64,000 nt of DNA from Desertivirga xinjiangensis. GTDB lineage: Bacteria; Bacteroidota; Bacteroidia; Sphingobacteriales; Sphingobacteriaceae. The stretch is from positions 1-64,000 of the forward strand of contig NZ_JAFMZP010000012.1 of assembly GCF_024436435.1 (NCBI RefSeq), written 5' to 3'. Position 1 is the stretch's first letter; every line of letters begins with the position of its first letter. Positions 1 through 64,000 of this stretch are shown piece by piece. A model generated the notes under the pieces. It made no database searches. It was given only the letters and a program-made list of their open reading frames with translations, and was not told the origin of the DNA. A program made the translations under genes and the position numbers.

Positions 1-57
1 GGACGCTAAAAGTAAAAGTTATGGAGCCGAATCTTTCAATCTGAGTATAAAAAAAAA

Positions 58-94
58 CGTCCCATAATTGCTTATGAGACGGCCTCTTTTTTTT
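58..94 (+). terminator. Rho-independent terminator-like hairpin upstream of nuoH
   Basis: A 10-bp stem with one C/A mismatch (58-67 with 72-81) and a TTGC loop is followed by a run of eight T (87-94). It would end transcription arriving from the left edge. A possible stop codon (TAA at 7-9) may mark the end of an upstream gene, but too little is visible to name it. Finding a terminator directly before nuoH is odd if nuoA-G lie upstream. Confidence 0.6.
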
Positions 95-113
95 GAGATC
101 CGCTCTGTATCAT

Positions 114-143
114 GCTTGTTTCATTAATCAATAAAAAACAAGC
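114..143. promoter_or_regulatory. Inverted repeat in the nuoH leader
   Basis: Perfect 8-bp arms, GCTTGTTT at 114-121 and AAACAAGC at 136-143, are separated by 14 bases and end 14 bases before the nuoH start. It could be an operator or a leader hairpin. No good TAnnTTTG promoter element was seen between it and the preceding terminator. Confidence 0.3.
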
Positions 144-157
144 TATTTTCCTTCCTA

Positions 158-1258
158 TTGCTTAAGTTTGCCACAAGATTTTCGGAATTGAACTTTTACA
201 TCACATATGTTCTTGTAGCACTTTTACTGTTCTCTTTTACTGCAGTATTCGCCTTGTTTGCGGTGTATGCCGAGAGGAAAGTCTCTGCTTTTATTCAGGA
301 TCGTTTAGGCCCGATGGAAACAGGTAAGTTTGGGAGCTTGCAAACAATCGCGGATATTCTTAAAATGCTTCAGAAAGAGCTTATTACGCCTGCAGCTGCA
401 GATAAGGTGCTGTTCGTGGCTGCTCCTGTCATTATTTTTGTTTCTGTATACATGGGCTTTGCAAGCCTTCCTTGGGGGCCAGGCTTAATTCCTGCATCTC
501 TTAACCTGGGAGTGCTTTATGTATTTGCCATAGTTTCTGTTGAAGCAGTGGGTATATTAATGGCTGGCTGGGGATCAAATAACAAATATTCCTTACTTGG
601 AGCCTTACGCTCCATTGCCCAGGTGATCTCTTATGAGATACCGGCTGGGATTGCAATTATCTCGGCTGTGATGATAGCACAGACGCTTGATCTTCAGGAA
701 ATCGCCATACAACAGGGTGTATTAAGTACGGAGGGTTCAAAGTTTTTGGGATTTTGGGATGTCAGTGAAACCGGCGGGATATTCGCCTGGAATATTTTCA
801 GGGCTCCCCACCTGATAGTTGCATACGTTGTTTACTTTATTGCCTCTCTTGCGGAATGTAACAGAGCTCCTTTTGATATTCCGGAAGCTGAATCAGAACT
901 GGTATCGGGTTTCCATACCGAATATACAGGAATACGGTTTGCATTTGTGTTCCTGGCGGAATACTCTATGATGTTCCTGGTAGGAATGTTTGGAGTAATA
1001 CTGTTCCTTGGCGGATGGAATACTCCTCTGCCTAATATCGGGAACATAAAATTAGCTGAATGGACAACCGGAGCGGCCTGGGGTGTTTTCTGGATTGCAG
1101 CCAAAGTTTTGCTTGTTGTATTTGTTCAAATGTGGATTCGTTGGACCTTACCACGTTTCCGTGTAGATCATCTTATGGATTTGTGCTGGAAGGTTTTGAC
1201 ACCTCTGGCCTTTTTGTGCATGGCCATTTCCGGAGTTTGGCGATTATTAATAATGTAA
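158..1258 (+). CDS. nuoH: NADH-quinone oxidoreductase subunit H (NuoH)
   Basis: Membrane subunit of respiratory complex I that, with the connecting subunits, forms the quinone chamber and the start of the proton path in the inner membrane. The 366-residue product has about eight membrane helices. Family hallmarks are the [15 protein letters not shown] segment near residues 38-52 and the acidic loop with [14 protein letters not shown] near residues 243-257, which faces the quinone site. The start is TTG at 158; an in-frame stop lies at 125-127 and no ATG is available between them. nuoI starts two bases after the stop, so it is the first visible gene of a tight nuoHIJKLMN operon. The preceding terminator-like hairpin suggests its own promoter or an attenuated leader. 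Confidence 0.95.
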
Positions 1259-1259
1259 T

Positions 1260-1847
1260 TTGAATATAAAAAACACGATATCGGCATTTACTACAGCTTG
1301 TAAGGGTTTACTTCTTACATTGAAGCATTTTTTTGCTATTGCAAAAAAGCGTAAAAGCATTGATGTTAAGGATGATAACTATTTTTCACAACAGGAAGGG
1401 GTGGTTACCGTACAGTATCCCAAAGAAAAGATACCGGTACCCGAAGTAGGGCGTTACCAGCTGCATGTGGAAATCGATGACTGTATAGTATGCGATCTCT
1501 GCGCCAAAATTTGCCCGGTTGATTGTATTGAGATTGAAAGTATCAAAGGAACAGGACCTCTGGGCCAAACTTCGGATGGAACGGTGAAGCGCTTACACGC
1601 AGCTAAGTTTGATATTGACATGGCTAAGTGCCTGTATTGCGGTTTGTGTACTGTTGTATGTCCAACTGAGTGCATCACCATGACCAACCAGTACGACAGA
1701 AGTGTGACACAATTGTCGGAACTTACTTATAAGTTTTCTGAAATGACACCCGAAGAGGCTGAACAAAAGAGACAGGAACTTGCTAAGCAGCAGGCAGATA
1801 AACAGGCAGCTAAAGAAGCTGCAGCAAAAGCTAAAGAAGGTAAGTAA
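1260..1847 (+). CDS. nuoI: NADH-quinone oxidoreductase subunit I (NuoI)
   Basis: Ferredoxin-like peripheral subunit of complex I carrying the last two 4Fe-4S clusters (N6a/N6b) before the quinone site. Two CxxCxxCxxxCP motifs are visible, with cysteines at 75/78/81/85 and 124/127/130/134. The 195-residue product ends in a charged Lys/Ala/Glu-rich tail (about residues 162-195) that is not part of the fold. The start is TTG, two bases after nuoH stops; no in-frame ATG lies near the expected N-terminus. The last base of the stop codon is the first base of the nuoJ ATG, so the genes are probably translationally coupled. Confidence 0.95.
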   Translation: MNIKNTISAFTTACKGLLLTLKHFFAIAKKRKSIDVKDDNYFSQQEGVVTVQYPKEKIPVPEVGRYQLHVEIDDCIVCDLCAKICPVDCIEIESIKGTGPLGQTSDGTVKRLHAAKFDIDMAKCLYCGLCTVVCPTECITMTNQYDRSVTQLSELTYKFSEMTPEEAEQKRQELAKQQADKQAAKEAAAKAKEGK

Positions 1848-2389
1848 TGAGCGTTGAACAAATAATATTTTATGTTTTCGCAGCAATGGTGCTATCGTCG
1901 GCTCTGTTTGTTGTCGCCACAAAAAACCTGGTTCATTCGATCTTTCTTTTTTTCATCACTCTTTTCTCAATGGCCGGCTTGTTTGTTTTTGCTTTGGCCG
2001 ACTTTATTGCCCTTAGCCAGATCGTGATCTATGTTGGAGGAGTCTTGGTGCTGATGATCTTTGCCTTTCTTCTTTCGAACAAACAGATATTGGATAACCC
2101 TAAACCTATGCGGTCGAGGTTTTTGGGGATACATCACCTGCCAGGAATATTTGTGGCACTGGTGTTCTTTTTAGTGCTGATATGGACGATTTCTCTGGTA
2201 GACATTGGCCAATTGCAATGGGTCAAAGAATCGCAGGAAAATACCGTGAAGGCTTCGGATAATACTATTCATTATATCGGTATAAATTTAATGACCCGTT
2301 ACCTGCTGCCATTTGAAGTGGTCTCGGTATTTCTCATGATGGCTTTGATAGGCGCTGCGCATCTCGCCAGAAAGGAAAGAAAGGTATGA
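1847..2389 (+). CDS. nuoJ: NADH-quinone oxidoreductase subunit J (NuoJ)
   Basis: Small membrane subunit of complex I, 180 residues with about five hydrophobic helices. The family signature around the third helix is visible (YVGGVLVLMIFAFLLSN, near residues 62-78); the pi-bulge of this helix takes part in coupling quinone reduction to proton pumping in known structures. The ATG overlaps the nuoI stop by one base, and the nuoK ATG overlaps this gene's TGA by four bases. Nothing unusual in the sequence. Confidence 0.94.
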   Translation: MSVEQIIFYVFAAMVLSSALFVVATKNLVHSIFLFFITLFSMAGLFVFALADFIALSQIVIYVGGVLVLMIFAFLLSNKQILDNPKPMRSRFLGIHHLPGIFVALVFFLVLIWTISLVDIGQLQWVKESQENTVKASDNTIHYIGINLMTRYLLPFEVVSVFLMMALIGAAHLARKERKV

Positions 2390-2691
2390 TTCCATTAGCG
2401 CACTTTATGTTTGTCAGTGCGGCTTTGTTTTGCATCGGCATCTACGCCGTGTTGTCAAAGCGAAACGCGATCATGATATTGGTAGGAATTGAATTAATGT
2501 TGAATGCAGCTATTCTCAATCTGGTAACATTTAGCAAACACGATAAGTTTGAAGCCAGCGGGCAAGTGTTCGCTCTTTTTGCTATAATTTTAGCTGCTGC
2601 AGCGGTGGCAGTTTCGCTGGCAATTATACTTAACGTATATAAATATTACAGAACGATCGACCCAACTAAAATTGATAATCTAAGGAACTGA
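2386..2691 (+). CDS. nuoK: NADH-quinone oxidoreductase subunit K (NuoK)
   Basis: MrpC-like membrane subunit of complex I. The product is 101 residues with three helices, the usual size for the family. The conserved glutamate in the GIELMLNAAILNLV segment (about residues 35-48) is one of the membrane carboxylates on the proton path; a second sits-in-helix carboxylate is replaced by polar residues in the last helix as far as can be judged by eye. It overlaps nuoJ by four bases (ATGA) and is followed by nuoL after one base, consistent with a single transcript. Confidence 0.94.
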   Translation: MIPLAHFMFVSAALFCIGIYAVLSKRNAIMILVGIELMLNAAILNLVTFSKHDKFEASGQVFALFAIILAAAAVAVSLAIILNVYKYYRTIDPTKIDNLRN

Positions 2692-2692
2692 T

Positions 2693-4750
2693 TTGGATAC
2701 GATTACACAGGAAACAACATGTATACTGGCTTTGGTAGCCACCCTGATGCCCTTGCTTTCGTTTGCCGGTATTCTGCTCGTTCCGGGAAGGACTGACCGC
2801 GGCGCATTTTTCTCCATTTTAAATATTTCTTTCAGTCTGCTTTTGTCTGTCCTTGTTTTTATTAAAGTATGGGACCAACCGGTTGTTCATCAGCAGCTGG
2901 AGTGGTTTACAATTGGCAACTGGCATTTTAAAGCTGGCATTTTAATCAACAACCTTTCGGCTTTAATGCTTTTGCTGATTTCATTGATCGCTGCACTGGT
3001 GCATATATACTCCCTTAAATACATGGAGGGTGATCCCTATTTGTTCCGTTATTGGGCATATCTCGGCTTGTTCTGTTTCTCCATGTTCGGCCTGGTTATT
3101 ACAGATAGCCTGTTGCTTTTATACATGTTCTGGGAGCTAGTTGGATTTTCTTCCTATCTCCTGATTGGATTTTGGTTCACCAGGAAAGCTGCGGTTCAAG
3201 CCAATAAAAAGGCCTTTATTATGAACAGGTTAGGCGATCTGGGCTTCCTTACGGGAATCATGATCATCTTTACGCAGTTTCAGACATTAGATATCAGCCT
3301 TCTTTTTAGTGAAGGTGGCTTCGTAAGTCATGCTACCATTCAAAATGGCTTCTGGGTGTTCAGCTCTAACAAAATGCCGGATATTTGGCTTACCATAGCA
3401 GGGCTGGCTTTCTTTTTTGGTGCTGCTGCCAAGTCGGCGCAGTTCCCCTTACATACCTGGCTACCCGATGCCATGGAAGGACCAACCTCGGTGTCGTCCC
3501 TTATTCATGCTGCAACGATGGTAGCAGCGGGCGTATTTCTATTAGGCAGGATCTATCCCATATTTAACTCGGAGGTACTGCTGGTAATTGCTGTGATCGG
3601 GGCATTTACTGCATTTATGGCGGCTACGATAGCCCTCGTCCAAAATGACATTAAGCGAATATTGGCATTTTCCACTATTTCACAACTCGGGTTTATGATG
3701 CTGGCAATGGGCGTAGGCGCCTATGGCTCTGCTATATTTCATCTGATCACTCATGCCTTCTTTAAGTGTTTGTTATTTTTATCGGCGGGCGCGGTGATAC
3801 ATGAAATGCATCACCTGAAGGAAAAATACAAGCTGGATATTGATCACCAGGACATCCGGCTGATGGGAGGATTAAGGAAGTTTATGCCCCTTACATTTAT
3901 CACCATGCTTCTTGCTGCTTTGGCATTGATAGGAATTCCGGGGACATCAGGCTATTTATCAAAAGATGCCATACTTATTCAGGCCTTTGAATGGTCGGAA
4001 GGGCAGGCGGGTTTCTGGAAAGTAATTCCCTACTCAGCACTCATTACATCATGGTTAACGGCTTTCTATATTTCAAGATTGATATTTAAGGTGTTTTTTG
4101 GCAGGCTCCGGCTAAATGATATTTGTGGTCAGACGTTTTCCCTGCATGAAGCACCGAAGATCATGACGTATGTCTTAGTAGCCCTTGCAACCTTTTGCTT
4201 ATTCCCTTTTTTCTCTTTTAATCCACTTCATTACGAGCATTCATGGATCATTGAAGGCCTGAATGTGGTCTCGAACATAGGGAGAGTCAATATTTACCAC
4301 ACACTCATCCCGGCTGCAGTTAATCTTTTTGCAGTGCTTATCATATACCTGAGCTTTACCTGGTATGTAAAACGGGGGAAGTCTCCTGATCTTTCGAACT
4401 CTGCTTTATTCCGGTTCGCGGAGAATCAGTGGTACTTTGATAAAATATATCAGAATAGCTTTGTAAATGGTATACTGTTGCTATCGCGTTCGGTTTTCGC
4501 TTTTGACAAGGCTGTAGTCGACGGATTCGTCAATTTATTGGGAAGAGCAACGGTTCTTATTGCAGGACTTTCTCAGTGGCTTGACCGCCGTGTGGTAGAC
4601 GGCGTTGTGAACGGAGCGGGCTCTGTCACAAAAATAATTGGTAATTTCGCGCGTCATTTTCAGACCGGCCGTTTGCAGCATTATCTGGTGACTATGTTGC
4701 TGATAGTTCTCTCATTTTTCATTATTAAATACTTTAGCCAGGCTATATGA
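2693..4750 (+). CDS. nuoL: NADH-quinone oxidoreductase subunit L (NuoL)
   Basis: Largest antiporter-like proton-pumping subunit of complex I, 685 residues. The N-terminal and central Proton_antipo domains are recognisable from the MFWELVGFSSYLLIGFW segment (about residues 145-161) and the HTWLPDAMEGPTSVSSLIHAA segment around residues 259-279. The C-terminal extension (after about 560) supplies the lateral helix seen in known structures. The start is TTG one base after nuoK ends; no closer ATG fits. Its stop overlaps the nuoM ATG by four bases. Confidence 0.94.
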   Translation: MDTITQETTCILALVATLMPLLSFAGILLVPGRTDRGAFFSILNISFSLLLSVLVFIKVWDQPVVHQQLEWFTIGNWHFKAGILINNLSALMLLLISLIAALVHIYSLKYMEGDPYLFRYWAYLGLFCFSMFGLVITDSLLLLYMFWELVGFSSYLLIGFWFTRKAAVQANKKAFIMNRLGDLGFLTGIMIIFTQFQTLDISLLFSEGGFVSHATIQNGFWVFSSNKMPDIWLTIAGLAFFFGAAAKSAQFPLHTWLPDAMEGPTSVSSLIHAATMVAAGVFLLGRIYPIFNSEVLLVIAVIGAFTAFMAATIALVQNDIKRILAFSTISQLGFMMLAMGVGAYGSAIFHLITHAFFKCLLFLSAGAVIHEMHHLKEKYKLDIDHQDIRLMGGLRKFMPLTFITMLLAALALIGIPGTSGYLSKDAILIQAFEWSEGQAGFWKVIPYSALITSWLTAFYISRLIFKVFFGRLRLNDICGQTFSLHEAPKIMTYVLVALATFCLFPFFSFNPLHYEHSWIIEGLNVVSNIGRVNIYHTLIPAAVNLFAVLIIYLSFTWYVKRGKSPDLSNSALFRFAENQWYFDKIYQNSFVNGILLLSRSVFAFDKAVVDGFVNLLGRATVLIAGLSQWLDRRVVDGVVNGAGSVTKIIGNFARHFQTGRLQHYLVTMLLIVLSFFIIKYFSQAI

Positions 4751-6348
4751 GTTTGCTTTCTTTGTTGATATTTATTCCATTAGTTGCAGGGCTGATCATA
4801 CTTCTGCTTCCATCGATATGGCAGCAGCATTATAAATATCTGGCTCTCGGAGCGATTGTTGTCCAGCTTCTCCTGAGTGCTTACGTATATTTGAATTTCG
4901 ATGGTTCTGTCTATTCAGGGATTGACACTCAGAGTAAATATCAGCTGGTTGAAAGATTACCCTGGATACGTCTTGATCTCGGTTCTTTCGGAGCGCTTGA
5001 AATAGACTATTTTTTAGGTATCGACGGCTTGTCTATGCCCTTTCTGGTGCTAAGCTCCCTGGTAATGCTTGTTGCCCTCATATCCTCATGGGAAATAAAA
5101 GACAATCTGAAAGGCTTTTTTGCACTTTTCCTTTTGTTAGACACTGCAGTTATGGGGGTCTTTTGTGCGCTCGATTTCTTCTTGTTTTACGTTTTTTATG
5201 AACTCATGCTGCTTCCGCTATACTTCCTGATAGGTATGTGGGGAGGCATAAGACGTGAGTATGCTGCCATTAAGTTCTTCCTGTATACTTTATTTGGCTC
5301 AGTGTTTATGTTGCTGGTTATCATTGGGCTGTATTTTTCTGTAACTGACCCGCAAACCGGAAATCATACCTTTAACATGCTGCATATGATGAACCCTGAC
5401 AATTACGTTCAGGGATCTATTTTTTCGGCTTTAGCCAATCAGGAGTTATTTGGTATTCCGGCACGGTTACTGGCGTTCATCGTGTTGTTTATCGCCTTTG
5501 CAATCAAGGTGCCTGTTGTTCCCTTGCATACCTGGCTCCCTGATGCACACGTGGAAGCTCCTACACCTGTATCCATAATACTTGCAGGGATCCTGCTCAA
5601 AATAGGAGGTTATGGCATATTAAGGATATGTTTCAGTATTTTTCCCGATGCGGCTATTGAATCTGCCTGGTGGTTGGGACTGATCGGCGTGGTCTCTATT
5701 ATTTACGGAGCTTTAAACGCCCTGGCACAAAAAGATCTTAAACGGCTCATTGCATATTCCTCGGTATCGCATATGGGTTTCGTGATGCTCGGTATCGCGT
5801 CGGTCACTTCTGAAGGTATAAGCGGAGCCATGATGCAGATGATCAGCCACGGCTTTTTGTCATCCATGCTCTTCTTTCTTGTAGGAGTGATCTATACACG
5901 GGTGCACGACAGGCAAATCCCTAATTTCCGGGGTTTGGCTTTGATCATGCCTAAGTACACCACTTTTGTGATGATCGCTTTTTTTGCCTCGTTGGGATTA
6001 CCGGGTTTTTCTGCTTTTATTGCCGAAGCGTTCAGCTTGATCGGTGCCTTTAACTCAGAAAGTATCAACGGATTACTTCCACGCTGGATGGCTGTTTGTG
6101 GTTCTCTGGGTATGCTGTTAGGTGCCGCATATTTGCTCTGGACCCTGCAAAGAATGTTTTTTGGGAAAACACGCTTGTGGGGAGGGGAGGATTGGAGGCA
6201 GAAGCTTACAGACCTGAACGGTCGCGAGATTTTCGCCCTTACATCACTTTCTGTTATGGCTTTATTGCTGGGTATTATACCTTCTCTGGCCTTTGATAAA
6301 ATGAATGCTTCAGTATTGGAATTAATTCGTTTAGTGAATTTGAGATAA
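4747..6348 (+). CDS. nuoM: NADH-quinone oxidoreductase subunit M (NuoM)
   Basis: Antiporter-like proton-pumping subunit of complex I, 533 residues and about 14 helices. Conserved elements include the YELMLLPLYFLIGMWGG segment near residues 149-165 and LHTWLPDAHVEAPTPVS near residues 260-276, with the buried lysines and glutamate of the proton channel. It overlaps nuoL by four bases, and nuoN follows after one base. The product length and order are standard for a bacterial nuo operon. Confidence 0.95.
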   Translation: MSLLSLLIFIPLVAGLIILLLPSIWQQHYKYLALGAIVVQLLLSAYVYLNFDGSVYSGIDTQSKYQLVERLPWIRLDLGSFGALEIDYFLGIDGLSMPFLVLSSLVMLVALISSWEIKDNLKGFFALFLLLDTAVMGVFCALDFFLFYVFYELMLLPLYFLIGMWGGIRREYAAIKFFLYTLFGSVFMLLVIIGLYFSVTDPQTGNHTFNMLHMMNPDNYVQGSIFSALANQELFGIPARLLAFIVLFIAFAIKVPVVPLHTWLPDAHVEAPTPVSIILAGILLKIGGYGILRICFSIFPDAAIESAWWLGLIGVVSIIYGALNALAQKDLKRLIAYSSVSHMGFVMLGIASVTSEGISGAMMQMISHGFLSSMLFFLVGVIYTRVHDRQIPNFRGLALIMPKYTTFVMIAFFASLGLPGFSAFIAEAFSLIGAFNSESINGLLPRWMAVCGSLGMLLGAAYLLWTLQRMFFGKTRLWGGEDWRQKLTDLNGREIFALTSLSVMALLLGIIPSLAFDKMNASVLELIRLVNLR

Positions 6349-6349
6349 G

Positions 6350-7846
6350 ATGAACGAATACCTGCCTTTTTTATCTGGTCTGCTAAAGGACACGCTTTCA
6401 GGGATACCTTATATCCTGCCAGAAATTGTTTTGGTGCTCACTTTCCTTGTTGTTATAGTCGCCGACTTATTCCTTCAGGGAAAACGATCGTCTGCCGCTT
6501 TCTGGCTGAGCATTACCGGGATTATTATCTCAGTCTTCTTTAGTTTCAAACAGATCGAGGCTGGTGCCGATGTCCGTTTATTGTTCTTCGAAAATATTCA
6601 GCTCGATCAGGTAGCTGTTTCCTTTAAGTTCATTTTTGCCTTTGTGGTTCTTTTGTTTGCACTGTTCATCAGGTACGACAGGAATTTACAAAGCCACGCA
6701 AAAGGAGTGGGCGACCTGTACATGCTTTTACCTGCGGTTCTTCTTGGATTAAATTTGATGGCGATGTCAACGAGCCTGCTGATGATCTATATTTCTATTG
6801 AAATGGTTTCTATTGGCTCGTACCTAATGGTCGGTTACGTATCTGCCGGAAACAGGCAAACTGAAGCTTCCATGAAGTATGCCTTATTTGGATCGGCATG
6901 TTCTGCAATTATGCTTTATGGCATTTCCTTGTTATATGGTTTTACCGGCACAATCAATATTAGCGATCCTGATTTTATTGTTCACTTAGGTGAGATCCCG
7001 GAACCGGCGACAGCTTTGGCGATTATTTTAACCATGGTAGGCATCGGTTTTAAATTGTCGTTTGTTCCTCTGCATTTTTGGAGCCCCGATGTATATGAAG
7101 GCGCACCTACTCCCGTCACCGCCTTTTTGTCTACGGCACCCAAGATTGCGGGCTTTGCTATCCTGGTCCGGTTTCTATTTCCGTTTTATGATCAGCAATC
7201 ACAGACTAAAGAAGTGTTTGATTTTGAAACTACCTTCGCAGTTGTCGCTATCATCACGATGATCGTAGGGAACTTTGCTGCCCTGTGGCAAAATAACATC
7301 AAGAGAATGCTAGCCTACTCTTCAATTGGGCATACGGGCTTTGCTCTGATGGCGGTGGTATCAAATTCCGACTATGGAGTACAGTCGTTGGTTTTTTATT
7401 TCAGCATATATGCTATAATGAATATGGCGGCATTCATGCTCGCCGGAAGAATTGAACGGCAAACGGCGGCCACAGAGGTTGATGATTACAAGGGTTTAGG
7501 TAGTGTTCTTAAGGCAGAAATGGTCTGTTTTGTAGTGATCTTAATTTCGCTCACAGGCCTTCCGCCAACAGCAGGGTTTCTGGCAAAACTCTATGTCTTT
7601 TCTGCTGCTTTTGAAAAGTATACCTCGTCGGGCTCCATATGGATGGTAGCCCTGCTCATTACCGGAGCTCTTACCACAGTTGTATCTTTATTCTATTATC
7701 TGAAAATTCCATTGAATGCCTATTTGCGGAAATCTGCAAACCCTTACAATATTGAGAATGCGAAGGATCCACTCATTTTTATTATTGCAATTCTTACTTT
7801 TTGTGTCATTTTATTCGGAATATTCCCTTCATTGATCTCCTGGTGA
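6350..7846 (+). CDS. nuoN: NADH-quinone oxidoreductase subunit N (NuoN)
   Basis: Third antiporter-like subunit of complex I and last gene of the visible operon, 498 residues. The SIEMVSIGSYLMVGY segment (about residues 149-163) and LHFWSPDVYEGAPTPVTAFLS (about 241-261) match the family. It begins one base after nuoM. No strong hairpin terminator was seen in the 66 bases before the next gene, which has its own promoter motif, so some read-through into the downstream purine gene is possible. Confidence 0.95.
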   Translation: MNEYLPFLSGLLKDTLSGIPYILPEIVLVLTFLVVIVADLFLQGKRSSAAFWLSITGIIISVFFSFKQIEAGADVRLLFFENIQLDQVAVSFKFIFAFVVLLFALFIRYDRNLQSHAKGVGDLYMLLPAVLLGLNLMAMSTSLLMIYISIEMVSIGSYLMVGYVSAGNRQTEASMKYALFGSACSAIMLYGISLLYGFTGTINISDPDFIVHLGEIPEPATALAIILTMVGIGFKLSFVPLHFWSPDVYEGAPTPVTAFLSTAPKIAGFAILVRFLFPFYDQQSQTKEVFDFETTFAVVAIITMIVGNFAALWQNNIKRMLAYSSIGHTGFALMAVVSNSDYGVQSLVFYFSIYAIMNMAAFMLAGRIERQTAATEVDDYKGLGSVLKAEMVCFVVILISLTGLPPTAGFLAKLYVFSAAFEKYTSSGSIWMVALLITGALTTVVSLFYYLKIPLNAYLRKSANPYNIENAKDPLIFIIAILTFCVILFGIFPSLISW

Positions 7847-7887
7847 ATTTCCTTTAAATGTTATAACAATTAATTCGATTAAAACCT

Positions 7888-7895
7888 TAATTTTG
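7888..7895 (+). promoter_or_regulatory. Bacteroidota -7 promoter element upstream of the PurF-like gene
   Basis: TAATTTTG matches the Bacteroidota -7 consensus TAnnTTTG exactly and lies 17 bases before the ATG at 7913, predicting a leader of about ten bases. No clear -33 TTTG was seen at the expected distance, so this is a motif match only. Confidence 0.45.
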
Positions 7896-7912
7896 CATAC
7901 TCATAAACAGTC

Positions 7913-9808
7913 ATGAGTGAATCGATAAAACATGAGTGCGGCATCGCCCTCATTCGTCTCTTAAAACCTCTCTCTTTTTATCAGGAAAAATACGGCACGT
8001 CGCTTTACGGCCTGAATAAGCTGTATCTTCTGATGGAAAAACAGCATAATCGTGGGCAGGATGGTGCAGGTATAGCTACAATTAAATTTGATGTTGCCCC
8101 GGGCAACCGTTACATCAGCAGACACAGAGCTATGGGCTCTTCTGCGGTGTCTGAAATCTTTGAATACGTTCAGAAGAAATTTGCTGATATCCCTTCCGAC
8201 CTGATGCAGGATGCTGCATGGTTAAAGGAAAATGTCAGTTTCACCGGCGAAGTACTCATGGGCCACCTGCGTTATGGAACCCATGGAAAGAATAGTGTGG
8301 AGAACTGCCATCCATTTCTTCGTCAAAACAACTGGATGAGCCGAAATTTGGTAATTGCGGGAAATTTTAACATGACGAATGTTAATGAACTTCTTGAGCA
8401 GCTGTATGAATTGGGTCAGCATCCTAAAGAAAAAGCCGATACGGTTACCGTACTGGAAAAGATTGGCCACTTTTTAGACGACGAGAATCAGGAATTGTTT
8501 GATCAGTTTAAAAAGCAGGGATACAGTAATGCGGAGATCAGTCACCTGATAGCCGACAATCTGGATGTAGCGAAGATATTGCGCCGCTCGGCAAAAACCT
8601 GGGATGGCGGATACACCATAGAAGGCATTTTTGGTCACGGAGACGCATTCGTAATGCGTGATCCCTCAGGTATCAGGCCTGCTTATTATTATATTGACGA
8701 TGAAATAGTAGTTGTTACTTCTGAGCGTCCGGCGATACAAACTGCGTTTAATGTTCCTTTTAGCCAGATAAAAGAGATTAAACCAGGGCATGCATTAATT
8801 ATAAAGAAGAACGGAACGATTTCTGAAGAGCAGTTCAGGGAACCTGCCGAACATAAGTCTTGCTCCTTTGAACGTATTTATTTCTCACGAGGCAGTGATG
8901 CTGCTATTTATCGCGAGCGTAAGCAGCTGGGTAGGTTACTTGTTCCCCAGATCCTGGGATCTGTAAATCATGATCTAAAAAATACGGTGTTTTCTTTTAT
9001 TCCGAATACTGCCGAAGTTGCTTTTTACGGAATGGTAGAAGGTTTGCATAAATATATTAAGCAAGTTCAGAAGGATACCCTGTTAAAAAGGGCAGATAAG
9101 ATCTCCGATGAGGAACTTGAAGAAATGTTGAGTATGGCTCCGAGGGTAGAAAAGATCGCTATCAAGGATGCCAAGCTACGTACCTTTATCACCCAGGATG
9201 CCGACAGGCAGGATATGGTATCTCATGTTTATGACACTACCTATGGCCTGATAAAGGCTGGCCAGGATAACCTGGTGGTTATTGACGATTCAATTGTGAG
9301 AGGTACCACATTAAAACAAAGTATCCTTAAAATACTGGACCGTTTAAATCCTAAGAAGATTGTGATCGTTTCCTCTGCGCCTCAGATCCGTTATCCTGAT
9401 TGCTATGGTATTGACATGTCGCGTATGGGCGAATTTGTCGCTTTCGAAGCAGCAATTTCCTTGCTAAAAGAAAGCGGCAGAGAATATATTATCTGGGATG
9501 CTTATGAAAAGTGTAAAGCCTCAGTTAATATGGATAAAAATATAGTGCCAAATTATATTAAGGCAATATATGAGCCATTTACAGATGAGGAAATTTCAGC
9601 GAGAATTGCGCAGATCATTTCTCCGAAGGGAATAAATGCCAAAGTGGAAGTGATCTATCAGAAGCTGGAGAACCTGCATACTGCATGTCCTGAACATTTG
9701 GGCGACTGGTACTTCTCAGGTGATTACCCAACTCCTGGAGGAAATAAAGTAGTGAACCGCGCATTTATGAATTGGGTAGAAGGAAAGAACCAGAGAGCGT
9801 ACGTTTAG
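7913..9808 (+). CDS. PurF-like amidophosphoribosyltransferase (long Bacteroidota form)
   Basis: Class II glutamine amidotransferase joined to a phosphoribosyltransferase domain, the architecture of PurF, which makes 5-phosphoribosylamine in the first step of purine synthesis. The putative nucleophile is Cys9 (HECGIAL), which would need removal of eight residues to become N-terminal. RGQDGAGIATI (about 47-57) and GHLRYGTHG (about 119-127) belong to the glutaminase. The PRPP loop VVIDDSIVRGTT lies near 456-467. At 631 residues it is longer than the usual PurF of about 470-510, with insertions in both domains. Bacteroidota often carry such a long form besides a standard PurF, so its exact role is not certain. 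It seems monocistronic. Confidence 0.8.
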   Translation: MSESIKHECGIALIRLLKPLSFYQEKYGTSLYGLNKLYLLMEKQHNRGQDGAGIATIKFDVAPGNRYISRHRAMGSSAVSEIFEYVQKKFADIPSDLMQDAAWLKENVSFTGEVLMGHLRYGTHGKNSVENCHPFLRQNNWMSRNLVIAGNFNMTNVNELLEQLYELGQHPKEKADTVTVLEKIGHFLDDENQELFDQFKKQGYSNAEISHLIADNLDVAKILRRSAKTWDGGYTIEGIFGHGDAFVMRDPSGIRPAYYYIDDEIVVVTSERPAIQTAFNVPFSQIKEIKPGHALIIKKNGTISEEQFREPAEHKSCSFERIYFSRGSDAAIYRERKQLGRLLVPQILGSVNHDLKNTVFSFIPNTAEVAFYGMVEGLHKYIKQVQKDTLLKRADKISDEELEEMLSMAPRVEKIAIKDAKLRTFITQDADRQDMVSHVYDTTYGLIKAGQDNLVVIDDSIVRGTTLKQSILKILDRLNPKKIVIVSSAPQIRYPDCYGIDMSRMGEFVAFEAAISLLKESGREYIIWDAYEKCKASVNMDKNIVPNYIKAIYEPFTDEEISARIAQIISPKGINAKVEVIYQKLENLHTACPEHLGDWYFSGDYPTPGGNKVVNRAFMNWVEGKNQRAYV

Positions 9809-9851
9809 GTTTTATGCTCCAGGTAGGCGTGGTAGCTCGAAATTGCTTAAT

Positions 9852-9962
9852 CGTCATGCCGATCCTGAATCAAGTTCAGGATGACGTTCTCGGCATCTTT
9901 TGAACCATGTTTGGATAACTTGCTTAGGCAAGAGGTCCTGAAACAGGTTCAGGGCGACGAAG
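9852..9962 (-). repeat. Dispersed palindromic repeat, copy A (reverse orientation)
   Basis: This stretch is close to the reverse complement of copies at 20829-20935, 25111-25191 and 48398-48474. It carries the CGTCAT/ATGACG ends, an inner palindrome (CCTGAATCAAGTTCAGG) and the AGAGGTCCTGAAACAGG segment. The outer inverted ends found in copies B and D are not clear here. It fills most of the 220-base gap between two genes and has no ORF. Confidence 0.8.
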
Positions 9963-10028
9963 GAATAAGTTTCCGTACAATGCTAAGAAATCATAGTGGG
10001 TCCGTGCGGAGGGCCTTCTTTGATTTTT

Positions 10029-10658
10029 TTATATCAAACTTTCCGTAAAAACCAGGCTCCAGATCAGTTTAAGTGCAAAGATCAATATCAAGCCTCCTGC
10101 AACCCTGTTCAGTAAAATTATTGTCTTTTCTTTAATGCGATACCTGAACTTATTGGCATAATAAGCCTTTAAGGTATCCATGCTGAATTGGGTGATGAGT
10201 ATGAACCCGAAAAAAGGTATTATTTCATCAGCATCTAATTTACCTTTTACTGAAATAAGGCTGCTTGTCACACTTATCCAGTACAGTAAAAGTGAAGGAT
10301 TAAATATGCACATCAGAAATCCTTTAAAAAAGTATCCTGTATTGCGTCTTGCTGAGGTCGTATTCTGATAGTTTATCTTAACTTTCTTCAAGAGGTAATA
10401 GCAGCCTATTCCAAAAAGCACAGCACTTCCGGCAATGCCTATTGGCATCCGGTATTGATTTTCAAATTTAATGAAGGAGGAGCCATAGATAGCAAGCGAA
10501 ACATACACGAGATCGCTCAATACCACTCCTGCAGCCAGCCACATTCCTGCATGAAACCCCTTTTCAATGCTGGTCTTTAGCAAAGCAAAAAATACCGGAC
10601 CAGTTGCAAATGATAACACTATCCCTAATCCAATACCTGATATAATTGATTCAAGCAT
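10029..10658 (-). CDS. LysE/RhtB-family exporter
   Basis: Inner-membrane exporter of the LysE superfamily, which expels amino acids or other small metabolites. The product is about 209 residues with six hydrophobic helices. The N-terminal GIGLGIVLSFATGPVFFALL segment, with its GP pair, is the family hallmark, and FNPSLLLYW in the middle is typical. The chosen start is the Met at 10658, which begins directly at the first helix; a longer reading frame to 10691 adds eleven polar residues. The substrate cannot be read from sequence. It is transcribed away from the dCMP deaminase gene. Confidence 0.8.
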   Translation of the reverse strand: MLESIISGIGLGIVLSFATGPVFFALLKTSIEKGFHAGMWLAAGVVLSDLVYVSLAIYGSSFIKFENQYRMPIGIAGSAVLFGIGCYYLLKKVKINYQNTTSARRNTGYFFKGFLMCIFNPSLLLYWISVTSSLISVKGKLDADEIIPFFGFILITQFSMDTLKAYYANKFRYRIKEKTIILLNRVAGGLILIFALKLIWSLVFTESLI

Positions 10659-10745
10659 ACTTTGGCCCGTTGCAAATTTGCGAATATGCAATTTTAAATG
10701 ATAAAATCATTAACATTAAACTTTAATGATTCAAAAATCCAAAAG

Positions 10746-10776
10746 TTTTGAAATATCCGGAAATTAAATCTATTTG
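10746..10776 (+). promoter_or_regulatory. Possible promoter of the dCMP deaminase gene
   Basis: TTTTG at 10746-10750 and TATTTG at 10771-10776 are spaced by 20 bases, like the -33/-7 elements of Bacteroidota promoters, though the -7 element is imperfect. The ATG follows 24 bases later. Confidence 0.3.
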
Positions 10777-10800
10777 CCGAATTAAAATCCAAATTTTGAA

Positions 10801-11301
10801 ATGTTAGCTTTGCGAAAAGAAGGAGGACAAACATTGTTTAATAAACCGAGCTTTGAAGATATTTTCATGAATCTGGCATCAGATCTGGCTTTACGTTCGC
10901 ACTGCGTAAAGGCTCAGGTCGGAGCAGTTCTCACTAAAGACACCAGAATCATTTCTATTGGTTATAACGGGCCGCCGGCTCATACGCATAATTGTGACGA
11001 GGAATGGCCAGAAACCGGATGCCCTCGTGACGCCCGGGGAAGCTGCTCCCTTGCACTTCATGCTGAAGAAAATGCTATTTTATATGCGACAAAAAATGGG
11101 GCGGATCTGGAAGGCTCCACCTTATACGTTACCCTTTCCCCATGTTTGCCGTGTGCCAGGCTAATCTTCTCTTCAGGAATAAAAAAGGTGATTTATAAAA
11201 AGTCGTACGCGCAGTATAAAGGCCTGCCATCAGACGAAGGAGTGGAGTTTTTAAATAAGTTCGGCGTCCAGGCTATACAAACACGGTCCGTCATCTCATA
11301 A
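10801..11301 (+). CDS. Deoxycytidylate deaminase family protein
   Basis: Zinc-dependent deaminase, probably converting dCMP to dUMP for thymidylate synthesis. The 166-residue product has the catalytic HAE at 87-89 (zinc His and proton-shuttle Glu) and the PCxxC motif with Cys115 and Cys118. The preceding segment with NCDEEWPETGCPRDARGSC is typical of ComEB/dCMP deaminases and may bind a second metal. The conserved fold begins around residue 16 (PSFEDIFMNLA), so the true start could be slightly downstream of 10801. It is probably transcribed alone. Confidence 0.88.
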   Translation: MLALRKEGGQTLFNKPSFEDIFMNLASDLALRSHCVKAQVGAVLTKDTRIISIGYNGPPAHTHNCDEEWPETGCPRDARGSCSLALHAEENAILYATKNGADLEGSTLYVTLSPCLPCARLIFSSGIKKVIYKKSYAQYKGLPSDEGVEFLNKFGVQAIQTRSVIS

Positions 11302-11379
11302 GTCTGCACGACAATATCCTGCATAAACTTGAGAGTCTTTCAACTGGTTGTCGTTACTCGATCTAACTTAAACAAAAAA

Positions 11380-11404
11380 CCTTATTGTGCAAGGCACAAT
11401 AAGG
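11380..11404 (-). terminator. Terminator of the small membrane protein gene
   Basis: A perfect 11-bp stem (CCTTATTGTGC at 11380-11390 with its complement at 11394-11404) and a three-base loop. On the minus strand it is followed by six T. It lies 40 bases past the stop of the gene read from the right. Confidence 0.75.
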
Positions 11405-11444
11405 CTCTAACTAAAAATCAACGATGGGTAACATGAACATTTAT

Positions 11445-11797
11445 TTATACATAAGCAATTAAAGTTGTTGCGATCATTAAAACGTGAACAATAACGCTAA
11501 AGAAAAAGGTAGAAAGGCTCATCCTTATTCCCACACCGCCCATGTTGGCAACTATGCAGGCAAAAACGAAATCATACTGATTGCCAGAAATGGTGCAGTT
11601 GGCCCCCCGAGCGAATAAACCAAAAGAAAGGTCAGGGGTAAAAAGAATCCTCCGATCAGGATCAGCGATAAGAGCCACCATACAATGGATATTTTTTCTT
11701 GTGCGTCGGCGAAAGCATTAAATTTTTGCATTAAATTTAACTCTGTGGTGTTACCTAAAGAGAGAGCTTCGCTGGTTTGAATTTTTTGGATAGCCAT
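11445..11797 (-). pseudogene. Frameshifted small two-helix membrane protein
   Basis: Two overlapping minus-strand frames (11552-11797 and the second part ending at 11445) read as one protein of about 117 residues if a single base is gained, or a -1 shift is made, at the T5 tract corresponding to 11562-11566. The first frame gives a soluble N-terminus (with LNLMQKFNAFADAQEKISIVW) and one helix, and then runs into a stop. The second continues with VANMGGVG and a second helix ending in ALIAYV-like sequence. I do not recognise the function. An FNR-type palindrome lies upstream and a good terminator follows, so the gene is or recently was expressed. It could be a pseudogene, a -1 frameshifted gene or an assembly error. 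Confidence 0.6.
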
Positions 11798-11846
11798 GAT
11801 GTTTTATTTTCTACATCAAAGGTCCGGAATAAGCTGCCTGAAAAGT

Positions 11847-11860
11847 ATGATCTACATCAC
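11847..11860. promoter_or_regulatory. FNR-type palindrome upstream of the small membrane gene
   Basis: ATGAT-CTAC-ATCAC has the TTGAT-N4-ATCAA layout of Crp/Fnr sites. It shares ten contiguous-frame positions with the box at 32314-32333. Its centre is about 56.5 bases before the start codon at 11797, almost the same as the 57.5 bases seen for the nitrate reductase operon. Confidence 0.5.
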
Positions 11861-12167
11861 TGCATTTAAGGATATTAATTATCTTTTACGTTTAATCTGT
11901 TTATAACCGTGCTGGCGCAGGCGTACCACTTAGCCAACCCTAAGCTGATCCCAGCACAAAGCCTCATTGTAGCATTTTTGTACTAAAAACTAGAATAGGT
12001 CCTGTATTAAGGACATCTTTTGCTTTATAATAAGATTCTGGCTCGGCTATGTAAAATCCTAGGATCTTTTTTTGAAGCTAAGTTTTGAAAACCTGAAGAG
12101 CATAGGATGTTTTTAATATGTAAAAATGTTGTTGGAATACATTTTGCTGTATACAAGGAGATAACGT
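11861..12167. other. Gene-free stretch
   Basis: Apart from an AAGGAG at 12155-12160 ahead of the small ORF, I see no ORF, RNA gene, strong hairpin or repeat here. Confidence 0.5.
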
Positions 12168-12200
12168 GTGTTTAAATATAGTGTGTTAAATAAAAGAAAT

Positions 12201-12386
12201 ATGAGAAACTTTGTGTCCCCCTCGCTAGAAGAAAGTTTAATGAAATTTAGTCCGACAGATTCTATCCGTCAACAACCGGAAACCACATATAAGGCTCAAA
12301 ACGGATGGTTTGGTGTAGATAGCCTGAAATCTCCACAGCAGAAAACCGGATACAGAAGAAGGATAATCAAAGGGGCTAGAGCATAA
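12201..12386 (+). CDS. Small basic protein of unknown function (61 aa)
   Basis: The ORF encodes MRNFVSPSLEESL at its start and ends with the basic tail YRRRIIKGARA. No membrane segment or signal peptide is seen. The start shown is the ATG at 12201. A GTG at 12168 in the same frame has an AAGGAG seven bases upstream and would add eleven residues. Its stop codon lies inside the following terminator stem, which is a good sign that the unit is a real short transcript. I do not recognise the family. It stands alone between divergent neighbours. Confidence 0.5.
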   Translation: MRNFVSPSLEESLMKFSPTDSIRQQPETTYKAQNGWFGVDSLKSPQQKTGYRRRIIKGARA

Positions 12387-12404
12387 TCAAGCCCCTTTCC
12401 TTTT
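12369..12404 (+). terminator. Terminator of the 61-aa gene
   Basis: AAAGGGGCT (12369-12377) pairs with AGCCCCTTT (12390-12398) across a 12-base loop, followed by CCTTTT. The stop codon of the small gene is in the loop. Facing the end of the cinA-like gene, it may serve both strands. Confidence 0.7.
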
Positions 12405-12433
12405 AGATCTTTTCGAAATCGTGCTCAGCTTTA

Positions 12434-12916
12434 CTATACATTACTCAGCTCATCAAGCAATACAGTACCAATAGCGTCAATTGTTTGAGCTACTATCTCA
12501 TCCGGAGTTCCTTCGAACTGGAACTTAGTTTTCCATGCCCTGTCTTTCACATAACCATGAACGAACATGGTTCCTACCGGTTTTTCTTCAGACTCGCTTC
12601 CCCCTTCGGATGCCAGGCCGGTTACCGCTACAATCACATCGGCAGGTATAAGCGTTTTTAACGATTCAGCAAGATATTGAGTCACCTCTGGTGATTCAGC
12701 TGTGTATTTGTCAATAACTTCAGAGGGGATGTTCATTAAGCCCTCTTTAACACTTCGGTCATAACAAACTATGCTGCCCTTTATTATCTCACCACAGTTG
12801 GGGACAGATGTGAAGTCATAAATTAGGCGTCCGGTGCTTGCGCTCTCCGCAAAAGCAATTGTAAGATTATGAGAAAGCAAGCTATGGCAGCAGGCAATTA
12901 CTGATTTTGAAGGCAT
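12434..12916 (-). CDS. CinA C-terminal-domain protein (nicotinamide-nucleotide amidase, PncC-like)
   Basis: Single-domain CinA/PncC homologue of 160 residues. Known members deamidate nicotinamide mononucleotide to nicotinate mononucleotide in NAD recycling. FAESASTGRLIYDFTSVPNCG (positions about 22-42) matches the family's AESCTGG-type active-site region with a Ser in place of the usual Cys, and VAVTGLASEGGSESEEKPVGTMF-like residues (about 96-118) match the second conserved block. The change from ESCTGG to ESASTG is worth noting, because the catalytic serine may have shifted. No MoCF-like N-terminal domain is fused. It is probably monocistronic. Confidence 0.8.
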   Translation of the reverse strand: MPSKSVIACCHSLLSHNLTIAFAESASTGRLIYDFTSVPNCGEIIKGSIVCYDRSVKEGLMNIPSEVIDKYTAESPEVTQYLAESLKTLIPADVIVAVTGLASEGGSESEEKPVGTMFVHGYVKDRAWKTKFQFEGTPDEIVAQTIDAIGTVLLDELSNV

Positions 12917-12983
12917 ATCAAGTTTTTTTGTTTTGAAACACTTAATCTGCGCAAAGGTTTATGATTTTCGGTAAGTTTCAGTT

Positions 12984-13235
12984 TTAGCTTGCTTTTCCTT
13001 TTAGTTCCCAATGGTCCTTTATTACGTTTCCCTTGTCGTCCTTCTTCAATCGCCGCGCATATCTTTCGCCTTTGACAGTGCCTTCCGACGTCAATTTTCC
13101 AATGAAAAGCAATATAGCTTCACCGTCTTCGTTGGTCTTAATAGCTAGATCATTTCCTTTGAATGTTAAATTAATCATACTTGAAGGTTCATGTGTTTTA
13201 TTGAGGACTTGCAGCAATGCGGAACTTAATTTCAT
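12984..13235 (-). CDS. Conserved small hypothetical protein (83 aa)
   Basis: A compact soluble protein beginning MKLSSALLQVLNKTHEPSS, with alternating hydrophobic strands (MINLTFKGNDLAIKTNEDG) and a basic C-terminus. No cysteines, signal or membrane segment. I do not recognise a named family. It starts 61 bases from the divergent M16 peptidase gene, so the two promoters share this short gap. Confidence 0.6.
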   Translation of the reverse strand: MKLSSALLQVLNKTHEPSSMINLTFKGNDLAIKTNEDGEAILLFIGKLTSEGTVKGERYARRLKKDDKGNVIKDHWELKGKAS

Positions 13236-13296
13236 AGTTTTTGAATAGTTTAGCAGTGTTCGATTTTTCTGATATATTTACCGAAAGCAAATAAAT

Positions 13297-14679
13297 ATGT
13301 TTAAAAAACTCTATTGTCTTTTAATGGCCAGCTTGATTACTTGTGCTTCGCTGGCTCAACAAACAAAATCCTCTTCAAAACTTCCGCCAAACATGTTCCA
13401 GAAGAAACTTGCCAATGGGCTCGACCTTCTGGTTGTGGAAGATAGCAGTGTGCCGCTTGCAACGATTGAGCTTGCAGTCAAAAACGGCGCTTATACCGAA
13501 ACTCCCGAATACAATGGTCTGAGTCATTTGTACGAGCATATGTTCTTTAAAGCAAACAGGGATTATCCGAGTCAGGAAGATTTTTTGAACAGGGTAAGTG
13601 AGCTTGGTATTCAGTTTAACGGAACCACATCTTACGAGCTGGTCAATTATTATTTCACGTTGCCAAAGTTCAATCTGGTTGAAGGACTTAAATTCATGAA
13701 TTCTGCGGTCAGGTACCCCAAGTTTGATAAGGATGAGATGGCAAAAGAGAATATTGTGGTCGATGGAGAATTCCAGCGCAACGAGTCTAATCCTTATTTC
13801 GCCTTAAACGACGAGATGAACCGCAGGCTTTGGGGCGATCTATACAGCCGCAAAAATACTATTGGTGACCATGATGTAATTCGCTCTGCAACTCCTGCGC
13901 AAATGGATACTATTAAAAATCGTTATTACTGGCCTAATAACTCCTTGATCACCATTGCAGGCGATGTAAAGCACGAAGAAGTATTTCGCAACGCCGAACT
14001 GATCTTTGGCGACTGGCAGCCTTCAGGCTTTGATCCGGCTAAGAAATGGCCGGTGCCTGAATTTAAGCCCCTACAAAAAACAGACTATTTTATCGTAGAG
14101 TCTAATTTGTCGCGGGTACCGCTCATTATGATGAATTGGCATGGCCCAGATACCCGTAACGACATTAAAGCTACTTATGCAGCAGATGTTTTCTCCTTCA
14201 TTATCAATCAAAACTCATCTAAATTTAGCCAGGCGCTTGTAGATGCAGGGCTGGCTCTACAGGCAAACATTGGTTATCTTACGCTAAAACATACGGGGCC
14301 TATTAGTGTTTTTGTGGTTCCGAATCCGGCGAAGATTAAAGAATGTATTGAAGAAGTTAATAAACAGATTGCACTATGGGACACAGACAGCTATATCACC
14401 GATGCGCAGATCGAAACAGCAAAGAGACAATTGGAGATCAGCCAGGTCAAAGATGAGGAGATCACGTCGAACTTTACCCATACTATTTCGTTCTGGTGGG
14501 CTGCCGCTTCTATCGACTATCTTAACTCCTACATTGAAAATCTGAGAAAAGTAAACCGTGAGGACTTAAAACAATATGTGCGGAAGTATATTAAAAACAA
14601 ACCGCATGCCTCCGGAATGCTGATCAGCGCTGAAGCAAAACAACAAATAAAGCCAGAGCTTTTTTTTAAAGCACCCTAG
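13297..14679 (+). CDS. M16 family zinc peptidase (active subunit)
   Basis: Secreted or periplasmic pitrilysin-family protease of 460 residues. A signal peptide is visible (hydrophobic run to about residue 20, LITCASLAQQ). The inverted zinc motif HxxEH is present as His77-Leu-Tyr-Glu80-His81, and the third ligand is probably Glu158 in the ENIVVDGEFQ segment, 77 residues after His81. The C-terminal half forms the second M16 domain. The next gene encodes a homologous protein without the zinc motif, so the two probably form a heterodimer, as in other bacterial M16 pairs. The substrate is unknown. Confidence 0.88.
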   Translation: MFKKLYCLLMASLITCASLAQQTKSSSKLPPNMFQKKLANGLDLLVVEDSSVPLATIELAVKNGAYTETPEYNGLSHLYEHMFFKANRDYPSQEDFLNRVSELGIQFNGTTSYELVNYYFTLPKFNLVEGLKFMNSAVRYPKFDKDEMAKENIVVDGEFQRNESNPYFALNDEMNRRLWGDLYSRKNTIGDHDVIRSATPAQMDTIKNRYYWPNNSLITIAGDVKHEEVFRNAELIFGDWQPSGFDPAKKWPVPEFKPLQKTDYFIVESNLSRVPLIMMNWHGPDTRNDIKATYAADVFSFIINQNSSKFSQALVDAGLALQANIGYLTLKHTGPISVFVVPNPAKIKECIEEVNKQIALWDTDSYITDAQIETAKRQLEISQVKDEEITSNFTHTISFWWAAASIDYLNSYIENLRKVNREDLKQYVRKYIKNKPHASGMLISAEAKQQIKPELFFKAP

Positions 14680-14760
14680 CTTAGACCTTGAACTACTTAT
14701 AAATGAAACCAGGCTTGCTCACAAACATTGGCAGATCATTACAATAAACAAATTACCCGA

Positions 14761-16059
14761 ATGAAACATATTCATCTCCATATATTTTTACTATTCATTT
14801 CTGTCAGCGTGTTTGGACAGAATACCGCAACTTCTTTTGACGTAGCGGGCATTAAAGTCATCCTTAAGCCTACCATCAAGGAGGTGATCGACGTGAACAT
14901 GTATTACCGCGGAGGAGTAGCTAATTATCCTGCGGAAAAAGCAGGACTTGAAAACCTGAGCCTTGCTGCTGCCACAGAATGCGGCACAAAAAAGTATAGC
15001 GGTAACGCTTTCAGAGACCGGGCGGAAAGTTATGGTATCGACCTGGGAGGCTCTTCCAATTATGACTATGGTATAATTAGTATGACCTGTATTTCGCGCT
15101 TCTTTGACCAAGGTTGGGATTTGTTTGCCGAAGCCGTATCCAATCCCGTTTTTGATCAGCGCGAACTAGGTATGCTGAAGGATAAAATTGTGTCGGGTGT
15201 TAAGCAGTCTGAATCTGATCCGGATGACAGGATAGAGCAGTTAACGATGCAAAATGCATTTGCCGGCACCCCTTACGCTATTAATCCTGGCGGTGAAGAA
15301 TCGACTTTGAACAAATTATCGGCTCAGGAGGTGAAGGATTATTATTACAATACACTACTCAACAAAAAGAGGATGTTTATTGTAATCGTAGGAAAGATCA
15401 CCAAAGAACAGGTAATTAAAAAGATCCAGGCCTCGTTTGCCAACTTGCCTGTGAAGACCTATAAACCAATTGTTCTTAACGTTCCTGCCGCCACAGGTAA
15501 ACTATTATCTGAACAGCGTCAGCTGGCTACAAATTATATTACCGGAAGCTTCAACGCTCCGCAAGTTAATAGTCCCGACTTTCTGCCATTCCGTTTGGCG
15601 ATCTCTAATCTCAGTAATAAGCTTTTCCGCGAAATACGTACCAAAAGGAATCTTTCATACGCCCCTTATGCTTATGCATCCACGCGGCTTATGCCCCTTG
15701 CTGTTATGTACGTAAGCACTACAGAAGCTAAAGCCTCGGTAGAAGTGATGATCGAAGAGTTACGGCGCTTAAGAGAGACCGGTTTTACCGAAGACGAGCT
15801 TCAATCGGGAAAAAGCAACTTCATAACCAGCAACTATATGAAGGAAGAAAGCAGTGGTGCCATCGCTGCTGCCCTGGGTAATGCAGAAATTATGGGCGAC
15901 TGGCGTATTGCTGAAGAATCGGCAGATCGAATTCAGAAAGTGACCCTGAAAGAAATGAATGAAGTATTAAAAAAATATGTAAGCGATATACGCTGGACCT
16001 TCCTCGGTGACGAAAACGTTTTAAACAGCAGCAGGGAAGTATTCAAAAACAAGATCTGA
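14761..16059 (+). CDS. M16 family protein lacking the zinc motif (partner subunit)
   Basis: A 432-residue M16 homologue with signal peptide MKHIHLHIFLLFISVSVFGQ. The position of HxxEH reads AGLENLSLAAATECG, so no zinc can be bound. The C-terminal M16_C block contains the RNLSYAPYAYASTR segment that matches the substrate-binding R/Y region. The start at 14761 is chosen because it begins directly with the signal peptide; a frame open to 14728 adds eleven residues. It follows the active M16 gene by 81 bases and probably supplies the regulatory half of the chamber. Confidence 0.87.
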   Translation: MKHIHLHIFLLFISVSVFGQNTATSFDVAGIKVILKPTIKEVIDVNMYYRGGVANYPAEKAGLENLSLAAATECGTKKYSGNAFRDRAESYGIDLGGSSNYDYGIISMTCISRFFDQGWDLFAEAVSNPVFDQRELGMLKDKIVSGVKQSESDPDDRIEQLTMQNAFAGTPYAINPGGEESTLNKLSAQEVKDYYYNTLLNKKRMFIVIVGKITKEQVIKKIQASFANLPVKTYKPIVLNVPAATGKLLSEQRQLATNYITGSFNAPQVNSPDFLPFRLAISNLSNKLFREIRTKRNLSYAPYAYASTRLMPLAVMYVSTTEAKASVEVMIEELRRLRETGFTEDELQSGKSNFITSNYMKEESSGAIAAALGNAEIMGDWRIAEESADRIQKVTLKEMNEVLKKYVSDIRWTFLGDENVLNSSREVFKNKI

Positions 16060-16067
16060 TAATCCTT

Positions 16068-17012
16068 ATGAAAACTATTCTTACCGTTACGCTTAACCCT
16101 ACGGTTGATAAAAGCACAAGCATTGATAAGCTGGTGCCAGAAAAGAAATTGAGATGCGAACAGCCTAAGTTCGAACCCGGGGGTGGCGGTGTGAATGTGT
16201 CCAGGGGCTTGTCGCGGTTAGGGCTGAACTCCCGGGCCTTTTTTCCTTCCGGAGGACGCACTGGCCGCTTGTTGCAGGAACTCCTGGAAAAAGAAAGGAT
16301 CAGCGCAGTGCCGATTGAAGTTAAAGGAGAAACCCGCGAGAACTTTATAGTGGTCGAAACCGGTACGAACCAGCAGTTCCGTTTTGGCATGCCAGGCTCC
16401 GGCATCTCAATCGAAGAACAGGATGCTATCATGAAGGCCTTACTTGAATTGTCACCCTTCCCCGATTTTGTTATCGTTAGTGGCAGTCTCCCTCCTGGAA
16501 TAGATCCGTCTTTCCTGGGGCAGATGGTTAGGCAATTGAAAGTGAAAGGAGCAAGGATCGTTGCTGATACTTCGGGCGAAGCGCTGGAGCGAATGGTAGA
16601 AGAAGGGGTATTTCTTTTGAAACCAAATTTGGGTGAACTGGCTAAGCTGGTTGGAAAGGAGAGCCTTGACAATGATTCGGCTGACGAGGCCGCTCAAGAG
16701 CTTATACAGCAAGGAAAAACTGAACTCATCGTGGTTTCTTTGGGCCCTCAGGGGGCTTACCTGGTTACAAAGGATATTACAGAACATGTGCCTGCTCCAA
16801 CAGTAAAAAAGCTCAGTACAGTAGGAGCAGGTGACAGTATGGTGGCCGGTATGGTATCTGTATTGGCCCGGGATGGAAGCTATTCAGAAATGGTAAGAAT
16901 GGGTGTGGCCTGCGGCAGCGCTGCGACCATGAATTCAGGAACGCAGCTGTTTAAAAAAGAAGATGCATACAGGCTTTTTGAGTTTCTAAGCCGCAACAGC
17001 CAGTCATTTTAG
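16068..17012 (+). CDS. pfkB: 6-phosphofructokinase, PfkB family
   Basis: Ribokinase-fold sugar kinase of 314 residues, most like Escherichia coli PfkB (6-phosphofructokinase II) in the PNPTVD-type start, the PGGGGVNVSRGLSRLG block (37-52) and GETRENFIV. The anion hole and catalytic base are in TVGAGDSMVAGM (251-262) with Asp256. 1-Phosphofructokinase and tagatose-6-phosphate kinase share the fold, but LRCEQPKFEPGGGG favours PfkB. It starts nine bases after the M16 gene and overlaps the convergent permease gene by nine bases at the 3' ends. Confidence 0.85.
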   Translation: MKTILTVTLNPTVDKSTSIDKLVPEKKLRCEQPKFEPGGGGVNVSRGLSRLGLNSRAFFPSGGRTGRLLQELLEKERISAVPIEVKGETRENFIVVETGTNQQFRFGMPGSGISIEEQDAIMKALLELSPFPDFVIVSGSLPPGIDPSFLGQMVRQLKVKGARIVADTSGEALERMVEEGVFLLKPNLGELAKLVGKESLDNDSADEAAQELIQQGKTELIVVSLGPQGAYLVTKDITEHVPAPTVKKLSTVGAGDSMVAGMVSVLARDGSYSEMVRMGVACGSAATMNSGTQLFKKEDAYRLFEFLSRNSQSF

Positions 17013-18719
17013 GTGGAGTTTGCTGTTTTTATAGCTGTAACTGAAATAGATAAGCAGGCCTAATCCCAACCATACTAAAAAACGCAGCCAGTTGGTATAG
17101 CCTAGCTCGGTCATCAGGTAAAAGCAGCTTAATAAACCCAACACGGGTATCAGGGACAGGTTCTTAAGGAAACAAAGTACTGAAACCACGATCGCCAGTA
17201 CAATAAACAGGAAGTAGGGGAGTACATCTTTGTAGCTGTGCCAGTCGCCTGTATAAACGAAAAGCTTAACCAAAGGCGACCAGAATACGAAGAACGCCGC
17301 CAGGGTAAGTCCCGGAACAATATACTTTGAATTGATATAGGGTATCCGGAATCTGCCAGGTCGCGCTTCCATGTCCTCTTCAAGTACTAATACTCCTGCA
17401 CAAACTAAAACAAAGGCAAAGAGAGTTCCGATACTCGTCAAATCGGTCACTTCCGTCAGGTTCATAAACAAGGCAGGCACAGCCACCACAAAACCGGTAA
17501 CAATGGTTGCAAAAGATGGTGTTTTATATTTGGGATGGATCCGGGAAAAAGCTTTCGGTAAAAGGCCGTCCCGGCTCATGCTCATCCAGATGCGTGGCTG
17601 CCCCATCTGGAAGATCAGCAATACGCTGGCGGTGGCTATAACTGCACTGATAGAGATAATATAGCTGATATTATCAAGTCCGATGCGTTCAAATACAAAA
17701 GCTAGCGGATCGGCAACCTGAAGTTCTTTATAGTTGACCATGCCCGTTAACACCAGCGCAATGAGGATGTAAAGTACCGTACAGATCAGGAGAGAGTATA
17801 TCATACCTTTTGGGAGATCCCTTTGTGGATTCTCGCATTCTTCAGCTGTGGTAGAGATGGCATCAAAGCCAATGTATGCAAAGAATACACCCGAAACTCC
17901 TTTCATTACGCCTGAAAAGCCATTCGGTAAAAAAGGACTCCAGTTTGCCGGTGTTACATAGAAAAAACCAAGTATGATAACCGCTACCACTACCCCTATT
18001 TTGAGTAATACCATGGCGTTGGTCGCTTTTTTAGTTTCCCTTATGCCGATATAAACAAGCCAGGTGATCAGTGCTACAATCACCAGGGCTGGAATGTCAG
18101 CAATAAATTTAAATGCTCCGGCACCCGGCGCAGTATTCCAGGCCTCAGCCTGGTATTTCAGCGTTTCGGTTATTTCAGAGGTCTTTCCTGAGGAGGCAAG
18201 TAATGCGGTTTGTTCGCTTGCCCGGTAAGCCGACAAATAATCCATGGTGAGATACGCCGGGATATGAATGTTAAAGCCCTGTAGTAAATTAGTGAAGTAC
18301 TTGCTCCAGGAGATGGCGACAGCGATATTTCCAATAGCATACTCCATCAGCAGATCCCAGCCAATAATCCAGGCCACCAGCTCGCCAAAGGAAGCATAAG
18401 CATAGGTATAAGCACTTCCGGAAACGGGGATGCGTGAAGCGAACTCCGCATAACATAAAGCAGAAAAACCGCAGGTGACAGCGGTTATTACAAAGAGAAG
18501 GGTGACACCCGGCCCTCCGTCGAACGCAGCCTGGCCTATGGTCGAAAAGATCCCGGCTCCGATAACTGCCGCAATACCCATAAAGGTAAGGTCTTTAACC
18601 CTTAAAACTTTATTTAAACGGGGGGCTCCGGATTCAGGGTTTTCGCCGTCACTAAATCCTGAACTGGCATCCGATAAAATTGCAGACAATGGTTTTTTCC
18701 GGAAATAGTTGTTCTGCAT
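17004..18719 (-). CDS. APC-family amino acid permease (cationic amino acid transporter type)
   Basis: Inner-membrane amino acid transporter of about 571 residues and 12-14 helices. The first helix contains GIAAVIGAGIFSTIG, the unwound substrate-binding glycine motif of APC transporters, and PVSGSAYTYAYASFGELVAWIIGW is the family signature. The RKKPLSAILSD N-terminus and the periplasmic loop of about 50 residues near 165-210 are common in Bacteroidota YfnA/CAT-like permeases. The start at 18719 (MQNNYFRKK) is preferred over 18749. The 3' end overlaps pfkB by nine bases. Confidence 0.85.
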   Translation of the reverse strand: MQNNYFRKKPLSAILSDASSGFSDGENPESGAPRLNKVLRVKDLTFMGIAAVIGAGIFSTIGQAAFDGGPGVTLLFVITAVTCGFSALCYAEFASRIPVSGSAYTYAYASFGELVAWIIGWDLLMEYAIGNIAVAISWSKYFTNLLQGFNIHIPAYLTMDYLSAYRASEQTALLASSGKTSEITETLKYQAEAWNTAPGAGAFKFIADIPALVIVALITWLVYIGIRETKKATNAMVLLKIGVVVAVIILGFFYVTPANWSPFLPNGFSGVMKGVSGVFFAYIGFDAISTTAEECENPQRDLPKGMIYSLLICTVLYILIALVLTGMVNYKELQVADPLAFVFERIGLDNISYIISISAVIATASVLLIFQMGQPRIWMSMSRDGLLPKAFSRIHPKYKTPSFATIVTGFVVAVPALFMNLTEVTDLTSIGTLFAFVLVCAGVLVLEEDMEARPGRFRIPYINSKYIVPGLTLAAFFVFWSPLVKLFVYTGDWHSYKDVLPYFLFIVLAIVVSVLCFLKNLSLIPVLGLLSCFYLMTELGYTNWLRFLVWLGLGLLIYFSYSYKNSKLHLK

Positions 18720-18782
18720 GTATAAGCAATTAGTATTTTTCTGGCTCAAACATAAAAAAATATAATCGTTTTCTAACCTGGC

Positions 18783-19445
18783 TTAGTGCCTCCTGCTTCG
18801 CCTGATCAAAAGTATCAGAACAATTATAATCACAAGCCCAATACCGCCGTAGATATAAAGAGAATTATCTTTATTGGCCGGGCTTTGCCCCGTAGTGTTT
18901 TCGGGATTGGTGAATTGTGTTTCAAGGCCGGCATCAGGCGGAATCTTCATTGAATAAAAGAAGATGGTGCTTTCCGGCAGTGCATATTCGGTATGAATGT
19001 CCTGGTAAAGAAACTGAAAGGTATAAGTGGCATTATTGACATGCAGTATCCGGATGTTTCTGTGCTGTTTCCCGCTGCCGCTATCGACGGATAGCTTGAC
19101 GTCTTTCACTTTTAATTTCCCCACTAACGTATCTCGTTCATTGCTGATCGATCCATTTTTAGAAGAGCTTTTAATTTTGGATACGAAATTGTCGTAATAG
19201 GTCTCCAGTTGCTTCTCTTTCTCGATATCAGGAGTTGATTTGGTATTATCGGGGGAGATCGTGATCAGGATGTTTCCAAAGGAAGTACTCCCTGTAATCA
19301 TTGTCTGGCCTACCGTATCTTTCCTTTCAAAGCCAGATGGTAAGGAAACCTGGACAGAATCGTCAATTTTATATGGCTTCCAGCTTTGCGCAAAAGCGGT
19401 AAACGAGAGTAATACGATTAAATATGTTAGGTGTATGGTTTTCAT
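18783..19445 (-). CDS. Exported protein of unknown function with a C-terminal membrane anchor
   Basis: A 220-residue protein starting with a signal peptide (MKTIHLTYLIVLLSFTAFAQ). The soluble part, beginning SWKPYKIDDSVQVSLPSGF, resembles periplasmic lipoprotein-like domains that handle stress or binding, but I cannot name it. One helix near residues 195-213 followed by RRSRRH would anchor the C-terminus with the basic tail in the cytoplasm. The start at 19445 is chosen for the signal peptide; the frame is open to 19529. Confidence 0.7.
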   Translation of the reverse strand: MKTIHLTYLIVLLSFTAFAQSWKPYKIDDSVQVSLPSGFERKDTVGQTMITGSTSFGNILITISPDNTKSTPDIEKEKQLETYYDNFVSKIKSSSKNGSISNERDTLVGKLKVKDVKLSVDSGSGKQHRNIRILHVNNATYTFQFLYQDIHTEYALPESTIFFYSMKIPPDAGLETQFTNPENTTGQSPANKDNSLYIYGGIGLVIIIVLILLIRRSRRH

Positions 19446-19567
19446 CTGTAAATAACTGGCGGTATCACTAAATGTTTTCTGTGCGTAGGGCCACGTATAT
19501 GTCAATTTACGCTTCAATGCTCTAAACATTATTAATTTGTCGTTGTCTTTTATATTTTGGTCATATT

Positions 19568-20629
19568 ATGAGTAAGCTTTTCAGCCCTTTAAGAATCAGG
19601 GAAATTGAATTTAAGAACCGAATAGGTGTATCGCCTATGTGCCAGTATTCAAGCGAGGATGGATACGCCAATGACTGGCATATGGTGCATCTGGGCAGCA
19701 GGGCCGTGGGTGGTGCCGGTTTAATTATCGCCGAGGCATCGGCGATATCGCCGGAAGGCAGGATAACACCGGCAGACCTAGGCATCTGGAAGGATGATCA
19801 CATCCCGGGATTGACCAAAGTTGTGGATTTCATTCATGCCCAGGGAAGCGTAGCAGGCATTCAGCTGGCACATGCAGGCAGAAAGGCTAGTACTAATGAA
19901 CCCTGGAACGGCAGCCGTTTCTTATTTGAGGCGCAGGGTGGCTGGCAAACTCTGGCGCCTAGCGCCATACCCTTTTCGGAAGGGCACCGTTTACCACACG
20001 CTTTGACGTCGGAAGATATGGAACGTATCTTAAATGACTTTTATACAGCGGCGAAGCGGGTATTACAGGCGGGATTTAAGGTGCTTGAGATTCATGCGGC
20101 TCACGGCTACCTGCTGCACGAGTTTTTATCACCGCTGTCTAATTTCCGGATCGACCACTATGGAGGCTCATTTGAGAACAGAATAAGGTTTTTAATAGAG
20201 GTAGTAGAGGCTGTACGTAAGGCCTGGCCATTGGACCTTCCACTGTTCGTTAGAATATCGGCCACAGACTGGGTAGAAGGTGGTTGGAATAAACAGGACT
20301 CTGTAGAACTTGCCGGTGTATTAAACACTAAAGAGGTGGATCTTATTGATTGCTCGAGCGGTGGGAATGTTCCTAAGGCTGCCATTCCGGTAGCACCTGG
20401 TTACCAGGTAGAGTTTGCAGAAGCGATAAAGAGTTCGGGAGTAATGACTGCAGCAGTAGGTTTTATTACTGATGCTGAACAGGCGGAGGAAATCATTTCC
20501 TCAGGTAAAGCAGATATGGTGTTGCTGGCGCGCGAAATGTTGCGTGATCCATATTTCCCTCTTCACGCCGCAAAAGTCCTGAGCGCTGAGATCGAATGGC
20601 CAATTCAGTATCAGCGGGCTAAGGCCTGA
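19568..20629 (+). CDS. NADH:flavin oxidoreductase of the Old Yellow Enzyme family (YqjM/NamA-like)
   Basis: FMN-dependent ene-reductase of 353 residues with a TIM-barrel fold that reduces activated C=C bonds using NAD(P)H. Cys25 in SPMCQYSSEDG is the redox-tuning cysteine of the YqjM subclass, and HAAHGYLLHEFLSPLSNFR (about 175-193) holds the substrate-binding His pair equivalents. The C-terminal LAREMLRDPYFPLHAA segment binds the FMN phosphate. The physiological substrate cannot be inferred. It is read divergently from the exported hypothetical gene. Confidence 0.88.
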   Translation: MSKLFSPLRIREIEFKNRIGVSPMCQYSSEDGYANDWHMVHLGSRAVGGAGLIIAEASAISPEGRITPADLGIWKDDHIPGLTKVVDFIHAQGSVAGIQLAHAGRKASTNEPWNGSRFLFEAQGGWQTLAPSAIPFSEGHRLPHALTSEDMERILNDFYTAAKRVLQAGFKVLEIHAAHGYLLHEFLSPLSNFRIDHYGGSFENRIRFLIEVVEAVRKAWPLDLPLFVRISATDWVEGGWNKQDSVELAGVLNTKEVDLIDCSSGGNVPKAAIPVAPGYQVEFAEAIKSSGVMTAAVGFITDAEQAEEIISSGKADMVLLAREMLRDPYFPLHAAKVLSAEIEWPIQYQRAKA

Positions 20630-20794
20630 TAGACGCTCGAAAGTTTGTGGAAAGAAGGCTTGAGTAAAATTAGTTAACCTGTAGAAAGGCCGGGAATTGT
20701 TTTGGTTTTTCCGAACCTGGTACGGGCTTGATAGGCTTTAGGTACGGGTTCGGTACCTACTCTTCCCGGCAACATTACAGCCCCTGCTTAACGC

Positions 20795-20985
20795 ATCAAG
20801 CGGAAAAGTTTGGGGATGTTCTTTCCTTCGTCATCCTGAAAGTGTTTCAGGACCTCTTGCTTAAGCATGTTCTTTATAGTCCAGGAGTTGCCGAATCCTG
20901 AACTTGATTCAGGATCGGCATGACGACCGTTTTAAAAAGTTTGGCACTAATGCGCTTAGCCGCCCCCAACTTTTCCACTTGATCC
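20795..20985. repeat. Dispersed palindromic element, copy B (intact)
   Basis: An approximately 190-bp element with terminal inverted repeats: ATCAAGCGGAAAAGTTTGGGG at 20795-20815 (21 bases not shown in full elsewhere) and its near complement ending at 20983-20985. Inside are CGTCATCCTGAA...TTCAGGACC and GCCGAATCCTGAACTTGATTC-type palindromes. Nearly the same sequence is found at 48364-48474 plus 49869-49938, where an IS has split it, and the inner part at 9852-9962 and 25111-25507. It has no ORF and fills most of the gap between 20630 and 21060. Confidence 0.8.
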
Positions 20986-21009
20986 TGCTTAACTTTTAGT
21001 TTAATTTAC

Positions 21010-21045
21010 AAAAAAAGGAATCCGTAGATACGAATTCCTTTTTTT
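21010..21045. terminator. Bidirectional terminator
   Basis: AAAAAAAGGAAT (21010-21021) pairs with ATTCCTTTTTTT (21034-21045), giving T-runs on both strands. It lies 16 bases past the stop of the L,D-transpeptidase gene. Confidence 0.8.
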
Positions 21046-21060
21046 GAAAGTATTTCAAAA

Positions 21061-21885
21061 TTACAAAGTAGCTTGTAACTGCGATCCCTGTCCAAAGTTT
21101 GTAAGCGCCAGCTCCTCATCCAGGTAAGTCGAGGCGTACTTCTCAGAGGGGCCATTAATGAACAAGGTTGTTTTGCCTTTGATAGCTTCAATAATGGCTG
21201 GAGTTAATGCAACGGGAAGAGCGGGGCAGCCGTGGCTGCGACCTAAGCGTCCGTGTTGTTTTATAAACTCTTCACTTACATATTCTGCACCGTGTACCAC
21301 TACTGCGCGATCCAGGGCATTTGTATTATAGTTCGTATCCATGCCATTCAATTTCAAAGAAAGGCCATGTTTTCCAAAATAAGTATTACTTGTTACGTAA
21401 AACCCTAAACTGCTTTGATGCGAATTTGCGGTGTTTGAAAAGCTGGTTGCATAGTTGTTACCGCTGCCCTGACCATGCGCTACCAAAGTGTTAAATAATA
21501 ATTTTTTGGCAGCAATATCGATGATCCAAAGACGCTTTTCTGTACTGGCTTTTGTAAAATCCACTATTGAGATAACTTGTTTTTCAGTGGAAATAAGATT
21601 TGAATTTTTAAAGTTATAATAGCCGGTAAGCGCTTTTTTGAAAACTTCGAAGTCAAGCGATGCTTGTTTAAGATTAGTACTTGTATACAGATCCTGTAAG
21701 TATTGGTCGAAAAGTACTTTTGATGAAAGTTTTACTGCATTTGTTTCTTCTGCACGAATTTCCGTATTGTGACTTGGTACGGTGGTGGATTTAATTTCAT
21801 CACTATCTTTTAAACTCCAGCCAATTGCAGGTAAGCTTAATGTAAGAAGTATGAAACTTGCCCCACGAAAAATCCTTTTCTTCAT
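21061..21885 (-). CDS. L,D-transpeptidase catalytic domain family protein (YkuD_2 type)
   Basis: Envelope protein of about 274 residues with a signal peptide (IFRGASFILLTLSLPAIGWS). The catalytic segment GRLGRSHGCPALP carries the SHGC cysteine motif of murein L,D-transpeptidases, and VVHGAEYVSEEFIKQHGR contains the conserved upstream His. The family (PF13645-like by recollection) modifies or cross-links peptidoglycan. The start at 21885 (MKKRIFRG) is preferred to the Met two codons upstream. A TAnnTTTG-like element (TACATTTG on the minus strand, 21961-21968) lies about 80 bases upstream. Confidence 0.85.
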   Translation of the reverse strand: MKKRIFRGASFILLTLSLPAIGWSLKDSDEIKSTTVPSHNTEIRAEETNAVKLSSKVLFDQYLQDLYTSTNLKQASLDFEVFKKALTGYYNFKNSNLISTEKQVISIVDFTKASTEKRLWIIDIAAKKLLFNTLVAHGQGSGNNYATSFSNTANSHQSSLGFYVTSNTYFGKHGLSLKLNGMDTNYNTNALDRAVVVHGAEYVSEEFIKQHGRLGRSHGCPALPVALTPAIIEAIKGKTTLFINGPSEKYASTYLDEELALTNFGQGSQLQATL

Positions 21886-22165
21886 AATCAATCCCTCAGT
21901 AAATAGATGTAATGTAGTAGTTTATACGATAGCGATGTCGATTAGGTTTCAAATGTTATACAAATGTACGGAGTATAAGCTCTAAAAAACAATAAAAGTT
22001 TAAATAAAATTGTCACTGTAGTTTAATATATGTCCTATAAATAATTATATGTGAGCGAATTCTATTTAAATGACGCAAAACATATTATTAAGTTACTCAA
22101 GTCATTTTTTATGGTTCACGCTTTAATTTCTTTTGAGCGATTAGATAATACCATTTTTTTGATTA

Positions 22166-22191
22166 AATAAAAGATGTTTTTATCTTTTATT
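22166..22191. promoter_or_regulatory. Palindrome upstream of nirK
   Basis: Perfect 10-bp arms AATAAAAGAT and ATCTTTTATT flank a six-base spacer, 37 bases before the nirK ATG. A protein operator is more likely than a terminator, as no T-run follows. The rest of the 340-base gap (21886-22227) is AT-rich; it also holds AAATGAC...GTCATTT arms around 22068-22110 but no ORF or exact FNR box. Confidence 0.4.
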
Positions 22192-22227
22192 GAAGTCTAA
22201 GTATTTTAACCATTAGAATCCCAAGAT

Positions 22228-23661
22228 ATGAAACTCAATTCTTTCTTACTTTTTATCACATCTATCATCTATGGAATAAGTTTGATCAGCTGCTCAAAAC
22301 CAGCAAAAACTAAAGGTAGCGACAAGGTAGTTGGCGAATACGAGGCAGTTCTTACAGATGCTCCAAACGTTCCGAAATCCGCAGGATACGATTCACCTGA
22401 AAAGGTTGTTGTAAAGCTGGAAGTTATCGAAAAGGTGATGCGGCTTGCTGATGGGGTGGAGTATAACTTCTGGACCTTTGGGGGAAAAGTGCCTGGTAAG
22501 TTTATCCGTATCCGGGAGGGAGATGAGGTTGAGTTTTACCTCAGTAATCATCCCGACAACAAACTACCTCATAACATTGATTTGCATGCTGTAACAGGGC
22601 CTGGAGGCGGTGCTGAAGCATCCATGACAGCCCCGGGACATACTTCCCAATTCTCTTTCAAGGCTCTCAATCCTGGCTTATATGTTTACCATTGCGCAAC
22701 TGCTCCGGTAGGTATGCATATAGCAAATGGCATGTACGGACTCATCTTCGTTGAGCCGAAAGAGGGACTGCCTCCTGTAGATAAGGAGTTTTACATTATG
22801 CAGAGTGAGTTTTATACAAAAGCGAAGTTTGGAGAGCCGGGCCTGACCTCCTTTGATATGGAAAAAGCCTTTGATGAACATCCCGATTATGTAGTTTTCA
22901 ATGGCGCTGTTGGGGCCAGCTCAGGCGATCAGGCGATGCAGGTTAAAGTGGGAGAGACGGTGCGTTTATTTGTGGGAAACGGGGGGCCGGGTCTCATATC
23001 CTCATTTCATGTGATCGGAGAAATCTTTGACAAAGTATGGGTTGAAGGCGGGTCGTTAGTAAACAATAATGTTCAAACAACATTGATTCCGGCTGGCGGT
23101 GCTGCCATTGTCGAGTTTAAATGTGAAGTTCCTGGCACCCTGAACCTGGTAGATCATTCCATCTTCAGAACTTTCAATAAAGGCGCGCTGGCTCAGATCA
23201 AGGTAGTGGGGGAGGAGAATCACCAGTTATTCTCCGGAAAACAGAAGGATATGGTTTATCTGCCGGAGGGATCAGCCGTTCAGTCTATTACGCCTGAAAA
23301 GGAGGAAGTGGCGGTGCCCGAAAAGACGTTTGAAGAGCGCATAAGCCAGGGAAAAGTTTTGTTCGAAACAAATTGTGCTGCCTGTCATCAGAAAAACGGG
23401 GAAGGTCTTGGTGATGCATTCCCACCATTGGCTAAATCAGATTACCTGATGTCGCAAAAGGACAAGGGGATAGGTATTCTGCTGCATGGATTGTCTGGAA
23501 AGATAAAGGTGAACAAGAAGGACTATGATGGAGTGATGCCTCAAATGCAGTTAAAAGACGATGAGATTGCAAGCATATTAACTTATGTGCGAAATAATTT
23601 TGGGAATAAAGATGGATTAGTGAAGGCGGCGGAGGTAAAGAAGGTTAGAAATGGAAAATAA
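22228..23661 (+). CDS. nirK: Copper nitrite reductase NirK with a C-terminal cytochrome c domain
   Basis: Reduces nitrite to nitric oxide in the periplasm or at the outer face of a membrane. A lipobox (SLISC, Cys22) indicates a lipoprotein. Two cupredoxin domains carry the expected ligands: type 1 copper His115, Cys156, His164, Met169; type 2 copper His120, His155, His310; catalytic Asp118 and His261. A class I cytochrome c domain follows, with CAACH at 383-387 and Met437 as the probable axial ligand, so electrons can be received without a separate donor. The product is 477 residues. The SUMF1-like gene overlaps its 3' end by 11 bases, and SCO follows, as in other Bacteroidota nirK clusters. 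Confidence 0.93.
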
Positions 23662-24475
23662 GTTCTTAACACAGAGAGCAGGGAGGTTTTTCACAGACAA
23701 GCACAGAATATGTCTGTTTATCTCTGTGCTCCTCTGCGAATTTTCTGTGAGCTCTGTGGCTACCATGAAGAGCTTCGCGCAGGGGGGTATGGTCAAAATT
23801 CCCACTGGCACCTATAAAGGGTTCTATGAGAATAGCCAGGCTGAAAAGATCAGAGTAAAAACCTTTTACATGGATGTCCATGCCGTTACCAACGCCCAGT
23901 ATCTCGAATTTGTAAAGGCAAACCCTATATGGTCAAGATCTAAGGTTTCAAGACTCTATGCAGATGCCGGCTACCTAAAGCACTGGGAAAGCGATTTTAA
24001 GATCAGCAGGGATAAAAAGATGGATAATAGTCCCGTTGTAAACGTTTCCTGGTTTGCAGCATCTGCATACTGCAAATGGAAAGGCAAACGCTTGCCCGGT
24101 TTGGAAGAATGGGAATATGCCGCAAAGGCCAAACCAGATCATTCAGATATTGACAAAATTATTCTGAACTGGTACAGTAAACCAAATCCGGTTACCCTTC
24201 CGAACGTTGGTTCTGCTCCCTCAAATTCTTATAAGCTACAGGACATGCATGGTTTGATCTGGGAATGGGTATATGATTTCAACAGCGTGATGCTTGAGGG
24301 CGACTCCCGTTCTAATGCAGAACTTAACAGGAATATGTTTTGTGCTGCGGGTTCAGCTGGGGTGTCCGACCGGAAAAATTATGCCGCATTTATGCGCTTT
24401 GCATTCAGGAGTAGCCTGAAGGCAAACTATACCGTAAATAACCTGGGTTTCAGGTGTTCAAAAAACGTAGAATAG
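23651..24475 (+). CDS. SUMF1/formylglycine-generating-enzyme-like protein of the nirK cluster
   Basis: A 274-residue protein with the SUMF1 (FGE-sulfatase) fold: [13 protein letters not shown] at about 47-59, [42 protein letters not shown], and a C-terminal FRSS...NNLGFRC block. Relatives lie beside nirK and may help assemble copper nitrite reductase, although their reaction is unknown; the FGE copper cysteines are not clearly both present. The N-terminal part (to about residue 38) is encoded by an inverted repeat at 23670-23758, yet reads as a signal-like hydrophobic run ([18 protein letters not shown]). The frame overlaps nirK by 11 bases; Met39 at 23765 is an alternative start. Confidence 0.75.
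23670..23758. repeat. Nested inverted repeat of the CACAGAG type
   Basis: CACAGAG (23670-23676) faces CTCTGTG (23752-23758), and inside it AGCACAGA (23700-23707) faces TCTGTGCT (23723-23730). Sequences of this type are common as intergenic repeats in many bacteria. Here it lies inside the 5' end of the SUMF1-like reading frame. Confidence 0.55.
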
Positions 24476-24476
24476 T

Positions 24477-25061
24477 ATGAAAAAGATAATTGCATGTTTA
24501 CTCACTTTAGCCTTTGTGGCTATCTATAGTTGCTCAGGAAATAAAGTGGATGTTGGGAAAGAGCCTGGCCCGGCTTTGCCTCCGGAATCCGTTTACAACC
24601 TTGAAACTACGTGGGAGGATCAGAACGGTGATTCCCTTCAATTGAAAGAGCTCCGGGGCAAAATACCCGTCATGTCCATGATCTTTACCCGCTGTGCCTT
24701 TGCCTGTCCAAGGATCATAGCAGATATGAAGGCTGTAGCGAGCCAGGTTCCCGGCGATAAGAAGGATAAAGTTGTGTTTGTGCTGGTGAGTTTTGATTCC
24801 GACCACGACAATGCCGCAAGGTTGAAGCAGTTTGCGTCTCAGATGCAGCTTGACGACCAATGGGTGCTTTTGCACGGGGATCCGGAGCAGGTCAGGGAGC
24901 TTTCTATGATATTAAATATTAAATATAAGAAACAGCCCGATGGCAGTTTCAGCCATTCTAATGTACTGAGCGTTCTCGGGCCAGATGGTGTGATTGAGGG
25001 TCAGTCGGAAGGCCTCGGAGTTAACCCGGAGATGCTCACCTCTAAAATAGAAGACTTGTAG
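24477..25061 (+). CDS. SCO1/SenC-family copper chaperone lipoprotein
   Basis: Thioredoxin-fold copper-binding protein of 194 residues. The lipobox (VAIYSC, Cys19) predicts a lipoprotein. The copper ligands are the CAFACP motif (Cys73, Cys77) and His160 in FSHSN. SCO proteins deliver copper to cytochrome oxidase or, in nirK clusters, probably to NirK. The gene starts one base after the SUMF1-like gene stops, so the three form one operon. A repeat with an inserted MITE follows. Confidence 0.87.
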   Translation: MKKIIACLLTLAFVAIYSCSGNKVDVGKEPGPALPPESVYNLETTWEDQNGDSLQLKELRGKIPVMSMIFTRCAFACPRIIADMKAVASQVPGDKKDKVVFVLVSFDSDHDNAARLKQFASQMQLDDQWVLLHGDPEQVRELSMILNIKYKKQPDGSFSHSNVLSVLGPDGVIEGQSEGLGVNPEMLTSKIEDL

Positions 25062-25110
25062 GTTTTTATTTTTCGTTTGCAGTAACTGGAGGTAAAAATG
25101 CGAATCGTTT

Positions 25111-25507
25111 CTTCGTCATCCTGAACTTGTTTCAGGACCTCTTGTTAAGCTGGTGCTCTAAATATAGCTTCAAGAGATGCCGAAATAAATTCACTGTTGT
25201 CCGGTAAAAGATTTTCGTAAAATGTTTACCGGACAGCCGGAATCAAAATGGCTGCGATATTCTGCGATAAAAACCTTTGAAAGTGCTGTATGGCAACCAT
25301 AAGCGGTCAAACGCAGAAAAAAGGTGTGATTTGGTTAAATGTTTACCGGACAGCCGAATTTTAAATACGATTGTAATTTTTAAGATTTCGGGGGCTTGGA
25401 ATCTAGTATGAACAAAAAAGGCCTCATTGGAGGCCAGAATAAGGGTTTTTAAATGCTACTTAAAACTTTACCGGACAACAGTGAAATAAATTCGGCATGA
25501 CGACTGC
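25111..25507. repeat. Dispersed palindromic repeat, copy C, split by a MITE
   Basis: The left part (25111-25191) reads CTTCGTCATCCTGAACTTG and so on, as in copies B and D. The right part (25484-25507) gives the TTCGGCATGACGAC end. With the MITE and one copy of the 9-bp duplication removed, the junction reads GCCGAAATAAATTCGGC, a short palindrome at the same place as in copy D. The gap from 25062 to 25550 holds only this repeat and the MITE. Confidence 0.8.
25192..25483. mobile_element. 292-bp MITE related to the IS4 element at 48475-49859
   Basis: The ends are CACTGTTGTCCGGTAAA and its exact 17-base complement, identical to the ends of the IS4 element 23 kb away. It is flanked by the 9-bp duplication AAATAAATT (25183-25191 and 25484-25492). 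There is no transposase ORF. GGGGGCTTGGAA lies 82 bases from the right end, as in the IS (83 bases), so the right end derives from it or from a relative. TTTACCGGACAGCCG occurs twice inside (25225-25239, 25342-25356), and this 15-mer occurs twice in the IS transposase gene. A GGCCTC/GAGGCC hairpin lies near 25421-25436. It should be mobilisable only in trans. Confidence 0.88.
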
Positions 25508-25550
25508 AAATCAAAAAGCTTGTGATCTAAAGTAAAAGAATTGTAGGTTT

Positions 25551-25907
25551 ATGTTTTTAAAACGAAAAAGGCTTGTATACTCCTGTTCCGGTTGTTCAAG
25601 CGCAGCGCAAATGGCTAATTACCTGGCCATACAATTAGACCGCTCGCGGCTGGCGGATATGTCCTGCATTGCCGGTTTAGGGGGTGATGTAAAAAAGATG
25701 GTCAAAGCAGCAAAGCAGGCTTCTGAGATCATAGCCATAGATGGATGTCCCCTGGCCTGTGCAAAGGCTTGTCTGGATCGTCACGGGCTGCTCCCTGACA
25801 TTCACTACCAACTTGGACATAGCGGTGTTAAAAAGAAGGATCATGAGGATTTCGATATCGTCCAGGCCCAGCAGATTTTAAAGAAAATAAAAGAACTTTT
25901 GAAGTAA
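25551..25907 (+). CDS. DGC-domain putative zinc-binding protein
   Basis: A 118-residue protein of the DGC family, named for the Asp-Gly-Cys motif at 64-66 (IDGCPLACAKACL). The remaining conserved cysteines are visible at 12, 15, 39, 70 and 74, enough for a metal site. The biochemical role is unknown; members often lie near anaerobic respiration or metal genes, and here the gene sits between the nirK and narK units. No signal peptide. It may share a transcript with narK, 82 bases downstream. Confidence 0.75.
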   Translation: MFLKRKRLVYSCSGCSSAAQMANYLAIQLDRSRLADMSCIAGLGGDVKKMVKAAKQASEIIAIDGCPLACAKACLDRHGLLPDIHYQLGHSGVKKKDHEDFDIVQAQQILKKIKELLK

Positions 25908-25989
25908 GAGGCTAAGTGTTTTCGGTTAAAAACATAAACTAATATATAGGTGTATTATATATCACAAACTAATCAAATTTAATTTGCTT

Positions 25990-27489
25990 ATGTTAACCGA
26001 TCAACCAGTAGGTTTCAAATCTCACAAAATCCTTTTCCTTAATACTTTGGGTTTCCTGGTGTCTTTTGCAGCCTGGATGATCAATGGCGTTTTGGTCACC
26101 TATCTCACAGATAATGGTATTTTTGAGTGGACCATAGTTGAAATTGGCTGGCTGCTGGGTGTCCCGGTGCTTACTGGTTCGGTTTTCAGACTCCCCATCG
26201 GAATATTGACAGACAAGATTGGTGGGAAATGGGTTTTCGGGACTTTGCTTGTCTTTAGTGCTATACCTATGTTCCTCTTATCATTTGCCAACAATTATCT
26301 GAGTTTCCTGATATTAAGCTTTTTGTTTGGTATGGCCGGAACAAGCTTCGCGGTTGGCGTAGGCTATACCTCTGTTTGGTATCCTAAAAACTGGCAGGGA
26401 AGAGCCATCGGTATCTTTGGAGTGGGCTCTGCAGGTGCTTCGCTCACCACACTGATCGGACCTTCATTATTGGATAAGTTAACAAATGCAGGCGCAAATC
26501 CTGAAGGCTGGCGACAAATGCCGGTGATATATGCGGTTATTCTTCTGGGAGTGGGCTTGCTGTTTTTCTTTTTTGCTGAAAACATGAAGCCGGCGGCAAG
26601 TAGTAAATCTCTGGCACAGCTTCTTTCACCTCTCAAGGAAATCAGGGTATGGCGCTTTGGCCTCTATTATTTCCTGGTGTTTGGTTGTTTTGTAACGTTC
26701 TCGCAATGGCTGGTGCCATATTTTGTAAATGTCTATAACGCAGATCTGGTTCTTGCTGGTTTTTTTGCATCCTGCTTTAGTTTACCTACAGGACTCTTCA
26801 GGGCTGTAGGCGGATTTTTATCAGACAAATATGGCGCCCGGAAAGTGATGTATGGAGTTCTGGGAATATCTGTAATATTGAGCTTTTTGCTGATCATTCC
26901 CCGTATGGAGATAGCTTCTCCCGGCTCAGGGATCATGGCCACGAAAGACGGCGTGGTGACAGCGGTTGGGCCAGACAGGATAATGGTGGGAGATAAAGAA
27001 TATAAGATCGTCAAGAAAAACAGGGTGTTTGAAAAAGTAAGGAATAACGTAATGGTTTTTCCGCACAAAGACAACTGGCATGAGGTGCTTGTGAAACCGG
27101 GAGATAAGGTTGTTAAAAAGCAACTGTTGGCGCAGGGAACCACGCGGATCTATTTTCAGGCAAATATGTGGATCTTTATTGGCCTGGTTATGCTCATTGG
27201 AATGGCCTGGGGGATAGGAACTGCAGCGGTATTTAAACACATTCCTGAATATTTCCCGACTCAGATTGGCCTTGTAGGTGGAATGGTTGGATTAATAGGA
27301 GGTTTAGGTGGATTTGTGGGGCCGATCCTGTTCGGCTATCTGTTAACCGGCACAGGTTTATGGACGAGTTCCTGGATGTTTGTATGGGTGCTTTCAGTGA
27401 TATGCATTGTATGGATGCACCTGGTAATTACGAATATGATGGCTAAACGCTCTCCTGATTTAAAAGATAAGTTTGAGCATTTAAGCTAA
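25990..27489 (+). CDS. narK: NarK/NasA-family nitrate/nitrite transporter with an extra loop domain
   Basis: Major facilitator transporter of about 499 residues for nitrate uptake and/or nitrite exchange. FGMAGTSFAVGVGYTSVW-type residues (about 114-131) and GLVGGMVGLIGGLGGFVGP (about 427-445) are the two glycine-rich nitrate signature regions, and RLPIGILTDKIGGKW carries the substrate Arg. Between helices, at about residues 303-385, is an insert of some 80 residues rich in Lys, Gly and Val (EVLVKPGDKVVKKQLLAQG), which looks like a small beta domain of the barrel-sandwich type. The start at 25990 is the ATG; a TTG two codons upstream is less likely. It converges on the nitrate reductase operon. 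Confidence 0.88.
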   Translation: MLTDQPVGFKSHKILFLNTLGFLVSFAAWMINGVLVTYLTDNGIFEWTIVEIGWLLGVPVLTGSVFRLPIGILTDKIGGKWVFGTLLVFSAIPMFLLSFANNYLSFLILSFLFGMAGTSFAVGVGYTSVWYPKNWQGRAIGIFGVGSAGASLTTLIGPSLLDKLTNAGANPEGWRQMPVIYAVILLGVGLLFFFFAENMKPAASSKSLAQLLSPLKEIRVWRFGLYYFLVFGCFVTFSQWLVPYFVNVYNADLVLAGFFASCFSLPTGLFRAVGGFLSDKYGARKVMYGVLGISVILSFLLIIPRMEIASPGSGIMATKDGVVTAVGPDRIMVGDKEYKIVKKNRVFEKVRNNVMVFPHKDNWHEVLVKPGDKVVKKQLLAQGTTRIYFQANMWIFIGLVMLIGMAWGIGTAAVFKHIPEYFPTQIGLVGGMVGLIGGLGGFVGPILFGYLLTGTGLWTSSWMFVWVLSVICIVWMHLVITNMMAKRSPDLKDKFEHLS

Positions 27490-27529
27490 GAAACTTGTGC
27501 AATTCTGACGTTTATAATCGTCGGAACTG

Positions 27530-27790
27530 CTATCTGTACTTCACCTTTTTGTTTCTTATGATTCCCGGCATAAAATATAGCCAGCCAAAACCGACCAGGA
27601 AAAGGCCTAACGAAGCCAGAAATGCGGGAAATGCGATATCAACATTTTCGTTTAGCGCGTTATTCAAAGCGGTGTAAAGCAACCAGATCTGGATGCTTAC
27701 ATTTAAGATCAGTACAACAATTAAGGCCACCATCAATGTACTGGTTTTGTTAGGATGTGCCTGATTTTGCGCTTCTCTGAAATTACTCAT
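27530..27790 (-). CDS. Small two-helix membrane protein at the end of the nitrate reductase operon
   Basis: An 86-residue protein with helices at about 18-42 and 52-75 and a basic C-terminus (PGIIRNKKVKYR). I do not recognise the function; similar small proteins close nitrate reductase operons in other Bacteroidota, so an accessory or assembly role is an inference from context. It is separated from the Rieske gene by 60 bases of tandem repeat. Confidence 0.65.
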   Translation of the reverse strand: MSNFREAQNQAHPNKTSTLMVALIVVLILNVSIQIWLLYTALNNALNENVDIAFPAFLASLGLFLVGFGWLYFMPGIIRNKKVKYR

Positions 27791-27800
27791 TGGGTTTTTA

Positions 27801-27857
27801 GTTGTAAGTTGTAAGTGATAAGTTGTAAGTAATAAGTTGTAAGTAATAAGTTATAAG
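27801..27857. repeat. Tandem AAGTTGTAAGTAAT-type repeat
   Basis: About four imperfect units of a 14-base motif (AAGTTGTAAGTAAT) lie between the Rieske and two-helix protein genes, touching the Rieske stop codon region. A related stretch occurs on the other strand at 50840-50865. Such repeats are unstable in length; I see no other function. Confidence 0.7.
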
Positions 27858-28363
27858 GTTTTAGGACTCGTTTCGAATTCTCTAACATAGATGTCATCGC
27901 CCTTGAAGATGACATCTAGTCTCGGTAGCGGCCGCGGCGGCGGCCCGGCCAGCACTTCGCCGGTCAGGGCATCGAACCATCCGTTATGGCAAGGACATTC
28001 AATTTTGCCAGACTTTGGCATGTAGAACACTGCACAGGATAAATGGGTGCATTTTTGTTCATAAGCCCTGAAGTCGTCCTTTTCTGTCCGGATAAGCACA
28101 TAGGGGATAGTGCTGCCCGGGATCACAAATGACTTGGTTCCACCCTGCGGAAGTTCGTCCTTTTTACATACAAAATGTTCACCCTGTACTTTTTCAGCAG
28201 GGAAGAAGTTTGCTTTTGCAGCAACGTAGCCACTTCCTACAGCCAGGCCTCCGGAAACCAGGCAGAGAAACTTTGCAAAGTCGCGCCTGCTGACCTGTGT
28301 TGCATCCAGTTGCTGAATCGGAAAATCTACCTTCCATTGATTATCTTTATTGTTTGTAGCCAT
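27851..28363 (-). CDS. Rieske 2Fe-2S protein with a Tat-type signal
   Basis: A 170-residue Rieske iron-sulfur protein. The cluster ligands are Cys105-x-His107 and Cys123-x2-His126, with the disulfide cysteines Cys110 and Cys125, so a high-potential quinol-oxidising type is likely. The N-terminal SRRDFAKFL (25-33) followed by a hydrophobic helix is a twin-arginine signal-anchor like those of bc1-type Rieske proteins, placing the domain outside the cytoplasm. It begins two bases after the FeS subunit gene stops. In this operon it may link the quinone pool to the reductase or to NirK; no cytochrome bc1 genes are beside it. Confidence 0.88.
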   Translation of the reverse strand: MATNNKDNQWKVDFPIQQLDATQVSRRDFAKFLCLVSGGLAVGSGYVAAKANFFPAEKVQGEHFVCKKDELPQGGTKSFVIPGSTIPYVLIRTEKDDFRAYEQKCTHLSCAVFYMPKSGKIECPCHNGWFDALTGEVLAGPPPRPLPRLDVIFKGDDIYVREFETSPKTL

Positions 28364-28365
28364 AT

Positions 28366-28935
28366 TTAATCGACTCTTAAAACTGTAGTTCCTTTTGGCA
28401 TCATGATATTTACTTTTGTGCTTACCTTTTCGTTGCCGAAGATGAAGTTATTAACCGGAGAGCTGTTGGGACGCATCCTGGCAATCTCTTCCCTGGTTCC
28501 ATAAAACAAGGCTTGTGTTGGACAAACGGTAGCGCACATTGGTTTTTTGCCGGCACTGGTGCGGTCATAACACATATTGCATTTCATCATCAGATCGTAT
28601 GCCTCGTTCTTTTTGGGAACTCCAAAAGGACAAGCCATTACACAATTTGAGCAGCCAATGCAGCGAGCCGTATTTGCCGTGTGCACTACTCCAAATTCGT
28701 CTTTAGAAATGGCGTCTGCAGGACAAACATTTGCACAAACCGGGTCATCGCAGTGCATACACACTTGTACCGTGGTCTGGATGGTCACAGCCCTGTCAAC
28801 ATAATTAACATGGATCATGGAGTCATGTCCGTTTGTTTCACATTCGGCGCATGCCATTTCGCAGGCTTTGCAGCCAATGCATCGCTGCATGTCGACAAAG
28901 AATTCCTGGTTGGTCTGATAATTAGTTTCTGGCAT
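28366..28935 (-). CDS. Four-cluster 4Fe-4S electron-transfer subunit of the nitrate reductase
   Basis: A 189-residue protein of the DmsB/NrfC/PhsB type. Four cysteine groups are visible: [11 protein letters not shown] (from Cys19), [26 protein letters not shown] and [21 protein letters not shown] (residue ranges read by eye). It would wire the membrane cytochrome to the molybdenum subunit. No signal peptide, so it is on the cytoplasmic side unless carried out by a partner. It lies 22 bases after the catalytic gene and two before the Rieske gene. Confidence 0.9.
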
Positions 28936-28957
28936 AATTTCAATTTATGATAGATGG

Positions 28958-31174
28958 TTAAACGCTTGCAAAAGCTTGTGAATCGGTTGAGGGCGGCGAT
29001 TTTATTCCGAGTGGTTCCAGTTTGCATGCACAAACTTTAAATTCCGGGATCTTTGAAACAGGATCTAAGGTTCCAGGGGTAAACTGGTTGGCCGACTTCT
29101 TTCCAGGCCAGTGATAAGGGAGAAATACGGTGTCCTTACGTATTGTCTCCACTATATTGGCGGGAAATTCATCCGAGCCACGGCGTGTTGATACTCTTAC
29201 CATCTCATCCTGGCCGATACCATACTTCGCAGCCAGTTCCGGATGAATTTCAAGCTTAGGCTCAGGATACAGATCCACCAATTTTCCAATCCGGCGGGTC
29301 TGGGTTCCGCTCAGATACTGCGATACGACACGTCCGGTAGTCATCACAACCGGGTATTCCTCATCGGTTACCTCGCCGGGCGGGCGGTAAGCTGCAGCAT
29401 TAAAATGAGCTTTACCATCAGCGGTCGCAAATTTCTTATCTTCCCAAAGCCTGGGTGTTCCGGGATGGTCCAGTGTAGGACAGGGCCAGAAAACTCCCAT
29501 ATTGTCTTCGATCTTTTTATAAGTGATACCGAAGTAATCTGCGGTGCCTCCTTTAGAGGCGACACGTAGCTCATTGAAAATATCTTCGCTGCTATTATAG
29601 GTAAATTTATCTTCTGCGCCCAGACGTTTTGCGAGCTCGAGGATAATTGAGGTGTCAGTGCGTGCCTGACCGGGAGGATCCACGGCTCTTTTTATGCGCA
29701 CCACCCTGCCTTCGGCGGTGGTTACAGTACCCTCCTCTTCTTCATGCAGCGAACCGGGCAGAATAATGTCTGCATGGCGGGACGTCTCATTCATGAAAAA
29801 GTCAATGCAGACATAAAATTCCAGCTTTTCAAGTGCTTCGCGAACATAGTTGTTGTTTGGTAAGGATACCAGTGGATTGAAGCAAATGGAAAGCAGTCCC
29901 TTTACTTCACCCCGGTGAATCGCCTCAATTAGTTCGTACGCTGTAAGGCCTTTTCCCGGCATGTCTTTTTCGTCAATGCCCCATACATCCGCGATGTATT
30001 TCCGGTGTTCGGGATTGGTGATATCCCTGTTTCCCGGCAGCTGATCACATTTATGGCCATGTTCTCTTCCTCCCTGCCCGTTTCCCTGTCCTGTTATGGT
30101 ACCATAACCGCAATACGGTTTGCCAATACGACCAGTCGCCAGAACAAGGTTAATGCAGCCAACAACATTGTCAACGCCTTTCGAATGATGTTCGATGCCG
30201 CGTGCATGAAGCAAAAAGCTGGTAGCGGCTTTTCCCCACCACTGGGAAGCAAGTTCGATCTTTTGTTTTTCTATACCGGTTACCTCTTCAGCCCATTCTA
30301 GCGTATAGTCCTTAACGGCTTCGAGGGTTTGTTCAAAACCGGTAGTATAGTTTTCAATGAAATCATGGTCAAGCATGTCATGATCGGCCAGATACTTAAG
30401 CATGGCTCCGTATAATGCAGAGTCGGTACCAGGTCTGATAGCCAGGTGAAGATCGGCAGTCCGTGCCAGGGGTATAACCCTGGGGTCCACTACGATCAGC
30501 TTAGCTCCGTAATCCCTTGCGCGCCAGATCCAGTGTGTAAGGGTAGGGAAGGTTTCGCTTACATTAGCTCCGCTTATCATAATAACTTCGGCCCGTTCAA
30601 GATCCTGGAAGTTGTTTGAAATGCGGTCGAGTCCAAATGCTTTTTTATTTCCGGCACCGGCACTCACCATGCACAGGCGGCCGTTATAGTCGAGGTTGGC
30701 AGTCTTTACAGCTACCCGGGCAAACTTGCCCATTAAATAACTTTTTTCGTTGCTTAATGACACCCCTGATAATATCGAGAAAGCATCATTACCATAGCTG
30801 GCCTGGATACGTTTAATTTCCGAAACCGTTTTTTCCATGGCCTCATCCCATGAGGTGTTTTGGAAGCCTACACCCTCCTGTCGCTGAATAGGCTGTAATA
30901 AACGGTCGGGATGGTTGTTTTGCATATAGCGCTGAACTCCTTTAGGGCATAAACGGCCTTCATTAAATGGGAACTCCATCCAGGGTTCAAACCCGACCAC
31001 ATGATTTTTCTTGACCAGTAATTTAATTCCGCACTGCATACCGCAAAAACAGCAGTGGGTATTCACTATTTCGTCCGGCTCGTCGCGACCAACGAAGCCT
31101 TCCTGCGGAGGGTAATTGCGATGAGGGCCGAATTGTTCAATTAATTTTTCTGGAGAAACAGGGAGACGCGCCAT
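28958..31174 (-). CDS. Molybdopterin nitrate reductase catalytic subunit (NasC/NarB/NapA-like)
   Basis: Mo-bisMGD oxidoreductase of 738 residues, probably reducing nitrate to nitrite. The N-terminal 4Fe-4S site uses Cys41, Cys44, Cys48 and Cys76 (HCCFCGMQC...RLCPKG). The Mo ligand is probably Cys168 in [12 protein letters not shown], the position used in Nas/Nap enzymes, whereas NarG has Asp. [17 protein letters not shown] is the usual MGD-binding segment. No Tat signal is present at the N-terminus, which favours a cytoplasmic enzyme. Formate dehydrogenase-like activity cannot be excluded, but NarK and NirK next door favour nitrate. It lacks the C-terminal 2Fe-2S domain of NasC. Confidence 0.85.
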
Positions 31175-31198
31175 AAATGCTTTATCTGAATAATAATT

Positions 31199-32266
31199 TT
31201 AACCAAATAGTTTCCCGCCATTTTCCTGACGGGCTTTAAGATGAGCCATTGCCAAACGCGAGCGTTTACCTTCGGGACTAAGATCAAGATGGGAAGAGCC
31301 GTCTTCGAGGCGAAAATCAAATCCAAGTTCTTTGGTAACGATCTTTAAATCGTCAATATGCAGCTGAGTAGCAAATTCCTTTCCTGTGTGCGGGCAGGTA
31401 GCCATTCCTCGCTTCATGCCCTCCCTCTTATAGATATGGGCTCCAATCTGAGCCGGGCGTTGGATGATGTGGAAGAACTTGCCGAAGGGGATCCATATCA
31501 GGAACATAATAACTGTTACAGCGTGTGTTACAGCCATGAAGTCGTAGGCCATCCCTTTCATAAACTCATAGTCGTAGCTTAATCCCAAACCTGTGATAGA
31601 GATAGCTAATAACAGTATCAATGGCAATAGATCTCCCTCAAAAGTTTGTGTGGCGATCAATCCTGCCTGAGTGAGCCGCCGTCGCATAAATATCAGTACC
31701 CCTATAATAACCAGCCAGGAACACCAGTTCAGCGCGTGAAATGTTAAAAAAGCGATGAAAGAGCCCAGTTTGAATTCGAAGATCTTAAAACCGAAAAAAT
31801 GGGCTTCATACATCCGGATACTTTCCGGATTAAGACTTGTTTCGGCATTCATAGTAAAGTGTATCCAGCCGAAGGTAAGCGGAAAAGTAATGGCAAAGGC
31901 CAGTGTACAGCCAATTGCCATAAGAAAATGCCCAATCCAGCGGGTTCTTCCACGTGGGTAGATAAATTTCTGAAAACCGATGTTTTGAACGAACTCTTTG
32001 CCGAAAAATAATAGATGAGCAAATACCTTACCCTTGAAAAAGAACTGCCAGGTGCGTTTAAAATACATCCAGGTAGGCGGGCGCTGCAACCAAACCGAGT
32101 ACCGGTAAACCACTCCAAAAAAAGCAAACACAGTACCAAATAAGTAACCTATAAGTGCCGGATCAAAGTTCTGGAGTTCCCGTGAACCATAAAAAACCAT
32201 GGCAATTACAAGGGCCGAAACCAAGGTCGCTATTATTAAGGCTTTTTTATTAAGGGAGGCAATCAT
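31199..32266 (-). CDS. Membrane cytochrome b-type subunit of the nitrate reductase (NarI-like)
   Basis: First gene of the operon, 355 residues with about six hydrophobic helices. Several membrane His residues (for example in FLMAIG, GWIHFTMN, AHFFGF, TFHALNWCSW, VTHAVTV and KFFHIIQRP) could bind heme b, as in NarI/DsrM-type quinol oxidases. The C-terminal 75 residues are soluble, with a CPHTGKEFATQ segment of unknown role. It would take electrons from menaquinol and pass them to the four-cluster subunit. An FNR-type palindrome lies 48 bases upstream of the start. Confidence 0.8.
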   Translation of the reverse strand: MIASLNKKALIIATLVSALVIAMVFYGSRELQNFDPALIGYLFGTVFAFFGVVYRYSVWLQRPPTWMYFKRTWQFFFKGKVFAHLLFFGKEFVQNIGFQKFIYPRGRTRWIGHFLMAIGCTLAFAITFPLTFGWIHFTMNAETSLNPESIRMYEAHFFGFKIFEFKLGSFIAFLTFHALNWCSWLVIIGVLIFMRRRLTQAGLIATQTFEGDLLPLILLLAISITGLGLSYDYEFMKGMAYDFMAVTHAVTVIMFLIWIPFGKFFHIIQRPAQIGAHIYKREGMKRGMATCPHTGKEFATQLHIDDLKIVTKELGFDFRLEDGSSHLDLSPEGKRSRLAMAHLKARQENGGKLFG

Positions 32267-32313
32267 ATTTATCTCCTGTTAATTGGTAAAAATATGGTAG
32301 GTTATGTTTAAAA

Positions 32314-32333
32314 AATATGATCTAAATCATATT
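32314..32333. promoter_or_regulatory. FNR/Crp-type operator upstream of the nitrate reductase operon
   Basis: Perfect 8-bp arms AATATGAT and ATCATATT flank CTAA, fitting the TTGAT-N4-ATCAA layout. The centre is 57.5 bases before the cytochrome b start. An activator at -41.5 would set the transcription start about 16 bases before the ATG. It also lies 118 bases before the rhodanese-like gene on the other strand. A similar site is at 11847-11860. Confidence 0.65.
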
Positions 32334-32450
32334 CCTTAAAAAGAAGATCAATGGAAATTGTTTTACACCCTCTTTGTACATAAAAACCTAAACAAGCCCT
32401 TGTTGCTTTTGTTTTCCTGAAGGTTACGTCTTAAACTTCGAACTTTTGAT

Positions 32451-32756
32451 ATGGACAATAGAAATGATTCCTTAACTCACCATCAGTTATCCCTGAAGAT
32501 CAATTACCAGGAGTCCTTGCAGATCATCGATATTAGTGAAGACCTTGACCTGGCTGATCTTCCTTATCCAAACGTTTTGCACGTCCCGGCAAGCAAACTC
32601 CTGGAACTTACAGATCAGATTCAGCAAGATATCCCGGTAATACTGGTAGATAAGGATGAACGGCGAAGCAGAAAGCTTTGTACACTGCTTAATGAGGAAT
32701 ATGGATTTGGTAATATATATTATTTAACAGAAGTACCTGCGGGAGCTGATCACTAG
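32451..32756 (+). CDS. Rhodanese-like domain protein without the catalytic cysteine
   Basis: A 101-residue single-domain protein. The pattern IIDISEDLDLADLPYPNVLHVPASKLLELT and then PVILVDKDERRSRKL follows the rhodanese fold, but the loop that should begin with the catalytic Cys reads VDKDERRS, with Asp in its place. It cannot make a persulfide there and may instead bind or sense. It is divergent from the nitrate reductase operon and followed by the convergent Rrf2 gene. Confidence 0.65.
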   Translation: MDNRNDSLTHHQLSLKINYQESLQIIDISEDLDLADLPYPNVLHVPASKLLELTDQIQQDIPVILVDKDERRSRKLCTLLNEEYGFGNIYYLTEVPAGADH

Positions 32757-32782
32757 TCATAGACTATCTTTGATTTTTCCAG

Positions 32783-33211
32783 CTACTTCAAAAAATACTT
32801 ATTCTCTTCGAAATCTCTCACCATTTCAAATACTGATTTCTTACTGAATTCAATAAGCAATTGCGTTCGGATAGGTTTTATTTGATGATGCATTGGGCAG
32901 GGCTTTATATCGGAACAGGTTTTTAAGCCCATAACGCAGGCGCTGAACAGATCGTTGCCGTCAACAGCTCTCACTATTTCTATGAGATGAACAGTTTTAG
33001 GATCATCGATAAAAAAGCCGCCGTTGGGACCTTTAGCTGAAGAGATAACCCCTTTTCGTGATAAGGCCTGTAGAATCTTGCCTACGAAATGCATAGGAGC
33101 ACCGATAGCCTCTGAAATTTCGATAATTCCGGCTTTGCTACCCTTGTGGCTGCGGTAAGCTATATAAACCGTTGCTCTGATTGCATATTCGCACGACTTG
33201 GAAAGTATCAT
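32783..33211 (-). CDS. Rrf2-family iron-sulfur regulator (NsrR-like)
   Basis: DNA-binding regulator of 142 residues with a winged helix at the N-terminus (LSKSCEYAIRATVYIA) and the Rrf2 cysteines Cys92, Cys99 and Cys105 spaced as in IscR/NsrR. NsrR senses nitric oxide through its cluster; IscR senses Fe-S status. Next to genes that make NO from nitrate, an NO-sensing role is the more attractive guess. The spacing does not decide between them. Confidence 0.82.
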   Translation of the reverse strand: MILSKSCEYAIRATVYIAYRSHKGSKAGIIEISEAIGAPMHFVGKILQALSRKGVISSAKGPNGGFFIDDPKTVHLIEIVRAVDGNDLFSACVMGLKTCSDIKPCPMHHQIKPIRTQLLIEFSKKSVFEMVRDFEENKYFLK

Positions 33212-33278
33212 AGTATAAATTGAAGGTGCCCAAAAAGTTAATTATTAGCACACGCGTGCACTAGCAAAACCTCACGCT

Positions 33279-33446
33279 CTTCGGGATGTGTCATCATGTG
33301 TCATCCCGAAGCCTCACTCTCTTCGGGATGTGTCATCCCGAAGCCTTATCATAGGTTCTGTGAACCGAAGCACATAGCGTTTTAGGGAGTCGGAGACTCC
33401 TTTTTTATTTTTGAATCCTTAGACTCGCTTCGCTCAAGTCTAAGGA
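33279..33446. repeat. Cluster of palindromes (CTTCGGGATG and GGAGTC types)
   Basis: Two CTTCGGGATG...CATCCCGAAG hairpins (33279-33311, 33321-33343) are followed by GGTTC-TGT-GAACC (33354-33366), by GGAGTC-GGA-GACTCC with six T (33386-33406, a good terminator) and by TCCTTAGACT...AGTCTAAGGA (33416-33446). The last has relatives at 38638-38666. The 300-base gap before the M3 peptidase gene contains only these. Confidence 0.75.
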
Positions 33447-33514
33447 CAGACGCGTGCCGCGTGCCTGACAATGCATAGATCGTGCTACTCTTCTTTTTGG
33501 ACACCTCTCGTAAA

Positions 33515-35224
33515 TTAGTTTTCGAGTTTTTCCAGTTCTTGTTTTATAAACTTAGCGAGGTCGTGAACATATTCGGTACTGAAATCAAATTTGATCCCCG
33601 CCGTTTTATAAATTTCCCTGATCGTTTTGGTATAGCCCAATTTTAACGCAGCAAGGTAATTTTTCAGACCCAACTGAGGATTCTCTTTGTAGTTTTTCCA
33701 TACCGCTATAGCTCCTAGCTGGGCAATAGCATATTCAATGTAGTAGAAAGGAACCTCAAAGATATGCAGCTGCTTTTGCCATAAGTTTTCAAGAGCTTCC
33801 TCGTAGCCTTGCCAGTTAGCGAAGTTATTACCAAAAGGCTTAAATATTTCTTTCCAGGCCTCTTTGCGCTGTTCAGTGGTATGATCCGGATTAGTATAGA
33901 TCCAATGTTGGAACTGATCTACAACTGCCACCCATGGAAGGGTTTTCAGAACATCTCTCAACTGGTCTTTTTTTGCACGTATCAGGTCCTCCTGGTTGCT
34001 AAAGAAAACTTCCCATTTATCCATGGAGATCAGTTCCATACTCATGGAAGCAAGTTCTGCTACTTCAGATGGAAGGTGTTTAAAATCGTTTAATTCCAGA
34101 TCGGCTGAGATGAACGTATGCACTGCATGCCCCCCTTCGTGAACCATAGTGGTCAAATCCCTGAAAGTATTGGCAGAGTTCATGAAAATAAAAGGTGCAC
34201 CTGTTTCAGCCAGTGGATAGTTGTACCCACCCGGAGCTTTTCCCTTGCGGCTTTCCACATCAAACAAACCATTTGCTTTCATTATTTTTAAGCGCTCGCC
34301 TATGTAAGGATCAAGACCATCGAAACATTCTATCGACTTATCTACGAGTTCCTGTCCGTTGTTAAATGGTTTCAAAGCAGGTTTGCCTGAAATGTCTACA
34401 TCCATATCCCATGGTCTTAAGGTATCCAGGCCTAAAGCTTTCTGACGTTTGTCGGCTTCTTTACGTAAGATCGGTACAATCTCCTTTTCAATTGCTGCAT
34501 GGAATTTATAACAATCATGAGGAGTGTAATCAAATCTGCCCAGAGTATGGAACATGTAGTCGCGGAAGTTTTCAAATCCTGCATTAAGGGCCACCTGATG
34601 CCGAAGCTTCAACAGCTCATTAAACAGGTCGTCTAACTGTTGTTTATCCTGCAAACGACGAGCCGTAATCGCTTCCCATGCTCTTTGCCGTATACTTCTG
34701 TCGGTGTCTTTTAAAAATACAGATGCTTGTTCAAGAGTGTATTCTTTACCATCAATAGTGACGCTCATGGCGCCGGTGATCGACTGGTATTTTTGTTGCG
34801 TTACCTGTATCTGGGTTAATAAAGGCACATTCTCTTCACGGAAAAGCTCAAGAGCTCTTTTCGTTCCACGAATAAAAACAAAGTACTTGTCTTTGTCGAG
34901 TTTCTCGGTGTAAGGACTGTCAATAAATTTTTGATTCAGTTCGTTGGCAATAGGAGCTATTTTGGGTTCTATCTCGGTAGCAAAATACTGAAAATCCTGT
35001 AAGAGTTGTTCGCTCGCTGTATCGCAGGTCATACGGATATAACGCCATGCAAAATTCTCCTCCAGGGCGGCCTCCAGTTCGCTGCGGTTTCTAAGCCAGG
35101 TTTCCAGTTCCTCAACAGAGCTAATTTCTCTTTCTTTAAGATTATTGAAAAGGGGCTCAAGGTTTTCCCATTTTATTTCAAGATTTTCAGGAACAAATGT
35201 TCTTGGTTTTTTCTCGATAATCAT
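33515..35224 (-). CDS. M3 family oligoendopeptidase (PepF-like)
   Basis: Cytoplasmic zinc metallopeptidase of 569 residues that cuts short peptides. HEGGH near residues 361-365 is the HExxH zinc motif with HEGGHAVH, and the downstream Glu ligand lies in the PSEVAELASM block. Length and the N-terminal oligopeptidase F domain fit the M3B group. No signal peptide. It is preceded by a short gap and seems to be transcribed alone. Confidence 0.88.
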   Translation of the reverse strand: MIIEKKPRTFVPENLEIKWENLEPLFNNLKEREISSVEELETWLRNRSELEAALEENFAWRYIRMTCDTASEQLLQDFQYFATEIEPKIAPIANELNQKFIDSPYTEKLDKDKYFVFIRGTKRALELFREENVPLLTQIQVTQQKYQSITGAMSVTIDGKEYTLEQASVFLKDTDRSIRQRAWEAITARRLQDKQQLDDLFNELLKLRHQVALNAGFENFRDYMFHTLGRFDYTPHDCYKFHAAIEKEIVPILRKEADKRQKALGLDTLRPWDMDVDISGKPALKPFNNGQELVDKSIECFDGLDPYIGERLKIMKANGLFDVESRKGKAPGGYNYPLAETGAPFIFMNSANTFRDLTTMVHEGGHAVHTFISADLELNDFKHLPSEVAELASMSMELISMDKWEVFFSNQEDLIRAKKDQLRDVLKTLPWVAVVDQFQHWIYTNPDHTTEQRKEAWKEIFKPFGNNFANWQGYEEALENLWQKQLHIFEVPFYYIEYAIAQLGAIAVWKNYKENPQLGLKNYLAALKLGYTKTIREIYKTAGIKFDFSTEYVHDLAKFIKQELEKLEN

Positions 35225-35281
35225 GTCGCTTCGGTTTTTTTAAGATTTACGAAGTTAAATGAAATTCGGAGTATCTGCTTG

Positions 35282-36217
35282 TTATTCTCTCTGCACATTG
35301 TAATATGTTGCAAAAAGATGTTCAATTCCAGCGCGGTAAGTAACAGGTGTATAGGGAAACCTCTTTTCGAATTTGTCTGAAATGAAATTATAATCGTATT
35401 CATACTGGTAATACATTTCAACAGTTCCTTTAATTGCCTGATTAAATAAGCCAAGGGTTTTCAGCATCAGCTTATTAACCTTCATGAATTTAGGTTCTGT
35501 CTTAAATATTCCCGCCGCAAGCCGGATAAATTCATGTCCTGTAAGCGCTTTTGCAGTTGGCAGATGCCAGATCTGGTTATCTGTGTCGGGATTTTGTCCC
35601 AATAAAAAAACTCCCCGTGCGGCATCCGGGACATAGGTGAATGCATGCAATGTTTCCGGCTTGCCCAGCCATAATGCCTTTTGTTTTTTGGAGTACTTCT
35701 CCAGAACCATCATGTCGAAGAAACTGTTCATAGAGTCTGTAGCACCGTAAAAATCCGCAGCTCTTGCAATGCTGGCCCTGATGTTGCCCGCCTTAACTTC
35801 ATCCATCAGCAGGCTGGCAATCTTCGCCCTTACCTCTCCCTTTACACTGATTGGCTTATATGGGCAATCTTCAGTTATTGGTCCTTTTACATGGCCATAC
35901 ATGTACACATTATCGAAAAATATAAGTCTGGCCTGCGTTTCCCGGGTTGCTTTAATGACGTTTTCCATAACCACCGGCCATTGCTGCTGCCAGACCGCCT
36001 TATCGTATTTCAGGCCGGCACATAAATAGATCACCTCCGATCCCTTAACCGCTTGTAAGACCTCGGGGTAGTTGAGAAGATCACCTTTCATCCAGGTGGT
36101 GTTGCCATGAGTTTGGATGTGATTTCTGCTCACAAGGCGGATTTTGAGGGATGTTTTTGCCAGTTCTGCTGCAAGGGCGTTACTTACCGGTCCGCCGGCG
36201 CCTAAGATAGTATGCAT
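35282..36217 (-). CDS. NAD-dependent epimerase/dehydratase-family (extended SDR) protein
   Basis: A 311-residue Rossmann-fold protein starting MHTILGAGGPVSNALAAELA, a variant of the GxxGxxG dinucleotide motif. The YxxxK pair expected of SDR enzymes is not obvious near YMYGHVKGPITED, so it may be an atypical member. Related Bacteroidota proteins are annotated as NAD(P)-dependent epimerases of unknown substrate. It follows the Crp/Fnr gene by 76 bases on the same strand. Confidence 0.7.
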   Translation of the reverse strand: MHTILGAGGPVSNALAAELAKTSLKIRLVSRNHIQTHGNTTWMKGDLLNYPEVLQAVKGSEVIYLCAGLKYDKAVWQQQWPVVMENVIKATRETQARLIFFDNVYMYGHVKGPITEDCPYKPISVKGEVRAKIASLLMDEVKAGNIRASIARAADFYGATDSMNSFFDMMVLEKYSKKQKALWLGKPETLHAFTYVPDAARGVFLLGQNPDTDNQIWHLPTAKALTGHEFIRLAAGIFKTEPKFMKVNKLMLKTLGLFNQAIKGTVEMYYQYEYDYNFISDKFEKRFPYTPVTYRAGIEHLFATYYNVQRE

Positions 36218-36293
36218 CTTTCAATTATTTGTTTTGATACAAATCTAGATACAAGCACTTGGGGAAATCGTTAACAAAAGATAAGTAATCAGG

Positions 36294-36935
36294 TCAGCCC
36301 TGAACGGTTTTTAGCTGGATGGGAGGCTGGATGATCCTTTTGCGTATCCGCGACAAAGAGACAGGAGTGATACCGAGATAATTTGCAACATAATGCTGCG
36401 GAATACGCTTTAATATGTCTTGACCACTTTTAAGCAGGTCGAGGTATCGCTCTTCCGGACTTTGTGTAACAAACGAGTGCACTCTGTCCTCATAACAGCA
36501 GATCAGCGCTTCCGCCACCAGTCGCCCGAAACGCTCCATCTTCAAGTTAATGCGAGGGTCCTGCTCTAAGCTCAGAAGATCGCGTTTGTTAAATACAATA
36601 AGCTGTGTGTTTTCCAGGGCTTCAATATAAGCGGTTGACGGTATTTCGGTAAGAAAGCTCTTGTATGCGCTTACAAAGTCATTTTCGAGCGTGAAATAAC
36701 CAGTGATCTCGGTCCCATCTTTAACGTGGTAATATCGTATGGATCCTCTTAGTATAAATCCGACTTCAGCACAAACATTCCCAGCTTCGACAAAAAAATC
36801 TTTTTTTCTGAGCTTCCTGAGGTGCAGGTAAGTTTTGAAGATGCTCCATTCCTCCTCTGTAAATACAATAAATTGTTCCAGGAACTTCCTGTATACCAAT
36901 AGTTGCAGTTCTGTGGGATAAGTGGCAGGCTTCAT
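36294..36935 (-). CDS. Crp/Fnr-family transcriptional regulator
   Basis: A 213-residue regulator with an N-terminal cyclic-nucleotide-binding-fold domain and a C-terminal helix-turn-helix (HYVANYLGITPVSLSRIRKRI). The Ser-Arg of the FNR recognition helix is kept, but the FNR Glu is replaced by Val. No N-terminal cysteine cluster is present, so it does not bind 4Fe-4S as FNR does. It could still be one of the proteins that read the FNR-like boxes in this window, but that is a guess. It lies just downstream of the UbiA-like gene. Confidence 0.8.
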   Translation of the reverse strand: MKPATYPTELQLLVYRKFLEQFIVFTEEEWSIFKTYLHLRKLRKKDFFVEAGNVCAEVGFILRGSIRYYHVKDGTEITGYFTLENDFVSAYKSFLTEIPSTAYIEALENTQLIVFNKRDLLSLEQDPRINLKMERFGRLVAEALICCYEDRVHSFVTQSPEERYLDLLKSGQDILKRIPQHYVANYLGITPVSLSRIRKRIIQPPIQLKTVQG

Positions 36936-36944
36936 TACATGGTT

Positions 36945-37802
36945 CTACCTGGTTCTGAAATAAACATCCAGTAGGAAAAATACTGCAAATATTACGGATG
37001 CAATCCCATTTGTGGTTCCGAAAGCCAATCCTACTTTACTCAGGTCGTCGGGTTTCACCAGGCGGTGCTGGTAGATCAGCAAACCAATGAAAAAGACTAT
37101 TCCAGTAATATAAAAGCCGCCCAGGTCAGTCAGGAAGAAGGGTACAATCAGAAATATAACGCATAGAACGTGCAGCAACGTTGATACCAGCAAAGCATTT
37201 TTCCTGCCTAAAACCGATGGGATAGAGTAAAGTTTGGCACCCTTGTCAAATTCATCATCCTGCAGGGCATAGATAATATCGAAGCCGCTTACCCAGCAAA
37301 CAACCGCCAGCGAAAAGAAGATGGGCAGTAAGGCGAACTCGCCGGTGATACTTAAATAGGCACCAAGGGGAGCAAGTCCTAAGCCAATGCCAAGAATTAG
37401 GTGACAAAGAGGAGTGAAGCGTTTTGTAAAACTGTATCCCAGAATTACCGCTAAGGCAACAGGTGAAAGGTAGAAGCACAGGTAATTTATGAAATAAGTG
37501 GCGAAAACAAAAAGTGCACAATTAGTAAGAGTAAACAGCAGGGCGTTCCTGGCTGGTATCCTCCCGGAAGGGATATCTCGCACCACGGTCCTGGGATTCT
37601 TTGCATCAAAATCTCTGTCGAGGTAACGATTAAAAGCCATAGCTGCATTTCTGGCAAACACCATACAGAGGATCATTAATCCTAATTTTATCCAGCTAAA
37701 GGTATAGTCAGTGGTACTTAAGGCCAAAAAGAAACCTATAAATGCAAATGGCATGGCAAATATGGTATGGGCAAAGAGTACTAAAGACAGGTATTTCTTC
37801 AT
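36945..37802 (-). CDS. UbiA-family polyprenyltransferase
   Basis: Integral membrane prenyltransferase of about 285 residues. The two Asp-rich motifs are visible, NRYLDRDFDAKNPRT and DIIYALQDDEFDKG, which bind Mg-diphosphate. In Bacteroidota, which use menaquinone, such UbiA-like enzymes probably act in quinone or a related lipid-head synthesis (MqnP-type or 4-hydroxybenzoate-type); the exact aromatic substrate is not determined. The start at 37802 avoids a 28-residue extension in the longer frame. EngB ends five bases upstream. Confidence 0.8.
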   Translation of the reverse strand: MKKYLSLVLFAHTIFAMPFAFIGFFLALSTTDYTFSWIKLGLMILCMVFARNAAMAFNRYLDRDFDAKNPRTVVRDIPSGRIPARNALLFTLTNCALFVFATYFINYLCFYLSPVALAVILGYSFTKRFTPLCHLILGIGLGLAPLGAYLSITGEFALLPIFFSLAVVCWVSGFDIIYALQDDEFDKGAKLYSIPSVLGRKNALLVSTLLHVLCVIFLIVPFFLTDLGGFYITGIVFFIGLLIYQHRLVKPDDLSKVGLAFGTTNGIASVIFAVFFLLDVYFRTR

Positions 37803-37806
37803 ACAA

Positions 37807-38430
37807 TTAAGCGTTATTATTTGAAGTAGGAGGGATAAACCTTGCGTTAATATCATGTATAAAAGCCAGGACCTCTTCCCGTCCATTTTTCGACTCAGAC
37901 GAGGTAATAAACTGAGGTGGCACTTCCTCGAAATATTCGAGCATTGCTTTCTTAAACTTGCTAACCGATTGTTCCGTTTTTAACCGCGATTGCTTATCTG
38001 CCTTGGTGAACACAAGAACGAAGGGAATTCCATGCTCTCCAAGCCATGCGCAAAAGTCTTTATCGACCTTTTGTGGTTCGAGTCTGCTGTCGATCAAGAC
38101 AAATACACATTGCAGGTTTTCCCGGTTCTTTAGATAATAGCGGATAAAGCGTTCCCATTCACCCCGGTTTGTTTTAGATGCCCTTGCATAACCATAACCT
38201 GGCAGATCCACAAGATACCAGTCTTCATTTATAAGAAAATGATTTATTAGCTGTGTTTTTCCCGGGGTTTGTGATGTTTTCGCCAGTCCCTTCTTTTGTG
38301 TAAGCATGTTTATCAAGGACGACTTGCCTACATTTGAACGTCCGATAAAAGCGTACTCCGGTAATTCGGGAAGCGGTAACTTATCGGTTCGGGTGTTGCT
38401 GCATTTGAATTCTGCTGAACGTATTTGCAT
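37807..38430 (-). CDS. engB: Ribosome biogenesis GTPase EngB (YihA/YsxC)
   Basis: GTPase of 207 residues that assists large-subunit assembly. G1 is GRSNVGKSS, G3 is DLPGYGYA, G4 is TKADK and the C-terminal ITSSESKNG is G5. The start at 38430 (MQIRSAEF) is chosen because other EngB proteins begin here; the frame runs back to 38613 without a better Met. It lies four bases from the UbiA-like gene and they probably share a transcript. Confidence 0.92.
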   Translation of the reverse strand: MQIRSAEFKCSNTRTDKLPLPELPEYAFIGRSNVGKSSLINMLTQKKGLAKTSQTPGKTQLINHFLINEDWYLVDLPGYGYARASKTNRGEWERFIRYYLKNRENLQCVFVLIDSRLEPQKVDKDFCAWLGEHGIPFVLVFTKADKQSRLKTEQSVSKFKKAMLEYFEEVPPQFITSSESKNGREEVLAFIHDINARFIPPTSNNNA

Positions 38431-38637
38431 TTGGGCAAAGTTAGGCATTTTGAAACAGAGTATCCGCTTAATAAAAGCTTCCAGGAGAGAATGGAATTTA
38501 AACAGGCAGAGCTGCGGCTGCGATTTGGTTTTCTGCAAGGCATACGCCAGCCCCGGTTTTAAACAGAGAATAAAGCCCCTGCTAGCGCAGGCCGTGCCGT
38601 GACTATTGCACAACTAGACAATTAACAGGCTTTCTGT

Positions 38638-38742
38638 CCATAGACTTAGCGAAGCGGAGTCTATGGATTAATCCAATAAACGAGAGTCTCCGACTCTCTG
38701 GACGTCAAGGACATGGCGCTTTATCGAGTCGGAGACTCTCGT
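38638..38742. repeat. Palindromic repeats in the gap before the LacI gene
   Basis: TCCATAGACT...AGTCTATGGA (38638-38666) resembles the hairpin at 33416-33446, including a GCGAAGCG core in its loop. ACGAGAGTCTCCGACTC (38680-38696) is an exact 17-base complement of 38726-38742. The gap from 38431 to 39024 also has GC-rich imperfect palindromes around 38780-38900 but no ORF. Confidence 0.7.
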
Positions 38743-38986
38743 TCATTGATGGATGACAGTACGGAACCTTTTAGGGCATGTTGAGCAACGGCCACGTGCA
38801 GCGTGTGCTCGGCGGAACTAGCAGCCCGGCCCGTATTTTCGACACCCGCCACCTCGGCCTAACATGGAGGGTGTCCGCACACGCGGCACGTAGCGCCTAT
38901 GTGGTCGTTTTTTCGCATTTTCAAATAAATTCTTTATATTTTCCTTTCTGATGGAAAATTTTTAAATAACTAAGTATCTATATTGA

Positions 38987-38994
38987 TACATTTG
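38987..38994 (+). promoter_or_regulatory. Bacteroidota -7 element before the LacI gene
   Basis: TACATTTG matches TAnnTTTG exactly, 31 bases before the ATG at 39025. It falls inside the longer TTG-start reading frame, which supports the ATG as the real start. Confidence 0.5.
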
Positions 38995-39024
38995 CAGAAA
39001 AATAGCATTAAATTTCTGAATCTG

Positions 39025-40107
39025 ATGAGGGATAAGAATGTTCGGATAAAAGACATTGCTTTAAAGGCCAAAGTATCTACCGGCACAGTCGACCGCGTAT
39101 TACATAACAGGGGGAAAGTCTCTGAGAAGGTGCGTGTACGGGTTCTTAAAATACTGGAAGAAATGGACTATCAGCCCAACCTTATGGCCCGGGCCTTGGG
39201 TTCAAACAAAGTGTATAGAATTGCCGCATTAATTCCTGATCATAAAAATGACTCCTATTGGTTTGCCCCTAAGGCAGGTATTGAGAAAGCCGAAAAGGAC
39301 TTGAAACAATATGGCATCACTGTTGAGCAGTTTCTATTTAATCAGTATGACGGGGGATCTTTCATAACGCAGGCGGAAGAGGTTACTAAAAGTAATCCCG
39401 ACGGCGTGCTGGTCGCCCCGGTTTATTACCGGGAAGTATTGCCGTTTTTTGAGAAATGGAAAGAGCTTAATATCCCCTTTGTGCTTTTTAATACTCAGAT
39501 TCCCGACTTTGATCCTTTGAGTTATATTGGCCAGGATTCTTACCAGAGCGGCTTGCTTGCTGCTAAGCTCACGCACTTCGGTCAATCGCATCCGGGAACA
39601 GTGATGATCGCGCACATTGATGAGGAAATAAGTAATGCCGCTCACCTGATAAAAAAGGAGCAGGGTTTTCGAAATTACTTTATACAAAATAACCTGGACA
39701 TGTATACGGTAATGCGGGCTGAATTAAAAAAGAACGAAACCACATCTTTCAACAAGCAACTGGACGATATCATTGAAGAGACGCCCGATCTTTCAAGTAT
39801 TTTTGTAACTACATCAAAAGCGTTTGACATCGCAAAGTATCTGGAGGAAAGGATGATTAAGCACATCAGGCTCATTGGGTATGATCTCCTTTCACAAAAT
39901 CTTTATTACTTAAATAGAGGAACTATCAGCTTCCTGATCAATCAGAACCCAAGAGGTCAAGGATATTGGGGTATTCATCAGCTAACCGATTTCCTGGTAT
40001 TCAAAAAGGAAGTGAAAAGCATAAAGTATCTTCCTTTGGATATCGTAACAAAAGAAAATGCCAGTTATTATACTGATGAAGACAGTATCTATAATGACAT
40101 TGTATAA
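39025..40107 (+). CDS. LacI-family transcriptional regulator
   Basis: A 360-residue regulator. The helix-turn-helix VRIKDIALKAKVSTGTVDRVLHNRGKVS-type segment is at residues 5-32, followed by a hinge and a periplasmic-binding-protein-like sugar domain. It probably senses an amino sugar or its phosphate, because it is directly upstream of the kinase/NagB/NagP operon. The start is the ATG at 39025; the frame is open to a TTG at 38983. A palindrome with TGTG/CACA halves lies between it and the operon. Confidence 0.87.
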   Translation: MRDKNVRIKDIALKAKVSTGTVDRVLHNRGKVSEKVRVRVLKILEEMDYQPNLMARALGSNKVYRIAALIPDHKNDSYWFAPKAGIEKAEKDLKQYGITVEQFLFNQYDGGSFITQAEEVTKSNPDGVLVAPVYYREVLPFFEKWKELNIPFVLFNTQIPDFDPLSYIGQDSYQSGLLAAKLTHFGQSHPGTVMIAHIDEEISNAAHLIKKEQGFRNYFIQNNLDMYTVMRAELKKNETTSFNKQLDDIIEETPDLSSIFVTTSKAFDIAKYLEERMIKHIRLIGYDLLSQNLYYLNRGTISFLINQNPRGQGYWGIHQLTDFLVFKKEVKSIKYLPLDIVTKENASYYTDEDSIYNDIV

Positions 40108-40247
40108 GCTTGTGATCGTGCAGGCTGTTAAATTCAAATCAAGTTAGCTATTCAGCTAATAGGGATCCCTTACGATATTTCATTTTTATCAATTTTTGTT
40201 GACGCTCTGCCAAACCTGAAGGAAGACAAATCAGAAAAAATATTTTC

Positions 40248-40277
40248 AATTAAAATGTGTGCGAACACATTTTAATT
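40248..40277. promoter_or_regulatory. LacI-type operator for the amino-sugar operon
   Basis: Perfect 13-base arms (AATTAAAATGTGT, 40248-40260, and its complement 40265-40277) flank GCGA. The inner TGTGT-GCGA-ACACA has the symmetric form with a central CG of LacI operators. It lies 97 bases before the kinase ATG and 140 after the LacI stop. Six T (40276-40281) follow, so it could also end the LacI transcript. Confidence 0.6.
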
Positions 40278-40373
40278 TTTTAAGTTTGTAATGCGTTATA
40301 TTTAATGCCGGGTGTCTACGTGCACGTGTTAGAACTGTGCCACACTTGAATTTGAATACTAGAACATCATTTC

Positions 40374-41519
40374 ATGGATTCTAACACATCTTATAATTTC
40401 CCTGAGATCCTTTCCTCATTTGATTTGGAAGGCTCTGTAGCCGAAATCAAACCTTTTGGTTCAGGACATATCAACAGTACTTTTTATCTTAAAAATGCCA
40501 TTGAGGATCGCCCGGACTATCTGTTGCAGCGTATAAACCACTATGTTTTTAAAGATGTGGCTGCATTGAGCAATAACATAAAGTTAGTTACCGACCATCT
40601 GCGCAAAAAGATTTCTCTTCAGGGAAATGCTGATCCGCAGCGGGAGGTGCTTAATATGCTTCCGGCAAAAACTGGCTTATACTATCATCAGGACGAACAG
40701 GGAAATTACTGGCGCATTTATCATTACCTGAAAGGCACCAAAAGTTACGATCTTCTGGAAACTGCGCAACAGGCGTATGAAGGAGGAAAGGCTTTTGGGA
40801 GGTTTCAGGCACTGCTTGCAGATATGGATTCCTCTCTACTTGCAGAAACAATTCCCAATTTTCACAATATTGAATATCGTCTCGATAATTTCGATAAGGC
40901 ATTGGAGAATGACCCTCTTTCGCGATCAAAGGAGTGCTTACCCGAGATTGACTTCATCAAAGCACGTACACAAACTATGTGCACCATTCTAAATCTCGGA
41001 CGCCAGGGCAAACTGCCTTTGCGGATCACTCATAACGACACGAAGTTCAACAATGTGCTTCTTGATCAGAACGATAAGGCACAATGTGTAATTGACCTTG
41101 ATACCGTAATGCCTGGTTATACAGCCTACGATTTTGGAGACGCTATTCGTACCATCATCAATACAGCCGAGGAAGATGAAAAGGATCTGAGTAAAATTGG
41201 GTTGAATGTTGACCTGTTTAAAGCATATACACGCGGTTATCTCAGCGAAACTATTAACTTTCTAAGTTCGGAGGAGTTTAAGGCTCTCATTTATGGGGCG
41301 CTTCTGCTTCCGTATATGCAGGCAGTTCGTTTTCTGACAGATCACCTTGACGGAGATAACTATTTCAAAATTCACTTTCCGGGACATAATTTACAGCGTG
41401 CCCGTGCCCAGCTTCAACTATTAAAGAACTTGGAGGAGAACCGGGAGCTCCTGGAATCCTTAATATATGAGATCGCAGATGATCTTAGAGCTTCAAAAGA
41501 GCGTGGCCCTAACACATAA
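40374..41519 (+). CDS. APH-family sugar kinase, probably acting on N-acetylhexosamine
   Basis: Kinase of the aminoglycoside-phosphotransferase/choline-kinase fold, 381 residues. The catalytic loop THNDTKFNNVLLD (about 222-234) and the Mg-binding IDLDTVMPG (about 243-251) are intact. NahK, the N-acetylhexosamine 1-kinase of Bifidobacterium, belongs to this fold, and the downstream NagB and NagP fit an amino-sugar substrate; 1- versus 6-phosphorylation cannot be told from sequence. The next gene starts five bases after its stop. Confidence 0.75.
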   Translation: MDSNTSYNFPEILSSFDLEGSVAEIKPFGSGHINSTFYLKNAIEDRPDYLLQRINHYVFKDVAALSNNIKLVTDHLRKKISLQGNADPQREVLNMLPAKTGLYYHQDEQGNYWRIYHYLKGTKSYDLLETAQQAYEGGKAFGRFQALLADMDSSLLAETIPNFHNIEYRLDNFDKALENDPLSRSKECLPEIDFIKARTQTMCTILNLGRQGKLPLRITHNDTKFNNVLLDQNDKAQCVIDLDTVMPGYTAYDFGDAIRTIINTAEEDEKDLSKIGLNVDLFKAYTRGYLSETINFLSSEEFKALIYGALLLPYMQAVRFLTDHLDGDNYFKIHFPGHNLQRARAQLQLLKNLEENRELLESLIYEIADDLRASKERGPNT

Positions 41520-41524
41520 TAAAT

Positions 41525-42178
41525 ATGCTGACAATTACTCATCAATCTTTCGATAATAATATTAAGGCTGCGTCCCTGCTATTGGACAAAGCACCTAGAA
41601 ATTCAATTGATATTGCTCCCTGGAGAGAATATCCATATAAACCGGATGCTTCCTTTTCAATACTTTATACCGACGACAGTATCCTCCTTAAGTATTTCGT
41701 AAAAGAGAAAAATATTAAGGCTATACATTACGAAATAAACTCCTCAGTCCATAAAGATACATGTGTAGAGTTTTTCATCGCATTTGATAATGAGAAAGGT
41801 TACTATAATCTGGAGTTTAATTGTGCAGGAACGTGTCATGCTGCTTATGGGGAGGGCCGTAACGGCAGAGAGTTGCTACCTGTTAATCTGATTCAGAAAA
41901 TCAGTTATTTGTCGGCTATAAATGGCGCAACTAAAGATGATGAAGATATTGACTGGGAACTAACTCTGGTGATCCCCATTGAAATCTTTCGCTATCATCA
42001 GATACAATCGTTAAGCGGGAAGAAGTGCAGAGTTAATTTTTATAAATGCGGTGACGATTTACCTGAACCGCATTTTTTGTGTTGGAACGACATTAAAGTA
42101 GATTCTCCGGATTTTCATCTACCCGAGTTTTTTGGCGAAGCTCTTTTCGCTGGCCGGGTTGAAGAACTTGTAAGCTAG
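41525..42178 (+). CDS. Carbohydrate-binding family 9-like protein
   Basis: A 217-residue beta-sandwich protein with the features of the CBM9-like family in Bacteroidota: HKDTCVEFFIAFDNEKGYYNLEFNCAGT and the WELTLVIPIE segment. No signal peptide is visible, so its location is unclear. Its place between a sugar kinase and NagB suggests amino-sugar handling; the ligand is not known. It is separated from the nagB-like gene by 70 AT-rich bases. Confidence 0.75.
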   Translation: MLTITHQSFDNNIKAASLLLDKAPRNSIDIAPWREYPYKPDASFSILYTDDSILLKYFVKEKNIKAIHYEINSSVHKDTCVEFFIAFDNEKGYYNLEFNCAGTCHAAYGEGRNGRELLPVNLIQKISYLSAINGATKDDEDIDWELTLVIPIEIFRYHQIQSLSGKKCRVNFYKCGDDLPEPHFLCWNDIKVDSPDFHLPEFFGEALFAGRVEELVS

Positions 42179-42248
42179 CAGTATTTGTTAACAAAAAAAT
42201 TAAAGAATATAAAATATTAATTTATTCATAGATTTATAAATATATAGT

Positions 42249-44174
42249 ATGTCCCGATTAAACCTTCTGGAAGAAACCCGATTTGAAAAACTACCGGTAA
42301 CGGTGTATCCTGACGAGCAGAAAGCATCTGTTGCTGTTGCCCGCAAGATTGCGAACCTTATACAGTCGAAACAAGCTAAGGGTGAAACCACTGTATTGGG
42401 CCTTGCAACTGGTGCCACACCGGTGAAAGTATACGCAGAGTTGATACGTATTCATAAGGAAGAAGGCTTGAGTTTTAAATCAGTTGTCACCTTTAATCTG
42501 GATGAATATTATCCGATGGCACCGACAGCTGCGCAGAGTTACGTAACCTTTATGAAGGAGAATCTGTTCAATCATATTGATATCGATATGAACAACGTAC
42601 ATATTCCAGATGGTACGCTGCCAGTTGAGCAGATCGCCGATTTCTGCCTTGATTATGAACAAAAGATCTCTTCTTATGGCGGACTAGATCTTCAGGTTCT
42701 TGGAATTGGACGTACAGGACACATTGGTTTTAATGAGCCAGGTTCTGCACCAAATTCAGGTACACGTTTGGTAACCCTGGATGATCTTACAAGGAGAGAC
42801 GCCTCAAGGGACTTCGGTGGAAAACAAAATGTACCAACGAAGGCCATCACCATGGGGATCGGTACCATCTTTAAGGCCCGCGAGATCATCCTGATGGCCT
42901 GGAACAAGAAAAAAGCCGGGATCATTAAAAAGGCCGTTGAGTGTGAAATCTCATCAGACGTTCCTGCTACTTATCTGCAGCTGTCCGATAATGTTGAATT
43001 TGTACTGGATCAGGATGCTGCCTCAGAACTTACCCGCTTTGATACGCCATGGCTCGTAAAAGATTGCATCTGGGATGAAGCTCTGATTAAGAAAGCGGTA
43101 ATCTGGCTGGCAGGTTTCCTGAATAAACCAGTTTTAAAGCTTACTGAAGAAGATTATAACAATCATGGTATGTCGCAGCTGGCTACTGAAAAAGGGCCTG
43201 TTTATAACATAAATATTGATATCTTTAATAAAATACAACGTACGATCACCGGATGGCCTGGCGGAAAGCCAGGGGCTGAAGATAACCAGCGTCCTGAAAG
43301 AGCAGAACCTGCAAAAAAACGTGTTTTGATCTTTTCTCCGCATCCGGATGATGATGTGATCTCGATGGGAGGAACTTTTATCCGTTTGGCAGATCAGGGG
43401 CATGATGTTCATGTTGCATACCAAACTTCTGGTAATACTGCGGTTTGGGACGATGATGCACTTCGTTTCGTGGAGTTTGCTATCGATTTTTCGGAGTCGC
43501 AGGGTAAAGAAAGTACTGATCTCAAAAACCTGTATGGCAGCATGCGTAGTTTCCTTGAAACTAAGCAGCCTAACCAGGCGGATACCAAAGAGATCCAAAC
43601 GATAAAAGGTTTAATAAGAAAAGGTGAAGCCATTGCCGGTGCCCGCTTTGCAGGTCTCGACGATGAGCATATCCATTTTATGGCTCTGCCTTTCTACGAT
43701 CTGGCTAAAACTCAGAAACGTGCTATATTGGAAGAAGATGTTCAGCAAACTATTGACCTTCTTCAAAAAGTTAAGCCTCATCAGATATTTGCAGCAGGCG
43801 ATTTTGCCGATCCTCATGGTACACATAAGGTTTGCTTTGATATTATCCTCAAGGCGATGGAGAAACTGAGAGCTACCGAAGAGTGGACAAAAGATTGCTG
43901 GTTGTGGATGTACAGAGGGGCATGGCATGAATTTGAGACCTACGAAATTGAAATGGCTGTCCCTTTATCTCCGCAAGAGGTTGAAAGAAAACGCCTGGCA
44001 ATCTTCAAACATCAGTCACAAAAAGACCGCCCGGTGTTCCCAGGCGACGATTCAAGAGAGTTCTGGGTACGTGCAGAAGATCGCACCAGGGAAACTGCGA
44101 AATGCTACGATCAACTTGGGCTTGCCGAATACGAAGCAATGGAAGCCTTCGTAAGATGGAAATTTAATAATTAA
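42249..44174 (+). CDS. nagB: Glucosamine-6-phosphate deaminase fused to a PIG-L/LmbE deacetylase domain
   Basis: Two-domain enzyme of 641 residues. Residues about 1-270 are NagB, converting glucosamine-6-phosphate to fructose-6-phosphate and ammonia; GLATGATPVKVYAELI and NLDEYYPM are its conserved parts. From about 355 a PIG-L domain follows, with the zinc motif SPHPDDDV near 363-370, of the N-acetylglucosaminyl deacetylase family. The fusion would supply a deacetylase for GlcNAc-6-phosphate or a related sugar in the same chain, although this reaction has not been read from sequence. Such fusions occur in other Bacteroidota. The transporter gene follows after 18 bases. Confidence 0.9.
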   Translation: MSRLNLLEETRFEKLPVTVYPDEQKASVAVARKIANLIQSKQAKGETTVLGLATGATPVKVYAELIRIHKEEGLSFKSVVTFNLDEYYPMAPTAAQSYVTFMKENLFNHIDIDMNNVHIPDGTLPVEQIADFCLDYEQKISSYGGLDLQVLGIGRTGHIGFNEPGSAPNSGTRLVTLDDLTRRDASRDFGGKQNVPTKAITMGIGTIFKAREIILMAWNKKKAGIIKKAVECEISSDVPATYLQLSDNVEFVLDQDAASELTRFDTPWLVKDCIWDEALIKKAVIWLAGFLNKPVLKLTEEDYNNHGMSQLATEKGPVYNINIDIFNKIQRTITGWPGGKPGAEDNQRPERAEPAKKRVLIFSPHPDDDVISMGGTFIRLADQGHDVHVAYQTSGNTAVWDDDALRFVEFAIDFSESQGKESTDLKNLYGSMRSFLETKQPNQADTKEIQTIKGLIRKGEAIAGARFAGLDDEHIHFMALPFYDLAKTQKRAILEEDVQQTIDLLQKVKPHQIFAAGDFADPHGTHKVCFDIILKAMEKLRATEEWTKDCWLWMYRGAWHEFETYEIEMAVPLSPQEVERKRLAIFKHQSQKDRPVFPGDDSREFWVRAEDRTRETAKCYDQLGLAEYEAMEAFVRWKFNN

Positions 44175-44192
44175 AAAATAACAGATAGCTTT

Positions 44193-45533
44193 ATGTCTAC
44201 ACCTCAATCCGCAGCAGTGCAAACAGAGAAGAAAGCAATTAATCCTATTGTAATTATAGGTGCCTTGTTCTTTGTCTTTGGTTTTGTCACCTGGTTAAAT
44301 GGTACGCTGATTCCATTTCTTCAGCTGGCTTGTGAATTAAATACCTCGCAAGCCCTACTGGTAACTTTTGCCTTTTACATGGCCTACTTTTTCTTAGCAA
44401 TACCTTCATCATTTATTTTGAAGAAGACGGGCTTTAAAAACGGGATGTCCTTAGGGCTTTTTGTAATGGCAATTGGTGCCTTGATCTTTGTGCCAGCGGC
44501 TATGGTTCGTACATTTCCATTGTTCCTGGTAGGATTATTTGTGCAGGGGATGGGCTTATCCCTATTGCAAACAGCATCTAATCCGTACATTGCTGTGGTA
44601 GGTCCGATAGAAAGTGCTGCCAAGCGGATCAGTATTATGGGTATCTGTAATAAGATAGCCGGGGCACTAAGTCCGCTAGTTTTAAGCGCCCTTGTACTAA
44701 AAGGTGCTCAGGCTATTGAAAATCAGCTCACCACGATCACCGATCCGGCTCAAAAGGAAATATTGCTGAGCGATCTGGCACACCGGGTTATTATGCCTTA
44801 TATCATTATCGCAGCAGTTCTGATTGTGCTTGCATTACTGGTTAGATATTCATCTTTGCCAGAGATCAACACGGATCAGGATGATATCGACGAAAGCGGA
44901 GCCGTGGTTGCGCCGAAGTCAAGCATCTTTAAATACAAGAACCTTAATCTTGGTGTGATCTGTCTCTTTCTTTACGTGGGTGTTGAAGTGATGGCTGGGG
45001 ATGTGATTGGAACTTATGGCAAATCTTTAGGCATGAGCCTGGATCAAACAAAAATTTTCACTTCATACACGCTGGCTTCAATGGTAGTGGGTTATATTAT
45101 CGGAATAATAGCCATTCCTAAATACGTTAAACAGGAGCAGGCTCTGTTGATTTCGGCAATAGTTGGAGTTGCATTTACCATTGCTGCTTATTTAACTACA
45201 GGCTTTACCAGTATTGCTTTTATAGCTCTGCTTGGTCTGGCTAACTCACTTATGTGGCCAGCTATTTTTCCACTCGCTATAAAAGGCCTCGGAAAGTATA
45301 CCAAGTTGGGTTCGGCCTTATTAGTGATGGGTATTGCCGGTGGTGCTATTCTGCCACAGATATATGCTTCTCTTGAGGAATCCATGGGTACTCAACCTGC
45401 GTTCTTGTGGAGCATGTTGCCTTGTTACTTATATATCCTTTACTATGCAGTTTCCGGCCATAAAACAAAGAACTCTGCAGGCAGGAATACTCCGGCAGAA
45501 CAAACTATCCTTACAGTTCCAAGAGATATTTAA
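44193..45533 (+). CDS. nagP: Sugar MFS transporter, NagP/FucP type
   Basis: Inner-membrane sugar:proton symporter of 446 residues and 12 helices. FVFGFVTWLNGTLIPFLQLACEL in the first helix and LLQTASNPYIAVVG in helix 4-5 are typical of the FucP/NagP family, and the NagB context supports N-acetylglucosamine as substrate. The gene closes the amino-sugar operon and is followed by a palindrome and a terminator. Confidence 0.87.
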   Translation: MSTPQSAAVQTEKKAINPIVIIGALFFVFGFVTWLNGTLIPFLQLACELNTSQALLVTFAFYMAYFFLAIPSSFILKKTGFKNGMSLGLFVMAIGALIFVPAAMVRTFPLFLVGLFVQGMGLSLLQTASNPYIAVVGPIESAAKRISIMGICNKIAGALSPLVLSALVLKGAQAIENQLTTITDPAQKEILLSDLAHRVIMPYIIIAAVLIVLALLVRYSSLPEINTDQDDIDESGAVVAPKSSIFKYKNLNLGVICLFLYVGVEVMAGDVIGTYGKSLGMSLDQTKIFTSYTLASMVVGYIIGIIAIPKYVKQEQALLISAIVGVAFTIAAYLTTGFTSIAFIALLGLANSLMWPAIFPLAIKGLGKYTKLGSALLVMGIAGGAILPQIYASLEESMGTQPAFLWSMLPCYLYILYYAVSGHKTKNSAGRNTPAEQTILTVPRDI

Positions 45534-45601
45534 GGATTAAAAATTGATGAGGTGGTGTTCTGCGAGTTTAGGCGCTTTTAGCACACGCGGTACCAATTCT
45601 G

Positions 45602-45660
45602 TCCAGAGAGTTCCGAAGGAGCTCTCTGGATTATTAAATGAAAAGGAGTCTCCAGACTCC
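45602..45660. repeat. Palindromes of the GGAGTC family
   Basis: TCCAGAGAG/CTCTCTGGA (45602-45630) and GGAGTC-TCCA-GACTCC (45645-45660). The second resembles the terminator-like hairpin at 33386-33400. They lie between the transporter gene and the convergent hypothetical gene. Confidence 0.65.
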
Positions 45661-45666
45661 CGAAAC

Positions 45667-45703
45667 AAAAAGGAATTAAATTGATAAAATTTGATTCCTT
45701 TTT
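45667..45703. terminator. Bidirectional terminator
   Basis: AAAAAGGAAT (45667-45676) pairs with ATTCCTTTTT (45694-45703). It serves the amino-sugar operon from the left, and its complement is at the stop codon of the gene from the right. Confidence 0.7.
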
Positions 45704-46173
45704 TATAACGACATATTCAACATAGGATCGCTGGCAGATCTGGCCGCAGCTTTGCTGACCACCACAGCTGCCCTGCATTCATACCGCTTACTCTTAACTA
45801 TGGCTAAAGTATCTGACTTATGGTTTTTGTTGCACTTGAACCAATGATCTTTCGGATTGTACGAGACCGCAATGGTATCGCCGATCTTCACGTCCTTCTT
45901 AAGAATTCTATTTGAAGAAACAATTTCTTTGTTGTGTAAAAGCTTGACATACACATGTCTGGTGATAAGCTGAGCTTTAGCTGTATTAAAAAAAACGACA
46001 ACAAGTATGAAGCTGAGCAGAGGTTTAATGTATTGGGGAAGAGCAGTCTCGTTTTGGGTTTTGCTTGCCCCGGAATAATTTATTACTTTTTCAGCGCAGC
46101 ATGATCCCGGGAAAAACAAAGAACCTTTTTTTGCTCTGCTGGTAAATATTTTTCGAAATTTAAGTAAAAGCAT
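45703..46173 (-). CDS. Possible secreted protein of unknown function
   Basis: Open frame of about 156 residues from the Met at 46173. The first 45 residues look unlike a typical N-terminus, while from about residue 48 a signal-like helix (IKPLLSFILVVVFFNTAKAQ) starts a plausible secreted domain of about 90 residues (LITRHVYVKLLHNKEIVSS). The true start may be a non-ATG codon near 46035. No known family recognised. It is convergent with the sugar operon. Confidence 0.45.
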   Translation of the reverse strand: MLLLKFRKIFTSRAKKGSLFFPGSCCAEKVINYSGASKTQNETALPQYIKPLLSFILVVVFFNTAKAQLITRHVYVKLLHNKEIVSSNRILKKDVKIGDTIAVSYNPKDHWFKCNKNHKSDTLAIVKSKRYECRAAVVVSKAAARSASDPMLNMSL

Positions 46174-46402
46174 AACCTTAGGTTTGTACAGTGTTGTACA
46201 AGCCAAATGCCATTTGCCATTCTGTAGTTTCTAATGTGAACCACTTTCACGCAGAGCAAGCCGTTTTGTATAAATTATTGTTTCCATTATTCGTGATGTG
46301 CACAGTACAAAAAGATCCTTTCTTTTGCCTGACCATTATCTCTGACACCTGCATGCTCACTATCAGCTACCTGTCACGTGGTGACTCACACAATAGAAAT
46401 AC

Positions 46403-46433
46403 AAAGGCCCGGAAGATATCTCTCCGGGCCTTT
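46403..46433. terminator. Terminator hairpin after asnS
   Basis: AAAGGCCCGGA (46403-46413) pairs with TCCGGGCCTTT (46423-46433) over a nine-base loop. It lies 20 bases past the asnS stop. Confidence 0.7.
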
Positions 46434-46453
46434 CTTATCTTGTTCGCTGATGA

Positions 46454-47902
46454 TCAAAACTCAGCGTTCTTTGGCGTTCGTGGGAAAGGAATTACATCTC
46501 GAATATTAGTCATTCCTGTTACAAACAATACCAATCGCTCAAAACCTAGCCCGAAGCCTGCATGCGGCGCTGTTCCGAAACGACGGGTATCCAGGTACCA
46601 GCTGAGTTCTTCAGCAGGAATATGCATTTCACCCATGCGTTGTTCAAGCAGTTCTAAACGCTCTTCACGCTGAGAACCTCCAACGATTTCTCCGATACCA
46701 GGAAACAAAATATCCATAGCCCGAACAGTTTTTCTACCTTCGGCATCCACATCATTCTGGCGCATATAAAATGCCTTGATCGCTGCAGGGTAGTCTGTAA
46801 GTATAACCGGCTTCTTAAAGTGTTTCTCTACCAGAAAACGCTCATGTTCCGATTGCAGGTCAGCTCCCCATTCATCAATTAAATATTTAAACTGTTTTTT
46901 CTGGTTAGGCTTTGAGCTTTTAAGAATCTGGATAGCCTCAGTATAAGTGATTCGCTCGAAATCATTTTCCAGGCAGAAGTTCAGTTTTGCTAGTAAATCC
47001 AGTTCAGAGCGCTCATTCTGAGGTTTCTGTTTTTCTTCTTCCTGCAAACGGCCTTTTAAGAACTCCAGTTCTTCAGTGCAGTTGTCTAAAGCGTAACGGA
47101 TCACATACTTCAGCAGGCTTTCAGCCAGGTCCATATTGTCATTCAGATCATAGAAAGCCATTTCCGGCTCAATCATCCAAAACTCCGCAAGATGGCGTGT
47201 GGTATTAGAATTTTCAGCCCTGAACGTTGGGCCGAAAGTATAAATATCACCAAAAGCCATAGCCGCCAGCTCTCCTTCCAACTGACCAGAAACCGTCAGG
47301 TTGGTTGGTTTGCCAAAGAAATCCTCTTTGAAATTTACCGAGCCATCCTCGTTACGCGGAATGTTATCAAAGTCGATGGTCGATACCCGGAACATTTCCC
47401 CCGCTCCCTCAGCATCAGAACCTGTCACAATAGGAGTGTGCATATAAACGAAGCCGCGGTCGTTGAAAAACTTGTGGACCGCGAATGCCAGTGCATGACG
47501 AACTTTGAATACGGCATTAAAAGTGTTAGTGCGGAAACGCAAATGAGCAATCTCACGTAAAAACTCCAGGCTATGTTTCTTCGGTTGTAACGGAAACTTT
47601 TCGGGATCACTGTCTCCAAGGATCTCCAATTCCGTTACCTTCACCTCCACACGTTGACCTTTACCTAGTGATTCGACCAGTTGCCCGGTAACAGAAACTG
47701 CCGCACCTGTAGTAAGCCGTTTTAACAAACTGTCTTCAGTGGTGTTGAAATCAACAACTGCCTGTATATTATTAATAGTAGAACCGTCATTAATAGCTAT
47801 AAACTGGTTGTTACGGAAGGTCTTTACCCATCCCTTTACCGTAATGGTCTGTCCAAAATCAGTGGAGTTTAATAGATCTTTTATTTTAATGCGTTTTGGC
47901 AT
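46454..47902 (-). CDS. asnS: Asparaginyl-tRNA synthetase
   Basis: Class IIb aminoacyl-tRNA synthetase of 482 residues. The N-terminal OB fold ([19 protein letters not shown]) binds the anticodon; motif 2 is [19 protein letters not shown] and motif 3 is [16 protein letters not shown] near the C-terminus. The [16 protein letters not shown] segment and [11 protein letters not shown] mark AsnRS rather than AspRS. A -7 element lies 55 bases upstream (47957-47964). Confidence 0.94.
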
Positions 47903-47956
47903 CTTCTAAATTGTTTTTTTGTTTGTGCGGATGTTGTAGAACAATCCCTAGTTTCA

Positions 47957-47964
47957 CAAAAATA
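47957..47964 (-). promoter_or_regulatory. -7 element of the asnS promoter
   Basis: On the minus strand TATTTTTG matches TAnnTTTG exactly, giving a leader of roughly 48 bases. No clear -33 element was found. The gap 47903-48363 otherwise holds only a tiny ORF and a terminator. Confidence 0.4.
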
Positions 47965-48140
47965 CAAATCCCTTTAGCATTTTAAATTAAATGCTGTTTT
48001 TTCATGATTCCCGTCAAATAATTGCCAGAAAAAGGTGTGGAATGTGATTTAGCAATTACGGTTGTGTAAAACTTCCGCAGTTTCATCCTGTAGAAAGCAG
48101 TGTTGATGTAAATCTTTTTTTTTATTCAGGGGCTTTATGG

Positions 48141-48224
48141 ATGTTTGTATCATTAAACAGTAGCTATTCTGCAAAAGCCTTAGGGGCGGTTGGAGAGAGA
48201 AGGAAAGAAGAAATTGAGGCCTAA
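48141..48224 (+). CDS. Tiny possible ORF (27 aa)
   Basis: The frame encodes MFVSLNSSYSAKALGAVGER followed by a short acidic tail. A good terminator follows at 48287-48317. No ribosome-binding site or relatives are known to me, so this may be chance. It is listed because it is the only ORF that could explain the terminator. Confidence 0.2.
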   Translation: MFVSLNSSYSAKALGAVGERRKEEIEA

Positions 48225-48286
48225 ACCTTATTCCTAAACCTTATACATCTATCTAAATAAAATTAATGCATACTGGTTAATTGGGT

Positions 48287-48317
48287 AAGCTGAATACAAC
48301 GTATTCAGCTTTTTTTG
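48287..48317 (+). terminator. Terminator with no clear upstream gene
   Basis: AAGCTGAATAC (48287-48297) pairs with GTATTCAGCTT (48301-48311) across AAC and is followed by T to 48316. The only candidate upstream unit on this strand is the 27-aa ORF. Confidence 0.65.
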
Positions 48318-48474
48318 CGCTTATGGTATCTTAAGGCACACGGCACGCGTGCGCCAAGAAAAGGGATCAAGCGGAAAAGTTGGGGGGATGTTCTTTCCTT
48401 CGTCATCCTGAACTTGTTTCAGGACCTCTTGCTTAAGCATGTCCTTTATAGTTCAAGAGTTGCCGAATTGAATT

Positions 48475-49859
48475 CACTGTTGTCCGGTAAAGGATTTTTT
48501 TGATAAAAGTTAAGGGGTAGTTTTTTGCTACCCCTTTGTTGTTGATATTTGAGTTACGACACTTAAATATTCAACATGGGCAAAAATACTTTTTTTACCG
48601 GACAGCCGGTGCTGAACCAGCTATTAAGTTTACTTGACCGTAATGGAATAAGATCGATAGCCAGGCGCGGTGACCATGACCGTTACTATCGTTATTTCGA
48701 CACCTATACACACCTGGTAACGATGCTGTATTGCGCTTTCAATAAATGCACCAGTAGCCGGGAGGTTGTCAGTGGCATGCAGGCATGCCTGCATAAACTC
48801 GGCCATACCGGCATTGTTAAATGTCCGGCACGAAGTACTTTATGTGATGCCAATGCCAGGCGAAGCTTTGCGGTATTTGCCGATGTTTATGAGCAGCTAT
48901 ATCGTCGTCATAAGCATCTTTTACCGGACAGCCGGTTACGGATAGACCCTAAACTTTTTATTGCCGACTCTTCGACCATCACTTTGTTTCAGCGGATATT
49001 GAACGCGCCAAGTCCTGGTAAATCCGATGGCAGAAGAAAGGGCGGTATCAAAGTCCACACCTTGATCAACGCTGCAGACGATGTGCCCTTAAAGGTAAGC
49101 TTTACTGCCGCCAGCGCCAATGACATGCCTTTTCTAAAAGAGATACACCTGCAACCAGGATCATTCATCGTTTTTGATAAAGGATATGTAAACTATTCTC
49201 AATATGAAAGATTCTGTAAGGAAGGTGTATTCTTCGTTACCAGGCAGAAAAAAGATGCCCGTTATGTAGTGGAGGCTGTCAATGAATTAAGCGAACATAG
49301 TAAGGAACTGGGCGTAATAGAAGATAAAGCACTTCTGCAAGGAACACGGACACAAAAAGAAGGTATAAAGCTAAAGGTCCGGCTGGTTACTTTTTTCGAC
49401 AAAGAGTCCGCCAGAACGTTTGAGTTCCTGACCAACAACTTTTCCCTGCCACCAGAATCGATAGCTGACATTTATAAAAAAAAGATGGCTCATCGAAATA
49501 CTTTTTAAAAGAATCAAACAGAACTTTCCGCTCAGATACTTCCTTGGCGACAATGAAAACGCCATAAAGATCCAGATATGGTGTGCTTTTATTGCCGATC
49601 TGCTAATTAAGCTGGTACAGGTACAACTCAAAAGGAAATGGGCTTTTTCTAATCTGACCTCTATCATCAGATTACATTTGATGAGTTACATCCGTCTCTT
49701 TGACTTCCTGAATAACCCCGAACGGCTGTCCGCAACAATTGACAATGGCGGACAACTCAAATTAGGGGGCTTGGAAATCGGATTTAAGACATAAAACTTG
49801 TCGCAAACACTCAAATTACAGATTTTTCTTATCTATTGAAGATTTACCGGACAACAGTG
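48475..49859 (+). mobile_element. IS4-family insertion sequence
   Basis: A 1,385-bp element with 17-bp perfect inverted ends CACTGTTGTCCGGTAAA, flanked by the 9-bp duplication AATTGAATT (48466-48474 and 49860-49868). It carries one transposase gene with a frame break. The MITE at 25192-25483 has the same ends. The clean duplication means the insertion is fairly recent. Confidence 0.93.
48576..49794 (+). pseudogene. IS4-family transposase, frame interrupted at an A8 tract
   Basis: DDE transposase, about 405 residues if read with one A less. In the first frame the N-terminal DUF4372-like domain and two acidic residues are visible, FIADSSTITLF (first Asp) and FIVFDKGYVNYSQY (second Asp). This frame stops at 49508, after the run of eight A at 49476-49483. 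In the shifted frame, directly after the tract, comes Y-x2-R-x3-E-x6-K (YKKRWLIEILFKRIK), the IS4 signature carrying the catalytic Glu, and the protein continues to the stop at 49794. So the frame-0 product of 310 residues lacks the third catalytic residue. Either the element is inactive or slippage on the A tract makes the enzyme. Confidence 0.85.
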
Positions 49860-49969
49860 AATTGAATTCGGCATGACGACCGTTTTAAAAAGTTTGGCAC
49901 TAATGCGCTTAGCCGCCCCCAACTTTTCCACTTGATCCAAGAAAAGCCCGAACTTTTCCGTTTGATCCG

Positions 49970-50734
49970 TTAAAACCCAATAAAAGCCTCGCCCGGCCTG
50001 TTAATATTGCGTTTTGTTTTTAACAGCCTTTCGTTCAGCTTTAGATGGAAATTGTTGCGGTAAGATGCTCCAATAATAATTCTTTCACCATTGTTCAGGA
50101 ACACCTGGTTACCGTCAACTGCCCTGATCTTATTGATGTTGACGATATATGATTTATGCACCCTGATAAACTTTTCACAGGGAAGATTTTCTTCGATCTC
50201 TTTCATAGTGAGATAAGCAAGGTGCTTTTCCTGTTCCATAATAAGAGAAATGTAGTTTAGTGAAGCTTCTACATAGATGATCTCATCGTATTTTACTTTG
50301 ACAAACTTTTTTCCGCTGGAGTCTTTCTTTATGAAAAAGTGGTCGTTGGGATCACTTAGTAATCGCAAACTTTTCTCCATCTCCCTGAATCTGATCTTTT
50401 TGGACTTGATTATTGTTCTAAGGAAGCTTGAATACTCCACTGGTTTAATCAGGTAGTCGATCGCATTTAGTTCAAGAGCTTCATAAGCATATGCTTCATT
50501 TTCGCCTGTAATGATCACTGATGAAAAGTTGCTGTATTGAATCACATCGGTTGGATACTGCCTGGCAAGATCAATACTGATGAAAATGATATCGGGTTTG
50601 GTTACAATAAATCTGTCAAGAAGTCCCTTTGGTGTTTCAGATGAACCAATCAAAGTAATGTGTTCAACCAACGAAATAAAGCCTGACAGCGTTGAAATAT
50701 CGATATCGCTGTCAATTATATGACACGTAAACAT
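49970..50734 (-). CDS. LytTR response regulator with a degenerate phosphorylation site
   Basis: A 254-residue protein: receiver domain (about 1-120) and LytTR DNA-binding domain (about 145-245, with the KFVKVKYDEIIYVEASLNYI start). Asp8 and Asp10 of the acidic pocket, Thr76 and Lys97 are kept. The position of the phosphoacceptor in the DIIFISID strand reads Ser53, with Asp55 two residues later, so it may not be phosphorylated normally. No histidine kinase gene is adjacent. Confidence 0.8.
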   Translation of the reverse strand: MFTCHIIDSDIDISTLSGFISLVEHITLIGSSETPKGLLDRFIVTKPDIIFISIDLARQYPTDVIQYSNFSSVIITGENEAYAYEALELNAIDYLIKPVEYSSFLRTIIKSKKIRFREMEKSLRLLSDPNDHFFIKKDSSGKKFVKVKYDEIIYVEASLNYISLIMEQEKHLAYLTMKEIEENLPCEKFIRVHKSYIVNINKIRAVDGNQVFLNNGERIIIGASYRNNFHLKLNERLLKTKRNINRPGEAFIGF

Positions 50735-50937
50735 TAGTCCTCTTGTGTATTGTTCTCCCCCTCCTGCAATATGCGATGGTTTACGAAAATACGATTATGT
50801 TTTCAAACCTTCAACTTTTTAACTCTCGAATTTAAACTTTTACTTACAACTCATCACTTATAACTATAAATAGCACCCTAAGCTCTCCTGCCCGACGTCT
50901 CGGCTCTAACGCTTTACTCCAGGCTCTGCTCTTTCAC

Positions 50938-51615
50938 CTACAATTTGACCGCTCTCAGCATTTCCCTTTTACCCGGAGCTCCTGGTGCTTTTTCAATCTC
51001 AAATCCGAGTGCCTTCATAATTCGCTTCAAATTTCCTGTAATGGCGTAGGTTACAAACACGCCTCCCTTTTTTAAAAACTGGCAGCAATGAGCCAACGCG
51101 TTTTCCGTCCACATTTCAGGCTGGTGAATAGCAGCAAAGGCATCAAAGTACAGTACATCATAGGATTGCTGTGTGCCGAATTTTAAAAGTTCCGTATGAG
51201 CGATTTCTAACCAGGAGTTTTCTCCAATATCGGTACGTGAGGCCAATGCCGCTGCATACCGATTCTTAAATGCCTGCCATGTATCATCAGCCACAAAGGC
51301 TTCATATCCTGTGCTTATGATAAGCTCATCGCTCAATGGGAAGGCTTCGATCCCTGTATAATTAAGTGAGATCTTACGGCTGGAGCAGTAATCGGCCGTC
51401 AATAGAAAATTGAGGCCTGTTCCAAACCCAACCTCCAGTATGTTAACAGTATTTGCGCTGTTCCATTCCAGAAAATAATGCAATCCTGAAGCCAGAAAAA
51501 CATGCCTGCTTTCTTGTAAAGCGCCGTGTTTTGAATGATAATGTTCTCCGATCTGTTCATTCCAGATGGTATTGCTGCCGTCGGCTGTGCTAACCAGTTT
51601 CAGTTCAGTTTCCAT
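50938..51615 (-). CDS. mnmD: tRNA (mnm5s2U34)-methyltransferase MnmD
   Basis: SAM-dependent methyltransferase of about 225 residues that finishes mnm5s2U at the tRNA wobble position. The SAM motif is LEVGFGTGLNFLLTA, and DAFAAIHQPEMWT and PGAPGKREMLRA are the MnmD hallmarks. The companion FAD oxidase domain (MnmC2) is not fused. The start at 51615 (METELKL) is favoured over 51633. It is transcribed alone, divergent from pyrD. Confidence 0.87.
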   Translation of the reverse strand: METELKLVSTADGSNTIWNEQIGEHYHSKHGALQESRHVFLASGLHYFLEWNSANTVNILEVGFGTGLNFLLTADYCSSRKISLNYTGIEAFPLSDELIISTGYEAFVADDTWQAFKNRYAAALASRTDIGENSWLEIAHTELLKFGTQQSYDVLYFDAFAAIHQPEMWTENALAHCCQFLKKGGVFVTYAITGNLKRIMKALGFEIEKAPGAPGKREMLRAVKL

Positions 51616-51689
51616 AATCCGGCAATAGTACATAATATGTCTTAAATAATAAATGATAAAAACATACCTGTAAATACTTTCCTGTGATG

Positions 51690-51697
51690 TAATTTTG
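51690..51697 (+). promoter_or_regulatory. -7 element of pyrD
   Basis: TAATTTTG fits TAnnTTTG exactly and lies four bases before the ATG at 51702, so the transcript would start at or very near the start codon (leaderless). Confidence 0.45.
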
Positions 51698-51701
51698 CCT
51701 C

Positions 51702-52730
51702 ATGTATCAGCTAATTAAGCCCCTTCTCTTTCGCTTCGATCCAGAAGATATCCATCATTTTGTAACCTCGGCTTTAAAAACACTTAACCGGGTATGGGGG
51801 GTAGCCTCCCTTCAGAAAAAGGCTTTCCATATTGAAGATCCGCGGTTAGAACGGGAAGTGTTTGGTCTGAAGTTTAAAAACCCTGTAGGTTTAGGCGCCG
51901 GTTTCGATAAAAACGCTTCCATGGTTGAAGACCTCGCAAATTTTGGGTTCGGCTTTATTGAAGTAGGCACAGTTACACCGTTGCCGCAGCCAGGGAACGA
52001 TCAGCCGCGCATGTTCCGTCTCCCGAAAGATGAAGCCCTTATCAATCGCATGGGTTTTAATAACCAGGGTGTTGATGTGGTAGTTCACCGCTTAAAGCAG
52101 ATCAAACGTAATGGTCTCATCATAGGAGGTAATATTGGGAAAAACAAACTTACCCCGAACGAAGAGGCGGTAAGTGACTATATAAAGTGTTTTGATGCCC
52201 TGTTTGATGTGGTAGACTATTTTGTTGTGAATGTAAGTTCACCCAACACGCCGGGCTTACGCGAATTACAGGAAAAAGGCCCGTTAAAAAATATTCTGAA
52301 TACCTTGCAGCAGCGTAATTCCAGAAATAATATTTCCCGCCCTATATTGCTCAAAATAGCTCCCGATCTGACCAACAGCCAGCTGGATGACATTGTTGAG
52401 ATTGTGCAGGAAACCGGTATAGCCGGAATTATCGCAACTAATACCACCCTTTCGCGGGATGGACTTTACTCGTCTGAGAAATTGAAATCTCAGGCAGGGG
52501 GACTTAGCGGAAGGCCTTTGACCAGGCGTTCAACAGAGGTGATCCGTTATTTATCCGAGAAATCTAATAAATCTTTCCCGATCATTGGGGTAGGAGGAGT
52601 GCATACTGCTAAAGATGCGATTGAAAAATTGAATGCGGGTGCTTCTTTAATACAGGTCTACACGGGTTTTATTTACGAAGGCCCCGGAATAGTAAAAAAC
52701 ATTAATAAAGGATTGCTTGCCAACCCTTAA
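51702..52730 (+). CDS. pyrD: Dihydroorotate dehydrogenase (quinone), class 2
   Basis: FMN enzyme of 342 residues that oxidises dihydroorotate to orotate in pyrimidine synthesis and passes electrons to the quinone pool. An N-terminal helical extension ([19 protein letters not shown]) for membrane contact marks class 2. [23 protein letters not shown] with the catalytic Ser, and [11 protein letters not shown] are family motifs. A strong terminator follows after 12 bases. Confidence 0.93.
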
Positions 52731-52742
52731 CCAAATGACAAT

Positions 52743-52775
52743 AAAAAAGCCCTGTTACAGTAACAGGGCTTTTTT
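52743..52775. terminator. Bidirectional terminator between pyrD and the 59-aa gene
   Basis: A perfect 15-bp stem (52743-52757 with 52761-52775) with a CAG loop and A/T runs on both sides. Confidence 0.9.
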
Positions 52776-52791
52776 ATATGCTGAAGACAAA

Positions 52792-52971
52792 TTATTTTGC
52801 CTGAGCTTCAATCTTAGCTAAAACTTCGTTGTTTTTTACAATCTGGCTTTTTGCAGATTCCTTTGAACGGCTGCCTATCTCAAGGTTACGTCCTAATTTA
52901 AGAAACTGAACTTCCAGGCGTGAAACAGTTTTGTTCTTTCTGTCTTTTCTTTTTAAACGTGTAACTCCCAT
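52792..52971 (-). CDS. Small basic conserved protein (59 aa)
   Basis: Starts MGVTRLKRKDRKNKTVSRLE and ends KNNEVLAKIEAQAK; strongly basic, no cysteine or membrane segment. Very similar short proteins are found in Bacteroidota and are often thought to be ribosome-associated, but I cannot name a family. The gene lies in front of tRNA-Cys on the same strand. Confidence 0.7.
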   Translation of the reverse strand: MGVTRLKRKDRKNKTVSRLEVQFLKLGRNLEIGSRSKESAKSQIVKNNEVLAKIEAQAK

Positions 52972-53001
52972 GGTTTTCTTTTTATAATACTAATTATCCC
53001 G

Positions 53002-53072
53002 AGGTCGGAAGCGGATTCGAACCGCTGTAGAAGGTTTTGCAGACCTCTGCCTAGCCACTCGGCCATCCGACC
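53002..53072 (-). tRNA. tRNA-Cys (GCA)
   Basis: On the minus strand a 71-nt cloverleaf with GGTCGGA/TCCGACC acceptor stem, T discriminator, an anticodon loop CTGCAAA (anticodon GCA) and a standard GGTTCGAATCC T arm. CCA is not encoded. Confidence 0.95.
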
Positions 53073-53126
53073 CTTTGTTTTAAAGGAATGCAAAAATAGT
53101 AATTTTTAGTGTTTGACCAATAAATT

Positions 53127-53870
53127 TTAAGAATTTCTTTTCAACTCGGAACAAAAGATCGCTGCAGAGACCGCAACATTCAGAGACTCTGCCTTTCCGA
53201 ACCGCGGAATCGTTACTGCGCGATCGATTTTTGAGACCACAGCCTCCGATATTCCCTTGCCCTCATTTCCTAAAACCAGGAATCCTTCCTTTTCAAAATT
53301 AGTTTGATATAGATTTTCCCCTTCTAGTAAAGCACCGAACACAGGTAATTTATAATGGTCAAACAATGCACAAAGATCGGTGTAATACACATTCATTCTG
53401 GAAAGTGAGCCCATAGTAGCCTGTACAACCTTAGGATTGTAAGCCTCTACGGTATCCGGCGAGCAAATGAGGACCGAAAATCCAAACCATTCGGCAGTAC
53501 GGATAATAGTTCCAAGATTCCCCGGGTCTTGCACCCCATCTAATACCAAACTAAACTTTCCTTTAAAACTTTCCGCATCAATATGGGTTTTTTTAGGGAT
53601 CTGAACTAAGGCGAGTGCATGTTGCGGGCTGGTAAGGGTACTAATTTTTTTTAGTTCATTTTCTGTAACTTCAAGAAGTTTTACTTTTTGTGTTATTTTG
53701 CTAAACTTTTGAAAATGTTCAGAAGTACAGAAAATAGTGTCAACGGTATAATCAGAGTCTAAAAATTCAGTTATTGATTTAATACCTTCTGTAATGAACA
53801 GAGCATGCTCTTTTCGTTGTTTTTTATGATGTAATGCATTTACAAAACTGATTTGCGATTTTGAAAGCAT
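53127..53870 (-). CDS. SpoU/TrmH-family RNA methyltransferase
   Basis: SPOUT-fold methyltransferase of 247 residues that 2'-O-methylates rRNA or tRNA. Motifs 1-3 are LDGVQDPGNLGTIIRTAEWFG, LVLGNEGKGISEAV and IPRFGKAESLNVAVSAAIF, all typical. The N-terminal domain (L30e-like, about residues 1-90) binds substrate RNA. Which nucleotide is modified cannot be inferred. The start codon overlaps the divergent tamL start by ten bases. Confidence 0.87.
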   Translation of the reverse strand: MLSKSQISFVNALHHKKQRKEHALFITEGIKSITEFLDSDYTVDTIFCTSEHFQKFSKITQKVKLLEVTENELKKISTLTSPQHALALVQIPKKTHIDAESFKGKFSLVLDGVQDPGNLGTIIRTAEWFGFSVLICSPDTVEAYNPKVVQATMGSLSRMNVYYTDLCALFDHYKLPVFGALLEGENLYQTNFEKEGFLVLGNEGKGISEAVVSKIDRAVTIPRFGKAESLNVAVSAAIFCSELKRNS

Positions 53871-56242
53871 ATTTTAACGTTAATTATTTATACGCTGCAA
53901 GTATACTGCTTTTACTATTTATATTCTCTGCCTGTTCCACAACCCGTTTCCTGGAAGAGAATCAGGCAATTGTACGGAAAGTGGAATTGGCAGGCATTGA
54001 TAAGCAGTTCTCTGAACAGGCCTATATCTATATTCAGCAGGATATTAAACCCAACTCACGCCTTAATCTTGGTTTGTATAATTTGTTCAATACAAAAAAT
54101 GGGAAGTATCGCACTGACAGGATTAAGAACATAGGTGAAGCCCCTCATATTCTCGACACACCTTTGGTGGAAATATCACGTAATGAAGTCGAAAAGTTCC
54201 TGAAAACTAAGGGATTTCTTAAAGCGGAGGTTAAAAGCAAGATCAAGGTTGAACGTAAAAAAGCCTATATCACTTTCTCTGCAAATCCAGGACCTGCCTT
54301 TAAACTTCGAAATTATACTTATACAGCAGGGGATTCAGCTGTCAAAAACATCTACGAACAGAACAGAGCCTCTTTTACAAAGCTGAGCCCTGGTATGCGT
54401 TATGACGAAGATTCGCTTAAAAATGAAAGCAAACAGCTTTTCGATGTATTAAAGAGAAAAGGATATTACGATTACCTGCAGCAATATATGCGTGGCTTTG
54501 CCGACAGCAATCTAAATTCCAGCCAGGTCGATGTAAAAATGATAATTGATAATCCTCCTAATCGCGACAAACACCAGGTTTATAAGATCAATAATACTTC
54601 ATTCAGGATAAGGAACAGCGAAGGCCGTTTGGGGCGCAGCCGCCGCCCTATAGATTCGGCTGTTCTGGATTCTCAGTATTATTTCAAAGATCACTCAGGG
54701 CGCTTTAAATTTAATATACTCTCAAAATATATTTTCTTTGAGAAGTACGACCTGTTTGATATCGACAAGCGCGATCTTACCTACGATCGCCTTTATGATC
54801 TGAACATATTTAAGAACGTAGAGATCGACTTCGTTAAAAGAAAGGATGATACCACAGCCCTGGATGTTACTATTGAAGCCACTCCCTTGAAGCGAATGAG
54901 TAACCGGATAGAAGGGGAGTATACATTTAATTCAGGACGGAACGGTTTTAATATTGCTAATACCTACACTAACCGTAACCTGTTTCGCGGCGCAGAGCAG
55001 CTCGATATTAAGTTTCGCTATGGAGTGTTATTTGACTCCCGTCTCAGTGGCAGGCTTTGGAACCGGGTATTCAGCAGAGATATACAAATTGGTGCAAACC
55101 TGGTGTTCCCTAAGTTATTGTCTCCTTTTCCAATTCCCTCGTTAGGACGTCATGGTGTACCAAGAACTACCATTTCCAGTAGTCTTCAGTTATTTGATCA
55201 GCCCGGCTCTTTTTCTAACCGACTGTTCATTAATTCTATCACCTATAACTGGGTAGAAACCAGGTATAAGTTACATAGCCTTACTCCCATAAGTATAGAA
55301 TACCGCGACGGACGCCTGGAGACTGCTTTCAGGGATACGTTGGATAGTCTCGGCTATCAGCTTTACATCATCACAAACGACAGGCGCTATGTTAATCTTG
55401 GTACCCAATACAGCTTCACCTTGAACAATATCAGGCTGAACACCTACGAGAACTTTATTTATTTCAGGACTTTCGTGGATATGGGAGGAAATACACTTGC
55501 TTTGCTTGCCAACACCCTGAAACTCCCGAAAGATAGCAATGGCGACAGAACTCTGTTTGGATTGCCTTATCTTCAATATGCCAAAACGGAGTTCGATTTC
55601 AGGATATATCGCACCCTGGGCGGTGAGCGGCAGTTTATAGCCAGGCTGAATCCCGGTATAGCGTATCCATTCGGTAACTCCAGGGAACTACCTTTCGAAC
55701 GGAACTTCTACGCGGGCGGATCTACGGGTATACGTGCATGGCAGGCAAGAACCCTGGGGCCCGGTAACTACGACCGGGCATTTTTGGAGGACGCAGACAC
55801 CCGCAGGAAGTTCACCAACCTTGACCAGTTTGGCGAAATTAAACTGGAGGGTAACCTGGAGTATCGCTTCAAGATCATAGAAAGCTTTTTTGGTTCAAAA
55901 GTTAAGGGGGCCACTTTTGTTGACTTTGGAAACGTGTGGCGACTGAACGAACTGGCCCTGCCGAACCGGGATATTGAAAGTAATGCACAATTAAAACTCA
56001 ACAGATTATTCAAACAAATAGCTATTGGCACAGGAGCGGGTCTACGATTCGACCTGCAATATTTTGTGTTCAGGTTCGATGTGGGAATCAAGCTAAAAGA
56101 TCCGCAATTTGGCGACGGTGATCAGTGGGTAATTAAACATCTGTTTAAAAACAACGAATTTAAGGAGCAATACTATCAGACGCACAATCCCGACAGATAC
56201 CGCTTTTTGCAATATAATTTCGGCATAGGTATGCCGTTCTAA
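53861..56242 (+). CDS. tamL: TamL-type outer membrane lipoprotein (BamA/TamA family)
   Basis: Lipidated Omp85-family protein of 793 residues. The lipobox IFSAC places Cys25 at the mature N-terminus. After POTRA-like domains (about 40-330), a beta-barrel follows, with the conserved FYAGGSTGIRAWQARTLGPG (about 624-643) of lid loop 6 and a C-terminal Phe (YNFGIGMPF). It probably helps outer-membrane protein or lipid transport with TamB. The start is TTG at 53861; no in-frame ATG fits before the signal peptide. The 5' ends of this gene and the methyltransferase gene overlap. Confidence 0.9.
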   Translation: MKAYFNVNYLYAASILLLLFIFSACSTTRFLEENQAIVRKVELAGIDKQFSEQAYIYIQQDIKPNSRLNLGLYNLFNTKNGKYRTDRIKNIGEAPHILDTPLVEISRNEVEKFLKTKGFLKAEVKSKIKVERKKAYITFSANPGPAFKLRNYTYTAGDSAVKNIYEQNRASFTKLSPGMRYDEDSLKNESKQLFDVLKRKGYYDYLQQYMRGFADSNLNSSQVDVKMIIDNPPNRDKHQVYKINNTSFRIRNSEGRLGRSRRPIDSAVLDSQYYFKDHSGRFKFNILSKYIFFEKYDLFDIDKRDLTYDRLYDLNIFKNVEIDFVKRKDDTTALDVTIEATPLKRMSNRIEGEYTFNSGRNGFNIANTYTNRNLFRGAEQLDIKFRYGVLFDSRLSGRLWNRVFSRDIQIGANLVFPKLLSPFPIPSLGRHGVPRTTISSSLQLFDQPGSFSNRLFINSITYNWVETRYKLHSLTPISIEYRDGRLETAFRDTLDSLGYQLYIITNDRRYVNLGTQYSFTLNNIRLNTYENFIYFRTFVDMGGNTLALLANTLKLPKDSNGDRTLFGLPYLQYAKTEFDFRIYRTLGGERQFIARLNPGIAYPFGNSRELPFERNFYAGGSTGIRAWQARTLGPGNYDRAFLEDADTRRKFTNLDQFGEIKLEGNLEYRFKIIESFFGSKVKGATFVDFGNVWRLNELALPNRDIESNAQLKLNRLFKQIAIGTGAGLRFDLQYFVFRFDVGIKLKDPQFGDGDQWVIKHLFKNNEFKEQYYQTHNPDRYRFLQYNFGIGMPF

Positions 56243-56263
56243 TGTAACGATTCGAAACAGAAT

Positions 56264-56803
56264 TTAGAGAAATGACTTGAGTCCATCAAAAATGGTTTCA
56301 AAAAATGTTGGGATATTTAGCCCGTTACTCGAATTGAAAAGGAAGATTCCAATAAGAATTATTATCGCGAATACCAAAAACTTACGAAACATGCTTCCGA
56401 TAATGATCAGAAGGAGAGGAATCAATATTAGCATCTGCCAACTGATCTTAACAGGATTGAGACCGCTTTCTTTTTTTAGTACATAATACAATTTCGCTGT
56501 AGTAGTACTGTCGTTTATATGTTTTAAATAAACGAAGGTAGATTTTTCTATGGGTTGCGGAGCTACAGCGACCCCCTCATGAAATTTCAATTCCTGTTTA
56601 AAACCGTTTATATTAAACAAAAAAGTGCCTGAGATTTCCTCCATTGGCTTTTCAGCACTGTCGGCGGCGATAATGGCAAGCTTATCATTTTTCAACAGGT
56701 TCTCTTTTACTATGAAATTCTTCAGTATCATAGTTTGTCCCCTTAATCCCTTACAGGTAAAAATTAAAACAAGGGCCAATAAAAAAAGATAAGGTGTCTT
56801 CAT
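56264..56803 (-). CDS. Exported protein with C-terminal membrane helices, unknown function
   Basis: A 179-residue protein. A signal peptide ([19 protein letters not shown]) is followed by a beta-rich domain ([17 protein letters not shown]) and two helices near 122-165. It may be an inner-membrane protein with an exported domain. I do not recognise the family. The start at 56803 skips a first Met. It is convergent with tamL. Confidence 0.6.
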
Positions 56804-56858
56804 CAAAATTCGAAACAGTACGGCGTAAATATAGTAAACCTGGAGGGCTTCAAAGCAA

Positions 56859-56888
56859 AAAATCCGTCCTGCTATGAGGACGGATTTT
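56859..56888 (-). terminator. Terminator of the outer-membrane protein gene
   Basis: AAAATCCGTCCT (56859-56870) pairs with AGGACGGATTTT (56877-56888); on the minus strand TTTTTT follows. Confidence 0.8.
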
Positions 56889-56930
56889 CAATTTAAATTT
56901 AGAGGTATGTTATTAAGATAATAAAGGCAA

Positions 56931-57611
56931 TTAAAATGCGTAACCTAGGGAGAATGACCAAACGCGGTTAGTTTGTTTTCCATCACTGCTTCCATTATCT
57001 GGTCTCAGGTCGTTAATACCAAGTCCATAACCGGCAGAAACGTTTACTCCACTACCTAATTGGATACCACCGATGAAGTTAAAACCAAGGTCTAACGCTT
57101 TTAAGTCGTCGCCATCACTGTCGCCAAATTTAACGTCAGTGCTTACTTCGTCTCCATTGTCGGCGTTTTCAATTTTATTTTGTCCGGCAATTCCATAAGC
57201 AGCATAAGGTCCTGCCCCAACGAAAAGGTTACTGCCCCCAATGCCCAATGGAAGTTTAGCTACCAGGTTTATCGGAACTTCTATCCACATTGTACTTTGT
57301 TTGTTTTCTATGGTGGTACCTGCTACTTCAAATTCTGAGAACTTACCACCTTTTCCCTGCAATGACAGTCCTGGCTGTACTGCCAGGTGGGTGCCTAGGG
57401 GAAGATCGGCATATCCGGTTACGTGGAAGTTAGTGATCGTTCCGGTTTCAGGATTTTCACCATCATCTACGTGAAAACTATATTTCGGAATGTTAACACC
57501 TACTTTTAAACCCCATTTCGGACCTGTACCCGACATTGTGCTTGTAGAGGTTTGAGCAATTGCAGTTGTTCCTGCAAGGAACGCTACCGCTAGTAAAGCT
57601 ATTTTTTTCAT
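56931..57611 (-). CDS. Outer membrane beta-barrel protein (PorT/OmpW-like)
   Basis: A 226-residue protein with signal peptide MKKIALLAVAFLAGTTAIAQ. Alternating strands such as WGLKVGVNIPKYSF, GYGLGINDLRP and the C-terminal WSFSLGYAF end in Phe, as in outer-membrane barrels of about eight to ten strands. Exact function unknown. A terminator follows. Confidence 0.8.
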   Translation of the reverse strand: MKKIALLAVAFLAGTTAIAQTSTSTMSGTGPKWGLKVGVNIPKYSFHVDDGENPETGTITNFHVTGYADLPLGTHLAVQPGLSLQGKGGKFSEFEVAGTTIENKQSTMWIEVPINLVAKLPLGIGGSNLFVGAGPYAAYGIAGQNKIENADNGDEVSTDVKFGDSDGDDLKALDLGFNFIGGIQLGSGVNVSAGYGLGINDLRPDNGSSDGKQTNRVWSFSLGYAF

Positions 57612-57785
57612 TTTAATTTCAATTTAATTGTAAGCGAATTGTGTGTTTTAATGCTGATTATTCAATAAGGAGGCCAAAAAAAGCTCGAAAATTGAAATAT
57701 TTGAAAAACAAGCCTTTAGCGATTCGTTGCTCGGTCCGCTGTTGCTAAGGTTGTACCTAATAGTCTACAAATTGTATCAAAATTG

Positions 57786-58640
57786 TTATAATTCGTCAGT
57801 TGAGAACGTATCGCCCTGCCTCAGTTCGCCCGTAGTGAAACCTTTCCTGAACCATTTCACTCGCTGTGCAGACGTTCCATGAGTAAAAGCATCGGGAACC
57901 ACATAGCCTTGAGCTTCTTTCTGCAATTTGTCGTCGCCAATGGCGTTGGCTGCACGCAAGGCTTCCTCAATATCGCCCTCTTCAAGTATCTGCTTCATCT
58001 TCTGGGCATGGTGTGCCCAAACTCCGGCATAGAAATCGGCTTGTAATTCAAGCCGGACGGAGAGCTTGTTATATTCCTCTTCACTTACCCGTCCACGCAC
58101 CCTGTCCAGTTTTTCGGATGTTCCCAACAGGTTCTGGACATGGTGGCCAACCTCATGCGCAACTACGTAAGCCATGGCAAAATCACCTGGCGCACCAAAC
58201 CTGTTTTGAAGTTCATCATAAAAAGACAGGTCTATGTACACCTTCTGATCAGCAGGACAATAAAAGGGGCCTGTGGCCGAGCTTGCAGATCCACAGGCTG
58301 ATGCCACACCATCTTTGAATAGCACCAGAGCTGGCTCCTGGTAGCCGCCAGTATTTGCGAGAAGTGTATTCCACACATCCTCGGTGTCAGCAAGGACTAC
58401 TGCAACGAAATGCCCGGCAGGATCATCCTTTTCACTGGTGCTTAATGGAGCTTCCGTTTGTTGTTGAGAAGCGCCACCATTCCCCGCCAGGCCGCCAATA
58501 AGATCCATGGGATTCTGACCGGTAACAAGTGATAGTATGATCGCGATGACTGCTGTAATTCCGCCGCCCACAGCAAGGCCTCCTCCTCCGGATCTCCGGT
58601 CTTCTATGTTTCCGCTTCCGCGTCTTCCAATCCAGCGCAT
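57786..58640 (-). CDS. ypfJ: Neutral zinc metallopeptidase family protein (YpfJ-like)
   Basis: A 284-residue protein starting MRWIGRRGSGNIEDRRSGGG, the usual basic start of YpfJ proteins, followed by one membrane helix (VGGGITAVIAIILSLV). HEVGHH, in the YVVAHEVGHHVQNLLG segment, is the zinc motif, and the ERQADFYAG-type third ligand block is LELQADFYAGVWAHH. Substrate unknown. The start at 58640 is chosen by homology; the frame is open to 58709. Confidence 0.85.
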   Translation of the reverse strand: MRWIGRRGSGNIEDRRSGGGGLAVGGGITAVIAIILSLVTGQNPMDLIGGLAGNGGASQQQTEAPLSTSEKDDPAGHFVAVVLADTEDVWNTLLANTGGYQEPALVLFKDGVASACGSASSATGPFYCPADQKVYIDLSFYDELQNRFGAPGDFAMAYVVAHEVGHHVQNLLGTSEKLDRVRGRVSEEEYNKLSVRLELQADFYAGVWAHHAQKMKQILEEGDIEEALRAANAIGDDKLQKEAQGYVVPDAFTHGTSAQRVKWFRKGFTTGELRQGDTFSTDEL

Positions 58641-58910
58641 ATATAGTGTTTTACAAGCGAACAAGCCAAAATCCCGGATTGTTTTTGATGATAATTGAGG
58701 TAAAAGCAAATCAAGTTGGGTAAAAAAATCCCGACCCCGTTTTCTAAATATTCTCTCTCATGTTTCGGGTTGCTCTTAGGAAAAAAAATAAATTGGTCCA
58801 GAAATGTCCCTATGCCATATAATTACGATATCGCGTAGAACTGTCTGTACTTTGGTATGAAGTTCTCTTAGCTGTCGGAAACGTTTTGTTCACGTTAATA
58901 ATAATTCCAG

Positions 58911-59801
58911 GTGAGTTTGCAAAATCCTATAACCATTGTTGCAGCTAGTGATAATCATTACGCTATTTTACTTGCAGCGCTGATTAAGTCAGTTGAGGTC
59001 AATCATAAGACTCCCGAAAAGATCGACTTTCACATAATCGATGATGGGATATCAGCCCGAAACAGGCAAAAGATCCAGTCTTCGGTAGATCCGCAAATAA
59101 CGAACCTGCATTGGCATCCCTCAAAGTCTGTAGTCCCGGCCGATGTAAAGCTCCCTGTCGACCATACGGCCTTTCCCCTGACAACCTATCTTCGGCTATT
59201 TGGCCCGTACGTTGTTCCGCAGGATGTGAAAAAGATAATATACCTGGATGTCGATATGATCCTCACCACTGATATTTCCCGCTTATACCATACAGACATT
59301 GGAAATAACATTTTTGGAGCAGTGCAGGATGTGGGGAAAATTGTAAGCTGTTCCTGGGGAGGAGTGCCCAACTGGAAAGAACTTGGCATGCAAGCTGATT
59401 GGAAGTACTTTAACGCAGGGTTATTATTGATCAATACAGAAGAGTGGCGGAATAAGGATATAACCAACAAAGTGCTGAAAGCCATGTATGATAATATGGC
59501 ACACGTAAATTTTGCCGATCAATACGGAATGAATGTGGTATTGGTTGAGAAATGGGTAGAACTTGACCCCAAATGGAACTGGTTTGCTAACGATTTTTGT
59601 GAAGATCCTTTTTTAATTCACTTTTTAGACGTTAAGCCAATTTTTAAAAATTACAAGTCTCAACCTGCTTTTAAGGACCTGTTCTATAAATATCTTGAAA
59701 TGACCGCCTGGAAAGGGCATAAACCTGTAAGTGGATATTTGAGATTGTTCAGAAAAGCGGTAAATAAGTTAAAAAAACGAACTTCAAAACTTTTAACCTA
59801 A
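58911..59801 (+). CDS. Family 8 glycosyltransferase
   Basis: A 296-residue retaining galactosyl/glucosyltransferase of GT8, the first gene of the polysaccharide locus. The metal-binding DxD is in YLDVDMILTTD (about 112-122), and FNAGLLLINTEEWR is the acceptor-side family motif. The start is GTG at 58911; AGG lies a few bases upstream. The next gene follows after six bases. Confidence 0.87.
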   Translation: MSLQNPITIVAASDNHYAILLAALIKSVEVNHKTPEKIDFHIIDDGISARNRQKIQSSVDPQITNLHWHPSKSVVPADVKLPVDHTAFPLTTYLRLFGPYVVPQDVKKIIYLDVDMILTTDISRLYHTDIGNNIFGAVQDVGKIVSCSWGGVPNWKELGMQADWKYFNAGLLLINTEEWRNKDITNKVLKAMYDNMAHVNFADQYGMNVVLVEKWVELDPKWNWFANDFCEDPFLIHFLDVKPIFKNYKSQPAFKDLFYKYLEMTAWKGHKPVSGYLRLFRKAVNKLKKRTSKLLT

Positions 59802-59807
59802 AAAATT

Positions 59808-60725
59808 ATGCACTTTAAAGGTGTAACTCTTCTTGTAACTCACTACAATAGAAGCAGCTCGCTTGAGCGTCTTTTATTTGCATTTGCTACCCTTGGATGT
59901 TCTTTCGACGATATTGTGGTTTCCGACGATGGGAGCAGGCCAGAGCATTTAGAGCATATCAAGCGGCTCACGTCTCACTATAAGTTCAGGTTCATTGGCA
60001 CACCTGTCAATAAAGGCCTGGGAAATAATATTAACAAAGGCCAGGATGCGGTTAGCACTCCATTTACTCTTTATGTACAGGAGGATTTTGTTCCCAAACC
60101 ACTATTTGCAGAAAAATTTGCTTATGCCCTGAAATGTATGCAGCAGCAGAGCAGCCTGGATATGGTTCGGTTTTATGCCTATTTCCGTTATCCGTTTTTG
60201 CAGCCCGTCGAAAATGGCTTTTCAGAAATGATCTTCAGTACCCTGCCTTGGTATTTCGGCTATAGGAAATTTTATTATTACAGCGATCACCCTCACTTGC
60301 GCAGGACAAGCTTTTTTCAAAAGTTTGGCCGGTACCATGAAGGAATAAAGGTCGAAAAAACGGAATACAAAATGATGTTCGCTTTTTTGCAAAATAAGGG
60401 AAAAGCGTTGTTCTATGATGAATATCAGGATCTTTTTGAGCAGAAGAACTCTGCTGAAGAGCCTAGTACGGTCAGGCGTAACCTTTGGCGGGAAAGCGGC
60501 AACTTCCTGGTATCCGGACTGCGCGAGGTGTATCGCTATGTAAGGTTTCATTACGACCTGTTTTTTACGCCTTCGAGCTGCAGATATCCTGAAGAAACGT
60601 CTTTCATGTTTGAACAAAAGTTTAAACATCTGGATGAGGTGCATTTAACCCGGTATGAACTGACAAATAAACTTGAGGAGATTTTGTTAAGTATAAAAGA
60701 AATGCCCCAGCAATTTAGATTTTAA
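59808..60725 (+). CDS. Family 2 glycosyltransferase (first of a tandem pair)
   Basis: A 305-residue GT-A enzyme: VTLLVTHYNRSSSLERLL at the N-terminus and VVSDDGSRPEHLEH with the nucleotide Asp residues. The DxD position reads VQEDF. It is about half identical to the next gene product by eye, for example GNNINKGQDAV, TPFTLYVQEDF and SDHPH.RR in both. The C-terminal 55 residues are not shared. Donor and acceptor unknown. Confidence 0.85.
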   Translation: MHFKGVTLLVTHYNRSSSLERLLFAFATLGCSFDDIVVSDDGSRPEHLEHIKRLTSHYKFRFIGTPVNKGLGNNINKGQDAVSTPFTLYVQEDFVPKPLFAEKFAYALKCMQQQSSLDMVRFYAYFRYPFLQPVENGFSEMIFSTLPWYFGYRKFYYYSDHPHLRRTSFFQKFGRYHEGIKVEKTEYKMMFAFLQNKGKALFYDEYQDLFEQKNSAEEPSTVRRNLWRESGNFLVSGLREVYRYVRFHYDLFFTPSSCRYPEETSFMFEQKFKHLDEVHLTRYELTNKLEEILLSIKEMPQQFRF

Positions 60726-60789
60726 TTGCTTCCTTTCTTGTCTGTAAGCCAGAACTTAAGACATTTAATAATTAATATCCTTTTGATAA

Positions 60790-61563
60790 ATGCAAAATTG
60801 TCATTATTTCAATGGGCTGACGTTGTTAGTAACACATTATAATAGAAGTGAGTCTTTAAGACGATTGTTAAAATCTTTCAAAGACGGAAACTATGCTTTT
60901 GAACATATCATAGTTTCAGACGACGGAAGTCAGCCTGAGCACATCGAGCAACTAACAGAAATTCAAAAGGAATTCGGGGTTCAGTTACTGCAATCTGCTC
61001 AAAATCGCGGCCTGGGCAATAATATAAACAAGGGGCAGGACGCAGTTCGTACACCTTTTACTTTATATGTACAGGAAGATTTTATTCCCAAAGAATTATT
61101 CTTCGAAAAGCTTCAAAATGCGGTTCTGTTTCTAAACGAAAGGCCTGAAATAGACATTGTACGCTTTTATGCTTATTTTAAATATCCAACACTGAAGCCT
61201 TATAAAAATGGCTTTTCAGAAATGAAGTTTAGCAGCCGTAACATCCTGTCAGGTTACAAAAGGTTCTACATGTACAGTGATCACCCACATATCCGGAGAA
61301 GCAGTTTTTTTGACCGGTTCGGGAGATATACAGAGGGGGTAAAAGGAGACGTTACAGAATATAGAATGATGATGTCCTTTCTTAAAAATAAAGGACGTGC
61401 ACTATTTTACGAAGATTTTAAAGGTTTATTTGATCAGGTCAACAGCGCACAGGAGCCAAGTACCATGAAACGGAATTTCTGGCGTGAAAGCAACAGCTTG
61501 CCGGTGCAGATCCTGCGTCATCTTTATCGCCATGTTCGCTTTAACTTTGATCTTCATTTTTAG
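60790..61563 (+). CDS. Family 2 glycosyltransferase (second of a tandem pair)
   Basis: A 257-residue paralogue of the preceding protein, beginning LTLLVTHYNRSESLRRLL. It shares SDDGSQPEHIEQ, LGNNINKGQDAV, TPFTLYVQEDF and SDHPHIRRSSFF but ends 50 residues sooner, at RFNFDLHF. The two genes must derive from a tandem duplication with later divergence, and probably add sugars to successive positions. Confidence 0.85.
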   Translation: MQNCHYFNGLTLLVTHYNRSESLRRLLKSFKDGNYAFEHIIVSDDGSQPEHIEQLTEIQKEFGVQLLQSAQNRGLGNNINKGQDAVRTPFTLYVQEDFIPKELFFEKLQNAVLFLNERPEIDIVRFYAYFKYPTLKPYKNGFSEMKFSSRNILSGYKRFYMYSDHPHIRRSSFFDRFGRYTEGVKGDVTEYRMMMSFLKNKGRALFYEDFKGLFDQVNSAQEPSTMKRNFWRESNSLPVQILRHLYRHVRFNFDLHF

Positions 61564-61638
61564 GTGTAAGTATTTAAACCTTTTCCTTTTTATGTCGTAC
61601 ACAGCCAGGGTAGCAGTTCACCGCATTTTTACAAATCG

Positions 61639-62610
61639 ATGTTTGAAAAAGTATTAAATAAGTTTCTGAGTCTATATGTGCTGTTAAGGCATGGAAGGGT
61701 TCCTGTAGAGTTAAAATATTTCTATAGAGATACCTACCGTTGCCAGTTGCAGCAATTGAAGTATTTCACAAAGGACTATATATTCAGGAAAAAATATAAG
61801 GTAGTTTCTTTTAACGGAGAGTTTGCGCCCGAGCTGCAGTTTGCGCTGCCTTTTGCTTACTGGCACTTCAAAAATGGCACTCTAAAAAGGACCCGCTCTT
61901 CGAAATACACCAGCGACCTGTATTTTTTCTCCCCTGAGCATGAAGAGGTATTTGATACCCGTACAAATGAGGGTAATTACAACTTTGAACTTCCCCGAAT
62001 ACTTTACAGCCACAATTATGATATGGCGAAATGGGAACCTGTTCCTCTGAAGGACAAGTACCGCAATGATATTTATGTATACAACAAACCCATACTTATT
62101 ATTGCGAACCGTTATAATATGGAATGGGATGGGCCTCCGATCAGCTTTTTCAGTATCGAGACACTTGACCACATAATTAGCCAGCTAAAAGCAACTTATA
62201 CTATAATTTATAACCGTCCGAGACCTCAAAATATTACTATGGATAACAGCGATGTTTATGATATGGACGAATTTGAATGGCTTGAAAGGGAACATCCTGA
62301 AGTCATACTGATGGAAGACCTGTTTAAAGAAAATAAGGCGGGTGCGCGTAATTTCAATCACCTCCAGCTTATGGTATATGCCAATGCCAGTCACTTTTTG
62401 TCCATCCATGGCGGAACAGCCACCCTGGCAAGTTACTTCGGAGGCATTAATCTGATCCTCTCGAAGAAGGGACCTGAACATCATTTTGACTGTTATCACA
62501 AATTATATCCCCAGTTTTCCGGTGCAGAGATCCTGCATGCTAAGAACGATGAGCAGCTAATGGATTACGTAGAGAGATATTTTGTCGTTGCTGAACCGAC
62601 CGATGCATAA
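61639..62610 (+). CDS. Polysaccharide-locus protein of unknown function
   Basis: A 323-residue soluble protein. IHGGTATLASYFGG near 262-275 and the preceding NHLQLMVYANASHFLS look like the donor-site end of GT-B-type transferases (a GT61/fucosyltransferase-like feature), but the N-terminal half has no motif I recognise. The name is therefore open: a glycosyltransferase is the best guess from its neighbours. Confidence 0.6.
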   Translation: MFEKVLNKFLSLYVLLRHGRVPVELKYFYRDTYRCQLQQLKYFTKDYIFRKKYKVVSFNGEFAPELQFALPFAYWHFKNGTLKRTRSSKYTSDLYFFSPEHEEVFDTRTNEGNYNFELPRILYSHNYDMAKWEPVPLKDKYRNDIYVYNKPILIIANRYNMEWDGPPISFFSIETLDHIISQLKATYTIIYNRPRPQNITMDNSDVYDMDEFEWLEREHPEVILMEDLFKENKAGARNFNHLQLMVYANASHFLSIHGGTATLASYFGGINLILSKKGPEHHFDCYHKLYPQFSGAEILHAKNDEQLMDYVERYFVVAEPTDA

Positions 62611-62619
62611 TAGTTAACT

Positions 62620-63954
62620 ATGAGCTCCCAAAGCATAAAGGACCAATACTGGCTTAAATCTGGTATAATCAATATCCTGCAGAATTTTTCGGGTACTATT
62701 ATTAACCTGGCTACTTTTTATATCCTGGTAAGATTACTGAGTAAAAATGATTACGGGGTGTGGGGTATCTTCCTGCAAACTGTTGTCATCGCCGAAGTGA
62801 TCCGTAGCGGATTGATCCAAAGTGCTCTGATCAAGTTCATGTCGGGTGCCGACAAAACGGAACATTCCAAGATCATATCGGCCTCCATTGCTATCAGTGG
62901 GACCTTAACTATAGTGATGATCCTGCTTAGCTTTTTATTTGCAGGATCTCTGGCCAGTCTTCTCAAGGCGCCGCAACTTGAAGAAATGTTTCATTTATAT
63001 ACCATTGTATTCTTTTTTTCCGGATTACTGACGGTATTTAATTGTATCGAACAAGCTAATTTTAGTTATTCCGGTGTATTTGCGAGTAACCTGGTCCGAA
63101 GTTCTATATTGGCAGTTTACCTGCTGGCAGTTTATATTTTTAAGCTCGATACCAGTTTGATGCAATTGGTTTATATTCAAATTGTCGCAACAGCGGTGAG
63201 CGCCCTCATAGCCTGGGCTTATGTACGCAGTTTTATTGAGATGGCGTTTAGTTTCAGCAGGGACTGGGCAGCAAAGATATTTCACTACGGTAAATATGCC
63301 TTTGCCACTTCAGTGAGCTCCATTTTGTCCGGAACAATAGATCAGTGGATGCTTGCAGGGATCATTTCCCCTTCGGCATCCGGGGCCTTTAATATTGCCG
63401 TACGTATTGGTAACCTCATTGATATACCAACCAATGCTATTGCAACGATAGTCTTCCCCCAAAGCGCAAAACGAATTGAGACAGAGGGGAAAGAGGCTGT
63501 AAAGTACTTGTATGAAAAATCTGTAGGTACTATCCTTGCTATCGTCATTCCTGTAATTATATTTTTATATTTTTTTGATAGCCTGATCATTGACCTTTTA
63601 GCGGGTGATAAATACGCAGATACGGTCCCCATTCTGAACGTGACCTTACTTTACTGCATTTTCGGTCCTTTCGGCCGGCAGGTTGGAGTTATCTTAGACT
63701 CCATGGGTAAAACCCGGACCACGTTTTTTATCGTTATAGGCAACACCTGCATTATTCTGATCCTGAATTATTTTCTTATCAGGAAGTATGGGGTTATGGG
63801 CGCTGCTTATGCTACCCTTATATCCAATATAATAGGTTTTGCCATCGGACAGGCCATTTTATGGAAAGAACTGAGAGTTAATGCACTCAATACGTTCATT
63901 TATGCATTCAAGTTTTATCCAGAGTTTATTAAAAAGTATATTTTAAAGAAGTAG
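62620..63954 (+). CDS. Wzx-family oligosaccharide flippase
   Basis: A 444-residue multi-helix membrane protein of the MATE/MOP polysaccharide-exporter group, with 12 to 14 helices. LVRLLSKNDYGVWGIFLQTVVIAEVIRSG at the N-terminus and YGVMGAAYATLISNIIGFAIGQ near the C-terminus are typical. It would flip an undecaprenol-linked oligosaccharide across the inner membrane. The stop is followed at once by the GT11 start. Confidence 0.87.
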   Translation: MSSQSIKDQYWLKSGIINILQNFSGTIINLATFYILVRLLSKNDYGVWGIFLQTVVIAEVIRSGLIQSALIKFMSGADKTEHSKIISASIAISGTLTIVMILLSFLFAGSLASLLKAPQLEEMFHLYTIVFFFSGLLTVFNCIEQANFSYSGVFASNLVRSSILAVYLLAVYIFKLDTSLMQLVYIQIVATAVSALIAWAYVRSFIEMAFSFSRDWAAKIFHYGKYAFATSVSSILSGTIDQWMLAGIISPSASGAFNIAVRIGNLIDIPTNAIATIVFPQSAKRIETEGKEAVKYLYEKSVGTILAIVIPVIIFLYFFDSLIIDLLAGDKYADTVPILNVTLLYCIFGPFGRQVGVILDSMGKTRTTFFIVIGNTCIILILNYFLIRKYGVMGAAYATLISNIIGFAIGQAILWKELRVNALNTFIYAFKFYPEFIKKYILKK

Positions 63955-64000
63955 ATGATGGTTGGAATATATTTCAAGGGCAGGTTAGGAAATCAATTGT
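63955..64000 (+). CDS. Start of a GT11 (alpha-1,2-fucosyltransferase-like) gene, cut by the window edge
   Basis: The last 46 bases encode MMVGIYFKGRLGNQL. The RLGNQL motif is characteristic of the N-terminus of GT11 fucosyltransferases. Only the start can be seen. It directly follows the flippase stop. Confidence 0.55.
   Translation, partial: MMVGIYFKGRLGNQL

Follow-up and report, generated by a model that had tools for sequence, protein, structure and literature searches.

Five adjacent genes on the minus strand of a 64,000-nucleotide stretch of Desertivirga xinjiangensis DNA (the window) probably encode a single membrane-bound respiratory enzyme, a menaquinol:nitrate reductase whose active site lies in the cytoplasm. 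Its layout would be that of NarGHI rebuilt on a NasC catalytic subunit. We found no description of such a module in the open-access papers searched (PMC). The NasA/NasC lineage has been said never to be associated with four-cluster and membrane subunits (PMC7331816), a claim that the module contradicts. The module also gives a predicted nitrate reductase a Rieske protein in organisms whose genomes yielded no bc1 cytochrome b (0/21).

Layout and recurrence of the five-gene unit

The operon (27530-32266) consists of five open reading frames separated, in operon order, by gaps of 24, 22, 2, and 60 bp, and its coordinates are exactly those at which an earlier sequence-only reading had placed five same-strand genes. 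The genes, all on the minus strand, encode a NarI-like cytochrome b membrane subunit (31199..32266, 355 aa), a catalytic Mo-bisPGD subunit of the NasC lineage (28958..31174, 738 aa), a four-[4Fe-4S] electron transfer subunit (28366..28935, 189 aa), a Rieske [2Fe-2S] protein with a twin-arginine signal anchor (27851..28363, 170 aa), and the two-helix membrane protein DUF6755 (27530..27790, 86 aa). No NarJ-like chaperone was evident among the operon ORFs. At the Flavobacterium denitrificans locus, MoeA, MobA, and MoaE-like genes were read from the sequence 3' of the operon.

The gene order was identical in all 80 Bacteroidota loci compared (at one locus the cytochrome b gene was lost at a contig edge), and the same five-gene order was also found on four Deinococcus plasmids, so that the gene set is conserved far beyond chance. 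The subunits co-evolve, their pairwise distances being correlated with r values of 0.91-0.98, and the set of 8 genomes with the cytochrome b, out of 395 sampled, was identical to that with DUF6755. The Rieske gene, whose link with the others the sequence-only reading had left to comparison with related genomes, stood beside them at every related locus compared and co-evolved with them. The cytochrome b and four-cluster genes were likewise present at all loci, unlike the situation of the soluble NasC/NasA enzymes, which are tied to assimilatory nitrite reductase.

Subunit properties

The Mo subunit contains the Pfam domains Molybdopterin, Molydop_binding, and Molybdop_Fe4S4, the last corresponding to its one [4Fe-4S] cluster. 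The best NCBIfam model was that of assimilatory NasC (828 bits, below the 1100-bit cut-off). The Mo ligand is C168 in the motif NGRLCM, followed by Met169, and Cys168 was present in all aligned homologues; a twin-arginine or hydrophobic N-terminus was found in none of 93. The earlier description of a signal-less subunit with a Cys ligand was thus borne out. In the phylogenetic tree, the module Mo subunits formed one clade (support 99/100), sister to the NasC proteins adjoining nirB (94/99), and did not cluster with any non-nitrate family, the outcome that would have spoken against the original assignment. The Cys-Met active-site pair is common to NasA, NasC, and NapA and differs from the Cys/Sec-His of formate dehydrogenases; judged by sequence, it is the nitrate reductase pattern, and the module Mo subunits carry it. 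A formate dehydrogenase assignment, suggested by a TIGR01591 score of 604, was rejected in view of this site and the tree placement with NasC. The initial label of a Nas/Nap-type subunit held for its Nas part through the NasC lineage; a Nap-type enzyme was rejected, as there is no Tat signal and the NapA score lies far below cut-off. The module subunit shares with NasC, NasA, and NarB a common lineage, approximately 36-45% identity, the Cys-Met site, and a cytoplasmic location. It differs from the NasC family in having four-cluster and membrane partners, in not adjoining nirB, and in not reaching the NasC cut-off.

The iron-sulfur protein is DmsB/FdnH/NrfC-like and has 16 cluster cysteines in four groups, the four-cluster complement of the NarGHI type, and one extra cysteine; all 17 were conserved in 84/84 homologues, in agreement with its earlier description as a four-cluster protein. 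The predicted Tat-type Rieske protein was recovered as Pfam Rieske, and all 84 homologues had the RR pair, all cluster ligands (CxHLxC and CPCH), and two extra cysteines, which places it in the disulfide class with a Tat anchor. It appears to lie on the outer face of the membrane. Next to the cluster, Ser is replaced by Gly and Tyr by Phe (CPCHxGxF). Work on bc1 Rieske proteins leads one to expect a low-potential cluster from such changes. The Rieske domain is similar to AioB. The last protein, described earlier as having two helices, belongs to DUF6755 (PF20540) and does have two hydrophobic segments.

The cytochrome b subunit matched no Pfam family, PF00033 included, but a profile comparison, although weak, gave NarI as the closest PDB match (E = 0.009), and structural comparison agreed. 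The structure model, built without Deinococcus sequences, had a pLDDT of 66. With VIA-align, the clearly top matches were EtfD (NarI-like domain, Z 10.4) and NarI (Z 9.1-9.6); Foldseek gave weak helical-bundle matches only (E > 0.1). H113, H248, H266, and C120 were invariant in 91/91 homologues, and H177 was present in 89. The spacing of 18 between H248 and H266 equals that of NarI H187/H205. The alignment with NarI is weak in the N-terminal part, and relative to NarI the protein has an added helix at its N-terminus and, past the third helix, an insert predicted to form a strand (135-166). Overall, the membrane subunit resembles NarI in profile, His spacing, and modelled structure. At the position expected for NarI H66 there is an Ala, with H177 as the candidate replacement ligand; because this substitute is absent from two homologues, a second heme is uncertain.

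Genomic neighbourhood and association with denitrification

Convergent with the operon lies a gene for a NarK-type nitrate/nitrite transporter (25984..27489, plus strand; TIGR00886, 177 bits, below the cut-off of 311.7), and a NarK-type gene was found near the module in most loci. Within the window, the module's nearest functional partner is the copper nitrite reductase NirK, which here carries a fused cytochrome c domain (22228..23661, plus strand; TIGR02376, 368 bits, cut-off 296). Upstream of the operon there is a perfect palindrome, ATATGAT-CTAA-ATCATAT (32316..32333), resembling a Crp/Fnr site. Its TGATN4ATCA core was found again at 4 of the 12 other loci from outside Flavobacterium, and FNR sites occurred across the whole window at about the frequency given by chance (59 versus 56 expected). 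The palindrome is weak evidence only, because the pattern was picked after the window had been seen.

Neither NarG (TIGR01580) nor NapA exceeded its cut-off in any of 58 module genomes, F. denitrificans and F. aquicola included; the best matches to the NarG model reached approximately 25-37 bits against a cut-off of 1084. NirK occurred in 7/8 genomes with the module and in 57/387 without it (p = 1.5e-5). Since NirK over cut-off was not found in 15 of 49 module genomes, the link between the module and denitrification is not strict. Both F. denitrificans and F. aquicola are denitrifying isolates whose denitrification genes had not been described (PMC9339992). With no NarG or NapA alongside it, the module is a specific candidate for their missing nitrate step, which it probably supplies.

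Predicted electron path and alternative readings

We infer that the NarI-like cytochrome b would oxidise menaquinol and that electrons would pass from its b heme(s) through the four-cluster protein into the NasC-type subunit with its [4Fe-4S] cluster and Mo centre. There nitrate, the presumed substrate, would be reduced in the cytoplasm. This agrees with the quinol-linked nitrate reductase that the earlier sequence-only reading proposed. The NarK-type transporter may exchange nitrate and nitrite, and DUF6755 may serve as a small structural membrane subunit. The Tat-anchored Rieske protein would most likely work together with the cytochrome b where quinol is oxidised, serving there as a further one-electron acceptor or as a relay. 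A chain of the NarI type can do without a Rieske protein, so the invariable presence of one is unexplained by such a scheme alone. Conceivably, though we consider it unlikely, quinol is split at a site, distinct from the bc1/b6f family, that is built jointly by the Rieske protein and the NarI-like cytochrome b. One electron would travel inward to nitrate, and the Rieske protein would hand the other outward to acceptors in the periplasm, for example the NirK-cytochrome c fusion; two denitrification steps, one on each side of the membrane, would then share one quinol oxidation.

The module shares with E. coli NarGHI a cytoplasmic Mo subunit, a four-cluster protein (NarH), a NarI-like cytochrome b, a NarK-type neighbour, and, presumably, a quinol donor. 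It differs in its NasC-type Mo subunit with a Cys rather than an Asp ligand and no NarG match over cut-off, in the additional Rieske and DUF6755 proteins, in the lack of an evident NarJ, and in the Ala at the NarI H66 position. In the haloarchaeal pNar operon, a nitrate reductase is likewise encoded together with a Rieske protein and a cytochrome b (PMC2483277; Haloferax NarGH, NarB, and NarC, respectively). However, pNar is a NarG-type enzyme outside the membrane with a bc-type NarC, whereas the module Mo subunit is NasC-type and inside, with a NarI-like b subunit; neither an export signal, nor a NarG match, nor PF00033 was found in the module. The Rieske class is shared with cytochrome bc1/b6f, but the bc-type cytochrome b (PF00033) is missing from the module and was found in 0/21 module genomes, and a bc1 remnant was rejected for this reason. 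Bacillus ForCE likewise links a cytoplasmic-type Mo enzyme to menaquinone via non-canonical partners (PMC8808070), but it is a formate dehydrogenase with a DUF1641 partner and has neither cytochrome b nor Rieske protein.

Electrons might instead enter from the periplasm, with a putative alternative complex III reducing cytochrome c or some other carrier, which would feed the Rieske protein, then the cytochrome b and the cytoplasmic nitrate reductase, in the manner of an oxidase downstream of the cytochrome c pool. The apparent outer-face position of the Rieske protein and the missing bc1 cytochrome b fit such a scheme, and a nitrate reductase acting downstream of a Rieske system has a precedent in Streptomyces Nar1, which requires the bcc-aa3 complex and co-purifies with it (PMC7931247). 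We nevertheless give it a low probability, as the predicted low-potential cluster is a better fit for menaquinol than for cytochrome c as the donor and the conserved operon has no cytochrome c gene. The NasC ancestry of the catalytic subunit would also suit an accessory assimilatory nitrate reductase with quinol, rather than ferredoxin or NADH, as its electron source. This is quite improbable: in 18/20 module genomes a NasA-reductase fusion and NirB encoded elsewhere take care of assimilation, F. sandaracinum and F. filum lack both (over cut-off) and keep the module, and the module is associated with NirK.

Very improbable, in our estimate, is a complex working on another oxyanion (chlorate, iodate, or arsenite) instead of nitrate. 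In arsenite oxidase, too, a Mo subunit of the NasC lineage is partnered by a Rieske protein (PMC7331816), and the module's Rieske domain is AioB-similar. AioA, however, lies in the periplasm and its Mo is not coordinated by an amino acid, whereas the Cys-Met pair is conserved in the cytoplasmic module subunit; AioAB has no cytochrome b or four-cluster subunit; and the NarK-type and NirK neighbours, as well as the denitrifying Flavobacterium species with no other respiratory nitrate reductase, argue for nitrate.

Surveys that count narG and napA would overlook the module. In current annotations it is labelled as an assimilatory nitrate reductase, and the Deinococcus cytochrome b as an 'MFS transporter'.

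Gene order and spread of the operon

The ORF check reproduced exactly the positions and gene types of the five minus-strand genes proposed in the sequence-only reading: cytochrome b (31199-32266), the Mo subunit (28958-31174), a four-cluster FeS protein (28366-28935), a Rieske protein (27851-28363), and a DUF6755 protein (27530-27790), separated in this order by gaps of 24, 22, 2, and 60 bp. Domains were assigned from Pfam and NCBIfam; no Pfam family matched cytochrome b, and the FeS protein contains 16 cluster cysteines arranged 4 x 4.

With the Mo subunit as query, a scan of the genome collection yielded 80 module loci, distributed over Flavobacterium, Chitinophaga, Niastella, Mucilaginibacter, Arcticibacter, and Adhaeribacter. 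The gene order was kept at all of them, cytochrome b being absent from one locus because the contig ends there. Four Deinococcus plasmids carry the identical order (identity 60-62% for the Mo subunit and about 39% for cytochrome b), with NarK-type genes nearby; DUF6755 is annotated on three, and the fourth has a small ORF in its position. Pairwise distances of the subunits were correlated (r 0.91-0.98), and cytochrome b was found in 8/395 sampled genomes of the phylum, with DUF6755 in exactly those 8, each time on the cytochrome b contig and a few kilobases away. Because the order is kept, the distances correlate, and cytochrome b and DUF6755 co-occur, both the Rieske gene and DUF6755 are genuine members of the module; the linkage of the Rieske gene to the other operon genes holds in related genomes, at the 80 loci and on the four plasmids.

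The module occurred in only 4 of 171 sampled genera and was absent from all 36 sampled genomes of the window's own genus and family, while the window Mo protein was nested among sequences of several families; together, these patterns point to horizontal transfer. Some Flavobacterium strains harbor two whole-module copies on separate contigs (LHD-85 and F. potami 17A; module loci L013 and L063, L051 and L059). In Deinococcus, cytochrome b carries the annotation 'MFS transporter', and an extra protein of 65-70 aa lies ahead of it (7581-7778 at locus L085).

Catalytic subunit and known nitrate reductases

In a maximum-likelihood tree, the module Mo proteins formed a single clade (support 99/100), sister (94/99) to NasC proteins adjoining nirB in Paenibacillus, Mycobacterium, and Deinococcus, and separate from NapA, formate dehydrogenases, and NarG. 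The subunit therefore does not cluster with a non-nitrate family, and of its earlier Nas/Nap-type description, the Nas part stood and the Nap part did not. Met directly follows the Mo-ligand Cys, as in NasA, NasC, and NapA, whereas the aligned formate dehydrogenases have His after the ligand position. No export signal was seen in 93 homologues, in agreement with a signal-less subunit.

The module belongs to the NasC lineage by its catalytic subunit but not by its architecture; according to Wells et al., four-cluster or membrane anchor subunits accompany no member of the NasC-containing clade (PMC7331816). Although it would work like NarGHI along the path proposed below, it is not a member of that group, having a Cys ligand and no NarG match. 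Haloarchaeal pNar has both a Rieske and a cytochrome b gene, but its Mo subunit is NarG-type and outside (PMC2483277), whereas that of the module is of the NasC lineage and without export signal. In Streptomyces, Nar1 relies on a supercomplex that includes a Rieske protein (PMC7931247). No prior description of the five-subunit module was found in the open-access literature searched.

Cytochrome b, the Rieske protein, and the proposed electron path

The best PDB profile match of cytochrome b was NarI (E = 0.009), and its model (pLDDT 66) matched EtfD and NarI structurally at Z 9-10. Two invariant histidines are spaced 18 residues apart, like NarI H187/H205, and the invariant H113 is probably the counterpart of NarI H56. 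Where NarI has H66, Ala is invariant; H177, present in 89 of 91 homologues, is the likeliest substitute ligand. Given these conserved histidines and the Ala, cytochrome b likely binds one b heme and possibly two. From the subunit types, we infer that menaquinol would deliver electrons to the heme(s), from which they would pass through the four [4Fe-4S] clusters of the FeS protein and the Mo subunit's own [4Fe-4S] cluster before reaching nitrate in the cytoplasm; protons would be released outside, as in NarGHI.

Besides an invariant RR and a weak hydrophobic anchor, the Rieske protein carries the disulfide-class cluster ligands of bc1/b6f proteins, and its closest sequence relatives are the b6f and bc1 Rieske proteins; it most likely faces outward, on the side opposite the Mo subunit, because of these features. 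Near the cluster, Gly stands for Ser and Phe for Tyr. In bc1, such replacements lower the potential, so the cluster is predicted to be of lowered potential, suited to menaquinol. No bc1 cytochrome b was detected in 21 module genomes (controls positive in 8/14). Action of the Rieske protein at the quinol site of the module's own cytochrome b is tentatively favoured; its main rival has electrons entering the Rieske protein from periplasmic carriers. Bifurcation of electrons outward, via the Rieske protein to NirK, is, like that rival, a less probable reading.

Proposed respiratory role and neighbouring genes

Neither NarG nor NapA scored above the cut-off in any of 58 module genomes, including those of the denitrifiers Flavobacterium denitrificans DSM 15936 and F. 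aquicola DSM 100880, whose denitrification genes were not previously described according to the open-access literature (PMC9339992). The window's genome encodes a second, separate homologue, a frame of 1177 residues in which a NasA part is fused to a NirB-like reductase part, and that contig also holds a full NirB at another position; this pattern recurred in 18/20 genomes. The fusion and NirB are both missing from F. sandaracinum and F. filum, which retain the module, so its role is not always assimilatory. NirK was present in 34 of the 49 module genomes tested and, in the phylum sample, in 7/8 module genomes versus 57/387 others (p = 1.5e-5, the species not being independent). Genes for a NirK-cytochrome c fusion, an FGE-like protein, a SCO protein, and a NarK-type transporter adjoin the operon in the window, and several Flavobacterium loci have a matching set; in F. 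denitrificans, the operon is followed by MoeA, MobA, and MoaE-like genes, as read from sequence.

The copper nitrite reductase with its C-terminal cytochrome c domain (22228-23661) precedes the FGE/SUMF-like and SCO genes, and a Cys-rich, putative metal-binding DGC-domain protein (25551-25907) lies between the SCO and NarK-type genes. In the transporter (25984-27489), about 75 residues are inserted at around 313-390; this insert, common to module-adjoining Bacteroidota NarK proteins and missing in E. coli NarK, may be a small folded domain. At 32316-32333, a perfect palindrome, ATATGATCTAAATCATAT, separates the operon from a divergent 101-aa ORF (32451-32756) without Pfam match, which is kept upstream of the operon in module loci L003, L005, and L006. 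Of 12 other non-Flavobacterium loci, 4 have the TGATN4ATCA core upstream of cytochrome b, the expected number being about 0.02 per 400 bp. The adjoining Rrf2-type regulator (32783-33211) has three Cys in CVMGLKTCSDIKPC and, as far as its sequence indicates, resembles the NO sensor NsrR.
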